Part shown: positions 1 to 64,000 of the stretch, one piece after another
Layout of the letters: each line of letters starts with the position of its first letter
Numbering within the stretch: the stretch's first letter is position 1
NCBI RefSeq assembly: GCF_000420485.1
Contig: NZ_ATVA01000012.1
Span: 1-64,000, forward strand
DNA: 64,000 nt
Direction of reading: 5' to 3'
Source of the DNA: Paucidesulfovibrio longus DSM 6739
GTDB taxonomy: Bacteria > Desulfobacterota > Desulfovibrionia > Desulfovibrionales > Desulfovibrionaceae
The notes under the pieces: model-generated
What the model was told of the DNA's origin: nothing
Seen by the model: only the letters and a program-made list of their open reading frames with translations
Databases searched by the model: none
Made by a program: the position numbers and the translations under genes

Positions 1-89
1 TGCGCCTTCCCCCATCCTTTGGACCACTGAGCGGTCATTTTAAGGTGGAGCCCGGCGTCCGAGTTCGAGCCTCCGAGGAGGCGATTTGC

Positions 90-166
90 CGTATCCGTTG
101 TGGAGCGTAGCCCGTCCCCGTAGGGGCGGCCCGAAGGGCCGAGGGCGGAGCGGAACAACGGATACG
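90..166. repeat. Long imperfect hairpin inside the IS3 left end
   Basis: A 12-bp perfect inverted repeat (CGTATCCGTTGT at 90-101 and its complement at 155-166) encloses a GC-rich interior with further small hairpins, for example GGCCC-GAA-GGGCC at about 128-140. It lies between the orfB stop and the left inverted repeat. It could act as a terminator or structural element of the IS. Its function is not known from sequence. Confidence 0.5.
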
Positions 167-173
167 AGCCAAG

Positions 174-1028
174 TCAATGAACATTGAAACTGCCCCTGTA
201 TACATCCGCTGGAGTCCTCTTGTCCAACGACGAATGTCTGCGTTCCTCATTGTAGTAGTGAAAATACCGTGTCAGGCCATGATATAGCTCGATCCCATCG
301 GAATACGCCTTGGGGTAAACATCTTCGTATTTCACCGTCCACCACAGCCGCTCAATGAACACATTGTCGATTGCTCGCCCTTTGCCGTCCATGCTGATGG
401 CGATGCCATTGTTTCGCAGGACACCGGTAAACTCGTGGCTCGTGAACTGCGCCCCTTGATCCGTATTGAACACCTCTGGCGTGGCGACACGCAACGCTTT
501 GTTCAACGCATCCACGCAAAAGGAACTGTCCATGGAGTTTGACAACTCCCAGGCCACGACGAATCGACTCCACCAGTCGATTACAGCTACGAGATACAAG
601 AAGCCGCGCTGCATGGGGATATACGTGATATCAGCACTCCAGACTTGATTTTTTCGTTCAATGGCAACTCCTTTCAACAGGTACGGATACACGGGATGTT
701 CAGGGTTGGGCATGCTCGTATGCGGCCCCGGAGTGATCGCCTGAAGCCCCATCAGCTTCATCAGTCGCTCAACTCGTTTGTGATTCACTTGATAGCCTTG
801 CGTCTTCAGCCAGTCTGTCATACGCGGCGAGCCGTAGTCCGGCTGACGCAGGTACTGCTCGTCAATCTGCCGCATCAGAGCCAAGTTCTCATTCGATTCG
901 GATACAGGTCTGTAGTAAAAGCCTGAACGGGAAACACCTGCCAACCTGCATTGCCGTCGGATGGAATATTCCCGATCCGGTTTAATCCACTGGCGGCGCA
1001 GTTTAGGCGGCAGGCTTACAACTTTTTT
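174..1028 (-). CDS. IS3-family transposase OrfB (DDE integrase), made by -1 frameshift
   Basis: This is the catalytic subunit of the IS3 transposase. The rve core is clear: WSADITYIPM (first D), FNTDQGAQFTS (second D) and FIERLWWTVKYE (E), with the usual C-terminal YYNEERRHSSLDKRTPADVY. A methionine start exists at 944, but the frame stays open back to a run of seven A residues (minus strand, 1029-1023) near the end of orfA, the expected slippery site for a programmed -1 frameshift. The natural product is therefore probably an OrfAB fusion read from 1294. No frame damage is seen, so the element may be active. Confidence 0.85.
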   Translation of the reverse strand, partial: KKVVSLPPKLRRQWIKPDREYSIRRQCRLAGVSRSGFYYRPVSESNENLALMRQIDEQYLRQPDYGSPRMTDWLKTQGYQVNHKRVERLMKLMGLQAITPGPHTSMPNPEHPVYPYLLKGVAIERKNQVWSADITYIPMQRGFLYLVAVIDWWSRFVVAWELSNSMDSSFCVDALNKALRVATPEVFNTDQGAQFTSHEFTGVLRNNGIAISMDGKGRAIDNVFIERLWWTVKYEDVYPKAYSDGIELYHGLTRYFHYYNEERRHSSLDKRTPADVYRGSFNVH

Positions 1029-1294
1029 TCAAGCCACTTGATATCCATCTTGAGCCGCCCGATCTCTTCAAACAGCGGAGCGGTGACCTCTTCCTGGCTC
1101 TTGGCTTTCTTGTCGCCGGAGAAAATGCCTTCGGCATTTTCAAGGAGCTGTCTTTTCCACGTAGAAATCTGGTTTGGGTGCACTTTGTACTCAGCAGCCA
1201 ATTGCGCCAGCGTCTTCACGCCACGTATCGCCTCAAGCGCGACCTTGGCCTTGAACTTGTCCGAATGCTTCCGTCTTTTGTTGCTCTTTGTCAT
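1016..1294 (-). CDS. IS3-family transposase OrfA (helix-turn-helix)
   Basis: A 92-residue DNA-binding subunit of the IS3 transposase. Residues 8-50 form the typical IS3/IS911 helix-turn-helix (SDKFKAKVALEAIRG ... HPNQISTWKRQLL), followed by a short helical segment likely to be the leucine-zipper dimerisation part (FEEIGRLKMDIKWLEKKL). An A7 slippery run close to the stop allows -1 slippage into orfB. OrfA alone usually acts as a regulator and the fusion as the transposase. The start codon is the only ATG consistent with family length. Confidence 0.85.
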   Translation of the reverse strand: MTKSNKRRKHSDKFKAKVALEAIRGVKTLAQLAAEYKVHPNQISTWKRQLLENAEGIFSGDKKAKSQEEVTAPLFEEIGRLKMDIKWLEKKL

Positions 1295-1360
1295 ACGCCC
1301 TTCCTTATCGGTTTAAGGACGCTGATTCCACCTTAACCGGTGGTCCGAATTTCGGGGGAA

Positions 1361-1635
1361 AGCGCACTGTTGATTGGGCTCGGGAATTTGATTGTCAGGG
1401 GTTTCTGGCGAACATGGTGGGGGCAGAGAGGGATACACCCTGGGGAACTCCTGCTAAGGGTATGAAAAGAAGCGAGTGATCAGGGCTGGTGGGCTTGTCA
1501 AACCCGCCAAGAAAACCGCCATAATCTTGAGATTGTCTGCCGTTATATGTTGCTTAAAGCCGATATATTAGCAAGTTGAGACTGCCAAGGGCTGGTTTTC
1601 AAAACCGCCAAAATGGATTTATTAGGGACAAAGAA
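1361..1635. other. Intergenic segment between IS3 and the Fic gene
   Basis: No gene, clear promoter or terminator was recognised here. The open frame of the Fic gene extends upstream to 1576 but lacks a ribosome binding site there. Confidence 0.4.
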
Positions 1636-2817
1636 ATGCTGTGCGACTGGAAGGCGTTTGGAGAACTCAAGGACTTGGCCATGGAGGTCATTGACGCTTC
1701 CGCTCGCCTGGAAGGATGTTTGCCTTCCGAGACTGCCCGCGTCATCGGAGATCACCTGCGTCTGACCAACAGCTATTATTCCAATCGCATTGAAGGATAT
1801 CGAGCGGGCATCGTTGAGATTGAGCAGGCACTTGAAGGAAATTTTGCTTCGGGTGAATCCACGCATTACGCTCAGGAGCTTTGCGTTGCACACGTAAACG
1901 CCGAGAAAGCCCTGATGGCGAAAATGCAGCAGGAATCAAATGCCAATGTGGCAGGGGTGAACAATCTGTGCACAATTCACAAGGCACTCTATGATGGCCT
2001 GTCAGCACGACACCTCTTCACACATGACATCAACGGATTCACGCGGCATCCGGTCCTGCCGGGCATGTTACGGGATTGCAGGGTCGAAGTGGGGCAGGGG
2101 AATGCCATCGGCCCCACTCCCGAAGAACTGCCTGATTACATGGAGAATTTTGGCCGCGTATATGATTCCGCGAATTTCCACGGAGATGAACGGCTTATCG
2201 CCATGGCCGCCAGTCATCACCGGCTTGCCTGGCTTCATCCCTTCCGGGATGGGAACGGCAGGGTCTGCCGTCTCTATTCCTGTCTCTACATGGCTCGCAG
2301 CGGCGTCAACCGCGCGAACCTTTGGTCCCTCTCGCGCGGCTTGCATCGAGCCAAGAGCGAATACATGACCATTCTTAAAGCGGCAGACCCTGACCCTCAT
2401 GCGTTGAAGCCTCAATCCATTCCCGAAAGCAGGCGGATTGGCGATTTCTGCCGGTTTTTCATTGAAGTGTGCCTGGATCAAATCCAGTTCATGCAGAACT
2501 TGCTGCGCATGAAAGAAGTAGAGGACAGGATCGAATGGATTGTCGAACGCAAGATCAAAACGGCCAAGGCCAAAGGGGAGACGCCGCTTCATCCTGCGTC
2601 ATCCCGCTTGCTGCGTGCGCTCTTCATGCGCGGGAGCATCCAGCGTGGAGAAGGACCGGCCATCCTCAACGTCAGCGAATCCACATACAGAAGGGTATTG
2701 CGTCAGCTTACGCAAAAACGACTCGTGGAGTCCGGCAGCCAGCGAGCACCGCTTCGCGTAGCCATCCCGATCCAGGCGATGCCATACTACCTGCCGGGCG
2801 TATACAAAAGCATGTAG
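1636..2817 (+). CDS. Fic domain protein (probable AMPylase) with C-terminal winged helix
   Basis: Fic enzymes transfer AMP or related groups to hydroxyl side chains of target proteins. The catalytic loop HPFRDGNGR is complete at about residues 201-209. An N-terminal inhibitory helix motif of the (S/T)xxxE(G/N) type (SNRIEG, about 49-54) suggests a class II, self-inhibited Fic protein. The C-terminus (about 320-375) looks like a winged helix-turn-helix (ILNVSESTYRRVLRQLTQKRL). The length of 393 aa is normal for Fic-wHTH proteins. The ATG at 1636 is chosen because AGGGA lies upstream; the frame remains open to 1576. It stands alone beside an IS and no antitoxin partner is visible. The target is unknown. 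Confidence 0.85.
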   Translation: MLCDWKAFGELKDLAMEVIDASARLEGCLPSETARVIGDHLRLTNSYYSNRIEGYRAGIVEIEQALEGNFASGESTHYAQELCVAHVNAEKALMAKMQQESNANVAGVNNLCTIHKALYDGLSARHLFTHDINGFTRHPVLPGMLRDCRVEVGQGNAIGPTPEELPDYMENFGRVYDSANFHGDERLIAMAASHHRLAWLHPFRDGNGRVCRLYSCLYMARSGVNRANLWSLSRGLHRAKSEYMTILKAADPDPHALKPQSIPESRRIGDFCRFFIEVCLDQIQFMQNLLRMKEVEDRIEWIVERKIKTAKAKGETPLHPASSRLLRALFMRGSIQRGEGPAILNVSESTYRRVLRQLTQKRLVESGSQRAPLRVAIPIQAMPYYLPGVYKSM

Positions 2818-3165
2818 GAGCTGCAAAGGGTGGCGCTGTATATGTGTGAGAACCGTGGTATTCGATTACAGATAAATCCGTTTTGTTTCTGATGCTCTAG
2901 GATGGTATATCCGATCCCAATGAAATTTACTTCATAGATACTCCCTGCCGTGTCGTTCCAAGTTATTCGGTGGATCTCCTATCTTGTAGCCGCATAGGTC
3001 GTCCACAACAGTGTGTAGAAAAATTGCATAGGGTTGATCGGGGTGTGGAAGCCCGTAATGGTAGGGCGTTGCAGGTTTTTATTGTTCGGCGCGTCGTTAT
3101 TGGATAGCGTCGGAATTTGGTGTTGGTTTGTGTAAAGACGTTGCATTATTATTGTGGAGTAGAAT
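2818..3165. other. Gene-free interval upstream of the split lipoprotein gene
   Basis: About 350 bases with no convincing coding frame. The right edge carries the GGAG ribosome binding site of the lipoprotein gene (3156-3159). No clear -35/-10 pair was identified. Confidence 0.4.
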
Positions 3166-3584
3166 ATGAAATTGAAATTGTTGTTGTGCTGTTCGGTCCT
3201 GTTGCTATCTGCTTGTGCTTCAAAGCATATGGCCCCAGTTCTTGACGTTGAAAAGCCCGTCATCGCCAGTGCGGACGAAGCTGTTGTCGTGTTCATGCGC
3301 CCTTCTGATTGGGGAGGAGGCGTCCAGTCTTCGGTTTTCGATGTGACATCGGATGAAAACAAGCTCGTTGGTATCGTTTCAAGCAACACTAAAGTCGCGT
3401 ACGCTGTCTCGCCAGGCGAAAAGACGTTCATGGTGGTCAGCGAAGCCGCAGACTTTGCAAAGGCCGACGTCGAGGCCGGGAAAACGTATTACGTCCTCGT
3501 GACGCCACGCATGGGGTGGTGGAAAGCGCGTTTTTCCCTTCGTCCCCTGATGCGGGAACAATTGGACGGCAAGGATTTCGCTGA
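3166..3584 (+). pseudogene. Lipoprotein gene (DUF2846-like), 5' part, split by the Tn3 transposon
   Basis: The N-terminus is a lipoprotein signal peptide with lipobox LSAC (Cys at about residue 17). The following domain resembles DUF2846-type envelope lipoproteins (weak assignment). The frame currently runs to a stop at 3619-3621, giving 151 aa, but its last 12 codons come from the transposon inverted repeat. Codon 139 is GCT of the GCTGA target duplication. Joining 3166-3584 to 20031 onward restores one uninterrupted frame of 200 codons ending at 20214. This shows the gene was intact before insertion. A truncated lipoprotein may still be made. Confidence 0.85.
3580..3584. repeat. Left target-site duplication of the Tn3 transposon (GCTGA)
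   Basis: GCTGA directly precedes the GGGG outer tip of the left inverted repeat. An identical GCTGA follows the right inverted repeat at 20026-20030. Tn3-family elements make 5-bp duplications. Confidence 0.92.
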
Positions 3585-3622
3585 GGGGTCTGAAGCCCAA
3601 TGGAACGAAAAACCACGCTAAG
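3585..3622 (+). repeat. Left 38-bp inverted repeat of the Tn3 transposon
   Basis: It reads GGGGTCTGAAGCCCAATGG inward and ends ACGCTAAG. It is the exact reverse complement of 19988-20025, with no mismatch in 38 bp. It supplies the stop codon of the truncated lipoprotein frame. Confidence 0.95.
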
Positions 3623-3678
3623 GAGCCGGGTGGGAGTTTTTTCGAAACTTACTGCTTTTGTAAGTGTTCCCAGTTTAC

Positions 3679-3716
3679 GGGGCTTGAAGCCCAACGGTAC
3701 AAAAACGTACGCTAAG
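3679..3716 (+). repeat. Second, diverged Tn3-type terminal repeat
   Basis: A 38-bp block starts GGGGCTTGAAGCCCAACGG and ends ACGCTAAG. It matches the left terminal repeat at 30 of 38 positions in the same orientation, 56 bp inside it. It looks like the end of a related but different Tn3-family element, left from an older insertion or fusion. No matching opposite end was found by eye. Confidence 0.7.
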
Positions 3717-3793
3717 CCCATAGGCACAATGACCGGGTTCACCTCAACGGCCTAGTCGCTTAGTTTCTTGCCGATCAATTTACTGAGCCTCGC

Positions 3794-4399
3794 TCAAGTA
3801 TTTTGAGCTGTCCCATTCATAAACCTGAAGACCTCTTCAGCGCTATCGGTGCCGATAACTGATTCCAACAGCAGTTTGGCAACCTGGATAGACTGAGCAG
3901 GACCGGCGCAGGAAATAATACGGTTTGAGATCTCAATTGGCCCTGGGGTAGGGATCCCACCAAGCTCCTGTATGCGCCCCAAATTGTCACGATTACGACT
4001 GAAGGCATAGCTAGTTGCTTTTTGCCCTTGCAGCAGGCCAGCTTCAGCGATAGGCAGTACGCCGACACACATAGTTGCGATGGTTCCACCTTGAACATGA
4101 ATGGCGTTGGCCAGATCGCGCAACGGCTGGCAATAGGCCTCATCAAAGCCGTGGAAATGAAATCCACCGGGAACAGCCAAGGCTGTATAATCCTGAGGTT
4201 CGATCTCACTCACCAGTAGATCGGTTTTTATTTGTAGCCCGAAGCGGCCATTGACCACGGGGTGTAGCCCCGTAGTGACAACTTCGACCTTGGCAAGATG
4301 CTGGTAATAATCTGTCCATCCGCAGACAGAGAGAATTGAAACCGCCTCCAGATCTTCAAATCCTTCGCCTAGGAAGAGCAGTACTTTTTTGCTGGACAT
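3794..4399 (-). CDS. DJ-1/PfpI family protein
   Basis: The 201-aa protein has the DJ-1/PfpI flavodoxin-like fold: KKVLLFLGEGFEDLEAVS at the N-terminus with the conserved Glu, and the nucleophile-elbow Cys in IATMCVGVLPIAEAG. Family members are glyoxalases/deglycases, chaperones or stress proteins, so the reaction here is uncertain. The ATG at 4399 is preferred over 4411 because GAGG lies 6 bases upstream. It is the last gene of the leftward ArsR-led operon and follows the Sec-containing methyltransferase gene after about 80 bp. A role in dealing with electrophile or metal(loid) stress is an inference from this position. Confidence 0.82.
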   Translation of the reverse strand: MSSKKVLLFLGEGFEDLEAVSILSVCGWTDYYQHLAKVEVVTTGLHPVVNGRFGLQIKTDLLVSEIEPQDYTALAVPGGFHFHGFDEAYCQPLRDLANAIHVQGGTIATMCVGVLPIAEAGLLQGQKATSYAFSRNRDNLGRIQELGGIPTPGPIEISNRIISCAGPAQSIQVAKLLLESVIGTDSAEEVFRFMNGTAQNT

Positions 4400-4477
4400 A
4401 TCATGCCTCATATCGGCTAGCAGAATAGGCCGAAGGCTTAAGGTTAATGCTTCAACTGAAGCATCAGTTTACGCGCC

Positions 4478-5497
4478 TCAAGTTTTTCCCGGGGCAGGCT
4501 CCGGGTTCTCCTTGTCTGTTGATGGAGAGTCCTGATCGACTTTGTTGATTTTACCATCGAACAGAGCCCGAGTTTTGAACGCATTGACGGTCATGGCGAT
4601 CGCTGCAACTTCCTTCAACTCTTTAGTTGATGCCCCGGATTGCCCCGCAACTGCGAGGCCAAAATCGGTTCAGGGATCACACCCTGCGGCCAGGGCCGCC
4701 CCCAGAGCAACCAGTTGTTTGGTTTTGTGGTCAAGGGCTCCTGGTGCCAGGGAGGCGTCCATAAACGCCTGAAACTTATCTAGTGGGTCACTCATCGACG
4801 TCTCCTCACAAGGGTCGAGGTCCCAGGTTGACGGAACCGATCCCTTTTTCATGCTGACGCAAAACAGATCACGGGGCAGGCCCCCTTCCTCCATGCGCTC
4901 GATTTTCAGAATTTCGTAGCCTTTAGCTAGTTGTCGAACTTTCCCTTCGGTAAAGAAGTGAACGACAAAATCGCCGATTTCGTAAATGTCTTCACCAAGG
5001 TGGGTACCAGTTCGATAGTGTTTGTCAAAACTGCTGCGAACCGAGTAAACAGCTAGCCCCCCTGGTTTGAGGATGCGGTGAGTTTCACGTAAAATAAAGG
5101 CGATTTCGGCAGTTGAAAGCTCCATGCAGAGCAACATGTGCGAGTAGCAAGCATCAAAGGATTCGTCAGTAAACGGAAGCGGTTCCCTCAGGTCTTGAAC
5201 CTGCGTGCGGAGTCGAGAAGATAGCCCGATATTTGCCGCTTTTTCACTCACCTCTGCAACAGCGGATTCCGAGTAGTCGAGACCGGTCACATTAAGTCCA
5301 TTTTGAGCAAAGAGAAAACTGTCGCGCCCTTGGCCACAACCCAGTTCCAGCAGCGATATCACGTTATTTTGCTGAAAGAGATTCAGTGATACTTTGGCAA
5401 ACTGACTCGGTTCCTCACCGAAAAACGCTCCAGACTCGGTGAAGACTTCATCCCAGTGGGATTTCTGCTCCTTTTTCGGCTTATGTTCCGGTGTCAT
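4478..5497 (-). CDS. SAM methyltransferase fused to AhpD/CMD domain, predicted selenoprotein (UGA = Sec)
   Basis: Residues 1-230 form a class I SAM-dependent methyltransferase (motif I LLELGCGQGRD at about 49-59; LKPGGLAVYSVRS later). Residues 235-339 resemble carboxymuconolactone decarboxylase/AhpD proteins. An in-frame UGA at 4670-4672 follows GCDP. Reading it as selenocysteine gives C273-D-P-U276, the CxxC redox motif of this family, then TDFGLAVAGQSGASTKELKE and a good CMD helix to a TGA at 4478. A SECIS-like hairpin lies just downstream. A GAGGAG site 7 bases before an in-frame ATG at 4795 could also give a separate 105-aa CMD protein. Start 5497 follows AGGG and avoids overlap with the upstream gene. 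The methyl acceptor is unknown; arsenic, selenium or thiol chemistry would fit the ArsR context. Confidence 0.8.
4642..4659 (-). promoter_or_regulatory. Candidate bacterial SECIS element 1
   Basis: Ten bases after the UGA, GCCUCGC pairs with GCGGGGC (7 bp, one G-U pair) around the loop AGUU. The loop starts 17 nt after the UGA and has G at its second position. Both features match the published criteria for bacterial SECIS elements (loop 16-37 nt from UGA, G within the first two loop bases). It lies inside the coding sequence, as bacterial SECIS elements do. Confidence 0.7.
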
Positions 5498-5516
5498 GAT
5501 AATTTTCCCTATAAAC

Positions 5517-5897
5517 TTATTTGCCGGACTCGCCACTGGTATCCTGCGAAGCCGAACCGCCCATCATGCCCTGCATCATCTCCATCATCTTTGGCATCAT
5601 CTCTTTGCACATGTTCATCATCGGCTCTGGTGCTGTGGGAGTTTCTCCCACCTGCTCGCGTTGTTTGTCGGACAGTACGGCCAGTGCCTTTTCGCGAGTC
5701 TCGGCTTCAATATCCTGAAGTTGTTTTATTTGTTCTTCGGAAAGACCGAGTTCTTCGGCTCTGCGGTAAATCGCGCCAGGACTGTCGAGGGCGACAGGGG
5801 TTTGCATCATGGCTTGCCAGCGGTCGATTTTTTCTTCCGGCATTCCTGCCTGCCGCATCTTACTCATGCATTTGTCCATCATTGTTTTCGGGTCCAT
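5517..5897 (-). CDS. Methionine-rich small protein, possible metal-binding/chaperone protein
   Basis: The protein has 126 aa and no signal peptide. A central helical stretch (LGLSEEQIKQLQDIEAETRE ... LSDKQREQV) resembles the LTxxQ/ZraP-CnrR type of heavy-metal-associated helical proteins. The C-terminus is a Met cluster with one Cys (MMNMCKEMMPKMMEMMQGMM), a likely soft-metal ligand patch. The ATG at 5897 is placed 6 bases after AAGGAG; an ATG two codons upstream lies directly against that site. It lies in the ArsR-led operon, 20 bp before the methyltransferase-CMD gene. Metal binding is inferred from composition and context only. Confidence 0.6.
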   Translation of the reverse strand: MDPKTMMDKCMSKMRQAGMPEEKIDRWQAMMQTPVALDSPGAIYRRAEELGLSEEQIKQLQDIEAETREKALAVLSDKQREQVGETPTAPEPMMNMCKEMMPKMMEMMQGMMGGSASQDTSGESGK

Positions 5898-5952
5898 CGA
5901 CATCTCCTTAAGGGATGGGAATTAATTGATGCACTTTCCTACCTAGGCCAGA

Positions 5953-6222
5953 TCAGCCAATCGTTTTCGCTATCTCTTCGAACTCCTCTTTGGTGATCTC
6001 TCCCCTTGCATAACGACCCTTGGCGATTTCCAAAGGAGAATCTCTTTCTTCACATAGCCGCTCTTCCTTACCAGACCAAGGTGGCCTGAAATCCCGCCCC
6101 ACCCGGCCCCAAAAACTTCGCACCAAAAACAAAACGACGATCACAATGACCAGCATGAAGGTCATCATGATGATCGGGAAAACCCAGAATCCGCCTGACC
6201 AGAACTCATGCCAAGGTGCCAT
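5953..6222 (-). CDS. Small membrane protein with C-terminal SHOCT domain
   Basis: The 89-aa protein has one hydrophobic segment (FPIIMMTFMLVIVIVVLFLV, about 13-34). It ends in a short helical SHOCT motif (PLEIAKGRYARGEITKEEFEEI), a domain common at the C-terminus of small membrane proteins. The start at 6222 follows GGGAGGAA. A second SHOCT membrane protein with the same layout lies at 11940-12188 in the same transposon, so the pair may share a membrane-linked role in the two metal operons. The precise function is unknown. Confidence 0.75.
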   Translation of the reverse strand: MAPWHEFWSGGFWVFPIIMMTFMLVIVIVVLFLVRSFWGRVGRDFRPPWSGKEERLCEERDSPLEIAKGRYARGEITKEEFEEIAKTIG

Positions 6223-6244
6223 AGCATTCCTCCCTTTAAGCTGT

Positions 6245-6934
6245 TTAACTGTCTCTGACAGGTTGCTTCTTTTTAAACCTTTGATAGAAAACCGGCACCA
6301 AGGCAAAAAGCCCCAGTAGTGCAAAAGAGCCAAGAACCCGGGGAGAGGCGATGTCACTGAGGCTGTTTATGGTAGCGAGGCTGGCTCCTGCATTCACATA
6401 AACAAAGCCGCCGGGGATAATGCCGATCATGGTGCCCAAGAAGAATGTGCGTAGCGGCAGCCTGGTCAGTGCCGCACTTAAATTGATTAGGAAAAAGGGG
6501 AAAAGCGGAACTAGGCGGAGAAAGAGTAGATAGTGCAATCCCTCCCGTTCAAGGGCGAGGTTCAGCTTTACCATTTGCGATCCAAATTTTCTCTGCACCG
6601 TATCGTGGAAAAGATACCTGGCCACCAAAAAGGCAAGAACGGCACCAATGGTCGCGGCGGTCACCGCATATACTGTGCCCATGATGGCCCCGAACAGAAG
6701 TCCGGCGGATAGGGAAAAAATCGTTGCGCCAGGAAGAGACAGAGCTGTTTGGATGATGTAAAGGAGCATGAATCCGAGGACGGTTACCAAGCGGTGCTCA
6801 ATATAGAATGACGTCAGGACCTCCCGGTTGGTTTTCAGCACATCGAGAGTCAAGAACCGTCCTAAATCGAGGATGAAAAAGAAGGAAACGGCTACAATGA
6901 GAAAAAGAAGGAGTACCAGCTTTTTTCGTTTCAT
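6245..6934 (-). CDS. TVP38/TMEM64 (DedA-like) membrane protein
   Basis: The 229-aa protein has an N-terminal TM helix (residues 5-22) and about five more hydrophobic segments. It has the VTT-domain signature GATIFSLSAGLLFGAIMG and LRLVPLFPFFLIN. TVP38/TMEM64 proteins are putative lipid or small-solute transporters, and homologues often sit beside mercuric reductase or metal-resistance genes. The start at 6934 has GGGAGAGG upstream. The gene follows arsR with about 23 bp between them and is probably co-transcribed. Confidence 0.8.
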   Translation of the reverse strand: MKRKKLVLLLFLIVAVSFFFILDLGRFLTLDVLKTNREVLTSFYIEHRLVTVLGFMLLYIIQTALSLPGATIFSLSAGLLFGAIMGTVYAVTAATIGAVLAFLVARYLFHDTVQRKFGSQMVKLNLALEREGLHYLLFLRLVPLFPFFLINLSAALTRLPLRTFFLGTMIGIIPGGFVYVNAGASLATINSLSDIASPRVLGSFALLGLFALVPVFYQRFKKKQPVRDS

Positions 6935-6957
6935 TCCGGCCTCTCCCTTGGTGCAGA

Positions 6958-7317
6958 TCAACAGGCAGTTTTCTGGTTATTTCGTTGTTCTCGTAGACGG
7001 CCTTCCTGTCTAACTTCCTCACGATCCCGTTCAACAATAGGGTATTCACCAGAAAGCAAATGGAACAACTCAGCTACCAGGGCCGGACGCAACAGGTAGT
7101 AGCAGCGCAACTGACCGTCCTCGTAGAAATCGACAATTCGGTTCCGGCGCAGAACCAGCAAGTGCTGGGAGACATTCGGTTGGGGGATCTCTAAGAGATC
7201 CTGAATGTCGGTGACACATTTCACTCCGCTTGCCAGCTCCTCCAGGATCTGTAGTCGAACCGGATGTGCGAGTTGCCGCAACAGTTCCGCCTTGTCTCGA
7301 ATATTCAGATTTTTCAT
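6958..7317 (-). CDS. ArsR/SmtB-family repressor
   Basis: This is a winged-helix metalloregulator of 119 aa. The DNA-reading helix is IPQPNVSQHLLVLRRNRIV. The ArsR-type metal position is partly kept: VKCVTDI replaces the classical ELCVCD, leaving one Cys there, with further Cys in QLRCYYL and at the very C-terminus (KTAC). It could therefore sense a thiophilic metal(loid) or a redox signal. The ATG at 7317 is chosen for GGAG 6 bases upstream. It heads a leftward operon of six genes and probably represses its own promoter at 7358-7388. Confidence 0.85.
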   Translation of the reverse strand: MKNLNIRDKAELLRQLAHPVRLQILEELASGVKCVTDIQDLLEIPQPNVSQHLLVLRRNRIVDFYEDGQLRCYYLLRPALVAELFHLLSGEYPIVERDREEVRQEGRLREQRNNQKTAC

Positions 7318-7597
7318 CGGTTTCTCCATATCCTGCATAACTGGATAATAATGTCACTATATAATACAGAGCTTATATATTTTGTCAATCAATCCCAGAA
7401 ACCACTGAATCCAAGACACAGAAAGGCCCAACCTGTTTTTCAGGCTGGCTTTCCTGAAAGTTGTTCTGCATTGCCTTGGGATTTATAGAACGCTCAAGAG
7501 GGCAATTTTCGTAGCTACTCGGTCAATGCCCCTAATTCAGTCGCCCGGCCTTAACGTGCTTTATTTTCCGTTTTCTGAGACGCCCCCTATAATACCC
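7318..7597. other. Divergent regulatory interval between arsR and merR
   Basis: Besides the arsR promoter and operator (7358-7388) and the mer operator (from 7598), this stretch holds no gene. The region 7390-7590 shows no further recognised signal. Confidence 0.5.
7358..7388 (-). promoter_or_regulatory. arsR operon promoter with overlapping palindromic operator
   Basis: On the minus strand TTGACA (7388-7383) is followed after 17 bases by ATTATA (7365-7360), a near-consensus sigma-70 promoter. A perfect inverted repeat TATATAA-N8-TTATATA (7358-7364 and 7373-7379) covers the spacer and -10, where an ArsR-type repressor would be expected to bind. Confidence 0.65.
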
Positions 7598-7628
7598 TTG
7601 ACACCGTACCATGGTACGGTACCTATCC
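7598..7628 (+). promoter_or_regulatory. merO: mer promoter/operator 1 (MerR type)
   Basis: TTGACA (7598-7603), a 19-bp spacer and CTATCC (7623-7628) form the overlong-spacer promoter typical of MerR regulation. The spacer contains the perfect 18-bp palindrome ACCGTACCA-TGGTACGGT (7603-7620). It drives merR and the whole rightward operon, since merR is the first gene here rather than being divergent. Confidence 0.85.
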
Positions 7629-7648
7629 TTTTAGACAAGGAGGAGTGA

Positions 7649-8047
7649 ATGAACCAGCTGACAATCGGCCAGGCCGCAAAGCTCTCCGGCGTCGGCGTCG
7701 AAACGATCCGCTTTTACGAGCGCCAGGGACTCATCGAACAACCGCCCAAACCAGACAACGGCTTCCGCCGCTACCCTCCGGAAACGGTCCGGAAAATCCG
7801 CTTCATCCGGCGGGCCAAGGAGATCGGCTTTTCCCTCCGGGAGATTCATGAATTGCTCGGTTTTTATTTCGATACGCAAACCAGCTGCGAAGACGTCCGG
7901 GATCAAGCGAAGATCAAGATCGCCGATATGGAGGCCAGAATTGCTGCCCTGGGAAAAATGAAGACCGCCCTGCAGGCCCTGGTCGATGAATGCGGAACCC
8001 GGGAGGGCGAGTGCCCCATTCTGGAAACCCTGGCCGAGGACTACTGA
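7649..8047 (+). CDS. merR: Mercuric resistance regulator MerR
   Basis: The protein of 132 aa has the MerR helix-turn-helix (TIGQAAKLSGVGVETIRFYE) and dimerisation helix. Three Cys lie at the positions used for Hg(II) binding: one in TSCEDV and two in the loop DECGTREGECPI. It represses mer in the absence of mercury and activates by DNA distortion when Hg(II) binds. The AAGGAGG site precedes the ATG. It is the first gene of the operon, so it is probably autoregulated through the palindrome at 7603-7620. Confidence 0.93.
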   Translation: MNQLTIGQAAKLSGVGVETIRFYERQGLIEQPPKPDNGFRRYPPETVRKIRFIRRAKEIGFSLREIHELLGFYFDTQTSCEDVRDQAKIKIADMEARIAALGKMKTALQALVDECGTREGECPILETLAEDY

Positions 8048-8060
8048 GGAAGGAACAAGC

Positions 8061-8714
8061 ATGACGACGGCCGAAACTCTTTATCGTTTGCACGGCCTGC
8101 TGCCCTTGAAGGAACGCCAGCTACGCCTTTCGCAGATCGAGGTGAAATTGCACCAGGCGATCCTGCACTCCTTCGTGGAGCGGGGCCGGCCCTTGGCGAA
8201 GGGGGAAATCTCCCGGTCGCTAGATGCAGCGAACCCCGATACCCTTCTGGATCGCCTGCGTGCCTGTGACCTGGTCGTCCTTGACGGCCGAGGAGAGGTG
8301 GTCGGAGCCTACCCCTTCACCATAGAAAAGACCCATCACGTGGTGGAGGTCAACGGCCACCGACTTCAGGCCATGTGCGCTCTCGATGCCCTGGCGGTCA
8401 GTCCGATGTTCGATTTGGAGGTGCAGATCCATTCCCGTTGTGCATCGAGCCAAGTACCGATCCGCCTACTGCAGCGGGACCTTGAGCTGCTTGAGATGGA
8501 ACCGTCGGAGGATCTGCTGCTGGGCATCCACTGGCAGGAGGCCACAACCTGTGCCGCCCACAGCCTGTGTCGGGAGATGGTTTTTCTGAAAGACCTCGAT
8601 GCCGCCATGCGTTGGCAGAAGATAGCCCCCGAGGTCAGGGAACTGTTCGGGCCTCAGGAGGCGGCCCGGATCGCCGCGCAATTCTTCATGCCCCTTTTGC
8701 AGGAGGTGACCTAA
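8061..8714 (+). CDS. merB: Organomercurial lyase MerB
   Basis: MerB cleaves the C-Hg bond of organomercurials to release Hg(II) for MerA. The 217-aa sequence has the family catalytic motif MCALDALA (C106, D109) and further Cys at 164 and 170 (TTCAAHSLC), candidates for the second catalytic Cys. The N-terminal winged-helix-like region is present. The ATG at 8061 follows GAGGAAGGAACAAGC. It lies 13 bp after merR. Its presence makes this a broad-spectrum mercury operon able to handle methylmercury, relevant to anaerobes living with mercury methylators. Confidence 0.92.
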   Translation: MTTAETLYRLHGLLPLKERQLRLSQIEVKLHQAILHSFVERGRPLAKGEISRSLDAANPDTLLDRLRACDLVVLDGRGEVVGAYPFTIEKTHHVVEVNGHRLQAMCALDALAVSPMFDLEVQIHSRCASSQVPIRLLQRDLELLEMEPSEDLLLGIHWQEATTCAAHSLCREMVFLKDLDAAMRWQKIAPEVRELFGPQEAARIAAQFFMPLLQEVT

Positions 8715-8741
8715 ATGACAGCCCTGAAAGGAGAGACTTCC

Positions 8742-9110
8742 ATGAAAACTGACCCGTCGGGAGGAAAAAGACTCATCGGCTTTGGCCTTATCGGCGCGGT
8801 GGTGTCCGGCATTCTCGCCTCGGCCTGCTGCATCGGTCCGCTTCTGCTGGTCTTTCTCGGAATCGGCAGCGCCGGTGCCTTGACCGCCCTTGAACCGTAC
8901 CGCCCATATATGATGGCCCTGACCTTTCTGTTCCTCGGCGGGGCGTTCTATTTTACCTATCGCAAACCGAAAGCCGCCGGATGCGAAGAAAGTGAAGCCT
9001 GCTGCAAAAACGGCGGCAGGAAATTCCAGAAGATCATGCTGTGGATTGCCGCCGTGTTTGCCTTGGCCATGCTGTTTTCCCCGCAGATTCTGCTGGCTCT
9101 GCTTGACTGA
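8742..9110 (+). CDS. merT: Mercuric ion transporter MerT
   Basis: This inner-membrane Hg(II) importer has 122 aa and three TM helices. The first helix carries the vicinal Cys pair in SACCIGPLLL. A second Cys cluster (AAGCEESEACC) sits in the cytoplasmic loop between helices 2 and 3. It would accept Hg(II) from MerP and pass it to MerA. The start at 8742 has AGGAG about 8 bases upstream; an upstream ATG at 8715 lacks such a site. It lies between merB and merP. Confidence 0.9.
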   Translation: MKTDPSGGKRLIGFGLIGAVVSGILASACCIGPLLLVFLGIGSAGALTALEPYRPYMMALTFLFLGGAFYFTYRKPKAAGCEESEACCKNGGRKFQKIMLWIAAVFALAMLFSPQILLALLD

Positions 9111-9125
9111 AAGGAGATGCGCATC

Positions 9126-9485
9126 ATGAAAAAAGTCTGGCAAATTGCTGCGACCACGATCCTCTTGGGCGACCTGACCATAGCCCCCATGACCTTGCCT
9201 GCCTCCTGCGGTTGTTCAACCACCTGTGGCGTGACAAGCGCCCATGCGGCGGAAAGCCAGACCGTCGATTTGGCTCTGGAGGGGCTGACTTGCGCATCCT
9301 GCAAATTTGCGGTCAAGGCGGCGCTGAAACGTTTGGACGGGGTTGAGCAGGTGGACGTCAACTATGAAGAACGCAAGGCTACGGTCGTTTACGATCCCGA
9401 GAAAGTGACGCCGCAGCAACTGGTCGATGCGGTCAATGCGACCGGCTTCCATGCGGAACTTCGATCATCAGCGGACGAAAAGTGA
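9126..9485 (+). CDS. merP: Periplasmic mercury-binding protein MerP
   Basis: The 119-aa precursor has a signal peptide (about residues 1-38, AHAAE cleavage region). The mature part is a heavy-metal-associated (HMA) domain with the metal loop LTCASCKF. It scavenges Hg(II) in the periplasm for MerT. The signal-peptide region itself holds extra Cys (SCGCSTTCG), which is unusual. The ATG at 9126 lies 9 bases after AGGAG; another ATG at 9117 overlaps that site. Confidence 0.9.
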   Translation: MKKVWQIAATTILLGDLTIAPMTLPASCGCSTTCGVTSAHAAESQTVDLALEGLTCASCKFAVKAALKRLDGVEQVDVNYEERKATVVYDPEKVTPQQLVDAVNATGFHAELRSSADEK

Positions 9486-9513
9486 CCTTTTACCACCAAC
9501 GGGGGAAATCTTG

Positions 9514-9759
9514 ATGCCATTTATCTGCTACTGCTTCGAACATACCGAAGCTGAGATTCGTTCCGACGTGCTGGAACACGCCGGCCACAGCGAAATCCTG
9601 GAGACCATTTTGGCCGCCAAAAAGCAAGGGGCCTGTCAATGTGCCGAAAAGCATCCGGAGAGACGCTGATGCCTGGGAGACGTCCACCGTGTTGTGGATG
9701 CCGCCAGAAAAGAGCTGATAAACCACAAGGAGGCTGATTGTGACGACAAGCAACTATGA
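9514..9759 (+). CDS. CopZ-like 2Fe-2S metallochaperone domain, predicted selenoprotein (UGA = Sec)
   Basis: The frame starts MPFICYCFEHTEAEIRSDVL after GGGGGAAA and meets UGA at 9667-9669. Stopping there leaves 51 aa and cuts the domain just before its last cysteines. Reading UGA as selenocysteine gives RR-U52-C53-LGDVHRVVDAARKEL and a stop at 9757-9759 (81 aa). Relatives of the BFD/CopZ N-terminal type have CxC ... CxC ... CCLGDV, so the UGA aligns with the first Cys of the final pair. Other ligand Cys are C5, C7, C41 and C43. A SECIS-like hairpin follows. The gene lies between merP and merA and overlaps merA by 20 bp. A role in delivering Hg(II) or electrons to MerA is an inference. Confidence 0.82.
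9681..9700 (+). promoter_or_regulatory. Candidate bacterial SECIS element 2
   Basis: CGUCCAC (9681-9687) pairs with GUGGAUG (9694-9700) over 7 bp, including one G-U pair, around the loop CGUGUU. The loop begins 18 nt after the UGA and has G at its second position, matching accepted bacterial SECIS criteria. It is inside the reading frame. Confidence 0.7.
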
Positions 9760-11149
9760 CCTCATCATCCTCGGTGGCGGCGCGGCAGCTTTTGCTGCGG
9801 CGACTGAAGCTGATCGCCAAAATCTGCGTACGATCATCATTAATGCCGGTCTTCCCCTGGGTGGTACCTGCGTCAACGTCGGCTGCGTGCCGAGCAAGCA
9901 CCTGCTGGCGCTGGGGAAAAACCTGCATCATCCGGCTCATCCCGATTTTCCCAGTGTCGAAGCGGTCACTCCATCCTTCGATTTCCCACGGGCCATGGCC
10001 GACAAGGATGCACTGGTCAATGCGTTGCGGCAGCAGAACTATCAGGATGTTCTGGACAGTTTTCAACAGGTTGAATATTTGGAAGGACGCGGCAAGTTGA
10101 TTGATGCCCATATGGTCGAGGCCGCCAGGAAAAAACTGACCGGCGACAAGATCCTGATCGCCACCGGCAGCTCCACCAAAATTCCTCCTTTTAAAGGTCT
10201 GGAAGAAACCGGCTACCTGACCCACATCGAGGCCTTGGAATTGCAGCGACTCCCTGCGTCTTTGGTCATCTTTGGGGCCGGATTTCTCGCCCTGGAATTT
10301 GCCCAGATTTTCAACCGGATGGGAACTCGGGTGACCCTGGTGGCGCGAGCCCCGCGCATCCTGCGTATCCAGGAACCAGAAATATCCGTTGCCCTGCGCG
10401 GCTATTTTGAAGCGGAGGGGATCGAGATTGTCACCGAAGCCGGGGTGCAGGAGATCTGCAAAGGTCAAAACGGCAAACAAGTGGCCCTGACCACTCCCAG
10501 TGGGGAGCGCCGGTTGGAAACCGAAGAAATTCTGGTCGCCACCGGCGTCCGTGGCAATATCGACGGACTCGGTTTGGGGCAGGTCGGCGTTGCCACCGAA
10601 CATGGCGAGCGGATCGCAGTGAATGAACATCTGCAGACCAGCGTGCCGCATATCTATGCCGCCGGTGACGTCACCGGCAGAATACAACTGGAAACTGTCG
10701 CGGCCAAGGAAGGGAAAATAGCCGTTGAGAATGCCTTCGCCGATGCGGGCAAAGTCCTCGATTTCCAGAGCATCCCCTATGCCGTATTCACCGACCCGGA
10801 AGTAGCCAGCGTCGGCATGACCGAAGCGGAGTATGTGGCCATTTACGGCACCTGCTCCTGCCGGACGGTCAGCCTCGACCGGGTTCCCCGCGCCGTTGCG
10901 GTCAGGGATACGCGGGGTCTCTTGAAGATGGTGGCACATCACGAAACGGGGCAGGTGATGGGAGTACACCTCCTGGCCCCCAACGCCTCGGAGATGATCC
11001 ACGAGGCGGTGCTGGCGGTCAAACACGGCTTGAGTGTGGACGACCTGATCGATACCGTGCACGTCTTTCCGACCTACAGCGAGGCGATCAAGATCGCCGC
11101 TCAGGCCTTCCGCCGGAACATCTCAACCATGAGCTGCTGTGTGGAATAG
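9740..11149 (+). CDS. merA: Mercuric reductase MerA (short form, no N-terminal HMA domain)
   Basis: This flavin disulfide oxidoreductase reduces Hg(II) to Hg(0) with NADPH. The FAD motif is LIILGGGAAAFAAA at the N-terminus. The redox Cys pair is GGTCVNVGCVPSK (C44, C49). The NAD(P) motif is VIFGAGFLALEFAQ. The C-terminal vicinal Cys pair that delivers Hg(II) is SCC (466-467) in MSCCVE. The length of 469 aa shows that the NmerA metallochaperone domain is absent. The GTG start at 9740 has AAGGAGG upstream and overlaps the end of the predicted selenoprotein, suggesting translational coupling. Confidence 0.94.
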   Translation: MTTSNYDLIILGGGAAAFAAATEADRQNLRTIIINAGLPLGGTCVNVGCVPSKHLLALGKNLHHPAHPDFPSVEAVTPSFDFPRAMADKDALVNALRQQNYQDVLDSFQQVEYLEGRGKLIDAHMVEAARKKLTGDKILIATGSSTKIPPFKGLEETGYLTHIEALELQRLPASLVIFGAGFLALEFAQIFNRMGTRVTLVARAPRILRIQEPEISVALRGYFEAEGIEIVTEAGVQEICKGQNGKQVALTTPSGERRLETEEILVATGVRGNIDGLGLGQVGVATEHGERIAVNEHLQTSVPHIYAAGDVTGRIQLETVAAKEGKIAVENAFADAGKVLDFQSIPYAVFTDPEVASVGMTEAEYVAIYGTCSCRTVSLDRVPRAVAVRDTRGLLKMVAHHETGQVMGVHLLAPNASEMIHEAVLAVKHGLSVDDLIDTVHVFPTYSEAIKIAAQAFRRNISTMSCCVE

Positions 11150-11161
11150 GGAGAAGAGGTG

Positions 11162-11386
11162 ATGAGCAAACCCGGCAAACAGTACCGTAACCGCTTTTTC
11201 GCCGCATTGGCCGGTACGGTCGCGGTGGCGCTCTGCTGCTTCACGCTGGCCCTGGTTCTGCTGCTCGCAGGCCTGGGCCTGAGTTCTCTGACCCCCTATC
11301 TCGATATGGTGCTCCTGCCGGCCCTGCTCATTCTGATCATCATCGCCGTGCGTTCCTATCGGAAATGGAAAGCATCCCAAGAGTAG
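11162..11386 (+). CDS. merF: MerF-like mercury transporter lacking the second Cys pair
   Basis: The 74-aa protein has two TM helices. It closely resembles MerF in VALCCFTLALVLLLAGLGLS and LDMVLLPALLIL. The first vicinal Cys pair (ALCCF, helix 1) is present. The usual second pair in the C-terminal tail is missing: the protein ends RKWKASQE before a TAG. Hg(II) hand-off to the cytosol would therefore need another thiol protein. The start at 11162 follows GGGAGAAGAGG. It lies 12 bp after merA. Confidence 0.8.
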   Translation: MSKPGKQYRNRFFAALAGTVAVALCCFTLALVLLLAGLGLSSLTPYLDMVLLPALLILIIIAVRSYRKWKASQE

Positions 11387-11414
11387 GGTGAAACCCCACC
11401 CTGGAAAGGAGCCC

Positions 11415-11927
11415 ATGATGAAACGGATTCTTTTACTGATCACCGGATTGATTCTGCTCACAGCCCCCGCCATGGCCGGAGCAGGTGACGGCAAAACCTT
11501 TCTCATCCACGCCAAAACCTCAATGGATCTGGACGACGCCCAGATCTGCGCCGTGCCCAATGTCGCCTGGACCGCCCTGCAAGAGGGATACAAGGTTGTC
11601 ATCCTGTTCGACGCCAGCGGCGTGACGGCGATCAAGAAGGGGGGTCTGTTCGGCGGCGACCAGACGCCGCTGGACAAGGCGGCGCTTCCGGAGCGCGAAC
11701 GCCTGTCTCTGACCGAACAGCTCGGGGTGCCGCTGGAGAACGTCCCCCACGACTACGGGCAGTACATCCGCTTTTTGAAGGCGAAAGGGGTCGAACTCTA
11801 CGCCAACCGGACCATGATGCTGCTCTACAAGATCGGCGAGGATGAAATCGAACAGACGGTGACCCCCATCGGCTTGAAGAATATGGTGGAACTGTTAGAG
11901 AACCGCGATGTTTATGTAGCCTATTGA
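11415..11927 (+). CDS. Exported DsrE-like protein
   Basis: The 170-aa protein has an N-terminal signal sequence (MKRILLLITGLILLTAPAMA, in two hydrophobic halves). The body resembles the DsrE/DsrF-like fold (ALQEGYKVVILFDASGV ... YIRFLKAKGVELYANRTMM). The sulfur-carrying Cys typical of DsrE is not seen at the usual place; only one Cys is visible (QICAVP). The ATG pair at 11415/11418 follows AAAGGAGCCC. It is the last gene of the first mer operon. A periplasmic role with sulfur or metal is possible but unproven. Confidence 0.65.
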   Translation: MMKRILLLITGLILLTAPAMAGAGDGKTFLIHAKTSMDLDDAQICAVPNVAWTALQEGYKVVILFDASGVTAIKKGGLFGGDQTPLDKAALPERERLSLTEQLGVPLENVPHDYGQYIRFLKAKGVELYANRTMMLLYKIGEDEIEQTVTPIGLKNMVELLENRDVYVAY

Positions 11928-11939
11928 TGGCGGTTCTCC

Positions 11940-12188
11940 TTACTCCAGATCTTTTTTTATCCGGTTATATTCCTCCTCAGTGATCTCTCCTCTGACGTAT
12001 CGGCTCTTGAGAATGTCGAGAGGCGACTGGAGAGGCCTCTCTTCCTTTTCGGATTTTCTCTTGGAAAGAAGCCATTGCACCGTGAAAATGAACCCGACAA
12101 TGGCGAACCCCCAGAGCAGTATCATGAAAATCCAGCCGGCGGCGCCCATCATAGGCATTCCTTCCATCATTCCATTACCGTGCATCAT
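11940..12188 (-). CDS. Small membrane protein with SHOCT domain, Met-rich N-terminus
   Basis: The 82-aa protein starts with a Met/His-rich tract (MMHGNGMMEGMPMMG) that could bind soft metal. One TM segment (GWIFMILLWGFAIVGFIFTV) and a C-terminal SHOCT motif (PLDILKSRYVRGEITEEEY) follow. It is a paralogue in layout of the protein at 5953-6222. It runs opposite to the two mer units that flank it, with its stop 12 bp from that of the DsrE-like gene. Function unknown. Confidence 0.75.
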   Translation of the reverse strand: MMHGNGMMEGMPMMGAAGWIFMILLWGFAIVGFIFTVQWLLSKRKSEKEERPLQSPLDILKSRYVRGEITEEEYNRIKKDLE

Positions 12189-12326
12189 GGCTTATTCCTT
12201 TCTTCTGGCGACTGCCCTCATTTCGTAAACCGAAGGTATCGGTATCAGTTTAACAGGGGCAATCGTGAAACTTAGAAACTTCCTTCCGTCGCGACAGAAT
12301 TCGGGTAGAACTTTAAACATAAACCC

Positions 12327-12357
12327 TTGACTCGGTACCATGGTACCGCCCCTATCC
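12327..12357 (+). promoter_or_regulatory. mer promoter/operator 2 (MerR type)
   Basis: TTGACT (12327-12332), a 19-bp spacer and CTATCC (12352-12357) match promoter 1 in design. The spacer holds the perfect 16-bp palindrome CGGTACCATGGTACCG (12333-12348), whose core CCATGG half-sites are shared with operator 1. Cross-regulation by the two MerR proteins is therefore plausible. Confidence 0.85.
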
Positions 12358-12377
12358 TGTATGAAAAGGAAGGAAGA

Positions 12378-12803
12378 ATGCCCATGAAAGGGTTGACCAT
12401 TGGCCAACTGGCCCAACAGTCCGGAGTGCAAGTGGAAACGGTCAAATTCTACCAGCGTCGCGGACTCATCCAGCAGCCGCCTCGCCCTGAATCAGGGTTC
12501 CGGAAATACTCACCTGAGACGGTGCGGCAGATCCGCTTTATCCGCCGCGCCAAGGAACTCGGATTCTCTTTGCAGGAAATTAGCGAGCTGCTCAGCCTGC
12601 GGGTTGCTCCAGGGACAAGTTGTCGCGAGATCAAGGCCCGGGCCGAAGCCAAACTCGCCGACATCCAACAGAAACAGAGGGATCTGGAGAGGATGGAGAC
12701 AATCCTGCGGCAACTGGCCGAGACCTGTCAGGGCCAGGGGCCGCTCAGCGAATGCCCGATTCTGGGTGCCCTGGATGAAAAGGAGGAAGATGATTCTGGA
12801 TGA
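12378..12803 (+). CDS. merR: Second MerR-family mercury regulator
   Basis: The 141-aa protein has the MerR DNA-binding region (TIGQLAQQSGVQVETVKFYQ) and a long dimer helix. It keeps the three Hg-binding Cys: GTSCREI and the loop ETCQGQGPLSECPI, which is slightly longer than in the first MerR. It leads the second rightward unit and is preceded by its own MerR-type operator. The start at 12378 follows AAGGAAGGAAG. The two MerR proteins are clearly related but not identical, pointing to a duplicated or captured module. Confidence 0.9.
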   Translation: MPMKGLTIGQLAQQSGVQVETVKFYQRRGLIQQPPRPESGFRKYSPETVRQIRFIRRAKELGFSLQEISELLSLRVAPGTSCREIKARAEAKLADIQQKQRDLERMETILRQLAETCQGQGPLSECPILGALDEKEEDDSG

Positions 12804-13257
12804 CAATACCGAAACGATGCCGCCAATTGTTGAACCTCCTGCGCAGACCGGCCCCCAGAGTCGCTGGAATAGGGCAATGGCCGTTGTTACGGCTTTGCTC
12901 AGCGCGGTGGCCGTTAAGCTCACCTGCCCCGCCTGCTGGTCAGCCTATGCGGCCCTGCTCGGCTCGACCGGCGTGGCTGGCTTTGCCTCCATCCCCTATC
13001 TCTTCCCCCTGACTCTACTGAGCTTGCTTCTGGTAACGGCATCGCTCGCTTACGGGGCGAAAAAGCGGCAGGGATATGGACCGCTTCTCCTCGGTTTAGT
13101 GGGGAGCGGGACCATCCTGCTGGGGAATTTTACGGTCGCTTCGATCGCCATGCAGAACGCAGGAGTCGCCGCCTTGGTTGGGGCCTCAATCTGGAACTCA
13201 TGGCCCAGAAGTAAAAGTAATTGCCCGGCCTGCGTCCAAGTGGAAATGGAAGAATGA
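12790..13257 (+). CDS. MerC-like membrane protein with two CPAC motifs
   Basis: The protein has 155 aa and about four TM helices. The first helix contains LTCPACWSAYAALLGSTGVA, and the C-terminal tail has a second CPAC (SNCPACVQVEMEE). These paired-Cys sites resemble mercury transporters of the MerC/MerT type, although I cannot assign it to one family. The ATG at 12790 follows GGAGGAAG and overlaps the merR2 end by 14 bp. Probable role: Hg(II) passage across the inner membrane for the second unit. Confidence 0.65.
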   Translation: MILDDNTETMPPIVEPPAQTGPQSRWNRAMAVVTALLSAVAVKLTCPACWSAYAALLGSTGVAGFASIPYLFPLTLLSLLLVTASLAYGAKKRQGYGPLLLGLVGSGTILLGNFTVASIAMQNAGVAALVGASIWNSWPRSKSNCPACVQVEMEE

Positions 13258-13294
13258 ATCCGGGAAACCTAACAGATACGAAAGGAGAAAAATT

Positions 13295-13564
13295 ATGACC
13301 GCGAAACGTAAAATCGAAGTTTTCACTGCCGGTTGTCAGGTCTGTCAGCAGGCCGTCGAACAGGTCGAACAACTTGCTTGTCCTTCCTGCGAGGTGCAGG
13401 TCCTTGACATGCAGGACACGGCTGTCGCCGCTCGGGCAAAGACACTGGGCATCCGTTCCCTGCCCGCCGTTGCCATTAACGGCCAGCTCGCAGACTGTTG
13501 CTCTGGACGCGGACTGGACGAGAGCAAGCTCAGGGCCGCCGGAATCGGTCAGCCGCTGTCCTGA
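13295..13564 (+). CDS. Small thioredoxin-fold protein with CxxC
   Basis: The 89-aa protein has a glutaredoxin/thioredoxin-like fold: KIEVFTAGCQVCQQAV with CQVC near residue 13, and a cis-Pro-like IRSLPAVAING. Additional Cys pairs (ACPSC, DCC) are present. The ATG follows AAAGGAGAAAAATT. In a mercury unit it could keep thiols reduced or carry Hg(II). It has no signal peptide and is therefore cytoplasmic. It lies 37 bp after the MerC-like gene. Confidence 0.7.
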   Translation: MTAKRKIEVFTAGCQVCQQAVEQVEQLACPSCEVQVLDMQDTAVAARAKTLGIRSLPAVAINGQLADCCSGRGLDESKLRAAGIGQPLS

Positions 13565-13638
13565 GATGAACCGATAGTTGAAGCCGGCCCCCGCAACCAG
13601 TCCAGTCCCGCAGGGTCGGTAGAAGGGAGAAATGTAAA

Positions 13639-14151
13639 ATGGTATGGCGAACGCTTAACACTATCTTGGTCGTGTTGCTTGTCCTGCTCCCGGTGACAGC
13701 AGCAGCCGAAGTTACCCAGGCCGTGGTCTCTGTAGAGGGGATGTCCTGCCCCTTCTGCGCCTTTGGGGTCGAGAAAAAACTCAAGACCGTCGATGGCACA
13801 AGCGAAGTGAAGGTGGACATGAAAGGCGGCACCGCTACCCTGGTTGCCAAAGACGGCAAGTCTCTTGAGATCGGCCAGATCGGCCAAGCGGTCCGGACTG
13901 CTGGATTTACGCCTGGCCGCCTGAGAATCACTGCCATCGGCGTGGTGAAGCAAGAGAATGAGAACCTGTTGTTGGTCGTGCGCAACTCATCTCTGACCAT
14001 CCATTTGCTCAACCTGCCGCTGCCGCTCAAACAGCAGTTGCTGGCCCTGGTGAAATCCGGAGCAGTGGCGAGTCTTTCCGGAACCGTGCATGAGCACGTG
14101 GACGACTTGCCGGCCATGACGCCGGAAACTGTTCTGGAGGTCACGCCATGA
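13639..14151 (+). CDS. Exported HMA-domain protein with C-terminal extension
   Basis: A signal peptide (MVWRTLNTILVVLLVLLPVTAAAE) is followed by a MerP-like heavy-metal-associated domain with loop MSCPFCAFGVEKKL (about residues 37-50). A C-terminal extension of about 70 residues (from ITAIGVVKQENENLLL) is not part of MerP and I do not recognise it. The total is 170 aa. It probably binds Hg(II) in the periplasm. It overlaps the downstream outer-membrane gene by 4 bp (ATGA), suggesting coupled synthesis. Confidence 0.75.
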   Translation: MVWRTLNTILVVLLVLLPVTAAAEVTQAVVSVEGMSCPFCAFGVEKKLKTVDGTSEVKVDMKGGTATLVAKDGKSLEIGQIGQAVRTAGFTPGRLRITAIGVVKQENENLLLVVRNSSLTIHLLNLPLPLKQQLLALVKSGAVASLSGTVHEHVDDLPAMTPETVLEVTP

Positions 14152-15080
14152 AAACCGGTCAGCAGAGAACCTGGCTCAGCTTTGTTCAACGAGTCCTGCG
14201 GGCAGTGTTTCCGGCTTTGCTGCTGAGCGGCCTGACGGCCCCGGTTCTTGCCGCCCCTATCACCTTCAATACCGCCTTGCCGGTCGCCCGGGGAGAAGGG
14301 ATCTTCCGCGCCCAATTCAAGTATTTAACCGCCTCGGATGACGGTCCCGGAAATCGAGACCTTACGGTCGGGATGGTTCCGTTGGTCGGAGTGTATGGCC
14401 TGACCGAAAAATGGGCACTGTTCGGCATTTTCCCCTATCTGGACAAGGAATTGGAAGTAAACACCCCTTCGGGCAGGCGCACCCGAGATGTTTCAGGACT
14501 TGGGGATACCACCCTTCTGGCCCGCTACACGGTTTTCCAGCAAGACCGACCTGGGCAGACCTTCCGCATCGCCCCCTTTGTCGGCATCGAGACCCCGACG
14601 GGGAAGGATAACGAGAACGACTCCCTGGGCCGTCTGCCCCAGCCGTTACAGCTCGGTTCCGGTTCCTGGGACCCCCTGCTGGGAGTCGTGACCACTTGGC
14701 AGACCCTGGAGCGGCAGGTCGATGCCGCCCTCTCCTACAAGGCCAACACAGAGGCGAACGATTTCGAGTTCGGCGACGTGGCCCGCTTCGACCTCTCCTA
14801 CCAGCACCGGCTGTGGCCCCGTAAGCTGGGTCCCGGAGTTCCGGCTTTTCTTTACGGCGTGCTGGAAAGCAACCTGATCTGGCAGGACCAGAACGAGGTC
14901 GGCGGCCAAAAAGATTCCGATTCCGGTGGCACAACCCTCTATCTGGCCCCGGGAATCCAGTGGGTAACGAAACGAACTGTCCTTGAATCGGCGGTGCAGC
15001 TCCCCCTCATCCAGGACCTCAAAGGCAACGCACTGGAAAATGATTTCATCTGGACCCTGAGTTTTCGTCTCAACTTCTAG
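14148..15080 (+). CDS. Outer-membrane beta-barrel, MetA-pathway (phenol_MetA_deg) transporter-like
   Basis: The 310-aa protein has a signal peptide ending near APVLAA. Alternating beta-strand sequence and a C-terminal phenylalanine (SFRLNF) are typical of outer-membrane barrels. Blocks such as GVYGLTEKWALFGIFPY, GDTTLLARYTVF and FVGIETPTGKDNEND resemble the transporter family named after the phenol-degradation meta pathway. No such pathway lies nearby. It overlaps the HMA gene by 4 bp, so an envelope route for mercury is the contextual guess. Confidence 0.75.
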   Translation: MKTGQQRTWLSFVQRVLRAVFPALLLSGLTAPVLAAPITFNTALPVARGEGIFRAQFKYLTASDDGPGNRDLTVGMVPLVGVYGLTEKWALFGIFPYLDKELEVNTPSGRRTRDVSGLGDTTLLARYTVFQQDRPGQTFRIAPFVGIETPTGKDNENDSLGRLPQPLQLGSGSWDPLLGVVTTWQTLERQVDAALSYKANTEANDFEFGDVARFDLSYQHRLWPRKLGPGVPAFLYGVLESNLIWQDQNEVGGQKDSDSGGTTLYLAPGIQWVTKRTVLESAVQLPLIQDLKGNALENDFIWTLSFRLNF

Positions 15081-15093
15081 GGGATGACGGCTT

Positions 15094-16071
15094 GTGCGGA
15101 CAAAGCGTGCCTTCCTGATATTCACCATAGTGGTTTTGCTCGTCATTCTAGCTGTTTTGTCAAGCCGCCAGTGGTTTCCCCGTCCGCAGGAAGCCCCTTA
15201 CCGCTTTATCCTTTCCTGGGGAAAATCGGGTAGCGGTCCCGGTGAATTTCATAATCCGATCGGTATCGCCATCGCGGGCGACCGGGTTTTCGTCAGCGAT
15301 GCAGGAAACCATCGCATCCAGGTTTTCGACCGGGCAGGAAACTTCCTGTTTTCCTTCGGCCATCAGGGGGCCCGGCTGGGCGAACTGGGGCGGCCAATGC
15401 ACATGGAAGCAAAAGGCGGAAAGCTGTACGTGGCGGATTACCTGAACGACAGGGTTCAGGTCTTTTCCTTGGACGGAAAACCGTTAAGAACGATCGGAAG
15501 TCCCGGGTCTGGACCCGGCCAGTTCGATGCTCCCTCCGGGATGGCGGTTGATGATGAGGGACTGCTCTATGTGGTCGACTTTTTCAACCACCGAGTGCAA
15601 GTCCTCGACGCCGAGGGAAGATTTATCAAGCAATTCGGCAAAACTGGAGAAAAAGGCATCTGGGCAGCTCTTTTCAATTACCCCACCGACGTCGAACTCC
15701 TTCCAAATGGCCGCCTCATTGTGGCGGACGCCTATAACGACCGTGTCCAGGTCTTCGATCCAAACGGAAAGTTTCTGCACAAGTGGGGCGGCCCCTTCGC
15801 CATCGACATTCCGGGCAGTGCCCCCGGCTGGTTCAAAGTCGCTACTGGAGTGGCGATAGACCGGCAAGGAAGCATCTTTGTTGCGGATTTTTACAATCAC
15901 CGGGTGCAAAAGTTTTCTTCAGATGGCACTTTTTTGGTGCGTCTCGGAAACGAGGGTAGCGACCCCGGCCAGCTCAAGTTGCCGACGGACATGGCCGTAG
16001 ACGAGGGTGGGAATGTGTATGTCGTGGATTTCGGGAATGACCGGATTCAGAAGTTTGGCCCTCCAGAATAG
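15094..16071 (+). CDS. Membrane-anchored NHL-repeat beta-propeller protein
   Basis: The 325-aa protein has one N-terminal TM anchor (FLIFTIVVLLVILAVL) and about six NHL repeats. Each has the pattern P-G/S-I-A-V-D...VFVSDAGNHRIQVFD (VYVADYLNDRVQVF, LYVVDFFNHRVQVL, LIVADAYNDRVQVF, IFVADFYNHRVQKF, VYVVDFGNDRIQKF). It starts with GTG at 15094, 13 bp after the barrel gene, and is probably the last gene of the second MerR unit. NHL propellers are binding scaffolds; the ligand is unknown. Confidence 0.8.
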   Translation: MRTKRAFLIFTIVVLLVILAVLSSRQWFPRPQEAPYRFILSWGKSGSGPGEFHNPIGIAIAGDRVFVSDAGNHRIQVFDRAGNFLFSFGHQGARLGELGRPMHMEAKGGKLYVADYLNDRVQVFSLDGKPLRTIGSPGSGPGQFDAPSGMAVDDEGLLYVVDFFNHRVQVLDAEGRFIKQFGKTGEKGIWAALFNYPTDVELLPNGRLIVADAYNDRVQVFDPNGKFLHKWGGPFAIDIPGSAPGWFKVATGVAIDRQGSIFVADFYNHRVQKFSSDGTFLVRLGNEGSDPGQLKLPTDMAVDEGGNVYVVDFGNDRIQKFGPPE

Positions 16072-16268
16072 GCTCTTTAAGAGCTTTCCCCAGTAGGTTC
16101 TTATCTTGGCAAGCCGTTGTTCACATTCTCCCATAATTCCTAAGCTGTGGGGCTGTTGAACCAGGAAAAGTGGTGGACACAACTTTTGTCCAATAAGTTG
16201 TTTCAATTTGTTTGGGGGCGGTCAAAAGAAGGTGAGTTTAGGGCCTACAACTCCCGCATTGCCCCTCT

Positions 16269-16983
<715 letters not shown>

Positions 16984-19900
16984 ATGCCTGTCGATTTTTT
17001 AACCGAAGAGCAGAAGTCCGGGTACGGCCAGTTTTCAGGGGAGCCAAACGAAGCACAGCTTGCGCGTTACTTTCTTCTCGATGAAGCCGACCATGCCTTT
17101 ATCTCTGAGCGGCGGGGAGAACCGAATCGGCTCGGGTTTGCCTTGCAAATTACGGTTGCCCGGTTTTTAGGAACCCTCCTTTCTGACCTCACCGTTGTTC
17201 CGCAAAACGTTCAGGTCTTCGTAGCAAACCAATTATCGATAAAAGACATCAAGGTATTATCTGGCTACGCCAAGCGGGGAAACACTCGATGGGAACACAT
17301 GGCCCTGATCCGCAGCCAATATGGTTACCATGACTTTGGCAGCCCACCCTGGTCGTTTCGGCTGAGCCGACTGCTTTACTCTCGTGCCTGGATCAGCAAC
17401 GAGAGGCCCAGTCTGATGTTCGACTTTGCCACTGCTTGGCTGATTCAGCACAAGGTGCTTCTCCCCGGCGCGACAACACTCACACGCCTGATTTCGGAAA
17501 TCCGCGAACGAGCTACCAACCGCCTATGGCGGCGACTATCATCACTGCCATCGGATGAGCAGAAAAACCAACTTGATGGTCTTTTGGAAATTCCAGAGGG
17601 GCAGCGCAACTCCCAATTTGACCGATTTCGAAAAGGCCCTGTCACCATCAGCGGCCCTGCATTTAACGAAGCGGTGAATCGCTACAAAGAACTAGAAGGA
17701 TTTGGGGTCACGAACCTCGATTTTTCGCATGTCCCTCCAGCTCGCCTGAAAAGCCTTGCGCGACATGCCGGGATGATCTCTATGTATAAGATCGCTCGCA
17801 TGGCGGACGACAAGCGCACTGGTGTTCTGGTCGCTTTTGTCAAAGCCTTTGAAACCATGGCCCTTGACGATGCCTTGGATGTGTTGGATTTGTTGATTGC
17901 CAACATTGCCGGTGAGGCGAAAAAGGTCGGCCAGAAAAAACGCTTACGTTCCTTGAAAGATCTGGACCAATCGGCCCTGACCCTGGCTGAAGTCTGTGCC
18001 ATGATTCTCAATGACGAAACGGAAGATGGCCGTTTGAGGAAGGCGATATATTCCAGGATTTCGAAAGAGGATCTGGCGAAAACCATCCTGACAGTTCACG
18101 ACCTGGCCAGGCCCTCGGATGAGAGCTTTCAGAAGGAGATGATGGAACAATATGGCCGGGTGCGGCGCTTTCTCCCAAAACTGCTCAGCGATATCGTTTT
18201 CAACGCTGCTCCCGCAGGGCAAGCGACCCTGGACGCCTTGAATTACTTGGCTGTAGATGGCATTAAGCGAACACAATACCTGGATAATCCACCTCTTGAT
18301 ATAATTTCAGGCCCCTGGAAACGCCTGGTCTTTGACCAGGAGGGCCGTGTGACCCGGCGCGGCTACACGCTCTGTCTTCTGGATAAGCTGCAGGATGCTC
18401 TGCGCAGACGGGACATTTACGTTGAACAGAGTGATCGCTGGGGCGATCCCAGAGCCAAACTCCTGCAAGGAGCTGAGTGGCAGGCCAATCGCGTTCAGGT
18501 TTGCCGTTCACTCGGTCATCCCATCAAACCCAAAGAAGCAATTGCCGGCTTGGTCCATCAACTGGATGCAACCTACAAACAGGTCGCATCCAATTTTGAC
18601 CAAAATACTGCTGTGAACCTTGATCTGAATGGCAAGACTCCTTCTCTGACCATTACCAACCTGGAAAAGCTGGAAGAGCCTGAAAGCTTGAGCAGACTGA
18701 GCGAGCAGGTCATTGGCCTGTTGCCTGCGGTGGACCTCACTGAACTGCTACTGGAAATCCATGCCCATACCGGTTTTGCTGACGAGTTCACGCATGTGAG
18801 TGAAGCCAATGCCCGCGCCGAAGATCTGAATGTCAGTATCTGTGCGGTTTTGTTAGCAGAAGCCTGTAATATCGGCCTGGAACCTTTGATCAAACATCAG
18901 GTTCCGGCTTTGACGCGACACCGTCTCAGTTGGGCGAAACAGAACTACCTTCGCTCAGAAACGCTCATCCGAGCCAATGCACGGTTGGTTGATTACCAGG
19001 CCCTCTTACCCTTAGCAAGGAAGTGGGGTGGCGGTGAAGTCGCCTCCGCCGATGGGATGCGATTTGTGACCCCCATCCGAACCATCAATGCCGGCCCCAA
19101 CCGAAAGTATTTCGGCTCACAGCGGGGGATCACCTGGTACAATTTCGTTTCTGATCAATACTCCGGTTTCCACGGCATTGTTATTCCTGGAACATTGCGG
19201 GATTCCATCTTTGTCTTAGAAGGACTGCTGGAACAGCAGACCGGCCTGAACCCAACAGAAATCATGACTGACACCAGCGGCACCAGCAACATGGTCTTTG
19301 GCCTGTTCTGGCTGCTGGGTTATCAGTTCTCCCCACGCTTGGCCGATGCCGGGGAAGCGGTCTTCTGGCGGGTTGATAAGGATGCTGATTACGGACCTTT
19401 GAATGATTTGGCTCGCGGTCGGGTGAATGTCTCGAAGATTGAACAACACTGGGATGACATGATGAGGATCGCCGGTTCCTTGAAGCTTGGAACTGTTCAA
19501 GCCTCTGAGTTGATCCGCTCGTTGCTGAAAAGTGAACGGCCATCGAGCCTTGCGCAGGCCATTATTGAAGCGGGCCGTATCAACAAAACCCTCTACCTGC
19601 TTAACTACATTGATGACGAAGATTACCGCCGTCGCATCCTCACCCAATTGAATCGTGGTGAAGGACGCCACGCAGTCGCCCGTGCAATTTGCTATGGACA
19701 GCGCGGTGAGATCCGTAAGCGTTACCGTGAAGGGCAGGAGGATCAACTGGGGGCCCTGGGGCTGGTCACCAACGCTCTGATTTTATGGAACACCATTTAT
19801 ATGCAGGCAGCGCTCGATCATCTTCGCCAACAGTCCGTTGTGATCCATGAGGATGACGAAGCCAGACTTTCCCCCTTGGTGCATGGCCATGTCAATATGC

Positions 19901-19992
19901 TGGGGCATTATTCCTTTACTTTGGCGGAAACTGTCATGAAGGGAAAACTTAGACCTCTGAATCAGCCGGTTGAGATGCTCATAAGTGCTTAG
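16984..19992 (+). CDS. tnpA: Tn3-family transposase TnpA
   Basis: A full-length 1002-aa replicative DDE transposase. The catalytic core region includes MTDTSGTSNMVFGLFWLLGY (Asp), VSKIEQHWDDMMR, and the C-terminal block RGEGRHAVARAICYGQRGEI ending in LGLVTNALILWNTIYMQAAL. The ATG at 16984 follows GGGGGA; a TTG directly upstream is in frame. Its stop lies inside the right inverted repeat, as is usual in Tn3 elements. No frameshift was seen, so it is likely functional. Confidence 0.95.
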   Translation: MPVDFLTEEQKSGYGQFSGEPNEAQLARYFLLDEADHAFISERRGEPNRLGFALQITVARFLGTLLSDLTVVPQNVQVFVANQLSIKDIKVLSGYAKRGNTRWEHMALIRSQYGYHDFGSPPWSFRLSRLLYSRAWISNERPSLMFDFATAWLIQHKVLLPGATTLTRLISEIRERATNRLWRRLSSLPSDEQKNQLDGLLEIPEGQRNSQFDRFRKGPVTISGPAFNEAVNRYKELEGFGVTNLDFSHVPPARLKSLARHAGMISMYKIARMADDKRTGVLVAFVKAFETMALDDALDVLDLLIANIAGEAKKVGQKKRLRSLKDLDQSALTLAEVCAMILNDETEDGRLRKAIYSRISKEDLAKTILTVHDLARPSDESFQKEMMEQYGRVRRFLPKLLSDIVFNAAPAGQATLDALNYLAVDGIKRTQYLDNPPLDIISGPWKRLVFDQEGRVTRRGYTLCLLDKLQDALRRRDIYVEQSDRWGDPRAKLLQGAEWQANRVQVCRSLGHPIKPKEAIAGLVHQLDATYKQVASNFDQNTAVNLDLNGKTPSLTITNLEKLEEPESLSRLSEQVIGLLPAVDLTELLLEIHAHTGFADEFTHVSEANARAEDLNVSICAVLLAEACNIGLEPLIKHQVPALTRHRLSWAKQNYLRSETLIRANARLVDYQALLPLARKWGGGEVASADGMRFVTPIRTINAGPNRKYFGSQRGITWYNFVSDQYSGFHGIVIPGTLRDSIFVLEGLLEQQTGLNPTEIMTDTSGTSNMVFGLFWLLGYQFSPRLADAGEAVFWRVDKDADYGPLNDLARGRVNVSKIEQHWDDMMRIAGSLKLGTVQASELIRSLLKSERPSSLAQAIIEAGRINKTLYLLNYIDDEDYRRRILTQLNRGEGRHAVARAICYGQRGEIRKRYREGQEDQLGALGLVTNALILWNTIYMQAALDHLRQQSVVIHEDDEARLSPLVHGHVNMLGHYSFTLAETVMKGKLRPLNQPVEMLISA

Positions 19993-20025
19993 CGTGGTTT
20001 TTCGTTCCATTGGGCTTCAGACCCC
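19988..20025 (-). repeat. Right 38-bp inverted repeat of the Tn3 transposon
   Basis: It starts CTTAGCGTGG and ends AGACCCC. It is the perfect reverse complement of 3585-3622 and overlaps the tnpA stop codon. Confidence 0.95.
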
Positions 20026-20214
20026 GCTGACTGGTTTCGCCAGTGCGGATACGTGAAGAACACGGCGGCCTCTTTGCTCTGGGCGCAGGAAAATGCCCTC
20101 GATATTCAGCAGAAGCGGGTCGAATATTATCTCAAATGGCAGGCGAAGCCGGAAATGGAAAAGCCCCGGCTGAATCCGACGGATGGCGTGGTTACGACGC
20201 TCAATGCGCAGTAG
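20026..20214 (+). pseudogene. 3' part of the lipoprotein gene split by the transposon, with right GCTGA duplication
   Basis: The first five bases, GCTGA (20026-20030), duplicate 3580-3584. Read in the frame of the left fragment, the segment gives ADWFRQCGYVKNTAASLLW and continues for 62 codons to TAG at 20212-20214. There is no start codon of its own. Together with 138 codons on the left it restores a 200-aa lipoprotein. Confidence 0.85.
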
Positions 20215-20235
20215 GCGTTTGGAAGATGTGATTTC

Positions 20236-20257
20236 ACGCCCCGGGTTTCCGGGGCGT
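20236..20257. terminator. Hairpin terminator between the lipoprotein and the aryl-polyene cluster
   Basis: ACGCCCCGG (20236-20244) pairs with CCGGGGCGT (20249-20257) around GTTT. Short T runs flank it on the right and A/T on the left. It lies between two convergent genes and may stop both transcripts. Confidence 0.65.
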
Positions 20258-20275
20258 TTCATCTTGAAGGAAGGG

Positions 20276-21412
20276 TCAGTCCCAGTCGCACAATTTGCCC
20301 ATGGCGTTGATGGGGAGCGAGTCCCCGAGGGTCAGCCTCCGGGGTGTTTCCGGGGCGGTGAGCCGATCCGCAAGAAAGGCGCGCAGCGAGGCGATCAATT
20401 CCTGCCGCGCCGGGGCCTGCAGCTCCGGAACAAGAAAGGCCTTGAGGCGTCCTCCTGGGTGATTCGCGTCCAGCCTTACGGTGCACTGCCGCACCCAAGG
20501 ATGTTCAAGGATGGCTTGTGCAACCTTCTCGGGGTACACGTTGACCCCAGCGACCTGCACGGCCTTGTCCTTGCGCCGCATGGGCTTGAAGCGGCCCGGT
20601 TCGGTCCAGTTCACCGCGTCTTGGAGTGGGTAGAATCGCTCTTTTTGGTCGGGCATGAGCCGCGTGACACCGTCTTGTTCCGGGGTAGACCGCCAGTATT
20701 CGAAGAGAAGGTAGGCGTTCGAGGGGGAGGTGCGCCAGCCCAGACCTCCGGTCTCCGATGATCCAAAGATTTCATAAAATCGCTCAACGCCGCAGGCCTG
20801 CAAGGTCCGGATCGTGTCCGCAGGACATGGTCCGCTGGAGGTGACGCAATGGACGCCGTCCGGGAAGAGCGGCTTGATTTCCGCCAGTGCGGACCAGAAG
20901 AGCGGGAAGCCGATGACGAGATCTCCGGAGGCGAGATTGTCCGCGAATGTGGGCAGGGGCAGCGGCGGGGCGTATCGGGTGGGGGCGCTGAGGGCGAGGG
21001 GAAGCATGACTCCGAAAAGGAATCCGTAGATGTGGTGACGCGGAACCACGCTGAAGACGCGGGTGCGATTTTTGTAGAGCTTGGCCTGTGCGAGGATTTC
21101 CTGCTCCAACAGATCGTAGCTTTGCGGAACCCGGACGGGCCTGTCCGTGGAGCCGGAGGTGCGGAAGAAAAGTTTTTCGGGTCTGCCCTGAAGGTTGGCC
21201 GCGATCGCCTCGGCCCAAGCAGCGAGGTCTGGCCGGGCGGTCTGGAGGAGCGATTCGGGCAGATCGAAGAACTCGGCGGCGGAACAGGCGAGGGCCGGGG
21301 GCGGGGACAGCGGTAGGCGATCTCCGCCCATTGCCGCGCCCAGGCCCACGTGCGCTTCGAGCATGCTTTGCAGCACGGAAAGGATGCCGTCCCTGGTCAG
21401 CTGGAGGCTCAT
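20276..21412 (-). CDS. apeH: Aryl-polyene AMP ligase (ApeH-like acyl-CoA/ACP synthetase)
   Basis: This adenylate-forming enzyme of 378 aa probably activates the aryl acid starter for loading on an ACP. The AMP-binding loop is FFRTSGSTDRP, the A5 motif is FYEIFGSSETGGLGWR, and the ANL C-terminal motif is RRKDKAVQVAGVNVYPEKVA with a final PINAMGKL. It is shorter than acyl-CoA ligases, as usual for ApeH. It is the last gene of the leftward cluster and overlaps the chain-length-factor gene by 4 bp. Confidence 0.82.
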   Translation of the reverse strand: MSLQLTRDGILSVLQSMLEAHVGLGAAMGGDRLPLSPPPALACSAAEFFDLPESLLQTARPDLAAWAEAIAANLQGRPEKLFFRTSGSTDRPVRVPQSYDLLEQEILAQAKLYKNRTRVFSVVPRHHIYGFLFGVMLPLALSAPTRYAPPLPLPTFADNLASGDLVIGFPLFWSALAEIKPLFPDGVHCVTSSGPCPADTIRTLQACGVERFYEIFGSSETGGLGWRTSPSNAYLLFEYWRSTPEQDGVTRLMPDQKERFYPLQDAVNWTEPGRFKPMRRKDKAVQVAGVNVYPEKVAQAILEHPWVRQCTVRLDANHPGGRLKAFLVPELQAPARQELIASLRAFLADRLTAPETPRRLTLGDSLPINAMGKLCDWD

Positions 21413-22320
21413 GGTTGCTCCTGGGAGGGGGTCGCTCCGATGCAGTGGACCTGGTCCTCTCGGTCGCAGCTGACGCAGAGCGTGGAAGGGTTTTCAGGCA
21501 AAATCAGGGCCAGAGCCAACTCGAAGGCCTGGGCCACGGGCATGTCTCCCCAGTGCGGGACATGACAGGAAGCACGGATTTCATGGTCTTTGGGCGGTCG
21601 GTCGGCGAACACCGTCTGCTCATGCGTCCGGTTCTTCAGTTCCCGAGCGCCAATTGTGTGGATTTCTCTGATCCGTCCGCGTTTTGCCTTGCCGGTGTCC
21701 TGTTCGAGAAGCAAGAAGGCCGCTCCTTCGCCCTGGGGCAGGTGAGGATCGGAAGGCTCTGCAAGCTGTGCGCGGCAATGGGGAAGCACGGGCGAATATT
21801 CGTCCACGGCTCCAAACAGGACGCGCTCGACCCGTCCTTCCGCAAGCCAAAGCCGGGCGGTGGCGAGTCCGTCGACTACCGAGCCCCGGAAGCGGCTGAC
21901 TGTGCAGCATGGCCCGGGCATCTTGAGCTGAATGCCGATCGTCGCCGCCGGAATGTTGTGCACGGACTGGGCGAACGCCAGTGGGGATACCAGGGCGGGG
22001 CCGTCGTCGATGAGCCCGTCGAGAAACTGGAACGTGGTTGCGACGGGACCGTATCCTGTTGCCAGGACGATGCCGGTGCTTCCGGAAGCGTCCGGGGAAA
22101 GCGCCGCATCCTCCAGGGCGAGATGGGCACCGAGCAGGGCGAGCTGGCTGAAGTGATCCATGCGCCGCAGGGCTCGCGCCGGCAGAAAGCGTTGGAGCGC
22201 GTCGACATCGGTCAGTCGCGGTTCGCCCGATGGAGGGCAGGGGCGGATTGCAGCACGCAGGGCGTCCAGTGTGCTGCCGAATGCTCCGGCTACGCCGATC
22301 CCCTGAACGGCAAGATTCAT
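21409..22320 (-). CDS. Ketosynthase-like chain-length factor (ApeC-like)
   Basis: The 303-aa protein resembles the N-terminal ketoacyl-synthase domain (VQGIGVAGAFGSTLDALRAA ... SPLAFAQSVHNIPAATIGIQ ... VVDGLATARLWLAEG). It lacks the two catalytic His motifs of true ketosynthases. In E. coli the ApeO ketosynthase pairs with the chain-length factor ApeC, and here the gene overlaps a complete ketosynthase by 4 bp. The ATG at 22320 forms the ATGA overlap; the open frame further upstream is a GC-rich extension into the neighbouring gene and is not used. Confidence 0.75.
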   Translation of the reverse strand: MNLAVQGIGVAGAFGSTLDALRAAIRPCPPSGEPRLTDVDALQRFLPARALRRMDHFSQLALLGAHLALEDAALSPDASGSTGIVLATGYGPVATTFQFLDGLIDDGPALVSPLAFAQSVHNIPAATIGIQLKMPGPCCTVSRFRGSVVDGLATARLWLAEGRVERVLFGAVDEYSPVLPHCRAQLAEPSDPHLPQGEGAAFLLLEQDTGKAKRGRIREIHTIGARELKNRTHEQTVFADRPPKDHEIRASCHVPHWGDMPVAQAFELALALILPENPSTLCVSCDREDQVHCIGATPSQEQP

Positions 22321-23510
22321 GCGTCCTCCCGGCGGAAAACCAAGGCGGAGTTGTTTCCGCCGAAGGCAAGGGATTGGCTCAGGGCATACCTCGCCGGGCA
22401 GGCCGTCCGCTCGCGGACAGGGCTCACGCGGCAGGCCGGGTCCGGCTGCTCGCAGCCTTTGCTGGCCGGAAGTTCTTCCCGATGGAGACAGACGAGGGTG
22501 AAGATTGCTTCCAGCGCACCCGCAGCCCCCAGGGTGTGGCCGGTGCAGCCCTTGGTCGCGGAGAGGGGTGTGTGCGGAAAGAGATCGAAAAGGACAGCTC
22601 CCTCGGCCACATCGTTGTTCGTGGTCGCAGTGCCATGGACATTCACGAATCCGATCTCCCGGGGCTCGATGTCGCTTCGCTGCACGGCGTCCCGCAGGGC
22701 CGAGCACAGTCCCTGTCCGTCGGGCCGGGGAGCGGTCAGGTGGTGGGCGTCGGCGCAGGTGCCGTACCCGAGCACCCCGCCCCGAAGCGGGGCTCGGCGT
22801 GACGCGGCGTGTTTCTGGGATTCCAGAACCAGCATTCCGGCTCCTTCGCCGAGGTTCAGGCCATTGCGAAGGGCGTCGAAGGGCCTGCAAGGCCCTTCGG
22901 AAGTAATTTGCAAGCTGATGAACCCGTTGTAGGTGATGGGGGTGAGTTCGTCGGCACCGCCGACCAGGGCGATGTCGCAGAGCCCCTGTCGGATCCAGCC
23001 CGCGCCGATGCCGATGGCGTCGGTGCCGGAAGAGCAGGCGTTGACAACGGTTTGGGCAGGACCGCTGAGTCCGAAGCGGGTAGCCAGGACCCGGGCCGGG
23101 TTGGACTCCAGATAACGGCGGATGTGAACCGGACCGGGATTTTCGCCGGACTTGAACCGCCGGTAGTATTCCTGGAAATTGAGGGACGCGCCGACCGTGG
23201 TGCCGATGCAGACACCCACCCGCAGTCCGGGGAGCCGGCTTTGGGGAAGCCCTGCGGAATTGAAGGCCTCCTGGGCGGCTGCCAAGGCGAAGAGCGAGGT
23301 GTCGAACAGCTCTGGTTCGCGCGGATGCCGCTCGAAGAAAGCCTCAGGCACTGCGAAGACCGGGTAGGATGTCTCGTGCCCGCATGTGAACCGCTCCGGC
23401 GGCCTGGGCGCGGGAGGCGCGCCGAAGAGCGTCGCCGTGTTCTCGGCGAGATTCAGGCCGCAGGCGCTGACGCACCCCAGCCCGGTGACGGCCACGGGAC
23501 GATCCGTCAT
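22317..23510 (-). CDS. Beta-ketoacyl-ACP synthase (ApeO-like)
   Basis: This condensing enzyme has 397 aa and a complete Cys-His-His triad: C159 in VVNACSSGTDAIG, H292 in NVHGTATTNND, and H325 in TKGCTGHTLGAAGALE. It probably extends the polyene chain with the adjacent chain-length factor. It overlaps the ACP gene upstream and the chain-length factor downstream through ATGA junctions. Confidence 0.85.
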   Translation of the reverse strand: MTDRPVAVTGLGCVSACGLNLAENTATLFGAPPAPRPPERFTCGHETSYPVFAVPEAFFERHPREPELFDTSLFALAAAQEAFNSAGLPQSRLPGLRVGVCIGTTVGASLNFQEYYRRFKSGENPGPVHIRRYLESNPARVLATRFGLSGPAQTVVNACSSGTDAIGIGAGWIRQGLCDIALVGGADELTPITYNGFISLQITSEGPCRPFDALRNGLNLGEGAGMLVLESQKHAASRRAPLRGGVLGYGTCADAHHLTAPRPDGQGLCSALRDAVQRSDIEPREIGFVNVHGTATTNNDVAEGAVLFDLFPHTPLSATKGCTGHTLGAAGALEAIFTLVCLHREELPASKGCEQPDPACRVSPVRERTACPARYALSQSLAFGGNNSALVFRREDA

Positions 23511-23761
23511 GACTTGCCGTTCGCCTCGATGAAGTCCACCAGCGTACGGAAGGTCTTGAAGGCCTGCTGGCCCTCGGCGACATCTTTTATCTTCAGCCCG
23601 AAATGCTTTTCCAGCAGCACGACCAGTTCGACTGCATCAAGCGAATCCAGTCCGAGCCCTTCGCCGAACAGGGGTTCGTCGGGTTCGATGTCCTGCGGGC
23701 CGAGGTCCGTGAGCTGGAGATGTGTGATGAGGATTTCCTTCAGTTTTTGGGAGGTGTCCAT
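23507..23761 (-). CDS. Acyl carrier protein 1 of the aryl-polyene cluster
   Basis: The 84-aa carrier protein has the phosphopantetheine site GLGLDSLDAVEL (Ser at about residue 39) and the expected four-helix pattern. It would carry the growing chain between ketosynthase, ketoreductase and dehydratase. The start ATG at 23761 follows the acyltransferase stop by 1 bp; the next gene overlaps by 4 bp. A second ACP is encoded at 32112-32396. Confidence 0.88.
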   Translation of the reverse strand: MDTSQKLKEILITHLQLTDLGPQDIEPDEPLFGEGLGLDSLDAVELVVLLEKHFGLKIKDVAEGQQAFKTFRTLVDFIEANGKS

Positions 23762-23762
23762 G

Positions 23763-24659
23763 TCAGTTCTCTTTGTCCCAGATGTTGTAGAAATTAAAGT
23801 ACTGGTGCGGAAAGGCGGCGACGTAGCGCTCCAGGCCGAGGGCGAATCGTTGGGCGTAGGGACGGCAGGCCTCGGGCTGCGGATCGATATCGGCGGGTAC
23901 CTCAATAACGTCCTCCACCCAGATATGCGTCCGCTTGCCGTGCACACGGCGGGAAAAAACAACGATCACGGGCGCTCCGGTCAGGGAGGCCAAGCGGTAT
24001 ATGCTGGTGGGCAGGGCGATGGGATCACCGAGAAAGTTCGCCGACACGTTGCGCCGGTCGCTGCCAAGAATTCGGTCGCCCGAGATGCAGAGGGCTTCGC
24101 CCCGTTGGAGAGCGGCATACATTTCCAGGGTTCCGCCATGCGGTCCCGCAGGATCGATGACCTGGATCGGGGAGCGGTCCGGTCGGTGGTCGAAGTAGTG
24201 CCGATCCACGTCGCCTTCGGCTCGGTAGAGCACGACATTGCGGGGGCGGTCGAGGAAGTCCAGGGCGGCCAGCGCCGTCTGCCACGAACCCACATGGGCG
24301 GTGAGCAGGATGACGCCGCGTCCCCGGGAGAGAAGGTCGGCGATCCGGGTTTTGTCATGCTCGCTGGCCGTGAACTCGGTATCATTGAGGATTCCCAGGG
24401 CGGCTCGGTCGACAAGATTGAGCCCGAAGTTCAGATTCAGCCGATAGGCGCGCAGCCAGCGGCGAAACGCGCCGGAGCCGGGGAAGCGTCTCTCGATGTA
24501 GGGGGCCGAGCGCCTGCGGACTTTCGGCATCATCGTGTACCAGAAGACCACGAAGACGAGCATGGCGTAGGCTACGGGGCGGCCGCCGTAGCGGATGGCC
24601 AGGAAAAAGATCCGATGATGAAAGGAGGAGGCAAGGCTTGCGCTGTTCCAACCGCTCAT
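23763..24659 (-). CDS. Lysophospholipid acyltransferase, LpxL/HtrB-like (ApeD-like)
   Basis: The 298-aa membrane-associated acyltransferase starts with a hydrophobic segment. The catalytic motif is LLTAHVGSWQTALAALD (His and Asp). ALCISGDRILG and the block LPTSIYRLASLTGAPVIVVF also fit the LPLAT family. It probably attaches the finished polyene or a fatty acyl group to a lipid anchor in the outer membrane. The start at 24659 follows AAGGAGCGGAC and overlaps the glycosyltransferase end by 4 bp. Confidence 0.78.
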   Translation of the reverse strand: MSGWNSASLASSFHHRIFFLAIRYGGRPVAYAMLVFVVFWYTMMPKVRRRSAPYIERRFPGSGAFRRWLRAYRLNLNFGLNLVDRAALGILNDTEFTASEHDKTRIADLLSRGRGVILLTAHVGSWQTALAALDFLDRPRNVVLYRAEGDVDRHYFDHRPDRSPIQVIDPAGPHGGTLEMYAALQRGEALCISGDRILGSDRRNVSANFLGDPIALPTSIYRLASLTGAPVIVVFSRRVHGKRTHIWVEDVIEVPADIDPQPEACRPYAQRFALGLERYVAAFPHQYFNFYNIWDKEN

Positions 24660-25831
24660 GTCCGCTCCTTGCGGGCGAGCGCCGTCTGGAGCGGCCTGGC
24701 CAGGGCGTAGACTACAAGGGCCATGACCAGGCCCGCTGTCGGGCCCACGACGAACGCACCGAGAAGCCATTCGAGAAGCCGGATGTGGGCCTCGTAGCCA
24801 AGGGTTTGGAAGCTGATCTCGGTGAGCCAGCGGCCATGGCGGAGGAAGTAGCCAACCTCGATGCAGATTGCGGGCATGAAGGGCGGGATGCAGAGCTGGT
24901 TGGCAGCCAGGGCCGCGATCTTTGACAGGCCCAGCAACCCGGTGAGCAAAACAAGGGTCAGGCAGTGGAAACCCAGGATGGGAAAGGCGCCTACGAACAC
25001 GCCGAGGCCGCTGGCCAGGGCCAGGGTGCGCGGCGTGTTCTGCGCGGCCAGAAGGAGACGCAGCGAGCGGATCGGGTGGAGCGCGGAAATGGCCCCGGTC
25101 TCGTCCCTGCCGAGTTGGCGATGCGGTAGGGGCAGAAAGGCGCGGGCCGTGAGCCTCGTGTTCAGCAGGGTGATGAGCAGGTTGTCATGCAGCGCCCGGA
25201 AGTGGGAAATGCGTTTTGATTTCTCCGGGTAATGCACACTGATGCCTACTTCACGCAGTTGGAATCCTGCCCAGGCCGCCTTTACCAGCACCTCGACTTC
25301 GAAGGAGTAGCGTCTTTCCCGCAGATGCAGGGCGCGCAACACGGCTACGGGATAGGCCCGGAATCCGCTCTGCACGTCGGTCAGGCGGACGCCGGTCTGG
25401 ACGCGGAGCCAGAAGTTGGAGAAGCTGCGCCCGAATTTCGAGGCGCCGGGGACATTGGGGCAGGAGAAGTCGCGGCAGCCCACGATGACCGCATCCGGAT
25501 TCTCGGCCAGGAGCGGGAGAAAGAGGAGCAGATCCGCGGGATCGTGCTGGCCGTCGGCATCAAGGGTCAGTATGTGGGTGAAACCGTGCTCCGCAGCGTA
25601 CTTCGCGGAGGTGAGGATGGCCGCACCCTTGCCCTGGTTGGTTGGATGCCGCAGCGTATGCACGTCGAGGCCGCGCAGCACGTCCAGGCCGTTGTCGGTG
25701 CTGCCGTCGTCCACCACGAGAACGTCCGCAAGCTGCGAAAGGGTCTGTTCCGCCACCTGCCGCAGGGTACTCGCATGGTTGTAGACCGGGATGACGGCCA
25801 GGGGGCGGATTTCCGGCTCCTTAGGGCTCAT
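24656..25831 (-). CDS. Family 2 glycosyltransferase with C-terminal DUF2062 membrane domain (ApeJ-like)
   Basis: Residues 8-235 are a GT-A fold dolichol-phosphate-mannose-synthase-like enzyme (VIPVYNHASTLRQV, VLVVDDGSTDNG, TLDADGQHDP, QSGFRAYP). Residues 265-391 are a DUF2062 membrane domain (ASGLGVFVGAFPILGFH ... NQLCIPPFMPAICIEVG). The 391-aa fusion is typical for aryl-polyene and flexirubin clusters, where it may modify the lipid anchor. 4-bp overlaps exist on both sides. Confidence 0.82.
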   Translation of the reverse strand: MSPKEPEIRPLAVIPVYNHASTLRQVAEQTLSQLADVLVVDDGSTDNGLDVLRGLDVHTLRHPTNQGKGAAILTSAKYAAEHGFTHILTLDADGQHDPADLLLFLPLLAENPDAVIVGCRDFSCPNVPGASKFGRSFSNFWLRVQTGVRLTDVQSGFRAYPVAVLRALHLRERRYSFEVEVLVKAAWAGFQLREVGISVHYPEKSKRISHFRALHDNLLITLLNTRLTARAFLPLPHRQLGRDETGAISALHPIRSLRLLLAAQNTPRTLALASGLGVFVGAFPILGFHCLTLVLLTGLLGLSKIAALAANQLCIPPFMPAICIEVGYFLRHGRWLTEISFQTLGYEAHIRLLEWLLGAFVVGPTAGLVMALVVYALARPLQTALARKERT

Positions 25832-26295
25832 GCGTTGTCCAATTTCCCTTCTTTCCAGCGGGTGAAGAAACCCCTACAGAATTCGGGCTGCACGATGATC
25901 AGCTCGCCTTCCGTATCCACCAGCATCTGTACGCTGTAGGCCGTGGTGGTGACTTCCGCGCGTTGGTTGCGAAGGATGTATTCGATGTTGATGCGTGCGG
26001 CTTCGGTCCAGTGCAGCAGGGCCTCGATGGTGAAGGGCTCCGCATAGCGCAGGGGTTTTAGATAATCAATGTGCAGCTGCTTGATGGGCGTGATGATGCC
26101 GTTGTCACGCAGATCCAGGTAGCCGAATCCGTACGTGTCGCCCAGAGCAACTCGGGCATCTTCCAGGTAGCTCGCATACCGACCGTGCCAAGCCACACCG
26201 AGCGGGTCCACCTCCTCGAAGCGGACCGTGCGCTGCACTGTGATCCGCAACGGGGCCGGAGCGCCGGGTACCGGTTTAAAGTAGGGCTTAGCCAT
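25828..26295 (-). CDS. Acyl-CoA/ACP thioesterase, 4HBT hotdog fold (ApeK-like)
   Basis: The 155-aa hotdog protein has the 4-hydroxybenzoyl-CoA thioesterase signature VDPLGVAWHGRYASYLEDAR (catalytic Asp near residue 32). It may release the polyene chain or clear stalled ACPs. The ATG at 26295 overlaps the stop of the dehydratase gene; the in-frame extension to 26346 is less likely. Confidence 0.8.
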   Translation of the reverse strand: MAKPYFKPVPGAPAPLRITVQRTVRFEEVDPLGVAWHGRYASYLEDARVALGDTYGFGYLDLRDNGIITPIKQLHIDYLKPLRYAEPFTIEALLHWTEAARINIEYILRNQRAEVTTTAYSVQMLVDTEGELIIVQPEFCRGFFTRWKEGKLDNA

Positions 26296-26665
26296 TGCCA
26301 CCGTCCTCCGCGAGCACGAGCCGAAAGGAGGAAGCGGGCTCTCCATCGACCGAAAGTTGCACCGACGCGCTCAGCCCTTCCGCTGTGTCCGAGCATTCGC
26401 AACGGACATCGATCTCTTCTTCCGGACGAACCATCCGCGTGAACTTGGCGCGGCTGAGGGACCGAATACGGGCGTGGGGCTGGCCGGAGGATTCGGCCCC
26501 GAGAAGGACCTGAACCACGGCTGGCAGGATCGGATTTCCGGGGAAGTGGCCCTGGAATCCTGGAAAATCCGCAGAGAAACGATATCTGCTGATCGCGACT
26601 CCGGAGTCGTCGACGCAATGCGAGGTCATGGCTTTGCGAATGGCCTGTCGAAGAGGGCTACTCAT
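26288..26665 (-). CDS. 3-hydroxyacyl-ACP dehydratase (ApeI-like, hotdog)
   Basis: The 125-aa single hotdog dehydratase has the FabA/FabZ active-site segment FQGHFPGNPILPAVVQV (His). In E. coli ApeI pairs with ApeP as a dehydratase; an ApeP-like gene is at 30311. Its ATG overlaps the DUF3261 stop by 8 bp. Dehydration leaves the double bonds of the polyene in place because no enoyl reductase is present in the cluster. Confidence 0.82.
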   Translation of the reverse strand: MSSPLRQAIRKAMTSHCVDDSGVAISRYRFSADFPGFQGHFPGNPILPAVVQVLLGAESSGQPHARIRSLSRAKFTRMVRPEEEIDVRCECSDTAEGLSASVQLSVDGEPASSFRLVLAEDGGNG

Positions 26666-27326
26666 GATGTCGTACGCTCGTGAGTTGCAGGGTGAGCCGG
26701 TATCCGGCGGCGGTGTCATCAAGCCGGGAGGTCCTGGGCGGCCCGCCGGGGGCGCTGTCCGAGTATTCGTAGGCGATGGTCCACTGCCCGTCGCGCCCGC
26801 AATGTTGGGTTTCAAGCAGTCTGCCGGTGCGGTCAAGGCGGTGTCGATCCTCCCCGTTTTCCAGCCGGGTGACCAGGACAAGACCCGTGCCCTGCTCGAA
26901 AGCGGGGGCTTCGGGAGCGGGCTGGTGCGTGAGATACAGCCGGCGGAGCGCCTCGGCGGCGTGCTGGAGAAAATGGGGTAAGCGGTCGAGGACGGGCAGC
27001 GCCGAATGAACGGTCAGTGTTGTCGGGGTCGCCTCGATGTCGAAGAGCTTCATCCCGAAGCCCGCCAGGGCCACCAGGCGGGCGGTGCGGGCGGAGAAGT
27101 CGAGGCGCACCATGCAGTCCATCTGCATCTCGGCGCCGTTGGTGGAGAGCACTGCGGCCTGTTGCAGGATGACGATCCCGTTCCCTGCGGTCCAGAACCC
27201 AATGGCCGTATTGGGGGCTGTCGCGGTGCCGGAGGGCGCGGTTCCATCCAGACATCCCGTGCCTTGGGCCGCACAGCCGAACAACAGCAACAGCCCGAGG
27301 ATTCCGAGGGCGCGCCGCAGATTCAT
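26658..27326 (-). CDS. DUF3261 lipoprotein (ApeN-like)
   Basis: A lipoprotein of 222 aa with signal and lipobox GILGLLLLFGC. The body fits the DUF3261 family found in aryl-polyene clusters beside LolA and MMPL exporters. Probable role: outer-membrane partner in moving the lipid-linked polyene. The start ATG at 27326 overlaps the exporter stop by 4 bp. Confidence 0.75.
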   Translation of the reverse strand: MNLRRALGILGLLLLFGCAAQGTGCLDGTAPSGTATAPNTAIGFWTAGNGIVILQQAAVLSTNGAEMQMDCMVRLDFSARTARLVALAGFGMKLFDIEATPTTLTVHSALPVLDRLPHFLQHAAEALRRLYLTHQPAPEAPAFEQGTGLVLVTRLENGEDRHRLDRTGRLLETQHCGRDGQWTIAYEYSDSAPGGPPRTSRLDDTAAGYRLTLQLTSVRHHE

Positions 27327-29695
27327 GGCGTCCTCCGGGCGAGAAGGGGGGTTACATAAAGCGCAGAGGGCAGGGCGGCCCCGACGCCGAAGAGGACGGA
27401 GGATCCCATGGCGTGCAGAGCCGGGTGGCGGGCCAGGATCAGGGTGCCGAAACCCGCCAGGGTGGTCAGGCCCGAAACGAAAGTGGCCTTCCATGCGGAG
27501 GCGTCGGCCCGGCCCTGGCTGACGTGGACCATGAAGATGCCGTAGTCCGTGCAGAGACCGAGCACAATGGGGAACGCGGTGATGGAGAAAAGATTCAGCC
27601 CGCCTCCGGCCATGCCGGAAAATCCGGCAACGGCCAGCCCCGCGCAGAGCGGCGGGGCTGCGGCTGCGGCCACGTCGCGGAAATTCCGAAAGAGCAGGAC
27701 GAGAAGAAGCAGGACGGTCAGGGCGGAGATTCCCAGAAATCGGATCGTGTCGTTGCGGACATCCTGCTCCAGCTCGGACTTGACTCCTGCAGCGGAGACG
27801 GCCCGCATGCTCCGTCGGGCCAGCGCGGGGCCCAGCGTCTCCGGGGAGGGCAGACCGCCGGGCAGAAAGGTCAGCACGCGGTAGGCCTTCCCCTCGGGCA
27901 TCAGGAAAAGGTTCAAGAGATCCCCAAGGCCGGCTTCCCGCGCCCCTTTCGGCGTTGCGGTCGCCACGTCGCCGTTCAGAACGGCTTCGAAAGGGGCGAA
28001 TGCGGTGGGGGCGAACCCGAGATGCGACGCCTCCGCTTGCAGGGCGTCCCGGAGCTGTTTTCCGGGTCCTGATTCCCAGTGGGTTTTCCAGCCTCCCAGC
28101 CGAACCCGCTGGGTCTCTCTGGCCGGGATCAGGGCGGCCAAGCTGGCGCAATCCAGGCCCGGAGCCGCGTTGCGCAGGAGTGCATAGGCCTCGTCGTTGG
28201 AGAGCAGGGCCTCTTCCAGGGGGGCGGGAGGCGTAAAGAGCAAGGTTCCAGAGTTTCCCCCGCCCCAGGTTTCGTGGATGGCCTGCTCTTGCGCCACGAT
28301 GTCGGGATCCATGTATCCCAGGGAATGCAGGTCGCCGTCCACCCGGGCACCTCGCGCGAAGAATAAGCAGACGAGCAGGAAGGCCCCGTAGGGTGCGAGG
28401 AGCCTGAAAGAGCCTCGCCGGGAGGTGTCCTCCCGGGTGGGGGAGGATAAGGATGGGGCGGGCCGGGCATGTGCCCCGAGCGGAAGCTGGGGAAGCAGCA
28501 TGAGCGAGACGAACAAGGAGAACGCCAGGCCGCTGATGCTGAATACGGCGAGCTGACGGATCGCAGGGATGGAGGATGCAAGCAGTGCGGCAAAGGCCCC
28601 CAGCGAGGTCAATGCGCTGAAAAGCAGCGGGCGCGCTAGGCCCGCGAGCGCGACTCCGCGATCCTCTCCCGAAGTGCCGCAGGCGAAGTGCACATGCAGG
28701 GCGTAGTCGATGGAAATGCCTACCAGGACGGCGCCGAACCCCGCAACGACGCCGGAGATGCTGCCGAACGTCGCTCTCACGCAGGCCAGGGCAAAGACCA
28801 GGGCCCCGCAGGGGACGAGAAACACGGCGATGGACCGGAGGGAGCGAAGGAAGAGCAGAAAGATGCCCGCCAGCAGGAGCAGGGAAACGCCGAGGGCGAG
28901 TGACACGTCCGAGCGAATTGTTTCGGCGTTGGCCAGGGTGTGGCGCTGTCCGGCGGCGTAGGTGCCGCTGACGCCTTCCGGCAGTCTCTGGAAAGCGGCC
29001 CGCAGTTCAGCGTCCAGTTGCGCCGCGCCTTCGGCGTCAGTCAGGGGAACCGGAGTTTCCGCGATGACGAGCAGGTTGCGTCCGTCCTCGGAGAGAAAAC
29101 GGCCGCTGTCCACCTTTGCCTTGGCGAGGCTCTGCAGGCCGCGTAAGCGTGGGAGCAGCAGGCTGCGCAGGCCGAGAGGATCCAGGCGGACGAGTTCCTT
29201 GAACGCTGCGCCCTGGGGGGAAAGCAGCGTCTGGTAGTCGGTCTGGATCGCCTTGCGTACCGCTTCCGGCGTCGTCAGATCGGCCAGTCGCGGCAGATCC
29301 GTTTGGTCGAACAGTATCGGCGCATGGGCCGCGAGCCATTCGGGCAACTCTCGGGCCAGTCCGGCGTTGGGAGCGCTGATGACCTTGCTGATGAGCGGGC
29401 CCGGAAGGGTTTCGGCCAGCCGGTCCGCAGCGGGAGCCAGAAAATCGGTTCGGTCTCGGGAATCCGCGTGCAGATTGATGAGAATCTTCCCGGCGAGGGA
29501 GGCCTTCTGAAGCAGCGCGAAATCTACTGCGAGGCCGCCGCGGTCCGGGATCAGGACCTGGGCGTCGTTGCGCAGAGGGGCCGTGGCCGTGGCATAGACG
29601 CTGACGACGAGGACCAGGGCCGTGCAGACCAGCAACGCGAACAAGTGCTTGCGGCAACCGTCGCGGAAGGCCGGAAAAGTCCACGTCCCGCGCAT
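27323..29695 (-). CDS. MMPL/RND-superfamily exporter (ApeM-like)
   Basis: The 790-aa inner-membrane protein has about 12 TM helices in two repeats. Each repeat has a large periplasmic loop after its first helix and an RND-type bundle (SLALGVSLLLLAGIFLLFLR ... VLVGISIDYALHVHFACG; GISALTVLLLLVLLF ... IVLGLCTDYGIFMVHVS). The paired IxxDYxxxxxH/S motifs are the RND/MMPL proton-relay region. It probably exports the aryl-polyene lipid together with the LolA-like protein. It lies 2 bp from the LolA-like gene. Confidence 0.85.
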   Translation of the reverse strand: MRGTWTFPAFRDGCRKHLFALLVCTALVLVVSVYATATAPLRNDAQVLIPDRGGLAVDFALLQKASLAGKILINLHADSRDRTDFLAPAADRLAETLPGPLISKVISAPNAGLARELPEWLAAHAPILFDQTDLPRLADLTTPEAVRKAIQTDYQTLLSPQGAAFKELVRLDPLGLRSLLLPRLRGLQSLAKAKVDSGRFLSEDGRNLLVIAETPVPLTDAEGAAQLDAELRAAFQRLPEGVSGTYAAGQRHTLANAETIRSDVSLALGVSLLLLAGIFLLFLRSLRSIAVFLVPCGALVFALACVRATFGSISGVVAGFGAVLVGISIDYALHVHFACGTSGEDRGVALAGLARPLLFSALTSLGAFAALLASSIPAIRQLAVFSISGLAFSLFVSLMLLPQLPLGAHARPAPSLSSPTREDTSRRGSFRLLAPYGAFLLVCLFFARGARVDGDLHSLGYMDPDIVAQEQAIHETWGGGNSGTLLFTPPAPLEEALLSNDEAYALLRNAAPGLDCASLAALIPARETQRVRLGGWKTHWESGPGKQLRDALQAEASHLGFAPTAFAPFEAVLNGDVATATPKGAREAGLGDLLNLFLMPEGKAYRVLTFLPGGLPSPETLGPALARRSMRAVSAAGVKSELEQDVRNDTIRFLGISALTVLLLLVLLFRNFRDVAAAAAPPLCAGLAVAGFSGMAGGGLNLFSITAFPIVLGLCTDYGIFMVHVSQGRADASAWKATFVSGLTTLAGFGTLILARHPALHAMGSSVLFGVGAALPSALYVTPLLARRTP

Positions 29696-29697
29696 GG

Positions 29698-30321
29698 CTA
29701 GAACGTCCCCTCCGGAATGTCCGGGTTGAGTCGGGTGTCGTGGAAGGAAAGACGAGTGAAGTCGCCGTCCGCGTCATGGATTTCCACGCGGGCGATGCTC
29801 CGGCCGTCGTCGGAAAAGAGGATCAGCAGGTGGCTGACGATTTCGTGCAGGGCCGGACTCTTCGGGACGAGCCGCAGAGAGATCGGCCCGGTGTCCTGCA
29901 CCTCGATTTCATACTGCTTCCTCAGTGTGTCGAGGTCGAAGGCGGTCCAGGCCAGGATCTGCTCGGCCACGACGCGGAGCATGGGATCATGCTCCAGGTC
30001 CACGTCCCGGTCACCGCCGAGATCATCCCAGCGGCGTCCCTTGTCCCTGTCGAGCACGAACCCGGAGCGGAAGGGGCGGGTATATTCCCAGCGCAGCCTG
30101 CCGGGCCGTTGGAAGAAAAAATGGCCTTCCGAGATCACCGTGTCGTTGAAGACCGAAAGGTGTTTTTCCTGGGTGAAGCTGCTGGTAATGGTGGTGACGC
30201 CCATGGCCTCCCTGCGCAGGGATTCCAGCATGTCGGAATTCTCGCCGGCCGGGGCGTTGGCCGCCAGCACAGGCAAGAGCAGAAGCAGGAGCAGAAGAGC
30301 CCTGGACGGTCTATGCGTCAT
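29698..30321 (-). CDS. LolA-like periplasmic carrier (ApeL-like)
   Basis: The 207-aa precursor has a strong signal peptide (LLLLLLLLPVLAANA). The mature part has the LolA/LppM half-barrel pattern (ITSSFTQEKHLSVF, GHFFFQRPGRLRWEYTRPF). Such proteins carry lipidated cargo across the periplasm. It overlaps the dehydratase gene by 11 bp and precedes the exporter, so it likely ferries the polyene lipid to the outer membrane. Confidence 0.82.
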   Translation of the reverse strand: MTHRPSRALLLLLLLLPVLAANAPAGENSDMLESLRREAMGVTTITSSFTQEKHLSVFNDTVISEGHFFFQRPGRLRWEYTRPFRSGFVLDRDKGRRWDDLGGDRDVDLEHDPMLRVVAEQILAWTAFDLDTLRKQYEIEVQDTGPISLRLVPKSPALHEIVSHLLILFSDDGRSIARVEIHDADGDFTRLSFHDTRLNPDIPEGTF

Positions 30322-30766
30322 GGCCTTCTTCCGCCTCGCCGGGGATATAGAGCTTGATCTTCGCCGTGGCCAGGATGTTCCCCTCGCGGGTCACGTTTCC
30401 CTCGACAACGGCGAATCCGCTGAACTTGCCGACGGTCCGCACGTCGATTTCCAGTCGATCTCCACGGCGGGCCGGTGTGAGGACGTCGCATTTCTGAATG
30501 CCGACGAGGAAGCCCGGCTGGAGCGGAAGGCCTGCGCTACGAAGTTCGTGACCGCGCAATGCGGCGTAGGCCTGGGCCACGAGTTCGGGAAAGGCTACTT
30601 CGTCGAGCTCTCCGGCCTCGGTCAGGAAGAGGTGGTCCGGCCCGAGAATCGCCGAGGCCCGGCCGGATTCTCCTGCCGCTACCACGAGCTGGTCGATGAG
30701 CGCCATGGGAGCCTCGTGCGGCAGAAACTCCGCAGCCAGGGCGGGCAGAAGAATGGATGTGTTCAT
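30311..30766 (-). CDS. 3-hydroxyacyl-ACP dehydratase (ApeP-like)
   Basis: The 151-aa hotdog protein of the ApeP/FabA-like group has LPHEAPMALIDQLV (conserved His-Glu-x-Pro), QAYAALRG and QPGFLVGIQKCDV. It is expected to work with the ApeI-like dehydratase. The ATG at 30766 is the only good start; sequence upstream is low-complexity GC-rich DNA without a ribosome binding site. Confidence 0.8.
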   Translation of the reverse strand: MNTSILLPALAAEFLPHEAPMALIDQLVVAAGESGRASAILGPDHLFLTEAGELDEVAFPELVAQAYAALRGHELRSAGLPLQPGFLVGIQKCDVLTPARRGDRLEIDVRTVGKFSGFAVVEGNVTREGNILATAKIKLYIPGEAEEGHDA

Positions 30767-30879
30767 GGTCGTGCTCCGGGTTCGTGCGGCAGGCCCGCAG
30801 GCCTGGCTCGGGAACCCTGGGGAGCGCAACGGCCTGTGCCTCCGTCCCCCCCCCCGGGCGTCCCCGCGCCGCACGGCGG
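30767..30879. other. Short intergenic spacer with a run of ten C
   Basis: The only sizeable break within the cluster (113 bp) holds a homopolymer of ten C followed by GGG (30846-30858). No promoter or gene was seen. The tract is outside any reading frame. Confidence 0.5.
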
Positions 30880-31308
30880 CTATTTGCTGCTTGAGAGTTC
30901 TGCGGCCAGGCGGACGTTGATGTCCCGCTCCAGGTAATTGATCCAGTTGTTGTAGTTCCGGTGGATCTTTTCACCGTCGTATTTGAGGTTCGTACTGTTC
31001 AGGTACGTGATGTTGTAGGAGTTCTGGTCGTAGGTGATCTTCACCACGGCCTGGTGCGCGCGGATGTTCAGGGTGCCGATGATCAGACCCGGCTCCTGCG
31101 TGGACATGACCCAACCGCGCCCGGCACCGGCTTCGATGATGGCGTGTTCGATCTGCTCCATGCTCAGCTGGTGGGTGGAGCTTTTGGGCACATAGGCGTC
31201 CATGACGTTGTGGACCACCTGCCTCTTGCAGCCCGCGAGCATGAGCACCGCGAGGCAGAGAACCGTCGTCGCCAGAAGGATTCGTCTCTTCGAGGATTCG
31301 TAGACCAT
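30880..31308 (-). CDS. Small lipoprotein of the aryl-polyene cluster, function unknown
   Basis: The 142-aa protein has a lipoprotein signal (LLATTVLCLAVLMLAGC, lipobox LAGC). I do not recognise the mature domain (STHQLSMEQIEHAIIEAGAG ... YNNWINYLERDINVRL). It lies between the acyltransferase and the dehydratase genes in the same direction and may be part of the envelope delivery route. Confidence 0.7.
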   Translation of the reverse strand: MVYESSKRRILLATTVLCLAVLMLAGCKRQVVHNVMDAYVPKSSTHQLSMEQIEHAIIEAGAGRGWVMSTQEPGLIIGTLNIRAHQAVVKITYDQNSYNITYLNSTNLKYDGEKIHRNYNNWINYLERDINVRLAAELSSSK

Positions 31309-31332
31309 ATTGCACCGACCTTGTTGGGGTTG

Positions 31333-32115
31333 CTATGCGGGGTTGGTTTCGTCCATTTCCGCGAGCGCCGCCGCGATCCTTTGCTTGACATCCTTTCGCA
31401 TCTGGATGTGCCCATCGGGCAGGCCAAGATAACGGTCGGGGTGGACCGGCTCCAGAAAACGGATTTCAATGTTTCGCCGCCGGAGGCTCTTTCTGCCCGG
31501 GGGCATGAGGTCGTACGTGCCGTGGAAGCAGAGCGGCACCACGGGCACGCCCGCCTCCAGTGCGAGTTTGAAGGCTCCAGAGTAGAAGCGCCCCAGTTCG
31601 CCGTCGCGGGAGCGGTGCCCCTCTGGAAAGAGAACCAGGGCCGTCGGGCCGCTCAGGGCGGTCTTCCCGGCCTTCAGGAAGCTCTCCTGGGTGGCGGATT
31701 CGCTGTTGATGTAGCGAGCGAACTTCATGAATGGTCCATAGATCGGAATCCGGAATGGCCAGCTCCTGACCACGAGCGTGATGTCCATGATCGGGCTTGC
31801 CCCGAGCAGGTAGACGTCGAAAAAGGAGGCGTGATTCGGCGCATAGATGCAGGGGGCGCTGATGGCGCTGCGGTCGCCGCTGACCCGGATGCGGATGATC
31901 AGGGACATGAAGAACATCCAGACCCGTCCGTAGACGACGATGAGCTGGCGCATGGTCCGACGCGGATTCTTCCAGGTGAGAGTCGTGATGAGCACGGCGA
32001 GAACGGGCCCGGCAACGGCGCTGAACAACGTCCAGAGCAGCATGAAGGCATACACGTAGACCGTGAACAAGGGCGCGGGGCGGGGCTCGCAGACGTTCGC
32101 CGCAGCGGTGCTCAT
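31333..32115 (-). CDS. 1-acyl-glycerol-3-phosphate-type acyltransferase (PlsC family)
   Basis: The 260-aa protein has two N-terminal TM segments and the PlsC motifs: NHASFFDVYLL (HxxxxD), EGHRSRDGELGRFYSGA, and VPVVPLCFHGTYDL. It transfers acyl groups to a glycerophosphate-like acceptor, so it may build the lipid anchor of the polyene. It overlaps the ACP gene upstream by 4 bp. Confidence 0.82.
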   Translation of the reverse strand: MSTAAANVCEPRPAPLFTVYVYAFMLLWTLFSAVAGPVLAVLITTLTWKNPRRTMRQLIVVYGRVWMFFMSLIIRIRVSGDRSAISAPCIYAPNHASFFDVYLLGASPIMDITLVVRSWPFRIPIYGPFMKFARYINSESATQESFLKAGKTALSGPTALVLFPEGHRSRDGELGRFYSGAFKLALEAGVPVVPLCFHGTYDLMPPGRKSLRRRNIEIRFLEPVHPDRYLGLPDGHIQMRKDVKQRIAAALAEMDETNPA

Positions 32116-32396
32116 GAGACCTCGGTCAGTTCCGCCGGAGCGGTTTCCACCGTGTTCTTTTTGGCGATCACGAACTGGTGCAGGTCTCCCAGTGTGCGAA
32201 TCGACTGGATGGATTCGTCCTGGCGGATCTTGAACCCGAAGGCCTGCTCCAGCACGATCACCATGTCCACCGCATCGAGGCTGTCCAGCCCGAGGTCCGG
32301 ATTGAAGTTTGCCGTGGGCACCAGTTTCGCCGGATCAAGCTCGAACTCTGCGGCGAGCGCGTCGTTGACGGTCCGGATGATTTCCTGTTCGGTCAT
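32112..32396 (-). CDS. Acyl carrier protein 2 of the aryl-polyene cluster
   Basis: The 94-aa ACP has phosphopantetheine site LGLDSLDAVDMVIVLE (Ser at about residue 39) and a slightly longer C-terminal tail than ACP 1. Two ACPs are normal for aryl-polyene clusters (ApeE/ApeF). The ATG at 32396 overlaps the ketosynthase stop by 4 bp. Confidence 0.88.
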   Translation of the reverse strand: MTEQEIIRTVNDALAAEFELDPAKLVPTANFNPDLGLDSLDAVDMVIVLEQAFGFKIRQDESIQSIRTLGDLHQFVIAKKNTVETAPAELTEVS

Positions 32397-33622
32397 TCGT
32401 AGCTCCTCAGGACCAGAGAGGCGTTCATTCCTCCCAGGCCAAAACTGTTTTTGATGAAATGTCGTACCGAAAGCTCCCCGGAGGTGACGGGCAGGTTGAT
32501 CCCGGCGCACTCGTCGTCGACGCGGTCGAGGTTGCAGTTCGGCAGGAGTTTGCCTTCTCTGGCCCCGCGAATGCCAAGAATGGTTTCCAGGGCTCCGGAG
32601 GCGGCGAGGGTATGGCCGAGATAGCCCTTGTAGCTGACCACAGGCGTGCGCGAGCCGAATAGCTCGCGAATCGCTGCGGCCTCGGCCCGGTCGCCTGCGG
32701 GCGTGGAGGTGGCGTGTGCGTTGACGAGGTCGATGTCTCCGGGGCCGAGTCCTGCGGAGTCGAGAGCCAGCGCCATGCAGGTTCGGATGGAGCCGTAGTC
32801 CGGGTTGGCCACGCTGGAGGGGTCCGTGTTCATGCCCGTCCCGACGATCTCCCCCAGGATGCGCGCTCCCCGGTCCCGTGCGCTGTCCAGGGACTCCAGG
32901 AGCAGCATGCCGCATCCTTCGGAGCAGACCACGCCGTCGCGGTCCGCATCGAAAGGACGGGACGCCGCGTCGGGGCGGTCGTTGAAGTGATGGGACGCCG
33001 CTTCCATGATGTCGAAGGTGCTGACCGTGAGGGGGTGGAACTCCTCGGTTCCTCCGCAAAGCATCGCGTCCTGCCACCCGCCGGCGATTGCTTCATATCC
33101 CTGGATCAGAGCATGCACCGCAGTGGCGCATGCTGCGGACGGGGCCGCGACTCGGCCGGTGATTCTCAGGGCCTGGGCCACGTTGCTGGCGGCGGAGTGG
33201 TTCATGACCTTGAAGAAGTGGGTGGAACGGATGCTGGTGATGCCCCCTTCGGCGAAATAGCTGCGGAAGAACTCCTCCAGGGCCGTGGGGCCGCCCGTGG
33301 TGCTGCCGAGGGTGAGCCCCAGGCGGGCCGCCTCAAAAGAGTCCACTTCCGCGTCCGCATCCTTCAGGGCCTGCTGCGTGGCGAAAAGGGCGAAGATCGA
33401 CATGGGGGACATGGAGCGGCGCTGCTGGCGGGGAATTTGTTTCGCATCCAGGTCGGGGACAATGCCGCCAACGCGCGGCCTCAGACCGCCCACCTCCTCG
33501 AGTCCCGGCAGGGCGCGCAAGGCGCTTTGTCCGCTGGAGGCGCCCTCCCAGAGGGCTTCGACTCCGATACCATAGGGGGAGACCGCACCCATGCCCGTGA
33601 CCACGACCCGCTTCAGCTGCAT
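32393..33622 (-). CDS. Beta-ketoacyl-ACP synthase II-type
   Basis: The 409-aa condensing enzyme has C165 in PSAACATAVHALI, His in VNAHATSTPAGD, and His in KGYLGHTLAASGALE. It is of FabF type and catalytically complete. It is one of three full ketosynthases in the cluster and may act in initiation or in a specific elongation step. It overlaps the oxidoreductase gene by 10 bp. Confidence 0.85.
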   Translation of the reverse strand: MQLKRVVVTGMGAVSPYGIGVEALWEGASSGQSALRALPGLEEVGGLRPRVGGIVPDLDAKQIPRQQRRSMSPMSIFALFATQQALKDADAEVDSFEAARLGLTLGSTTGGPTALEEFFRSYFAEGGITSIRSTHFFKVMNHSAASNVAQALRITGRVAAPSAACATAVHALIQGYEAIAGGWQDAMLCGGTEEFHPLTVSTFDIMEAASHHFNDRPDAASRPFDADRDGVVCSEGCGMLLLESLDSARDRGARILGEIVGTGMNTDPSSVANPDYGSIRTCMALALDSAGLGPGDIDLVNAHATSTPAGDRAEAAAIRELFGSRTPVVSYKGYLGHTLAASGALETILGIRGAREGKLLPNCNLDRVDDECAGINLPVTSGELSVRHFIKNSFGLGGMNASLVLRSYE

Positions 33623-35085
33623 GCGAGCACCTCTTTGCGAAGGGTTTCCCGGCCGACCAGGATGCCGCAGGCCACATAGGCGGAGATTACGGCACCCAGA
33701 ACCCCAGGGGCGATGACGGACTGCCCGGCGAGAACCAGTCCTTCGACTTTGGTCATAGGCAGGACCGGGTACTGACCGGCTGCATGCTCCGCACCGTAAA
33801 TTCCGCCGCGGGGGAGGCAGCCGAAGTCCCGAAAGGTCAGGGGCGTGGCGAAATCCATCGGTTCCAGCGTCTCCGCGACCTCCGGGAATCGGCGGACGAG
33901 AATGTCCAGAAACCGGGTTCGCAGGCCCTCTTTATAGTGGGAATATTCCTTCGTGCGTCGACCGGATTCCGTCAGCCATTCTTCTCGAACCTCTTCGGGG
34001 ACGCAGATCATGGCCGTCATTTCGCCTTGTTCTCCCGCCCGGCCGAGGAATACGGGAGAGTCGTCCAGCCTCCCTGGCGCGGGGTACATGGTGCGCGGGT
34101 CACTGGTGGGGAATTCAAGGATGTTTCGTCTGCGCAGCGCATCCGGCGTGCGGCGCAATCTGCCGAAGAGCATGGCCGAGGAGTGGCAGTTGCGTAGGCC
34201 GCGCATGCGTTTCCTATAGCCCGGGCGGAAGACGGTCTCCGGGGTCATCCCCGGCAGGGAGGCCGGAGGGGCCGTGAATACGCACCTTGCCGTGTAGAGT
34301 TCCTCTCCGTTGTCAAGGCGCAGCCCGGCTAGGTTCCCGGCGGAATCGAAGCAAAGCCGCCGAGCTTGCCGTCCCAGGAAAAGCGCGACGTCGTGTTCGG
34401 CGATGCGCTCCTCGTATCGCCGCGTCAGGGCGAGCCCGCCGCCGGAGATGCCGTGGACGGCGTGGAGATACGATCCCGCCACCTGGGCGTGCACACGTAA
34501 CAGGGCCCGTTCAGGCGGGACTCCGTAGAGGATGGAGTGTGCGCTCAGAACCGCCTTGAGGGCGTCGTCGCGGGTAAGGCGGTCCAGGAATCCGAGCAGG
34601 GACCGCTCGTCGTGCGCCAGCGACAGAGGTTCGTCCGGGAAGGAACGTTCCGGGTTGAGATAAGGTGAGTCTGCCCACTCCCGGTCCAGTTCCTGAAAGT
34701 AGGCCTTGATCGCATCACCGTTGCCGGGAAAGCTGCGGTTCAACGCTTCTTCAAAACGTTCGCGGCCGAAGGGCTGCAAAAAGGCGAGGCCCGTATCCCG
34801 GAAGCGCAGTTCGTCGAAGCCGTCCTCGGGATAGGGCTTGAGTTCCAGGCCGGGGAGGATCCCCAGGTGCAGGAAATAGCGCAGCAGAGGACCGTTCGGT
34901 CCCAGGCCGCCGGTGTAGTGCAGGCCAGTGTCGAAGCGCAGGCCGTTGCGCCGGAATCCGCGCAGGACCGGGGCAAGCCGATGATCGCGTTCCACCAGGG
35001 CGACGCGCATGCCGCGCCGCGCCAGGATAAGCGCGGATGTCATGCCCGAAATTCCTCCGCCGACAACGACCGCTTCGTATCGCAT
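33613..35085 (-). CDS. FAD-dependent oxidoreductase, phytoene desaturase/retinol saturase-like
   Basis: The 490-aa flavoprotein has an N-terminal dinucleotide motif AVVVGGGISGMTSALILARR with VALVERD. A CrtI-like C-terminal FAD segment (GLVLAGQSVIAPGVLGAVISAY) is also visible. Family members dehydrogenate, saturate or isomerise polyenes. It could alter the polyene chain or its end group. Such a gene is not part of the E. coli ape set, so this may mark a chemically different product. The start is ATG at 35085 within a TGATG junction. Confidence 0.78.
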   Translation of the reverse strand: MRYEAVVVGGGISGMTSALILARRGMRVALVERDHRLAPVLRGFRRNGLRFDTGLHYTGGLGPNGPLLRYFLHLGILPGLELKPYPEDGFDELRFRDTGLAFLQPFGRERFEEALNRSFPGNGDAIKAYFQELDREWADSPYLNPERSFPDEPLSLAHDERSLLGFLDRLTRDDALKAVLSAHSILYGVPPERALLRVHAQVAGSYLHAVHGISGGGLALTRRYEERIAEHDVALFLGRQARRLCFDSAGNLAGLRLDNGEELYTARCVFTAPPASLPGMTPETVFRPGYRKRMRGLRNCHSSAMLFGRLRRTPDALRRRNILEFPTSDPRTMYPAPGRLDDSPVFLGRAGEQGEMTAMICVPEEVREEWLTESGRRTKEYSHYKEGLRTRFLDILVRRFPEVAETLEPMDFATPLTFRDFGCLPRGGIYGAEHAAGQYPVLPMTKVEGLVLAGQSVIAPGVLGAVISAYVACGILVGRETLRKEVLACS

Positions 35086-36302
35086 CACGAAAACCTCAGA
35101 ACAAGGGAGGAGTTCGTTCCACCGAAGCCTGCGGCATTGCAGAGGGCCAGGGTTGGAGGCGTGGTGTCCGCCTCGGTGAGGATGTTCAGGCCTGCGGAAT
35201 GTTCGTCCGGGGTCTCGAAGTTGGCGCTTGCAGCCGTGAAGCCTTGCTGGCGCATGATAGTCGTGTAGGCCACCTGCGCGGCACCGGCCATCCAGAATTC
35301 ATGGCCGGTGAGTCCTTTGAGCGCGGAGATGCGTGGGCGCAATTCGCCGAAGACGGCGTGGATGTTCCGCGCTTCGGCTCCATCCCCGGCGGGCGTGGAG
35401 GTGGCGTGGGCGCAGAGATAGTCGATCTCCCCGGGCGAGAGCCCGGCGCTTCGAAGGGCGTTGTGCATGGCTGCGGCCAAGCCTGTGTCGCTGGGGACGG
35501 AAATGCTGCCTCCGTCCGAGGAAAAACCGTAGCCCGCTATGGTGCCGAGAATCCGTGCTCCGCGCTTCTCCGCCAGATCTCGTTGTTCCAGCAGCAGGGC
35601 GGCGGCCCCCCCGCTCGGCACGAGCCCGTCCCGCGAGGCGTCGAAGGGGCGGGAGGCCTGATGCGGGGCGTGCATGCGCTTGGAGAACGCACCGAGCCCG
35701 TCAAAACTGCACATGGACTGCCAGTTGATTTCCTGAGCGCCGCCACAGAGCATCCTTTCCTGGCGTCCCAAGGCGATCAGGTCCGCAGCCTGGCCCACGG
35801 CGTGGCCTCCGCTGGCGCAGGCTCCGCTAAGGGTCCAACAGGCACCTCTCGTCCCCAGAATCGTATTCAGATTCATGGTGATGGTCGAAGTCATGGATTG
35901 GAAGAGCAGGCCGCTGCCGATCAGGCGGGTCTCGCCGCACTCCCGCAGCCGCTCGACCTGATTCGTCGCTGCCAGGCAGCTGGAGTCCGAACCGAAAATC
36001 AGACCGCTCTGGTCGTTTTGCAGGTCTTCGGGGGCGAGGCCGGACATCCCAATGGCCTCCATCGCGGCGGTGTGCGCCTGGATGGCGAAGTCAGGCATGG
36101 TCTTGCGCTGTTTTCGGGAAAGGTATTCCTGCGGGTCGAATCCGGAAATGCGTCCGGTCAATGCGCTCTGAAAGCCCAAAGCGGCTCTTTCGGCATCGAC
36201 GACAATGCCGCTGCGCCCTTTGCGCAGGGATTCGCCCACGGCATCTACGCCGATGCCAAGACAGGAGACCAGGCCTATGCCAGTGATGACGACTTGATGC
36301 AT
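35085..36302 (-). CDS. Beta-ketoacyl-ACP synthase (ApeR-like position)
   Basis: The 405-aa protein has C162 in SGACASGGHAVG, His in CAHATSTPAGD, and His in LKGLTGHEFWMAGAA. The last motif differs from the usual GHTLGAAGA, so substrate handling may differ. It stands second in the operon, next to the ketoreductase, and may perform the first condensation with the aryl starter. Confidence 0.82.
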   Translation of the reverse strand: MHQVVITGIGLVSCLGIGVDAVGESLRKGRSGIVVDAERAALGFQSALTGRISGFDPQEYLSRKQRKTMPDFAIQAHTAAMEAIGMSGLAPEDLQNDQSGLIFGSDSSCLAATNQVERLRECGETRLIGSGLLFQSMTSTITMNLNTILGTRGACWTLSGACASGGHAVGQAADLIALGRQERMLCGGAQEINWQSMCSFDGLGAFSKRMHAPHQASRPFDASRDGLVPSGGAAALLLEQRDLAEKRGARILGTIAGYGFSSDGGSISVPSDTGLAAAMHNALRSAGLSPGEIDYLCAHATSTPAGDGAEARNIHAVFGELRPRISALKGLTGHEFWMAGAAQVAYTTIMRQQGFTAASANFETPDEHSAGLNILTEADTTPPTLALCNAAGFGGTNSSLVLRFS

Positions 36303-36307
36303 ACGCT

Positions 36308-37027
36308 TCAGGTGTGGATGCCGCCGTTGACCCCGATGACCTGGCCCGTCACGTACGAGGCGGCTGGTGAGCAGAGAAAGGAGACCACGCCGGCGACTTC
36401 TTCGGGAGAGCCGATTCGCCCGAGGGGGATTTGTTTTTTGATTTCATCCAAAGGAAGGCCCTCAAGCATTCCGGTGTCGATGAAGCCGGGAGCCACGGCG
36501 TTCACAAGGATTCCGCGCCGGGCGACCTCTTTGGCGAGAGAACGCGTGGCTCCGATGACTCCCGCCTTTGCCGCGGAATAGTTGGTCTGTCCGGCCACGC
36601 CTGTTTCACCGGAAGTGGAGGAAATGTTCACCACCCGTCCCCGACGCCTGCGAAGCATTGCGGGCAGCACCACTCGGCTGACGTTGAAGAAGCCGTTCAG
36701 GTGGACGTTGATCACGTCCTGCCAGTCGGCAGAGCTCATGAGCAGCATGATACCGTCCCGGGCGTACCCGGCGTTGTTCACGAGTACATCCGGCGTTTCT
36801 TCTCGGAGAAGGGGCCCCAGCACTGTCTCCGTCTCTTTGTAGGAGGCGACGTCAAAGGGCAGCAGGCGACAACTGCGGCCGCATGCGGTGATGCTTCCGG
36901 CCACTTCGTTGGCCGCAGCATGGTTGGAGCGGTAGTTCAGCCAGATGTCATGGCCATCGGAAGCGAGCTGTCGGGCGATAGCGGCCCCGATCCCGGAACT
37001 GCCTCCGGTGACGAGTGCGAGCGGCAT
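36308..37027 (-). CDS. 3-oxoacyl-ACP reductase, FabG family (ApeQ-like)
   Basis: The 239-aa short-chain dehydrogenase has the NADPH motif [22 protein letters not shown], and the Ser-Tyr-Lys triad in [21 protein letters not shown]. It reduces the beta-keto group in each elongation cycle. It is the first gene of the leftward cluster. The upstream ribosome binding site is weak. Confidence 0.86.
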
Positions 37028-37063
37028 ATTGATCTATCTTGATTGAAGTTTACAAAGGAAATT

Positions 37064-37093
37064 TTCATAACCTAGGCGGCGTTCAATATGCAA
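37064..37093 (-). promoter_or_regulatory. Possible promoter of the aryl-polyene operon
   Basis: On the minus strand TTGCAT (37093-37088) and TATGAA (37069-37064) are separated by 18 bp, about 35 bp upstream of the ketoreductase ATG. The match is fair and this is the only long gap before the 19-gene run. Confidence 0.4.
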
Positions 37094-37181
37094 GGGCCAG
37101 ATGCGAGTCAGATAGTTAGTCAGTCCTGAAAAAGCCCTTTTACCGCTATGGGGCCGCCTTGCACGTCTGCCTGCATCTGAT

Positions 37182-37735
37182 CTAGGAAAACATCCAGAGC
37201 AGCATTTGAGCCCAAAAATGCCGCACCGCCCGCATCCTTTTTTTGAAGTTGAACGCCGCAGCGGCCATGAACAGGTTGATGGCGTCGCCGATGACGCCTT
37301 TCAGGTAGTTCCGCGCCATGCGGTGGTCATGCTTCAGATGACCGATCACCGGCTCGAACCCTGCCCTGCGCCGGAATCGCTGTCTGGCTTTGCGCCGTTC
37401 ATACGGAGTGTCGGTCTTCTTTGGCCGACAAGGCCTCAGGATCCTTGTGTCGCCGACCTGATTGGTCTCCCGGTAGCCCCGGTCGCAGATCGCCACGGTC
37501 GGACAGATTCCGGTCACCTGCCAGGTCTGTTCCACAGGACCTGCGGAAGGGTGTGACCATCGAAGATGTTCTCCTTGAACGACATGGCCCCCACGATGAT
37601 GCCGGTGGTTTTGGTCAACACGATCGATGCCTTGCGCCCGAGAAAGGCGGCATAGCCTGATAACTTGTCTACCTTGAAAACTCCGCCGAATGATCCGAAG
37701 AACCGAGGCCACTTCTGGCGGCGAGCCAGCCTAGT
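37182..37735 (-). pseudogene. IS5-family transposase remnant (frameshifted, N-terminus missing)
   Basis: The C-terminal frame (37182 to about 37540) reads AICDRGYRETNQVGDTRIL, FEPVIGHLKHDHRMARNYL and FMAAAAFNFKKRMRAV, typical of IS5-group transposases. The upstream part lies in another frame (GGVFKVDKLSGYAAFLGRKA, then GAMSFKENIFDGHTLPQVL), so a one-base shift near 37540 breaks the gene. The N-terminal half is absent; the remnant abuts the tnsE stop. It is not functional. Confidence 0.75.
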
Positions 37736-39338
37736 ATACGCGTTTTATCCAGCCAGCCACACGTTCAGCCCAGCTAGAGATGGACTCTGCCGTGAGGATG
37801 CCCTTGTTGTTGGAGGGGGTCTGTGGATGAGGGATGCCCTGATGCCCATCTCGTCCGTAGAGCGACTTGAGCAGGTCTGTTGGCCAACTGAGAGAGCGCT
37901 TAACAAGTTGGCTGGTTATTTGCTCTAAATCACGCGGCCAACGAGTGGGATGAGATGCACGCACAAGCTGAGTTGAGAGCGACGTCGCAGCATCAGATGT
38001 GTCTACTTCGAGCAGGCGAACAAAATAATTATGTGCAGAAATGTATGCGACAGCAATGCACCGTGGGTCTCCATTGGCCAGCAGATGTTTTGTGCAGCGT
38101 GCAATTGGAGGTAGCGGGTAAACGTTTTTGCCTAACAGGCGGCAGCCGTGCCGCTGGGTCAATGTTTGGATCAAACGCATGAAGACACTGAATTTATTAT
38201 CGAATAGGTGTCCGTTGTGAGAGTCGTCGTTGAGGTTGTTCCAGTCAGCACTGGCCAGTTCTTCTCCTGCTACAGCCTCATCCGTGCTGACGATGAAGTT
38301 CCCATTCACAGGCCGTCCTTCACCAGGTTTTCCGTAGGGCGTGATTTTCGTCTTGCTGGTTCGTTTGGTCGTTGTGAAGGGATTGCTGAAATCAATGCTC
38401 ATGTTGGCGCTGTTGATGATGGTGGTAAGGGTGTTTACATTTGGTGACGTATCATCATCAATTTCAAGGCTGCCTTGTGGTCTGATCGGTATAGGGGACT
38501 CGCCAGGGCCGTCGGGGCGCACCGGATGCTTGAAATCGGGATGCTCGAAGATGATATTCGTGGGTACATTCGCCTGAACATTCTGAATTTTGTCTATTTT
38601 GTAGACGAAAAGCGTGCCCGTCTGCTTATCGAACTGGCCGCGTACCCCAAATGACGCTCCCGGCAGTGGAGGAGGGCTGAAACGGAAATCCCAGACTCGG
38701 TTTGTTCCACGATTTCGCCCCTGAAGGAGCTGGGCGTTGCCAATGCTCTCGAATGCGGTACGCGCATCGTGGTCAAGGAGGATCCAGGCCAGGGTTTCCC
38801 TGCTTCGTGGGTCATTGAGATGTCGCAGAGTGTAGCCGGAAGAAGGCAGGACATTGACCAATGCCGAATTCGAATCCTCGTCAGTCTGAATGTCGAACTC
38901 CAGATTCAATGCGTTGGATGTCAGTGAGGTGCGCGCCAGGTAGCCGTCATGAAAAAACAGCGCCCTGGCCAGCTCAAATTCGGGAAGATAGACGGTTTTC
39001 TGTCCTTCAATCGGGAAAACAAAGCAAAACTGATCCCCGTCCCACCTGTTGCGGCAACCCATGATGGGGCAATCCTTGATTTGTCGTTCTTCCCAGTCAG
39101 AAGTGTCTTCGATGGAGAAGTCTTGCTCCCATCCTCCCTGTTTCTGTTCCGTTGTCGAATTCAGCAGGCTTTTGCGATAGAGTATCGGACCTTGTGAAAG
39201 CGTCAGGGTACGTTTGTTCTGTGTCGGGCGGAACTGTATGCTTACCGTCCAAGTTGAATCCTGCATGGATTTGAAGAGCTGGCCGATTGCCTGGATACGG
39301 GTATCGGGGACAATACCTCGCAGTTGGTAGCTGGGCAT
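37731..39338 (-). CDS. tnsE: Tn7-type transposition protein TnsE
   Basis: TnsE directs Tn7 into replicating DNA, often conjugal plasmids, through the processivity clamp. The 535-aa protein matches Tn7 TnsE in length and in landmarks: VYLPEFELARALFFHDGYLA, FDIQTDEDS, VRLLEVDTSDAATSLSTQL, and the C-terminal SLSWPTDLLKSLYGRDGHQG with SISSWAERV. Its start ATG shares a base with the stop of tnsD. Its presence means the element keeps both target pathways. Confidence 0.88.
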   Translation of the reverse strand: MPSYQLRGIVPDTRIQAIGQLFKSMQDSTWTVSIQFRPTQNKRTLTLSQGPILYRKSLLNSTTEQKQGGWEQDFSIEDTSDWEERQIKDCPIMGCRNRWDGDQFCFVFPIEGQKTVYLPEFELARALFFHDGYLARTSLTSNALNLEFDIQTDEDSNSALVNVLPSSGYTLRHLNDPRSRETLAWILLDHDARTAFESIGNAQLLQGRNRGTNRVWDFRFSPPPLPGASFGVRGQFDKQTGTLFVYKIDKIQNVQANVPTNIIFEHPDFKHPVRPDGPGESPIPIRPQGSLEIDDDTSPNVNTLTTIINSANMSIDFSNPFTTTKRTSKTKITPYGKPGEGRPVNGNFIVSTDEAVAGEELASADWNNLNDDSHNGHLFDNKFSVFMRLIQTLTQRHGCRLLGKNVYPLPPIARCTKHLLANGDPRCIAVAYISAHNYFVRLLEVDTSDAATSLSTQLVRASHPTRWPRDLEQITSQLVKRSLSWPTDLLKSLYGRDGHQGIPHPQTPSNNKGILTAESISSWAERVAGWIKRVY

Positions 39339-40846
39339 TATTTCACCTTATCGAGAAGTTCTCGCGCGGCTTGTTGAAGACGGAGATCGCTTAAACCCGA
39401 AGCGCGAAGTATCCGCCAACGTTTGAGAGGCAGATGGTTGGCTGACAGGGTCTGTATGGCTGTATAAATACGACGGACTTGATATTGTGAAACAGTTTCG
39501 GCGTGTTGATCAAGAAAGGAGGATGTGAGCGGGAGTCGCGCCATGTTTTTCGTGATCGTGGTCATCGGCCCCAGCCGCGTCAGATACCAGCGCCTGGAAC
39601 GCCGCAGTTTATTGGCAGACAAGTTTTCCGTCTTTCTGATGTCGCATAGCCGCACGTAGAATTCCTGGTCGCGGCGGGGCCAGTCCACTCGCTGGGGGCG
39701 GCGGCGCAGGCTCGCTTGGTGGGTTTTGTTGATTTGAAGCAACCACGCTCTGTCGCAACGATACAGAGCTGCGTAAACGGCTTGCCCCCCATGGAGGCGT
39801 GCCTGTTTGACTCCATACCGATTCAGGAGAGTTCGCCATGCCTTACGCTTGGCCAAGACCTCCCTGCTTAAGCGATCCGGCTGAGCAGGGGGCGCAGTAA
39901 TCGGCTTTCGGACCTTGGGGAATTGTGACACCAACCGCAGAATGTCCTGGAGGTTCCATTCCCGTCCCATGAAGACTTCCAGCACGGTGAGGTGCTCCAA
40001 GTAGCTGAACGCCTTGCGATGCTTTCTGAAGATGCCTTGGAGCCAGTGCGGAGGAGAGTCGTTCATCTGAAGGCCCATGCTCTCGAGCCAACGTGTTGAC
40101 CAAGTGGAATAAAGCTTGTCCAAGATCTGATCGTGCTTCATGTGCCGCCCCGCAGAGCATCCGTAATCAGCGGCCATGGCTGCATAGAATTGGCTCCACT
40201 GGTCAAGGGTGGGGGAAATCCCCGGAGGTATGGCGAGAAGCTCTCGAATGCGTTCGGTCATGCGGGTGTCTTCCACAGTGCATGCAGGCGGTCGTGAGGT
40301 GGTGATCAGATCGGGGGCGAGGGAGACGAAGGCATGGCGGTGAGCGGGGTGTCGTGCGAGCCGCGTAGGGGCGAGTTTGCCGTGACGCAAGCATATCTCC
40401 GCTCCACGAACTTGCCAGCAGCGCATCCAATACGGTTCCCCGTAACGTGTGATCTGCTCAATAACGCAATCCTGGCAAGCACGTAGCACGTCCGCTTGCC
40501 TGGTGCGCGAGGCGGCCACCCCAAGAAGAAGATGAACTGCGCCTCGGGTGCGTCCCCCCATGAGTTGAAGGCACTGTCGCCGGCGTTTCTCCGGCACGAA
40601 TGGGGCGTAGAGGGGAAAGAGCGTGTGCCGGTATGCTAATTTTTCGACGGAGAGTTCAGCGCCTGCAGGGTAGTGGCGAGCGATTGCAGCAAGGTGGCCG
40701 GTAAGGTCACATGTGGCCACAACTCGTCGGTCATCGAAGACCTCATCCAGCAGTTCCTTGGGGCTTGTTATTCCCAGGCGTACTCCTGCTCGGGCTATTG
40801 TGCTGTAAATCAGCTCGTCGGGGTAGGGCATGGGAAAGTTGAGCAC
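39338..40846 (-). CDS. tnsD: Tn7-type target selector TnsD (TniQ family)
   Basis: TnsD binds the 3' end of glmS and recruits TnsABC to attTn7. The 502-aa protein starts with the TniQ domain (PYPDELIYSTIARAGVRLG). It has a zinc-binding Cys/His set (C124, C127, C143, C152, H155: ACQDC ... MRCW ... ICLRH). The C-terminal half likely reads DNA. Its activity is supported by the insertion site 25 bp from the glmS stop. Confidence 0.9.
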   Translation of the reverse strand: MLNFPMPYPDELIYSTIARAGVRLGITSPKELLDEVFDDRRVVATCDLTGHLAAIARHYPAGAELSVEKLAYRHTLFPLYAPFVPEKRRRQCLQLMGGRTRGAVHLLLGVAASRTRQADVLRACQDCVIEQITRYGEPYWMRCWQVRGAEICLRHGKLAPTRLARHPAHRHAFVSLAPDLITTSRPPACTVEDTRMTERIRELLAIPPGISPTLDQWSQFYAAMAADYGCSAGRHMKHDQILDKLYSTWSTRWLESMGLQMNDSPPHWLQGIFRKHRKAFSYLEHLTVLEVFMGREWNLQDILRLVSQFPKVRKPITAPPAQPDRLSREVLAKRKAWRTLLNRYGVKQARLHGGQAVYAALYRCDRAWLLQINKTHQASLRRRPQRVDWPRRDQEFYVRLCDIRKTENLSANKLRRSRRWYLTRLGPMTTITKNMARLPLTSSFLDQHAETVSQYQVRRIYTAIQTLSANHLPLKRWRILRASGLSDLRLQQAARELLDKVK

Positions 40847-40852
40847 GGATAT

Positions 40853-42508
40853 TTACCCCACCTTTCCCATCCAACCCTCGACGTTGAAGATGTAGCCGCA
40901 GCTCGATAGGCGCAAATGCATAGATTTGTCTTCACCTTGGGCGAAAACGTGGCGAATGTCGGTTGGATCAAGGGCATCCCATTCTTTTTCCGGGATGCGC
41001 TTCGTTGGCTGTCGAGGCGTATGTTCTTCCCTGTCGTTATACCATTCGAGCACTATGGGGATGAGTTTCTGGAATGACAGGGCCGGATGTTCCAGAACGG
41101 CTTGCTCAACAAGTGGGACCACTCTTGTGGGATCGCAGTCCATCGACACCAGCAGTTCGTGAAGTCTGATGGCCTGCTCGTTTCCTGCATAGGGCAAAGG
41201 TTCTGGTAATTCGACCGCTGCCTGGGATATGGCGGTGGAGAGCTCCAAAATCCGGCCATCAATACCAGGCAAAGTCAAGTCTGAGTATTCGGCGATACGC
41301 TGCGGGTCGCCAGAACGCAGGGCACCCAGCATGGGGTGTACGGGTTTGAGCTCATCGTCGTATACCGTTCTGAGCAGCTTTGGCGTGATGCGTTCCGAGC
41401 GGGTCACGATAGCCCGCAATTGGGCAAGGACGAACAGCTTGACAACAATATCAAGCACCCCTTGCGTAAGGTCGTACCAGCAGTCTCTGATCTCGTCGCT
41501 GAGTATTTCTTCCCGTTTTTTGAGCCACTGGTACTTCCAAAGCTGATTTGAGAACGCAACCCATTCGGGACTTCTCGCTGATCTGCCTCCTGGGCTTTCT
41601 CTAGTCCACGCCCTCATGGGTTCCCAGAGCAGGGCGCCAAACCCTGCACCTCGTCTGCCGGATCGCAGGTCCATCTCAAAAATGGGGCGCGCTTTTGGCG
41701 TCCCAACGAATACAACAGGAAGTCCGATTGTGTTGACCAGGGTGACAAAGAAGTTGAGCATCTTCTCGACCCCGCCCGAGCGATGACGGCTGAGATGCTG
41801 TATCTCGTCGATCACCAGAACACCTACGCCGCAGGCGTTGGCCGTTTGGCTCATCAGGGCCAGCAACGTCTCAATGCCGTGACGTTTCCGCGTGTATCTG
41901 CGCTCGAAATCCGTCTGAAGTACTCGGTCCAAGGCTCGAAAAAATTGGATGCAAAGGCTCTTGAGAGAGCCGTCGTGGGGACAGTCCACCTTGAGATAAG
42001 TGACCTGCTTGAAATTATATTGCTCGTGGTAAATGGCCTGGGGGTAAGTGGCGAGAATGCGATTGAGCGTCGAAGTCTTTCCGCTTCCAGAGCAGCCGAT
42101 GAGAGACAGGCTACGTGCCGTCGATTCGGCTTGCTGAAAGCGGTAGACGTTAAGATCCCCCTGCATGACCCGTTCGTAACCGTTCTGAAGCTGAGTGTTC
42201 AAGGTGCCGTCGTTTAGGTTTCGGCCGACATACCCGCGCCGGATCATGATCGAAAGGCGCTCTTCAAGCTGCAGATGTTCACCGAGCGGTTGAAAAAAGT
42301 CGTCTAAAAGAGAAGAGACAATGTGGGCCCTCTGGCGACCGTCCCCCAAGGCATCCTTTGGGGGCAAAGGCGCGGTACCCTTCAGAGCCAGCTTGCACTG
42401 CTCCATGGTCAGCATTGGGGGGAGGGCCTCAATAAGCGGGTTGTCCCTGTAGCCCGGGATGTCGGATTTCCGGTAAAGAGCCCGGACGATGTTGGTTGGC
42501 AGTGGCAT
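40853..42508 (-). CDS. tnsC: Tn7-type AAA+ regulator TnsC
   Basis: The 551-aa ATPase links target selection to transposase. Walker A is SLIGCSGSGKTSTLNR (about residues 135-150) and Walker B is GVLVIDEIQHLSR. The C-terminus includes the region that contacts TnsA/TnsB. It lies between tnsB and tnsD, 6 bp from tnsD and directly abutting tnsB. Confidence 0.92.
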   Translation of the reverse strand: MPLPTNIVRALYRKSDIPGYRDNPLIEALPPMLTMEQCKLALKGTAPLPPKDALGDGRQRAHIVSSLLDDFFQPLGEHLQLEERLSIMIRRGYVGRNLNDGTLNTQLQNGYERVMQGDLNVYRFQQAESTARSLSLIGCSGSGKTSTLNRILATYPQAIYHEQYNFKQVTYLKVDCPHDGSLKSLCIQFFRALDRVLQTDFERRYTRKRHGIETLLALMSQTANACGVGVLVIDEIQHLSRHRSGGVEKMLNFFVTLVNTIGLPVVFVGTPKARPIFEMDLRSGRRGAGFGALLWEPMRAWTRESPGGRSARSPEWVAFSNQLWKYQWLKKREEILSDEIRDCWYDLTQGVLDIVVKLFVLAQLRAIVTRSERITPKLLRTVYDDELKPVHPMLGALRSGDPQRIAEYSDLTLPGIDGRILELSTAISQAAVELPEPLPYAGNEQAIRLHELLVSMDCDPTRVVPLVEQAVLEHPALSFQKLIPIVLEWYNDREEHTPRQPTKRIPEKEWDALDPTDIRHVFAQGEDKSMHLRLSSCGYIFNVEGWMGKVG

Positions 42509-44590
42509 TTATTCGTCCTCGTCATAGAGCTCGTCTATGAAGCTCGGAAATTCGCAATCCTCGCCCGGCACATTATGGATATGAACTATCTTTGCTGGGT
42601 TACCCTTAGGGGACGTCTCCGGAAGGTAGAACGGAATGCGTTGCTCTTCTTTTATTGCCTGGGATTTATTGTTCCGTATGGCGCGGATTCGAGCACTGTT
42701 GCTCAGCTTCTCAGTGGTGTCTGCTTGGCGCTGAGCGGATTGAATCTTCTCTTCCACGAAACGGTCCAGACGCCTTTGTTCCCCCTCAGCCGTCATGTGT
42801 GTCGTGGCTTGGGTTTTCTTTTGTACGGCCCGAGTTTCCCATACATCCCAGAACGAGCAGCCAGAAAATTCGCGGCAGCGTGTTGTCAGTTGGCACTTCC
42901 AGACGGTGGAGCCGCCCTTTTCCGGGAATAAATAGATGCAATCCGCATTGGCAGGGTCGTAGGCTGCGTACAGACCTGTCGGTCGACAAATTCCCTTGGC
43001 TCTGTGAAGCCATCCCTGCTGCACAATTTCCGGAGAGGAGTAGTATAGACCGAAGACTGAAACTCCCAGTTCCGATATCCTTGCACTGGTCCGAGGCAGC
43101 AGGCTGATACGTAGCGCGTCTTCGGGGGCCGAGCGGAGTCTTCCCGTCCTGTGCTGTATGCCCCAGTTCCATATGGCTAACGGCGTCATAGGCAGGTCGG
43201 CAGGCATGTCTGCTGTTCGGTCGTATTTGTCCAGGGGATGGGACTGATTATGCATCAGGACCGAGGCGATGATTATTTCACGGAAATCGCGGAGTGTCAG
43301 AACGGCGTCCAGTCGATAGTCCCTTCCTCCATGTTTTTTGACCAGGGTTCCGTTCACCACGCCAGGCGCGTACGGCTTGAAGCCAGCTTGAATCGTGTTG
43401 AAATAGCGCTCAACAATACCCTTAGCGTCGCCACGATAGGGAGGGGTGTTTTCAATCCGTACCGAGAAGCTGTTTTCCAAGGCTTCAATCTGGCTGCCCA
43501 AGAGTTCTCCTCGGTCAGCAAGTATTGCGTCTGGAATTCCTGAGACTGGCCATTGCTCATGAGTAATTTCAAGACCATGCTTTTGGCACCATGCAACCTT
43601 GTCTGTCATGGCCACTGCAAGGGCCTGAATTGCCATTGCGTACGACGGTGCCCGGAATCCAATGTACAGCCCCGCAATCATGCGGCTGAATACATCGACC
43701 ACAAGATAGACGACAGGGCGCCCAACAATGTTGCGCCGGTCACTATCGGACACCAGATAGATATCCGCTATGGTGGCGTCGATTTCAAATCGCGAGCCTG
43801 GGCCGGCGACATCGGCACCGGCAGTGCCAGTCAGCGGTCTGCCGTCTTTGTTGTATTCCAACGGATTCATGCGTTTTTTGACACGATCCGCTTGCCCGTA
43901 TTCTCGTCTGTAGAAATGGTACATCTGCCCCTTGGTGGGCATTTCCGATTTTGGGGTGTCCGGAAACATGTTTTCATACAGATCCAAAAATCGGCGGTAC
44001 GCATAAGGGAAGCCCGCCGTGGTTTCCTTCAGGTAGTGACGATCGAGGGCTATACGAAAGAGCCGCTCAGTTTGGGCGTCGATGATCGCTCCAATGCCTG
44101 GACTATGCATTCGAGGTCTGCCCAACTTGTTTTCCGCTTTTCGACTTTTCCCCCGACCGCCCGAGTTCCGATAATCCGGTAGAAGAGCGTTGGGGGTCTG
44201 CCCTCGTTGCCAATAGCGGCGAATCAGCGTGAACAAATGGCGTTTGGTCGCTTCTCCTGAATCAACTATTCGTCTCATCGCTGCTCCCCGCATTTTGGGC
44301 TCGTAGCAGCGTGGGTCGTTTATAATTGGGAGGATCAGCGCATGGTTTTTGTCGCGTTTGATTCGCGCCGTGCTTCCTTCTTCGGGCGTCAGCAATGCGA
44401 GTTTCGCGAAGGGGTCTTCCTCCCGCTTCACTGTCCCGTCCTCCAGGCCCGCCCGCAATTCCATAAGAGACACTTGCACTGGGAACGCGGAAGGATCGTC
44501 CAGGCTGATCCATGTGGCATATTCCGGTGTCAGATGCAGGATGCGATAAATCGAACCGTTGCATGCCAAGGTTTCATTCACTCGAAACAT
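42509..44590 (-). CDS. tnsB: Tn7-type transposase TnsB (rve/DDE)
   Basis: The 693-aa DDE transposase cuts and joins the 3' ends of the element. Catalytic landmarks are GSRFEIDATIADIYL (first D), DAILADRGELLGSQIEAL (second D) and YRGDAKGIVERYFNTIQ (E). The N-terminus is the end-binding part expected to recognise the 20-bp repeats at 45451-45510. It overlaps tnsA by 17 bp. Confidence 0.92.
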   Translation of the reverse strand: MFRVNETLACNGSIYRILHLTPEYATWISLDDPSAFPVQVSLMELRAGLEDGTVKREEDPFAKLALLTPEEGSTARIKRDKNHALILPIINDPRCYEPKMRGAAMRRIVDSGEATKRHLFTLIRRYWQRGQTPNALLPDYRNSGGRGKSRKAENKLGRPRMHSPGIGAIIDAQTERLFRIALDRHYLKETTAGFPYAYRRFLDLYENMFPDTPKSEMPTKGQMYHFYRREYGQADRVKKRMNPLEYNKDGRPLTGTAGADVAGPGSRFEIDATIADIYLVSDSDRRNIVGRPVVYLVVDVFSRMIAGLYIGFRAPSYAMAIQALAVAMTDKVAWCQKHGLEITHEQWPVSGIPDAILADRGELLGSQIEALENSFSVRIENTPPYRGDAKGIVERYFNTIQAGFKPYAPGVVNGTLVKKHGGRDYRLDAVLTLRDFREIIIASVLMHNQSHPLDKYDRTADMPADLPMTPLAIWNWGIQHRTGRLRSAPEDALRISLLPRTSARISELGVSVFGLYYSSPEIVQQGWLHRAKGICRPTGLYAAYDPANADCIYLFPEKGGSTVWKCQLTTRCREFSGCSFWDVWETRAVQKKTQATTHMTAEGEQRRLDRFVEEKIQSAQRQADTTEKLSNSARIRAIRNNKSQAIKEEQRIPFYLPETSPKGNPAKIVHIHNVPGEDCEFPSFIDELYDEDE

Positions 44591-45401
44591 TTCGGCCTCC
44601 CGGCATGGACATGATTTTCATGGGGGCGAGGTGGGCCGCAGTAAGTTTGATGTGAGGAATTCGGATGTCGAAGATGAAAAAACGTTGGGCAAGGAGTTGC
44701 CGAATTTCCAAAAGGGATTCGCCAGGGGTCAAATGGTACGCAATGTCCAGTTTCTTGGCGAGGCTGATGACCGTCAGCTTCGGATTGCTTTGGAAGGATT
44801 CTGTGTAAAAAGACAGGCGCTCATGGAGCTCCATCGTGGGGATGTGGTCCCCCTGCGTTGGGTACAGCCATTTTATGTTGTTTATGATCCCGGCAGGCAA
44901 ATCTTTTTCCGTGATGATGAACCAGGGGATATTTTGGGAAGCCCAGTACCTTCGTTCAAGTTCAAGCTTCTCAACCACTCGCGGAAATGCAAATTCGCTC
45001 TGGTACTTCGCCTGTAAGGCGAACTCCGGTTGGTCGGAATCAGATGTGCTGACACGGAAATCCGTGGTCATGTACTGAGGGACGCCGGAGACAGCGGGGT
45101 GCCGGATGCCTGCCCCTTCCGCCGCCGCGAGGGTGGCTTTGAGGGGGAGCGGGAATTGTTCTCGGATGTCCGTGGATCGAGGGTGCCACTCCAGGAAGAG
45201 GAAAACGGCAAGTTCGAGGTCGGAGAGGAGGTGATGCGTGCGTTGGGACTTGTGCCCGAAGACGCGATGCGAGCGCCCTTTGGAGGGGACGTCGCGTACC
45301 GTGAGCCAGGGCTTGTAGTCGGAACCCCGACCTGAACCACGTCCTTCCTTGATCCATCTCGCGAATTTCAGGTCCGCGTTCGTGTGCTTGTCTCTGGACA
45401 T
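44574..45401 (-). CDS. tnsA: Tn7-type endonuclease TnsA
   Basis: TnsA cuts the 5' strands at the transposon ends, allowing cut-and-paste movement with TnsB. The 275-aa sequence shows the restriction-endonuclease-like core: LSDLELAVFLFLEWHP (Glu), TTDFRVSTSD (Asp) and FALQAKYQSEF (Q-x-K). The C-terminal winged helix is the TnsC-interaction part. The start at 45401 has AGGAG 13 bases upstream. It is nearest the right transposon end, as in Tn7. Confidence 0.9.
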   Translation of the reverse strand: MSRDKHTNADLKFARWIKEGRGSGRGSDYKPWLTVRDVPSKGRSHRVFGHKSQRTHHLLSDLELAVFLFLEWHPRSTDIREQFPLPLKATLAAAEGAGIRHPAVSGVPQYMTTDFRVSTSDSDQPEFALQAKYQSEFAFPRVVEKLELERRYWASQNIPWFIITEKDLPAGIINNIKWLYPTQGDHIPTMELHERLSFYTESFQSNPKLTVISLAKKLDIAYHLTPGESLLEIRQLLAQRFFIFDIRIPHIKLTAAHLAPMKIMSMPGGRNVSSE

Positions 45402-45450
45402 GAAAAAGCCGCTCCTGGTCGCTCGTTGAGGGAGACTTGGAACGGCTTTC

Positions 45451-45517
45451 GGTATACGACTTTATTTTTCAGTATACAACTTTATTTTACGGTATACGAC
45501 TTTATTTTTCTCCCACA
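45451..45517 (-). repeat. Tn7-like right end: three abutting 20-bp TnsB-site repeats plus terminus
   Basis: Three direct repeats, GGTATACGACTTTATTTTTC (45451-45470 and 45491-45510, identical) and a variant AGTATACAACTTTATTTTAC (45471-45490), are followed by TCCCACA, giving a TGTGGGA terminus. Dense abutting repeats mark the right end of Tn7 elements. Confidence 0.9.
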
Positions 45518-45522
45518 AGTCA
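45518..45522. other. Presumed Tn7 target duplication AGTCA at attTn7
   Basis: The five bases AGTCA lie next to the transposon terminus, 21 bp from the glmS stop. The left copy was not found, so this is inferred from the fixed 5-bp duplication size of Tn7 elements. Confidence 0.6.
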
Positions 45523-45542
45523 GCGTCTGATGCGGCGTTCAG

Positions 45543-47369
45543 CTATTCCACGGTCACGCTTTTGGCCAGGTTGCGCGGCTGGTCCACATCCTTGCCGAGG
45601 TAGTCGGCGACCTCGTAGGCGAAGAGCTGGAGCGCGGGCAGGGCCAGGAAGGTGGCCAGGGGGCCGCTGGCGCGGGGCACGTCCCAGCGGTGGTCCACTT
45701 CGAGGTCGAGGCCCACGTTGGTCAGGGCGATGATCTCGCCGCTGCGCGCCTGGACTTCCACGAGGTTGGACTTGACCTTGGGGAAGAGGTCGTCGTCCAG
45801 CGCGATGGCGAAGGACGGGAACTTGGGGTCGATAAGCGCGATGGGGCCGTGCTTCATCTCGCCTGCGGCGTAGCCCTCGGCGTGGATGTAGGAGATTTCC
45901 TTGAGCTTGAGCGCGCCCTCCAGGGCCAGCGGGTAGTACAGGCCGCGGCCGAGGTAGAGGAAGCTGTCCGCGTCGGAATACTCGCGGGCCAGCTCAAAGG
46001 CCCTGTCGCGCAGCGCGGGCAGGGTCTTTTCCAGCAGCTCCGGCAGGGAGCGCAGGCCGTGCAGGGTGTCGCGATGTATCTTGGGATCGAGCTTCCCGGT
46101 CTTGCTGCCCCAGTGCAGGGTCAGCAGGAGCAGGGCCGTGAGCTGCGAGCACATGGCCTTGGTGGAGGCCACGCTGATTTCCGGGCCGGCCTGGGTGTAG
46201 ACCACGTAGTCCGACTCGCGGGCCACGGAGGAGCCGACCACGTTGCAGAGGCCGAGCACCTTGAGGCCCTGCTGTTTGGCCAGCTTGATGCCCGCCAGGG
46301 TGTCGGCGGTTTCGCCGGACTGGGAAATGGCGATGATCAGGGTGTCCGGGTCGAGGATGGGGTCGCGGTAGCGGAACTCGGAGGCGATTTCCACCTGCAC
46401 GGGGATGCGCGCCCACTGTTCCAGCAGGTACATGCCCCAGAGCCCGGCGTGGAAGGAGGTTCCGCAGGCCACGATATGGATGCGCTTGGGCGCGCCTTCC
46501 AGGCAGTCCAGCTCCGGCAGGCGCACTTCGTCCAGGTCCGTGGCCAGACGGCCGCAGAGGCAGTCCTGGATGACCTTGGGCTGTTCGAAGATCTCCTTGA
46601 TCATGAAGTGCTTGTGGCCGCCTTTCTGGGCCGCCTGCACGTCCCAGGTGATGGTGTCCACCTTCTTCTCCACCGGGGAGAGGTCGCGCACGCGCATGAC
46701 CTGCCAGGACGAGGCGTCGATGCGTACCAGCTCGCCGTCTTCCAGGAAGACCACGTCGCGGGTGTAGGGCAGGAAGGCCGGAATGTCCGAGGCGAGGAAG
46801 TTTTCGCCCGTGCCCACGCCGAGCACCAGCGGGCTGGAAACGCGCGCCGCATGCACCACGCCGGGGTTCTGCGCGTCGAAGACAGCGATGGCGTAGGCGC
46901 CTTCCACGCGGTTCAGCGCGCGGGAAAGCGCGGGCAGCATCTCGCCCTCTTCCTGGAGATACTTGGAAATCAGGTTCAGGAGCACTTCGGTGTCCGTCTC
47001 GGACTTGAAGGTCACGCCTTCGGCCAGCAGCTCTTTCTTGATTTCCTGGTAGTTCTCGATGATGCCGTTGTGGATCATGGCCAAGCGGCCCGTGTGGTCC
47101 ACGTGGGGATGCGCGTTGGGTTCGTTGGGTTCGCCGTGGGTGGCCCAGCGGGTGTGGCCTATGCCCGAGGTGGCGTTGAAGACGTTTTCCTGCGCGAGCT
47201 TCTTGTCCAGCTCGCAGAGCTTGCCCTTGGCCTTGATGACCTTGAGCCCGTCGGTATGCAGAAATCCGACTCCGGCGGAGTCGTAGCCGCGATATTCGAG
47301 GCGGCGCAGCCCCTCAACAAGAACGGGAACGGCCGGACGGTGGCCGCAATAACCGATAATGCCGCACAT
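45543..47369 (-). CDS. glmS: Glutamine-fructose-6-phosphate aminotransferase GlmS
   Basis: GlmS makes glucosamine-6-phosphate for peptidoglycan and LPS. The 608-aa enzyme has the N-terminal nucleophile Cys (MCGIIGYCG), glutaminase motifs (GHTRWATHGEP), two SIS isomerase domains (SQSGETADT) and the invariant end DQPRNLAKSVTVE. Its 3' coding end is the TnsD-binding site and is intact, as expected for Tn7, which inserts just outside the gene. Confidence 0.97.
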   Translation of the reverse strand: MCGIIGYCGHRPAVPVLVEGLRRLEYRGYDSAGVGFLHTDGLKVIKAKGKLCELDKKLAQENVFNATSGIGHTRWATHGEPNEPNAHPHVDHTGRLAMIHNGIIENYQEIKKELLAEGVTFKSETDTEVLLNLISKYLQEEGEMLPALSRALNRVEGAYAIAVFDAQNPGVVHAARVSSPLVLGVGTGENFLASDIPAFLPYTRDVVFLEDGELVRIDASSWQVMRVRDLSPVEKKVDTITWDVQAAQKGGHKHFMIKEIFEQPKVIQDCLCGRLATDLDEVRLPELDCLEGAPKRIHIVACGTSFHAGLWGMYLLEQWARIPVQVEIASEFRYRDPILDPDTLIIAISQSGETADTLAGIKLAKQQGLKVLGLCNVVGSSVARESDYVVYTQAGPEISVASTKAMCSQLTALLLLTLHWGSKTGKLDPKIHRDTLHGLRSLPELLEKTLPALRDRAFELAREYSDADSFLYLGRGLYYPLALEGALKLKEISYIHAEGYAAGEMKHGPIALIDPKFPSFAIALDDDLFPKVKSNLVEVQARSGEIIALTNVGLDLEVDHRWDVPRASGPLATFLALPALQLFAYEVADYLGKDVDQPRNLAKSVTVE

Positions 47370-47515
47370 GGTTCACTCCGGTTTCGTCAGCGGTTGGAAG
47401 CGCACAGGCGCTCCCGATTCATAGGGGGTCACGTGTCACAAATCAAGCCCGCCGTAAAGCGGGGAAAACGGAGCCTGGAACGAGATTCAGGGAAAAGGGG
47501 AAAAGGCGAAAGGGC

Positions 47516-48724
47516 TTACACTTCGGGCCGTTCGTCGCGGCCTGCCGCATCCTGGGCGATCTTTCCGCGCAGCCAATCGAGCAGCCGCGCCCCGGCCTCG
47601 CCGTCGCGGCGGGCAAAGGCCAGGTTCGCGATCTCGCGGCGCTGCTCCGCGTGGCTGTCGCGGCCCTCGGCCACGTCGCGCAGGCACTCCAGCAGGCCGT
47701 GCTGGTCGCGGGGCTTGGGGCCGGGCGTGATCCAGTCGTAGTCGAATTGCAGCTCGCGGTTTTGCGAGGTGTACAGCTCCCAGTCGTAGGGGAAGAAGAT
47801 CTGCGGCTTGTCCAGCAGCAGGTGGTCCGTGAAGATGGAGGAATAGTCCGTGATCATGCAGTGGAACAGGGGCATGAGCGGATACACGTCCAGGTGGTTG
47901 GGGCAGTGCAGGATGTTTCGGAAGGCGAAGCCTTTGTAGAAATTGCTGAAGCTGTGCATCTTGACCACCAGGGCCGCGTTCAGCCGCTCCAGTTCGGCGT
48001 CCAGCCCGGGCAGGTCCAGGGCTCCCTGGCTGATGAAATCGCCGCCGCCGTCCCGGAAGGTGGGCACGAACAGGCCCACGGTGCGCTCCTTGGCCAGCCT
48101 GCGCACGGTTCCGTAAAGCTGCGGGTCCGAGGCGACCATGTCCTGGCGCGTGGGCGGGCGGAAGAACACGTCGTTGCGCGGGTAGCCCGCCTCCACGATC
48201 TCCTTCGCGCCGAAGGAGGTGGCAAAGAGGTTCTCGGTGTAGAAGGGCGAGGTGGAAAGCACGGCGTCGTATCCCGAATACATGCGCCGGAGATAGTCGC
48301 GGCGTTCGTCCGTGAGCCCGATGCCGGATTCCGCTTCCAGGTAGCCGATCTTCTTGAAGCCCACCCCGTGCCAGAGCTGCACGATGCGCGCGCCGTCCAC
48401 CAGCGGGGCGATGGGCGAATCCTTGTAGTGGAAGTCGTCGGCCACGAGGGTTCCGGCCGAGGCGGCCCGGCGCACGGAGTCGCCTTCCGGAAACAGTTCG
48501 CAGGGCAGTCCGGCGGCTCGCAGTTCGCGGTGCACGGCGGGGTTCAGGGTCAGGAAGAAGCAGTCCAGCTCCGGCGCGTGGGCGCGGCAGTGCAGATAGA
48601 AATACTTGGCGTTGCCGCCGAAAAGTCCGCTGCCCCGGCCGATCACGGCCACGGTGCGTGGCTGTTTGGGCGTCAGCGCGCGGATGCGCGCGAGCATGGC
48701 CAATGTCTTCTGGTCGATGTCCAT
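47516..48724 (-). CDS. CDP-glycerol/CDP-ribitol:polyol-phosphate transferase family (TagB/TagF-like)
   Basis: The 402-aa protein belongs to the CDP-glycerol glycerophosphotransferase family: LWHGVGFKKIGYLEAE, AGYPRNDVFFRPP, and ITDYSSIFTDHLLLDKPQIFF. It transfers polyol-phosphate from a CDP-polyol to a surface glycan. The neighbouring gene encodes an enzyme of CDP-ribitol synthesis, so CDP-ribitol is the more likely donor. It probably decorates LPS or capsule of this Gram-negative host. It is 15 bp downstream of that gene, in one operon. Confidence 0.82.
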   Translation of the reverse strand: MDIDQKTLAMLARIRALTPKQPRTVAVIGRGSGLFGGNAKYFYLHCRAHAPELDCFFLTLNPAVHRELRAAGLPCELFPEGDSVRRAASAGTLVADDFHYKDSPIAPLVDGARIVQLWHGVGFKKIGYLEAESGIGLTDERRDYLRRMYSGYDAVLSTSPFYTENLFATSFGAKEIVEAGYPRNDVFFRPPTRQDMVASDPQLYGTVRRLAKERTVGLFVPTFRDGGGDFISQGALDLPGLDAELERLNAALVVKMHSFSNFYKGFAFRNILHCPNHLDVYPLMPLFHCMITDYSSIFTDHLLLDKPQIFFPYDWELYTSQNRELQFDYDWITPGPKPRDQHGLLECLRDVAEGRDSHAEQRREIANLAFARRDGEAGARLLDWLRGKIAQDAAGRDERPEV

Positions 48725-48739
48725 GGCGTTTTCGGGCCG

Positions 48740-50140
48740 CTACAGGGTTGCCGACTTGCGGCGGACGTCCACGACCGTGCCGGAAAAGTCCGCGAACAGG
48801 GTCTTGATGGTCGCTTCGGCCACCTCGCGCGCCGTGAGCAGCGATTCGGGCGGCTCCGGCCCGAAGTTTTCCACGCGCATGGGCGTGGCCGTGCGTTCCG
48901 GGTTGATGGCGTTGATGCGCACGCCCTGGGGCGCGGTTTCCTCGGCGATGCCCTGCACGAGGTTGACGATGGCGGCCTTGGTCGAGGAATAGACCGAATA
49001 CAGGCTCCGGCCCCGCGTGAACGAGCTGGAGGTGAACAGGCAGATGCCGCCGCGCGTGGCTTCCAGGTGGGGCAGGGCCGCCCGGACCACGTTGATGGAG
49101 CCGAGATAGTTCACGGCGATCTCGCGTTCGATGTCCGCGGGGTCGCGGTCCGCGAGCCGCCCGGAGCGGAGCACGCCCGCGGTGTTGACCACGGCGTCGA
49201 TGCGGCCCTCGGCCTGGAGCACTCCGGCAAGGGCGCGTTCCACGGCTTCGGCGTCGGACACGTCGCAGCCCGTGGATGCGGCAAAGCCGTGCATGCGGCC
49301 CCCGTATTCCCGGCCCAGAAACATCAGCGCCTCGCCGATGCCCTTGGTGGCGCCGAACACGGCCACGACCTTGTCCTGGACGCGGCGCAGGGGCGGGCCG
49401 TCCTCCAGCGTCGAGGAATTGACCTGGAAGATCTTGTCCGCGAGGAAGAGGTCTTCGGGATAGGTGATCTTGATGTTCTTTTCCTCGCCGCGCACCACGT
49501 AGATGTCGCCGAGGTTGTAGTTCAGGATCAGCTTGCAGTCGTCCGTGACCTCGCAGTGCGGGTCGCCGTGGGAAAGCTCGTGGGCCTTCTTGAGCACGGC
49601 GGCGCGGAAGCCCTGGGGGGTCTGGCCCCGGCGCAGGGCCGAGCGGTCCGGAATGTCGCGGATGAAGTCCTCGCCGTCCACGGAAACGATGGTGTCCACG
49701 GCGGGCACGGCCACGTCCACGGCCGCGTGGCGGCCCAGGGCGTCGATGGTCTCGGAGATGATCCTGCGGGTGACGAAGGGGCGCACCGCGTCGTGCATGA
49801 GCAGGTTGGCGTTCGGAAGCCTGTCCGAGGGCACGGCGCAGATGCCCGCCCAGGAGCTGTCCTTGCGCGTGGCTCCGCCGTTGAGCAGCTTGGTGACCTT
49901 GGGCACGGGATTCTTGAGCAGCAGCTCTTCCAGGTAGAGGCGGTCCTTGGCCGAGACCACGATGAAGATCTCGTGGATTTGCGGGTGGGCCTGGAACACG
50001 GCCAGGGTGTGCTCGATGACGGTCCTGCCCGCGAGCTTGAGGAACTGCTTGGGGGTGGAAAAGCCCATGCGCTCGCCGCTGCCCGCGGCGAGGATCACGG
50101 CGTAGTTGGTCGTGCCGTTGTTGCTGGTCGAGGTGCTCAT
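48740..50140 (-). CDS. Bifunctional cytidylyltransferase/short-chain reductase (Acs1/Bcs1-like CDP-ribitol synthesis)
   Basis: Residues 1-235 are an IspD/TarI-type cytidylyltransferase (AVILAAGSGERMGFSTPKQF, LMHDAVRPFVT, VTDDCKLI). Residues 240-466 are a short-chain dehydrogenase (VVAVFGATKGIGEALMFLG, SLYSVYSSTKAAIV with Tyr and Lys). This order and length match the Haemophilus Acs1/Bcs1 enzymes that reduce ribulose-5-phosphate and form CDP-ribitol. Use in isoprenoid synthesis (IspD) is less likely because of the fused reductase and the polyol-phosphate transferase next door. Confidence 0.82.
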   Translation of the reverse strand: MSTSTSNNGTTNYAVILAAGSGERMGFSTPKQFLKLAGRTVIEHTLAVFQAHPQIHEIFIVVSAKDRLYLEELLLKNPVPKVTKLLNGGATRKDSSWAGICAVPSDRLPNANLLMHDAVRPFVTRRIISETIDALGRHAAVDVAVPAVDTIVSVDGEDFIRDIPDRSALRRGQTPQGFRAAVLKKAHELSHGDPHCEVTDDCKLILNYNLGDIYVVRGEEKNIKITYPEDLFLADKIFQVNSSTLEDGPPLRRVQDKVVAVFGATKGIGEALMFLGREYGGRMHGFAASTGCDVSDAEAVERALAGVLQAEGRIDAVVNTAGVLRSGRLADRDPADIEREIAVNYLGSINVVRAALPHLEATRGGICLFTSSSFTRGRSLYSVYSSTKAAIVNLVQGIAEETAPQGVRINAINPERTATPMRVENFGPEPPESLLTAREVAEATIKTLFADFSGTVVDVRRKSATL

Positions 50141-50464
50141 GCGCGGCCTCCGGCGACCCTGGCGGACTTCCGGGCGCGAGGACGCGCAGGGAAGCCGGGC
50201 AGGGCGGAGCGGTAAGATTGACGTTCAGGCGCCCCGGAGGGCGTCAAAAACATGCCTTGGGCCGCGCTGGATTCCGGTCCGGCGGATTGCCGAGGCGGGC
50301 GTCGCCGCCGCAGCCCCGCCGAAAAGCCCCGTGAACAGGGCGCGGAGCAAGGGGAGCGGCGGAAACGGCCTGGAAGCCGTCCGGAGCGGGCAAGGCGGCC
50401 TTGCCTACTTCGCGGGAGATCGATGCAAATCCCGCGCCGGATTCGGGGGCAGGGCGGTCCGCGC
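50141..50464. other. GC-rich gene-free interval
   Basis: About 320 bases between rdgB and the CDP-ribitol gene. Open frames here have no ribosome binding site or recognised domain. No terminator or promoter was identified with confidence. Confidence 0.4.
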
Positions 50465-51073
50465 TCAGTCGCCGAGCCTGGCCAGGAACGCGGGCCAGGC
50501 CTCGCGCAGCCGGGCCAGGGCCTTGCCGCGATGCGAGCGGGCGTTCTTGACCTCCGGAGCCATTTCCGCGGCGGTCATGCCCAGTTCCGGGTCGAAAAAG
50601 ATCGGGTCGTAGCCGAAGCCGCTCTTGCCCTGGTAGCCGCGTACGATGACGCCTTCCCAGGCGTCCTGGGCGTGGATGGCCTCGCCCGTGGGCGCGGCCG
50701 CGTACATGCAGCAGATGAACCGGGCCGTGCGCTTTTCGTCGGGCACGTCGCGCAGCCGCTCCAGCAGCTTGGCGTTGTTCGCGTCGGAGTCGCCGTGCTC
50801 GCCCGCATAGCGGGCCGAGTAGACGCCGGGAGCGCCGTCCAGCGCGTCCACGGCCAGGCCGGAATCGTCGGCCACGGCCACGAGCCCTGTGGCCTCGGCC
50901 ACGGCCACGGCCTTGATGCGGGCGTTTTCCAGGAAGGTGTCCCCGGTTTCGGGGATGTCCGCGATTTCGGGATATTGGTCCAGGCCCCTGACCTCCACGC
51001 CGAGGTCGGCGAGCAGGGCCGAGAATTCGCGGATCTTGCCTTGGTTGCGGGTCGCCAGAACAACAGCGCGCAA
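50465..51073 (-). CDS. rdgB: XTP/dITP diphosphatase (RdgB/HAM1 family)
   Basis: This nucleotide-pool cleaning enzyme removes dITP and XTP. The 202-aa protein has LATRNQGKIREFSALL, FLENARIKA, ADDSGLAVDALDGAPGVYSARY and the C-terminal SHRGKALARL. I choose a TTG start at 51073 because AGGAGG lies directly upstream and the family begins with this VVLATRN strand; the frame stays open to 51154. Confidence 0.92.
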   Translation of the reverse strand: MRAVVLATRNQGKIREFSALLADLGVEVRGLDQYPEIADIPETGDTFLENARIKAVAVAEATGLVAVADDSGLAVDALDGAPGVYSARYAGEHGDSDANNAKLLERLRDVPDEKRTARFICCMYAAAPTGEAIHAQDAWEGVIVRGYQGKSGFGYDPIFFDPELGMTAAEMAPEVKNARSHRGKALARLREAWPAFLARLGD

Positions 51074-51128
51074 GGGGCCTCCTTGGTTGCGATTACGCGT
51101 CGGAAAGGACGGGTGGAATGGGGAGGTG

Positions 51129-52613
51129 TTACTCGTTCGATTCGCTTTGCGCAACCGCGAGCACGGGCGGCAGGAGCAGGCTCACGCGCGTTCCCTCGCC
51201 CTCGCGGCTGGCCAGGTGCACGTCGCCGCCGAGGTCGTCCATGATCTTGCGGATCATGGCCAGGCCGAGGCCCGCGCCCTTGCCCTTGGTGCTGAAGAAG
51301 GGGCTGAACACGCGGTCGCGGATGTCCACGGGAATTCCCGGCCCGGTGTCCGCGACCTCCAGGGCCACGAATTCGCCGCGCATGGTGGTGGCGATGCGCA
51401 TGGCTCCGCCCTGGGGCATGGCCTCCAGCGCGTTCTTGATCAGATTGATCAGGCACTGCTTGATCAGCTCCGGGTCGGCCTGGGCCCTGGGCAGGCTCTC
51501 GGAGCAGTCCAGGGCGGTATCCACATGCTGGGAGCGCGCCGCGATGCTCATGAACTCCAGGGTGTCGCGGGCCACTTCGTTGAGGTCGCACTGGCCCTCG
51601 CGCTGTTCCATGGGCCGGGTGAAGTTCAGGATGCTCTTGAGGATTTCGTCCAGCCTGCGGGATTCGGCCAGGATGATGTCCAGCTTTTCGTGCGCGCCGT
51701 GGTCCAGATTCTCGGTGCGCAGCAGGGAGTTGGCGAAGCCGGAGATGGCGAAGAGCGGATTGCGGATCTCGTGGGCGATGTACGTGGAAAGCTCGCCGAT
51801 GGAGGCCAGCTTTTCGGACTGCTGAAGCCTGTTTTCGATCTCGGTGCGGCTGGTGATGTCGCGGCGGATGGCCACCACGCGGGCGAGCCGCCCGTTTTCA
51901 TGGATGGGGTAGGTGTAGAGGCGGTAGTAGTGCATGCGCCCGAAGGGGTCCACGCTGGTGCCGAGCGCCTCGGAAGGCTCGCCCGTGCGCAGGGTGCTCT
52001 CGAAGGGGTTTTCGCACTCGCCGCAGCCGCGCGGCGGGCGCAGCTCCATGTGCTCGAAAATTTCGTCCAGCCGCCTGCCCACCAGCTCCCTCCGCTCCAG
52101 GCCGGTGCGCTGGATCACGGAATTGTTCGCACCGAGCACGAGTCCGTCCGTGTCCAGAAAGAGGATGTCCTCCTGGAGCTGGTCGATGACGGTCTTGAGC
52201 ATGGACTGGGTGGCCGTGAGATCCACCTGGCAGGCTTTCCACATCTCCTCCGTGGAGAGCAGATGGAGAAAGAAGCTGGCCGCGGCGCGCTCCACGAGGA
52301 TGACGTGGGGCGGAAGCAGCTCCCGCAGTTCCTTGATCTGCTTGGGCACGCCGCTGGTTTCCACCACGAGGTTGATCTCCGGATGCATGTAGAGCATGTC
52401 CCGGAAGTTGGGGAACACGGGAAGGTCGAGCAGGGGCTTGTCCGCGTTGTCCTGTCCGTCGGGCAGGGCGGCGGCCACGAGGGTGACGCGGGAAAAGGCG
52501 CCCGGCCCCAGCGCGCTGCCGAACTGCTCCCAAAAGGCCCCCAGGGAACTCCGGTCGCCAACGATCCCCACCAGGTAGGGTGTTTCGGAAATGATGGATC
52601 CCAACTCGTTCAT
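51129..52613 (-). CDS. PAS-domain sensor histidine kinase, NtrB-like
   Basis: The 494-aa kinase has an N-terminal domain of about 130 aa that I do not recognise (LVGIVGDRSSLGAFWEQFGS, alpha/beta in character). A PAS domain follows (about 136-250), with a CGEC motif near 197-200. The HisKA motif is IAHEIRNPLFAISGFA (H281), and the ATPase motifs are NLIKNALEAMP and GPGIP. There is no TM segment, so it senses a cytoplasmic signal. No response regulator is adjacent. The start at 52613 follows GGGAGGCGCAC. Confidence 0.85.
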   Translation of the reverse strand: MNELGSIISETPYLVGIVGDRSSLGAFWEQFGSALGPGAFSRVTLVAAALPDGQDNADKPLLDLPVFPNFRDMLYMHPEINLVVETSGVPKQIKELRELLPPHVILVERAAASFFLHLLSTEEMWKACQVDLTATQSMLKTVIDQLQEDILFLDTDGLVLGANNSVIQRTGLERRELVGRRLDEIFEHMELRPPRGCGECENPFESTLRTGEPSEALGTSVDPFGRMHYYRLYTYPIHENGRLARVVAIRRDITSRTEIENRLQQSEKLASIGELSTYIAHEIRNPLFAISGFANSLLRTENLDHGAHEKLDIILAESRRLDEILKSILNFTRPMEQREGQCDLNEVARDTLEFMSIAARSQHVDTALDCSESLPRAQADPELIKQCLINLIKNALEAMPQGGAMRIATTMRGEFVALEVADTGPGIPVDIRDRVFSPFFSTKGKGAGLGLAMIRKIMDDLGGDVHLASREGEGTRVSLLLPPVLAVAQSESNE

Positions 52614-52729
52614 GTGCGCCTCCCGCAGCAGGGAGCACCCACTATACCCCAAGGGCACAGGAGTGCAAGCCGGGAATGGCAAAAGGGCCGGGCTTTTCAC
52701 CCGCACGGCTTTGGAGTAGACGTGGGGGC

Positions 52730-54046
52730 ATGAACAGCGAAACCCTGAAAGTGCATGCGGTAAGTCTCGGCTGCCCCAAGAACCGGGTGGACACGGAGCG
52801 GCTTCTCGGCAGTCTCGGCCCGGCCGTGGTTCCGGCGGGCAATCCGGAATTCGCCGACCTGGTGCTCATCAATACCTGCGGATTCATCCGCCCGGCCGTG
52901 GAGGAGTCCGTGGACGCCATCCTGGCCGTGCAGGAAAACATCGCGGACCTGGACCCGCGCCCCGTGCTGGCCGTGGCGGGCTGCCTCGTCAGCCGCTACG
53001 GCGAGGAGCTGATGCGCGAGATGCCCGAGGTGGACATCTGGCTGAACACCCGCGAGCTCGACCGCTGGCCCGACCTCGTGCGCGAGGCCCTGGCCCGCGA
53101 GGCCGACCCGGACATGCCGCGCCGGCTCTCCACAGGCCCGGCCTACGCCTACCTCAAGGTCGGCGAGGGCTGCTCCCACAACTGCGCCTTCTGCACCATT
53201 CCCTCCATCCGGGGGCCGCACGTCAGCTTCGGACTGGAGAGCCTGGTCATGGAGGCCGAGGATCTCGTGGAGCAGGGCGTGCCGGAGCTGGTGCTCGTGG
53301 GCCAGGACGTGACCGCCTACGGCAGCGACCTGCCCGCACGGCTGCAATGGGATCTGCGCGCCCTGGTGGACCGCCTCCTGCCCATCCAGGGCCTGGAGTG
53401 GCTGCGGCTGATGTATCTCTACCCCGCGGGGCTCACGGACGAGCTGCTCGCCTTCCTGGCCTCGGCGGGCCGCCCGCTGCTGCCGTATTTCGACATCCCG
53501 CTCCAGCACGCCCACCCGGACGTGCTCAAGAGCATGGGCCGCCCCTTCGCGCGCGACCCGCGCCGCGTCATCGACCGGGTCCGCAAGCATTTCGACGCCC
53601 CGGCCCTGCGCACGAGCATCATCGTGGGCTATCCGGGCGAGACGGACGCGCACTTCGACGCGCTCTGCGATTTCGTGCGCGAGACGCGCTTCACGCATCT
53701 GGGCGTCTTCGCCTACGAGGCCGAGGAAGGCACTCCCGCTGCGGAACTGCCGAACCCCGTGCCCGAAGGGGTCATGGAGGCGCGCCGCGAGGAGCTGATG
53801 CGCATCCAGGCCGGGATCAGCGAGGAGAATCTCCAGCAATACGTTGGCGAGAGCATCGACGTGCTCGTGGAGGCGCCGCACGAGGATTGGCCGGGACTGT
53901 ACACGGGCCGGGCCTGGTTCCAGGCTCCGGAGGTGGACGGCGTGGTCTACGTCAGCGCCGAGCCGGGCGACGTGTTCCTGCCGGGCCGCATCGTCAAGGC
54001 CGAGGTCCAGGAGGCCAAGACCTATGATCTGGTGGCCCTGATCTAG
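52730..54046 (+). CDS. rimO: Ribosomal protein S12 methylthiotransferase RimO
   Basis: This radical SAM enzyme methylthiolates Asp of ribosomal protein S12. The 438-aa sequence has the N-terminal cluster Cys C15, C50, C84 (SLGCPKNRVDTE, NTCGFI, VAGCLV), the radical SAM motif GCSHNCAFCTIP (C148, C152, C155) and a C-terminal TRAM domain. The ATG at 52730 gives the family start. It is divergent from the histidine kinase gene. Confidence 0.95.
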   Translation: MNSETLKVHAVSLGCPKNRVDTERLLGSLGPAVVPAGNPEFADLVLINTCGFIRPAVEESVDAILAVQENIADLDPRPVLAVAGCLVSRYGEELMREMPEVDIWLNTRELDRWPDLVREALAREADPDMPRRLSTGPAYAYLKVGEGCSHNCAFCTIPSIRGPHVSFGLESLVMEAEDLVEQGVPELVLVGQDVTAYGSDLPARLQWDLRALVDRLLPIQGLEWLRLMYLYPAGLTDELLAFLASAGRPLLPYFDIPLQHAHPDVLKSMGRPFARDPRRVIDRVRKHFDAPALRTSIIVGYPGETDAHFDALCDFVRETRFTHLGVFAYEAEEGTPAAELPNPVPEGVMEARREELMRIQAGISEENLQQYVGESIDVLVEAPHEDWPGLYTGRAWFQAPEVDGVVYVSAEPGDVFLPGRIVKAEVQEAKTYDLVALI

Positions 54047-54156
54047 AACGCCTCGGCCGGAAAGCCGCATTCGATCAAGCCGCGAACGTGAGGAAGCGGC
54101 CCCGGTTCCCGCCAGAACCTGGGCCGCTTCCTGCGTGTGGGTGGGAGATTGTTTCG

Positions 54157-54882
54157 TTAGCGGCGGATGCGGCTGCGCAGGCCCACGAGGCCGAGCAGGC
54201 CGGAACCGAGCAGCCAGACCGCGCCGGGGATGGGGGTGGCCGAGGTGCTCACGCCCGTGGCGCTGGAGCCGTCCGAAAGGCTCTGGACATGCAGGCCCAC
54301 GCGCACGTCGCCGGAACCGAGCGCCGCGAGCAGGCTGGCGTAGTCCGTGCCGCCGAGCGCCCAGGAAATGCTCACGTATTCGCCGCTGCCCACGCCGTTG
54401 CCGCTCACGCCGCCCTTCTTGTCCGGGCTGATGCCGAAGTCGGCGTAGAACGGATTGGAAAGGGTGGCCGCGCCGGGCATGTTCGAAGGAGTGGCCGCGA
54501 ACCAGTTGCCGCTGTTGTCCGTGTAGTCCACGCCCGCGAGGCTGTCGTCGATGCTCGCCGGATTCGAGAACAGGGACGCCAGGGAGCCCCAGTCGAAATA
54601 GATGGCCGTGATGGAACCGGAGTCCGTCCCGCTGTTGCTCAGGGTGAAGGTGGCCAGGCCGCCCGCGCCCTGGCTCACGTCCAGGCTGATGGCGTCCGTG
54701 GGGAACAGGCCTTCCACGGCCTGGAACCCGAAGGTGGCGGCCCTGGCCTGGCCCGCGAACAGAACCAGCGCCGCGACAAGGGCGGCAGTGGCGAGGATGC
54801 GGACAAAACCCTGGTCCAGATCCATCGTCGAGACCTGGGCCGTGTCGTTCATGGCGATGTTGCGGTTCGTTCTGGCGGTCAT
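54157..54882 (-). CDS. Exported protein with VPLPA-CTERM-type sorting signal
   Basis: The 241-aa protein has an N-terminal hydrophobic signal (ILATAALVAALVLFAGQARA). It has a Gly/Ser-rich body with beta character and a C-terminal sorting signal: TPIPGAVWLLGSGLLGLVGL followed by RSRIRR. This is the tripartite PEP-CTERM/VPLPA-CTERM arrangement processed by exosortases. It is probably an exopolysaccharide-associated surface protein. The start at 54882 follows GGAGGG. No exosortase is present in the window. Confidence 0.78.
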   Translation of the reverse strand: MTARTNRNIAMNDTAQVSTMDLDQGFVRILATAALVAALVLFAGQARAATFGFQAVEGLFPTDAISLDVSQGAGGLATFTLSNSGTDSGSITAIYFDWGSLASLFSNPASIDDSLAGVDYTDNSGNWFAATPSNMPGAATLSNPFYADFGISPDKKGGVSGNGVGSGEYVSISWALGGTDYASLLAALGSGDVRVGLHVQSLSDGSSATGVSTSATPIPGAVWLLGSGLLGLVGLRSRIRR

Positions 54883-55294
54883 GGCGGTTCCCTCCGGTTT
54901 TTTTCGATCTTCGCCTACAGCATAGGGATCGGGAGGGCGGAAAAGAATCGAGCGAAAGTATGATTTCAACCTGTTGGCTGAAACATGTTCCCGCAAGACC
55001 GCAACTGTCCGCAAACGCTGGCGATGTCGTCGCGGCAGGGATGGCGCTTCCATAGAGGGCGTCGATGCGCGGTCAGTAAATAGTATGAGCCGGAGCAATG
55101 GATTGAAGCGAACTCCGGGCCAGGCACTTTTTTCCGCCTGGAGGGAGGTTGCAGGGGCCGTGCCGGGGAGACGCGGCGTTGACGGGAGGGGGAATCCGTT
55201 CCTTTCCAGCGGCTGCCGTCAGGATGGTCCTCTCAACGGGATGGGAGCGGAAGGATGGAAGTCGTCGGGGGGGATGCGGGAACCGGGCGCGCTG
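54883..55294. other. Gene-free interval between the sorting-signal protein and the ABC-F gene
   Basis: About 410 bases without a convincing coding frame. It must contain the promoter of the VPLPA-CTERM gene, but no clear consensus elements were recognised. Confidence 0.4.
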
Positions 55295-57262
<1,968 letters not shown>

Positions 57263-57459
57263 GTGCGTGTCCTATAGCGGCCCGCAGCCGCGGTCAAGGC
57301 TCGTCCGGAGCGAGTCTGCGGAGAGATGCGGCGCAGCCTCCCATGCAGGACGAAAGATGCTGGTGACATGCAGTCCGCATGATGCTACTCGTTTTGCATT
57401 TGCATCGACTCCGTTGCGTGCGAAGCGGACGCAGCTCTTCCGAACAAAGGAGAAAAAGC

Positions 57460-58059
57460 ATGAGCCTTACCGAGTTGAACCCGAATTGGCTCCCTCCCGA
57501 AGCCGACAATCCTGATTTGCAGCCCGCATGGTACTATTGGCGTTCGTTTCAGGGCGTTGCCGCCTACACGCTGGAAGAACAGCAGGAGCTGAACAGAAAA
57601 CGGTTTGCGGACATAGACAAGGAAAGCAGGCTTTTTTACTACATGCTCGGTGCGCTGACGCAATACGTGTCCCTGCGCCTGCTCGAAGCCGGCGAGCTGC
57701 ACGATGCAATGGAAATCAACACGAAGGTGATCGATGCGCGCTTCAAGCTGGCGGACGTTCCCGTGCTCGGCGCCGCTGGTCCGAAGCTGCTGAGCATTTT
57801 GGATTCGCGCTCCGTTTCCGCGGAATGCCGCAAGGCTTCGGACGAGTTCGCGCAGCTGTGCCGCCAGCTCGTGGCCAAGGCGCAGAGCATGCCCGCTCCG
57901 AGCGCGGCGGCGACCTCCCCGGCCGCGCCGGGAAATGGTCCGGCCACAGGGGCGCGGCGGCAGGTGCGGCAGTCGGCCACGCCGTATCCCGAATCTCAAG
58001 CCTCGCCTGCCGCCCCGCGCAGAACGCCGGGAAAACGGTGGTGGGAATTCTGGAAGTGA
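57460..58059 (+). CDS. Hypothetical protein with proline/alanine-rich tail
   Basis: The 199-aa cytoplasmic protein is mostly helical in its first 140 residues (YTLEEQQELNRKRFADIDKE). A low-complexity Pro/Ala/Ser linker and a basic aromatic end (GKRWWEFWK) follow. The ATG follows AAAGGAGAAAAAGC, an excellent site. I do not recognise a family. It stands alone between divergent and convergent neighbours. Confidence 0.7.
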   Translation: MSLTELNPNWLPPEADNPDLQPAWYYWRSFQGVAAYTLEEQQELNRKRFADIDKESRLFYYMLGALTQYVSLRLLEAGELHDAMEINTKVIDARFKLADVPVLGAAGPKLLSILDSRSVSAECRKASDEFAQLCRQLVAKAQSMPAPSAAATSPAAPGNGPATGARRQVRQSATPYPESQASPAAPRRTPGKRWWEFWK

Positions 58060-58097
58060 AGTGCGCGCCCGCAAGGTCGCGTGAACGCAGGAATGCG

Positions 58098-58131
58098 AAA
58101 AAAAAGGCCGGGAAGCGTCGCTCCCGGCCTT
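58098..58131. terminator. Rho-independent terminator of serS
   Basis: AAGGCCGGGAAGC pairs with GCTCCCGGCCTT around GTC, with one bulge. On the minus strand the stem is followed by a run of eight T, so it stops serS transcription. It lies between convergent genes and may also serve the plus-strand hypothetical gene. Confidence 0.85.
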
Positions 58132-58157
58132 GATGCGTTCGCGCAATGCGCGCGGCG

Positions 58158-59435
58158 CTACTTCGGCTCGATGCACTCCAGCCCGCCCATGTACGGGCGC
58201 AGCGCCTCCGGGATCACGACGGAGCCGTCGGCCTGCTGGTAGTTCTCCAGCACGGCCACCAAAGTGCGGCCCACGGCCAGACCCGATCCGTTCAGGGTGT
58301 GCACGTAGGCTTTTTTCTTGGAGTCCTTGGGCTGGAACTTGATGTTCGCGCGTCGGGCCTGGAAATCCTCGGTGTTCGAGCAGGAGGAGATTTCTCGGTA
58401 TTTGTCCTGGCCGGGCAGCCAGACTTCCAGGTCGTAGGTCTTGGTGGCGGAGAAGCCCATGTCCCCGGTGCAGAGGGTGATGACCCGGTAGGGCAGGTTC
58501 AGCCGTTCCAGGAGGCTTCCGGCCTGGGCGGTCATTTTTTCCAGCACCTCGTAGGAATTGTCCGGGTGCGCGAAATAGACCATCTCGACCTTGTGGAACT
58601 GGTGCTGGCGGATCAGGCCCTTGGTGTCCTTGCCGTAGGAGCCGGCCTCGGAACGGAAGCAGGGGGTCCAGGCGCAAAAGCCCCTGGGCAGGTCGGCCTC
58701 GTCCATGACCTCGCCCGCGTAGAGGTTGGTCAGGGGCACTTCGGCCGTGGGGATGAGGTAGAAATCCTTGAAGTCCACGCGGAAGAGGTCTTCCTCGAAC
58801 TTGGGCAGCTGGCCCGTGCCCTGCATGGTGGCGCGGTTGACCATGAACGGCGGCACCGCCTCGATCAGGCCGTTCTCGGTCACGTGCACGTCGAGCATCC
58901 ACATGGCCAGGGCGCGCTCCAGCCGGGCGAGGGAGCCGTAGGTCACGGCGAAGCGCGCTCCGGCGAGCTTGGCGGCGCGCTCGAAGTCGAGCAGGCCCAG
59001 GTCCGCGCCCAGCTCCCAGTGTTCCTTGATGGGAAAGTCGAAGGCGCGGGGCGTGCCCCAGCGGCGCACTTCCGGATTGTCTTCCTCGCTCGCGCCCAGC
59101 GGGGTGGACTCGTGGGGAATGTTCGGGCAGGTCAGCAGCCACTGGGTTTCCAGTTCCTCGACCTCGGCCAGGGCCGCGTCCAGTTCCTTGATGCGCTCGC
59201 CCACGGCGGACATGCTCGCGATGAGTTCGGAGGCGTCTTCCTTGGCGCGCTTCTTCTGGGCGACCTCGGCGGAGGTCTGGTTGCGCTCGGCCTTGAGCGT
59301 CTCCACGTCCTGGGTCAGGGCGCGGCGCTTCTCGTCCAGGGAGGCGAATTCCTGGACGTCGAGCTTGGCGTTGCGCCGTTTGAGCGCCTCGCGCACGGTG
59401 TCCAGGTTGTTGCGAACAAATTTCAGGTCCAGCAT
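58158..59435 (-). CDS. serS: Seryl-tRNA synthetase SerS
   Basis: The 425-aa class II synthetase charges tRNA-Ser. It has the N-terminal coiled-coil arm (residues 1-105), motif 2 ([22 protein letters not shown]), and motif 3 ([18 protein letters not shown]). The ATG at 59435 follows GAGGAGTGGACC. It is normal in length and sequence. Confidence 0.96.
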
Positions 59436-59543
59436 GGTCCACTCCTCGATATTCGTCGTTCCCCGCAGCAACTACCGGATTTCGCTCCGGCTGGCAAAGG
59501 GGAAGCCGGGGCGGAGGGCGAGCCGGGAATCAGATTTTCGCAA

Positions 59544-59966
59544 TCAGGGGTCGATGCCCGCGTCCTTGTTGGCGACGCGGACCCGGAGCAGCACGAGAAA
59601 GCCCACGGTCAGCCCCAGGCCGGGCAGGCTGCTCGCCCAGAACGCCAGCAGCACCAGGATCGAGCCGAGCGTCAGGTAGACCGCCCCGATCCGCTTGCGC
59701 CGGTTCCAGGGGCTGTTGATCCAGACGACTTCGGCCCGGATCATGCGCCAGACCAGCCTGGCCGCCCAGGTGTTTTCCGGAAACGGCGGAAGATGAAAGT
59801 CCAGCGCGCCCGCGAGGATCAGCCCCGCTCCGGCCCAGGCTTCCACAGCGCCGCGCTGCCAGAACGCCAGCAGCAGCAGAAGTCCGCCCAGGGCCTGGAC
59901 CAGCCAGTTCCAGGGGATCTGATGCCGCCGCCACACGGTGCTCCAGACGTTCGCATGCTGCTTCAT
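59544..59966 (-). CDS. Hypothetical two- to four-helix membrane protein
   Basis: The 140-aa protein has hydrophobic segments near LVQALGGLLLLLAFW, AGAGLILAGALDF and YLTLGSILVLLAFWASSLPGLGLTVGFLVLL. No family was recognised. No strong ribosome binding site precedes the ATG at 59966; a GTG at 60005 is an alternative. It is divergent from pncC. Confidence 0.6.
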   Translation of the reverse strand: MKQHANVWSTVWRRHQIPWNWLVQALGGLLLLLAFWQRGAVEAWAGAGLILAGALDFHLPPFPENTWAARLVWRMIRAEVVWINSPWNRRKRIGAVYLTLGSILVLLAFWASSLPGLGLTVGFLVLLRVRVANKDAGIDP

Positions 59967-59996
59967 GAAGGAATTTGTAGGCTCGGCTGACTTCAA

Positions 59997-60025
59997 TTGC
60001 AACACCGGGGCAGGGTTGGTATGAT
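59997..60025 (+). promoter_or_regulatory. Sigma-70 promoter of pncC
   Basis: TTGCAA (59997-60002), a 17-bp spacer and TATGAT (60020-60025) make a near-consensus promoter 21 bp before the pncC ATG. Confidence 0.7.
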
Positions 60026-60046
60026 GTCGCCAAGGCGAGGTGCAAG

Positions 60047-60532
60047 ATGAATGTCGACCTGATGGAAACGGTCGCCGAAGTCGGCGACACTTTGCGCGAA
60101 AAGCGCTGGAAACTGGCCACTGCCGAGTCCTGCACGGGCGGGCTCGTGGCGGCCGCCTGCACGAGCGTGCCGGGCAGCTCGGACTGGTTCGCCGGTTCCG
60201 TGGTGGCCTATTCGAATAACGTCAAGATGGCCCTGCTCGGCGTTGCGGGAGACCTGCTCACCCGCGTGGGCGCGGTCAGCGAGGAAGTGGTCACGATCAT
60301 GGCCCCGGCGGTCATGCGCACGGTGGGTGCGCACGTCTCCATCGCGGTGTCCGGCATTGCCGGGCCGGACGGTGGCACGGAGGACAAGCCCGTGGGCACG
60401 GTCTGGATGGCCTGGGCCAACCAGGAAGGCGAGCTGCGGACCGAACTGTTCCACTTCGAGGGCGACAGGGAACAGGTGCGCGAGCAAGCCGTGGTCGCGG
60501 CCCTGGAAGGGCTGCGCTCCTTCCTGCGCTAG
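60047..60532 (+). CDS. pncC: Nicotinamide-nucleotide amidase (CinA C-terminal family, PncC)
   Basis: This enzyme deamidates NMN to NaMN in pyridine-nucleotide salvage. The 161-aa protein shows TAESCTGGLVAAACTSVPGS, SVVAYSNNVKMALLGV, AVSEEVV and SGIAGPDGGTEDKPVGTVW, the full CinA-C signature. It is a stand-alone domain without the N-terminal CinA part. GAGG precedes the ATG. Confidence 0.93.
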   Translation: MNVDLMETVAEVGDTLREKRWKLATAESCTGGLVAAACTSVPGSSDWFAGSVVAYSNNVKMALLGVAGDLLTRVGAVSEEVVTIMAPAVMRTVGAHVSIAVSGIAGPDGGTEDKPVGTVWMAWANQEGELRTELFHFEGDREQVREQAVVAALEGLRSFLR

Positions 60533-60571
60533 GTTCGCCGCCGCAAGGCCGGACAGAGCGAATCCGACAGG

Positions 60572-60616
60572 ACCGGGCCTTCGACGCGCATGCCGCGTTT
60601 CGGGTCCGGTTTTTTT
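60572..60616 (+). terminator. Rho-independent terminator after pncC
   Basis: ACCGGGCC (60572-60579) pairs with the GGTCCGGT region at 60603-60610 around a long loop, followed by a run of seven T. Confidence 0.65.
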
Positions 60617-60651
60617 CGTGTCCGAAAACCCCCGAGCCGAAGGAGGCTGCC

Positions 60652-61260
60652 ATGACCGATCAGACCGCCGTGTTCAGATTGTTCGCGGGCGTGCCCCTGT
60701 CCGACGAATGCAAAGCCGTCTCCGCGGAGCTGCTGCAAAGGCTGCGCGAGCCGGGCGGGCCGCTGCGGGGGGCGCGCGTTTCCTGCCCGCCGCCGGAAAA
60801 ACAGCACCTGACCCTGAAATTTCTCGGCGACACGCCGGGCGGCCGGATCGAATCCGTGCTCGCGGTCCTGGGCGCGGTCGATTTCACGCCCTTTGCCCTC
60901 TCCCTGGCCGATGCCGGATTTTTTCCGGACATGACCCGGCCCCGCGTGCTCTGGGCGGGAGTCGCCCAGGGGGCCGCACGCCTGGCGGCCCTGGCCGCGC
61001 GCGTCAACGAGGCTCTCGCGCCGTTGGGCTTCGCCCCGGAAAAAAGGCCCTACCGAGCGCATCTGACCCTGGGGCGCGTGCGCGAGCAGGGAACCGCGGA
61101 CTGGGCCGAGACGCGGCGCATGGTGGCGGAATGCGCCTGGCCGGAAATGCTGGTGTCGCGTTTCGTGCTCTGGAAGTCCGAGCTGGGACCGGGCGGGCCG
61201 GTTTATACGCCTTTGTTGGAATGTCCGGCTGAGGGAACATCGCGCAAAGTAGCATTGTGA
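60652..61260 (+). CDS. thpR: RNA 2',3'-cyclic phosphodiesterase ThpR (2H family)
   Basis: The 202-aa 2H phosphoesterase has both catalytic HxTx motifs: KQHLTLKFLGD and YRAHLTLGRVRE. It is involved in RNA-end processing. GAAGGAGG precedes the ATG. The next gene starts only 7 bp after the stop, although that gene is strikingly AT-rich, so the junction marks an insertion. Confidence 0.92.
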   Translation: MTDQTAVFRLFAGVPLSDECKAVSAELLQRLREPGGPLRGARVSCPPPEKQHLTLKFLGDTPGGRIESVLAVLGAVDFTPFALSLADAGFFPDMTRPRVLWAGVAQGAARLAALAARVNEALAPLGFAPEKRPYRAHLTLGRVREQGTADWAETRRMVAECAWPEMLVSRFVLWKSELGPGGPVYTPLLECPAEGTSRKVAL

Positions 61261-61267
61261 GGACGTC

Positions 61268-61741
61268 ATGGAAACGCAAGAATATTGGGGTAGTCAAGCG
61301 GACCTAATGGTAGAAAATGTGTTCAATGCTTATGTGGGGAAGCAAGTAGAATTTCTTAATACCGGGAGTGCTAAGTGTATTGTTCCATTGGAGGATGAAT
61401 TTTGTTTATTTCTCGTTGCCGGATTGATTACTTATCTTAATGCTGGAAAGATAAGTTACATATATTTCAGAATGCTTGCTCTGGTGCAGGATAGCAACAC
61501 TATGCTGAATTACGCAGGCTTTTTGTTTGCCTTGAACGGGTCGCGAGGATTTGAAGTGCTTAACGAGTTGTTTAATGAGGTTGGGGTCAACCTTGATCAG
61601 GATTGTCAAAACTCATATGTTGATATCGATAAATTCTCTGTTGAAGAGCTGTTTTCGAGACTGGAAGATTTGTTGTCCGCATGTTTGAAAATGGATAAAG
61701 CCGACATCATGGTTCAGTGGGAAGGCGAAACGAATAGCTAA
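61268..61741 (+). CDS. Unknown protein, first gene of the low-GC insert
   Basis: The 157-aa cytoplasmic protein is mostly alpha-helical (VENVFNAYVGKQVEFLN, LLNDELF-like C-terminal helices). No family was recognised. Base composition is sharply lower in GC than thpR. It uses GAGG of the thpR stop region as its ribosome binding site. It lies in one operon with the Trypco1-like and metallopeptidase genes and may be an effector, adaptor or immunity partner. These roles are guesses. Confidence 0.7.
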   Translation: METQEYWGSQADLMVENVFNAYVGKQVEFLNTGSAKCIVPLEDEFCLFLVAGLITYLNAGKISYIYFRMLALVQDSNTMLNYAGFLFALNGSRGFEVLNELFNEVGVNLDQDCQNSYVDIDKFSVEELFSRLEDLLSACLKMDKADIMVQWEGETNS

Positions 61742-61769
61742 AAATCATTCAGCGAAAGGGGGGGGCACC

Positions 61770-62081
61770 ATGCCGTCTCGTGGCCGAATTACAGTTTTTA
61801 TTGAGCAAAGCAAGCCCGTGTCGGCGTCTTCAAGGACAATGACGGCCCTGCCCAGGCTATCGAGTGTGGTCAAACAAACTGAAATCGATACCGATTCTGT
61901 TAAAGACGTTATTGAATCGTTTCTGGAAATGTTGAATTCAATTCAAGAAGAAGGAGGATACGAGGTACAAAGTCTCGAGTGTGCCATCGGTGTATCTGTG
62001 GAGGGGAAGGTCGGTATCTTGTCTGCGTCCGGAGGCATAGAAGCCAATAATACAGTCCGAGTGACATTTTCAAAAAAATGA
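61770..62081 (+). CDS. Trypco1-like (trypsin-co-occurring domain 1) protein
   Basis: The 103-aa protein ends in a block (YEVQSLECAIGVSVEGKVGI, then SASGGIEANNTVRVTF) that closely fits the Trypco1 pattern (vEFGlkl...g.viasaGgEanFtVtl). This domain was defined beside trypsin-like peptidases in bacterial conflict systems. Here the neighbour is a zinc metallopeptidase instead. The gene has a G-rich ribosome binding site and overlaps the next gene by 4 bp (ATGA). Assignment is by motif memory, so it is moderate in confidence. Confidence 0.65.
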   Translation: MPSRGRITVFIEQSKPVSASSRTMTALPRLSSVVKQTEIDTDSVKDVIESFLEMLNSIQEEGGYEVQSLECAIGVSVEGKVGILSASGGIEANNTVRVTFSKK

Positions 62082-63058
62082 ACATGTTAAGTTTCTCTGA
62101 GGAAGACATCCGGGAGATACTGCGAGAAAATATGGATTTTTCCGCAGTACAGGATGGAGACAAATTGATAGAAGGAGATAATTATAAACAGTTTCTATTG
62201 AATGCTGATGTGCTAGATAGTTTTTTACTGCGTTCAAGGGATGTTCTTTCAGATTTTGATGATTGGAATGTCCATGTTAATTCCATGCCTATGGTTGATC
62301 GTGTACAGGTTCTGGGGTTATTTTGTTTTTCTAATGACCCGAATGCTCTTACACAAAAAATTGACGATGGACGTTATTACTTCTGCATCAATAGTGGATT
62401 GATGTATTTTGTCGAAGGCGTGTTTGAAATCTTTATGGGTGATTTGTATTTAGATTCTAGAAGTGAAGTGAACGAAGCTATTGTGCATGCAGGTATATTT
62501 GCGAAATTTTATGAACACATCGAGACGGTGCTAAACGCACAGAGAAAGCGGCTTTTACGAATTGACAATTCAATGAAAAGTAGAAGCAAATTGTCTGCGG
62601 CGAAAGCAATAATTTATGATTTTATGATTTGTCATGAGCTTGGACATATTGCACTTGGGCATTGTGAGAATACGTTGAAGATTTCTGGCGTCGGGGCGAG
62701 TTGTAGCCTTATCGAACAGAGAGTGGCTTGCGAATTTGATGCTGACATCTACGCAGTATTGCAAATATTTAAAGATGTTATTGCCAGTAAAAGATTTGAA
62801 CTGTTGTTTTTTATGCGCGCAGTGTTGAAAATATTCTTTTTCTCCTACGAAAGGCTATATGCTGCAAGCATGTCATATTCACAAACGGATATTGTTGCAT
62901 TCCATCCTGAATGTGCAGAGCGGTTTGCTATAGTGGAAAAATTGCTGATTGGCCTCTATACTCTCATGTTTGGGGAGCACGAGATTGATTCTGATGTTGG
63001 CTTTTGGGCTAACGAGGAGCGGCTGTTTAAGAGTGTTTCGAAGCTCTGCAACGTATAA
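62078..63058 (+). CDS. Zinc metallopeptidase-like protein (HExxH gluzincin type)
   Basis: The 326-aa protein has the zinc site ICHELGHIALGH at about residues 186-197. A downstream acidic third-ligand motif, EQRVACEFDADIYA, matches the E-x-x-A-D pattern of gluzincins such as M48 and M78. A hydrophobic stretch follows (LLFFMRAVLKIFFFSYERL). The N-terminal 180 residues are unrecognised. It is translationally coupled to the Trypco1-like gene. A protease effector triggered by a conflict signal is the contextual hypothesis. Confidence 0.7.
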   Translation: MNMLSFSEEDIREILRENMDFSAVQDGDKLIEGDNYKQFLLNADVLDSFLLRSRDVLSDFDDWNVHVNSMPMVDRVQVLGLFCFSNDPNALTQKIDDGRYYFCINSGLMYFVEGVFEIFMGDLYLDSRSEVNEAIVHAGIFAKFYEHIETVLNAQRKRLLRIDNSMKSRSKLSAAKAIIYDFMICHELGHIALGHCENTLKISGVGASCSLIEQRVACEFDADIYAVLQIFKDVIASKRFELLFFMRAVLKIFFFSYERLYAASMSYSQTDIVAFHPECAERFAIVEKLLIGLYTLMFGEHEIDSDVGFWANEERLFKSVSKLCNV

Positions 63059-63100
63059 GCGAAACTGTTTCCGGGCCGCAATGCCGCACCGCGCATGAAA

Positions 63101-63136
63101 AAAGCCGCCCCTCCCCATTCGGAGCGGCGGCCTTTT
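63101..63136. terminator. Bidirectional hairpin terminator
   Basis: GCCGCCCCTCC and GGAGCGGCGGC form a stem with one mismatch. It is flanked by a T run on the right and an A run on the left, so it can stop both the low-GC operon and the convergent gene at 63163-63642. Confidence 0.8.
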
Positions 63137-63162
63137 CTTGCCATCGAGGGCGGGGGGGCCCG

Positions 63163-63642
63163 CTAAACCAGGTAATCCCCCCGGTTGAACTTGAACTGCT
63201 CGGTTCGCGTGAGCACATCGAGTTCGTTGACGATGCTTTGCAGTCCCGGCTGGTTCTTGGCGACGTCCTTGAGTCCGTCCACCTGTCCCTGCATGTCCTG
63301 GAGCGCGGCGTGGGCCTCGCGCAGCCCGCTGCCGTCCGGAGCCACTCCGCGCAGCTTGGCCGCGTAGTCCTCGACCCGGTCGAGCACGTCGTCCACCTTG
63401 GCGGCGGCCTGCTCGGTGTCCACGGACTGAACCTGCTGCACGGCCTGGACGTTCAGGAGCGGATTGACGCCCGCAAGCGGGGCGAGGGACATGACCCCGG
63501 AAGCCGAAGAGGCTTCCCCGGTCTTGGCCACCTCCTGTCCGAGCACGTCGCCGAACGCCTTGGTGGTCTGCTTGGCCTTGTCCGCCTGCTGCTGTTGCTG
63601 CGATTGGCGGACGCCCTCGATCTGATCAGGATGGATCTTCAT
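63163..63642 (-). CDS. Hypothetical helical protein, possibly flagellum- or export-associated
   Basis: The 159-aa protein has a Gln/Lys-rich N-terminus (MKIHPDQIEGVRQSQQQQQA). A central linker is followed by a C-terminal helical region (VDDVLDRVEDYAAKLRGVAP ... LQSIVNELDVLTRTEQFKF). No family was recognised with confidence. The start at 63642 follows AGGATAGGAG; the frame upstream of it is not supported. Confidence 0.65.
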   Translation of the reverse strand: MKIHPDQIEGVRQSQQQQQADKAKQTTKAFGDVLGQEVAKTGEASSASGVMSLAPLAGVNPLLNVQAVQQVQSVDTEQAAAKVDDVLDRVEDYAAKLRGVAPDGSGLREAHAALQDMQGQVDGLKDVAKNQPGLQSIVNELDVLTRTEQFKFNRGDYLV

Positions 63643-63945
63643 TCTCGTACTCCTATCCTGGGGTTTGCTCACAATCTGCAAGGAGTTTGCCAAGATGTTA
63701 ATTTATGTTAACACACTGTTCTCGTTGCATATTGCTGAAAAGGCAGCGGCATTTTTTGCCGCCTGCGCGCCCCAGGCGTTATCGAAGAATACGCCATCGT
63801 GCCGCAGGGCGCAAATGGTGCGGCGTCGGCGGCGGTCCGGGCAGCGTCCCGCCGAATTTGACGGCGGAAAATCATGGCCGTCCGGTTTGGGTTGTGGTAC
63901 GAATAAAAATAAGCATTGGAACATGTTGCATCTAGGAGGAAAGCC
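63643..63945. other. Divergent intergenic region
   Basis: About 300 bases between divergent genes. A small hairpin with a T-rich loop (GGCATTTTTTGCC, about 63747-63759) is visible. The AT-rich stretch 63900-63930 probably contains the promoter of the universal stress gene. No gene was seen. Confidence 0.4.
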
Positions 63946-64000
63946 ATGCCCGATATCAAGAAGATTCTCTGTGCGGTGGATTTTTCCGAGCACAGCGGCA
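63946..64000 (+). CDS. Universal stress protein (UspA family), 5' part only
   Basis: The first 18 codons (MPDIKKILCAVDFSEHSG) match the start of UspA-family proteins, whose first strand and ATP-binding loop read I-L-x-A-V-D-F-S. A strong site, AGGAGGAAAGCC, precedes the ATG. The rest lies beyond the window. Confidence 0.8.
   Translation, partial: MPDIKKILCAVDFSEHSG

Follow-up and report, generated by a model that had tools for sequence, protein, structure and literature searches.

A selenocysteine-encoding gene of the CopZ N-terminal type in the mer operon of Paucidesulfovibrio longus, and its possible part in carrying mercury

Selenoproteins related to the copper chaperone CopZ and selenoproteins of mercury transport have both been catalogued. 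A 2026 review lists the "(2Fe-2S)-binding protein (copper chaperone CopZ family)" as a selenoprotein in two forms, form 1 (GxUC) and form 2 (CU), and also lists Sec forms of the mercuric transport protein and of the UxxU metal-binding protein (PMC13188914). The main text of Zhang and Gladyshev (2008) lists Sec forms of MerP and of a mercuric transport protein and does not name CopZ. Among curated protein models, NF047645 (CopZ_Nterm_CC) represents a putative iron-sulfur cluster-binding metallochaperone, NF045877 (CopZ_Nterm_CU) represents the Csac_0668 family (seleno)protein, form 2, and NF045683 (MerT/CopZ fusion-like heavy metal transport selenoprotein) and NF041115 (UxxU) represent selenoproteins of the MerT/MerP metal transport line. 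The N-terminal domain of Archaeoglobus fulgidus CopZ is available as PDB entry 2hu9, and the Cu(II) reduction that Archaeoglobus CopZ carries out in the cytosol has been ascribed to its iron-sulfur domain (PMC7558416).

Here, we describe a gene of this type in a mer operon of Paucidesulfovibrio longus DSM 6739. The window analysed comprises 64,000 nucleotides (positions 1 to 64,000 of the forward strand of contig NZ_ATVA01000012.1) of a host genome of 3.70 Mb in 19 contigs. On the plus strand at 9514..9759, ATG 9514 opens a frame of 51 codons that reaches a TGA at 9667-9669, continues with TGC CTG GGA GAC GTC (Cys-Leu-Gly-Asp-Val) and stays open to a TGA at 9757-9759; the complete frame is MPFICYCFEHTEAEIRSDVLEHAGHSEILETILAAKKQGACQCAEKHPERR-UGA-CLGDVHRVVDAARKELINHKEADCDDKQL-stop. 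With the in-frame UGA (9667..9669, plus strand) read as Sec at residue 52, the first of a U-C pair, the gene has 81 codons, and we refer to it as the U-C gene. It starts 28 nt past merP, and its 3' end overlaps the merA GTG (9740) by 20 nt, with merA's own RBS-type sequence, AAGGAGG, at 9727-9733. The first-pass annotation had described a 51-codon frame between merP and merA, halted by a UGA and running on to 9759 across the merA GTG, and the coordinates bear out both points. It had also called the product a hidden selenoprotein; the Sec reading holds, but the kind of selenoprotein is already known, because CopZ family forms 1 and 2, including the GxUC form, are listed in PMC13188914.

On sequence grounds, we assign the U-C protein to the CopZ N-terminal [2Fe-2S] type. 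A PDB sequence search with a profile of 41 members gave 2hu9 as the sole match (E = 0.0012), in an alignment that matches the CYC and NPxGRCC motifs, and two NCBIfam models of CopZ N-terminal domains also matched, NF047645 in its C-terminal part only (E = 2e-11, 44.1 bits, cut-off 100) and NF045877 with E = 2e-5 (24.9 bits, cut-off 190). Both scores fall below the curated cut-offs because the upstream part of the models is missing from the U-C protein, and at 44.1 versus 100 bits the protein is not filed in the NF047645 equivalog; at the level of sequence, the CopZ-like assignment made earlier was nevertheless right. The ligand pattern CYC...C...NPxG(R)-C/U-C is present in the protein, and the residues invariant in the family are C5, C7, G24, S26, I32, G39, C43, P48, U52, C53 and V57. 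If C5, C7, C43 and one member of the U-C pair were the cluster ligands, the other member of the pair would be left free. An AlphaFold2 model had a pLDDT of 88, and a Foldseek search with it against the PDB gave nothing better than E 4. A Pfam search with the U-C protein found no match, and automatic annotation can miss the gene since its product stays below the cut-off of every NCBIfam model. In addition, the gene escapes gene finders owing to a mid-frame UGA "stop" that almost certainly encodes selenocysteine.

Each of the described systems resembles the U-C protein in part. CopZ family form 1 (WP_245779778.1, PMC13188914), compared here by description only, likewise has a CopZ-type [2Fe-2S] domain with Sec first in a Sec-Cys pair, but the listing gives no gene neighbourhood, whereas the window copy lies in a mer operon and has R-R-U-C around the Sec; the majority of homologues have G-R-U-C. 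NF047645 has the ligand pattern CYC...C...CC, with Cys in place of Sec, and an extra N-terminal part. In NF045877, which also combines a CopZ-type domain with Sec in an adjacent pair, Sec stands second (C-U) rather than first (U-C). A. fulgidus CopZ shares the two motifs aligned above but is without Sec, has an extra N-terminal (zinc) part, and as a whole protein includes an HMA copper-carrier domain, and the models NF045683 and NF041115 span MerT and HMA parts, not the CopZ [2Fe-2S] domain.

The operon, on the plus strand, has the order merR, merB, merT, merP, U-C gene, merA, merF and a weak DsrE-like ORF. Specifically, merR (7649..8047) matched PF09278/PF13411, merB (7986..8714, likely start 8061; organomercurial lyase) matched PF03243 with 93.3 bits, merT (8715..9110) matched PF02411 and NF045683/NF010314, and merP (9117..9485), with a signal-like N-terminus and CxxC, scored 100.2 with NF041115 UxxU_metal_bind against a cut-off of 95. 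The 469-aa product of merA (9740..11149) matched TIGR02053 over its full length (541.8 bits) and retains the C-terminal Cys pair SCCVE, but lacks the N-terminal HMA (NmerA) domain, its match to the long mercury reductase model NF010311 beginning at position 98 of 560. The operon ends with merF (11159..11386; NF033565, 63.4 bits, cut-off 50) and a gene for a DsrE/DsrF-like protein (11388..11927) whose weak match to PF02635 (E = 0.003) is below cut-off. The mer block (about 7-15 kb) has a G+C content of 0.55-0.59, higher than that of its flanks (about 0.50-0.53), and a homologue search of same-genus genomes did not find the U-C gene; because of these two features, the block was likely acquired by transfer. 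Downstream of the operon, the stretch 12327-14151 encodes another regulator of the MerR type, followed up by a thioredoxin-like ORF and one more MerP-like HMA protein in the same stretch. A second selenoprotein gene lies 4 kb off on the minus strand (4514-5536); its ORF, with methyltransferase and AhpD-like domain, is stopped by a UGA (4670-4672) after GAALAAGCDP, resumes with TDFGLAVAGQ..., and scores 529 bits with MduS (NF045649; cut-off 380).

The position of the UGA is shared by at least 71 homologous loci of the order, the phylum and Nitrospirota, and in these, too, Cys comes next and the codons beyond are conserved. Homologues were present in 41 of 297 genomes in the order search and in 61 of 395 in the phylum search, nearly all with exactly one TGA within the match. 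From the fetched loci, which included two Nitrospiraceae MAGs, 67 homologues were extracted with a pattern that would equally have accepted C, S, T or A in place of the UGA, and all 67 had TGA followed by Cys; four further loci, recovered with a looser pattern, had the TGA and all six of the hairpin pairs considered below. The NF047645-type homologues (L094-L099) and P0002 have Cys at the UGA position, in agreement with the proposal that the UGA stands for the first Cys of a Cys pair. Compared with three mer-operon relatives, dN/dS was 0.10-0.11 for the 16 codons past the UGA and 0.10-0.18 for the 49 codons before it, values that are rough because dS is near saturation. Instead of a conserved stop, the homologues have either Cys at the site or UGA with a coding continuation, and the codons past the UGA are conserved, with a dN/dS of about 0.1. 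One copy (L093, G238:C6) has decayed, with a frame change past NPKGS and a hairpin-like stretch still recognisable out of frame. Six similar U-C gene copies occupy the first 210-260 bases of contigs C3, C4, C7, C9, C20 and C36 of another genome (G058); they are probably inside a repeated element, because each stands at a contig end, where the assembly breaks. A search of phage records for the U-C protein gave no match.

A hairpin of the bacterial SECIS type follows the UGA in the window (9681..9700, plus strand), with the sequence CGUCCAC-CGUGUU-GUGGAUG, in which a 7-bp stem encloses the loop CGUGUU (9688-9693) that begins 18 nt past the UGA. Numbered from the base after the UGA, the six pairs at the centre of the stem run from 12-29 to 17-24; in a set of 64 distinct sequences, they were formed in 95.6% of cells, and all six were intact in 77%. 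Resampling of synonymous codons, weighted by the codon usage of the family itself, gave 66.7 +/- 1.9% paired and 5.8% with all six intact, and none of 500 resamplings attained the observed paired fraction or all-six fraction; sliding one arm by 1-3 bases lowered the pairing to 25-58%. Compensatory C-G to T-A changes occurred at two pairs (in 4 and 2 sequences), and another pair alternated among A-T, G-T and G-C. The Val codon of the 5' arm was GTC or GTT in all sequences but one (ATT), whereas elsewhere in U-C genes about every second Val codon is GTG or GTA. In relatives with Cys, 2-5 of the six pairs are formed. The evidence used for the hairpin is comparative, because the folding energy of the window hairpin alone is not exceptional (z = -0.66); an Rfam gathering scan of the window, which says little on hairpins inside coding regions, found no match. 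The conserved hairpin matches the expectation for a bacterial SECIS within a coding region, and the hairpin that the first-pass annotation had pointed out is real and goes well beyond chance, its register recurring with the frame, the UGA and the U-C pair in at least 71 loci.

The host has the machinery for Sec insertion, namely SelA (596 bits), SelB (368 bits, above cut-off), tRNA-Sec (86.3 bits) and SelD (324 bits; L157, G000:C18:686-1612), which is probably itself a selenoprotein because its gene has an in-frame TGA. Of the 33 good-quality genomes with a U-C gene, 32 have selA, but this adds little, since selA is common in the order regardless (217 of 243 good genomes). The machinery, the conserved UGA, the purifying selection past it, the covarying hairpin and the Cys homologues all agree with the selenoprotein reading proposed earlier, and there is very little doubt that the UGA of the window gene codes selenocysteine.

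Screening the neighbourhoods of homologues by tblastn, in retrieved flanking sequence of at most 6 kb, gave a mixed picture. Outside the window, no mer gene was detectable in the flanks of the order homologues; neighbours included phosphate transporters, ArsR with a permease, and unrelated housekeeping genes, and the Sec form was also found in homologues without a metal-resistance neighbour. The only mer-operon members in the screened flanks were the window copy and its three closest relatives (L147, L148 and L149), which are 61-66% identical to it and come from one other family of the phylum. Because most of the screened family members lie outside mer operons, the general job of the domain would not be mercury-specific. 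The three relatives share the arrangement merR-(merB)-merT-merP-X-GDCCVxC-merF, in which X is the U-C gene and merA is absent; merB is present in two of them, as in the window, and missing from L147. Their U-C genes occupy the same slot after merP, are co-directional and overlap the next gene, as the window copy does, and this next gene encodes a (seleno)protein of the GDCCVxC domain type (104 bits against a cut-off of 40). Since no MerA above cut-off was found in the genomes of these relatives, and three mer operons thus have the U-C gene without merA, MerA is not an obligate partner and models requiring it are too narrow. The placement of the protein between periplasmic capture and MerA, as proposed earlier, therefore holds in the window but is general only in part. 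A family tree, built on few alignment columns, did not resolve the grouping of the mer-operon members.

Two gene fusions are the strongest links of the U-C domain to the carriage of Hg(II) or other metal. In the first, the Cys form of the domain is fused to MerT-MerP on a Planctomycetes plasmid (CP036351.1; L146 4689-5924), where a 411-aa protein annotated as merA is a CopZ-N(CC)-MerT-MerP fusion and no mercuric reductase; its N-terminal CopZ-N domain, with Cys-Cys, scores 107.9 bits with NF047645, above cut-off. The topology of MerT is usually given as N-in, C-out, which would put the CopZ-N domain of this fusion in the cytosol and its MerP domain in the periplasm. In the second fusion (L150, G434:C167, 3-530), an HMA domain with U-x-x-U is joined to a U-C domain, and three in-frame TGAs in one frame make it an apparent triple selenoprotein; the contig starts inside the HMA domain, so that the 5' end is cut.

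From this context and the two fusions, the best-supported role would be that of a cytosolic Hg(II) acceptor and relay behind MerT. Mercury is bound far more tightly by selenium than by sulfur. The hairpin just 3' of the UGA would direct the Sec reading of this single gene, and the product would be an 81-residue cytosolic domain of the CopZ N-terminal type. Its ligands are CYC, CxC and the Sec-Cys pair, and it should bind a [2Fe-2S] cluster with one selenol or thiol left free nearby. In this operon, the protein most likely acts where MerT faces the cytosol: its Sec-Cys pair would take up the Hg(II) that comes in by way of MerP and MerT and then hand it on, the likely receiver here being MerA, itself without the N-terminal domain that usually collects Hg. 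Where relatives have no merA, Hg(II) may pass to GDCCVxC/MerF, or the metal may simply be held. The Sec coding, the SECIS-type hairpin, the ligand pattern of the family, the place in the mer operon and the fusions with MerT and with an HMA domain are shown computationally; that the protein binds a cluster and Hg(II), and to which partner and in which direction it passes the metal, MerA included, is what we infer. Taken whole, a Sec-read gene for a CopZ-type domain that captures Hg(II) behind MerT and hands it over is the best explanation and a fairly probable one, and for the relay by the Sec-Cys pair as such the balance tilts somewhat in favour. More tentatively, and with rather less than an even chance, the U-C pair beside the cluster might stand in for NmerA as a cytosolic relay dedicated to Hg(II), with Sec as a mercury ligand in a resistance pathway or even a cluster ligand. 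The relay would then belong to a Sec-reinforced form of the MerP-MerT import line, in some cases built as a single polypeptide that contains three Sec.

Other readings of the gene fit parts of these data. Were the UGA a true stop, the product would be a 51-residue protein, and the downstream conservation and the hairpin would come from merA regulation; the frame before the UGA is indeed an ordinary ORF, and merA has its own RBS just downstream. The codons past the UGA are under purifying selection, however, and the same stretch is kept in dozens of genomes with differing or no downstream genes, while Cys homologues read straight on through the UGA position and the hairpin has the register of a SECIS and is missing in Cys forms. 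We consider this explanation hardly credible, and the stop-codon reading was rejected on the conservation of the UGA, the covarying hairpin, the purifying selection and the Cys homologues.

The main rival to the Hg(II) relay accepts the selenoprotein and gives it a redox job, in which the cluster and the adjacent selenol pass electrons and, after recruitment to the mer operon, keep the Cys pairs of MerT and MerA reduced or reduce bound metal. The Cu(II)-reducing domain of Archaeoglobus CopZ (PMC7558416) is the only PDB sequence match and the family is widespread outside mer operons, both of which speak for this role, but the fusions join the domain to metal carriers (MerT-MerP, HMA) rather than to redox enzymes, and MerA brings its own reduction chemistry; we regard a redox role as rather unlikely. 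Alternatively, the selenoprotein may help MerB, its selenol taking Hg(II) from MerB or aiding cleavage of the Hg-C bond instead of serving MerT and MerA. This would suit the presence of merB in the window operon and in the operons of two of the three closest relatives, but the L147 operon has merT-merP-X without merB, and the Cys fusion joins MerT-MerP without MerB, so that such a role seems improbable.

A literature search of partial coverage, and hence weak evidence of absence, returned no description of the mer-operon copy with MerA or of the fusions, and the searchable literature yielded no canonical merR-merB-merT-merP-merA-merF operon with a selenoprotein gene in it; the mer-operon placement of the U-C selenoprotein appears to be unreported so far. 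The U-C gene is a case of a gene overlooked by automatic annotation, and the selenium of its product could help to carry mercury. If the protein is an Hg(II) carrier, the cell would be using Sec to bind a metal for detoxification and not for redox catalysis, and the matched Cys form would make the role of Sec in metal-handling selenoproteins directly testable.
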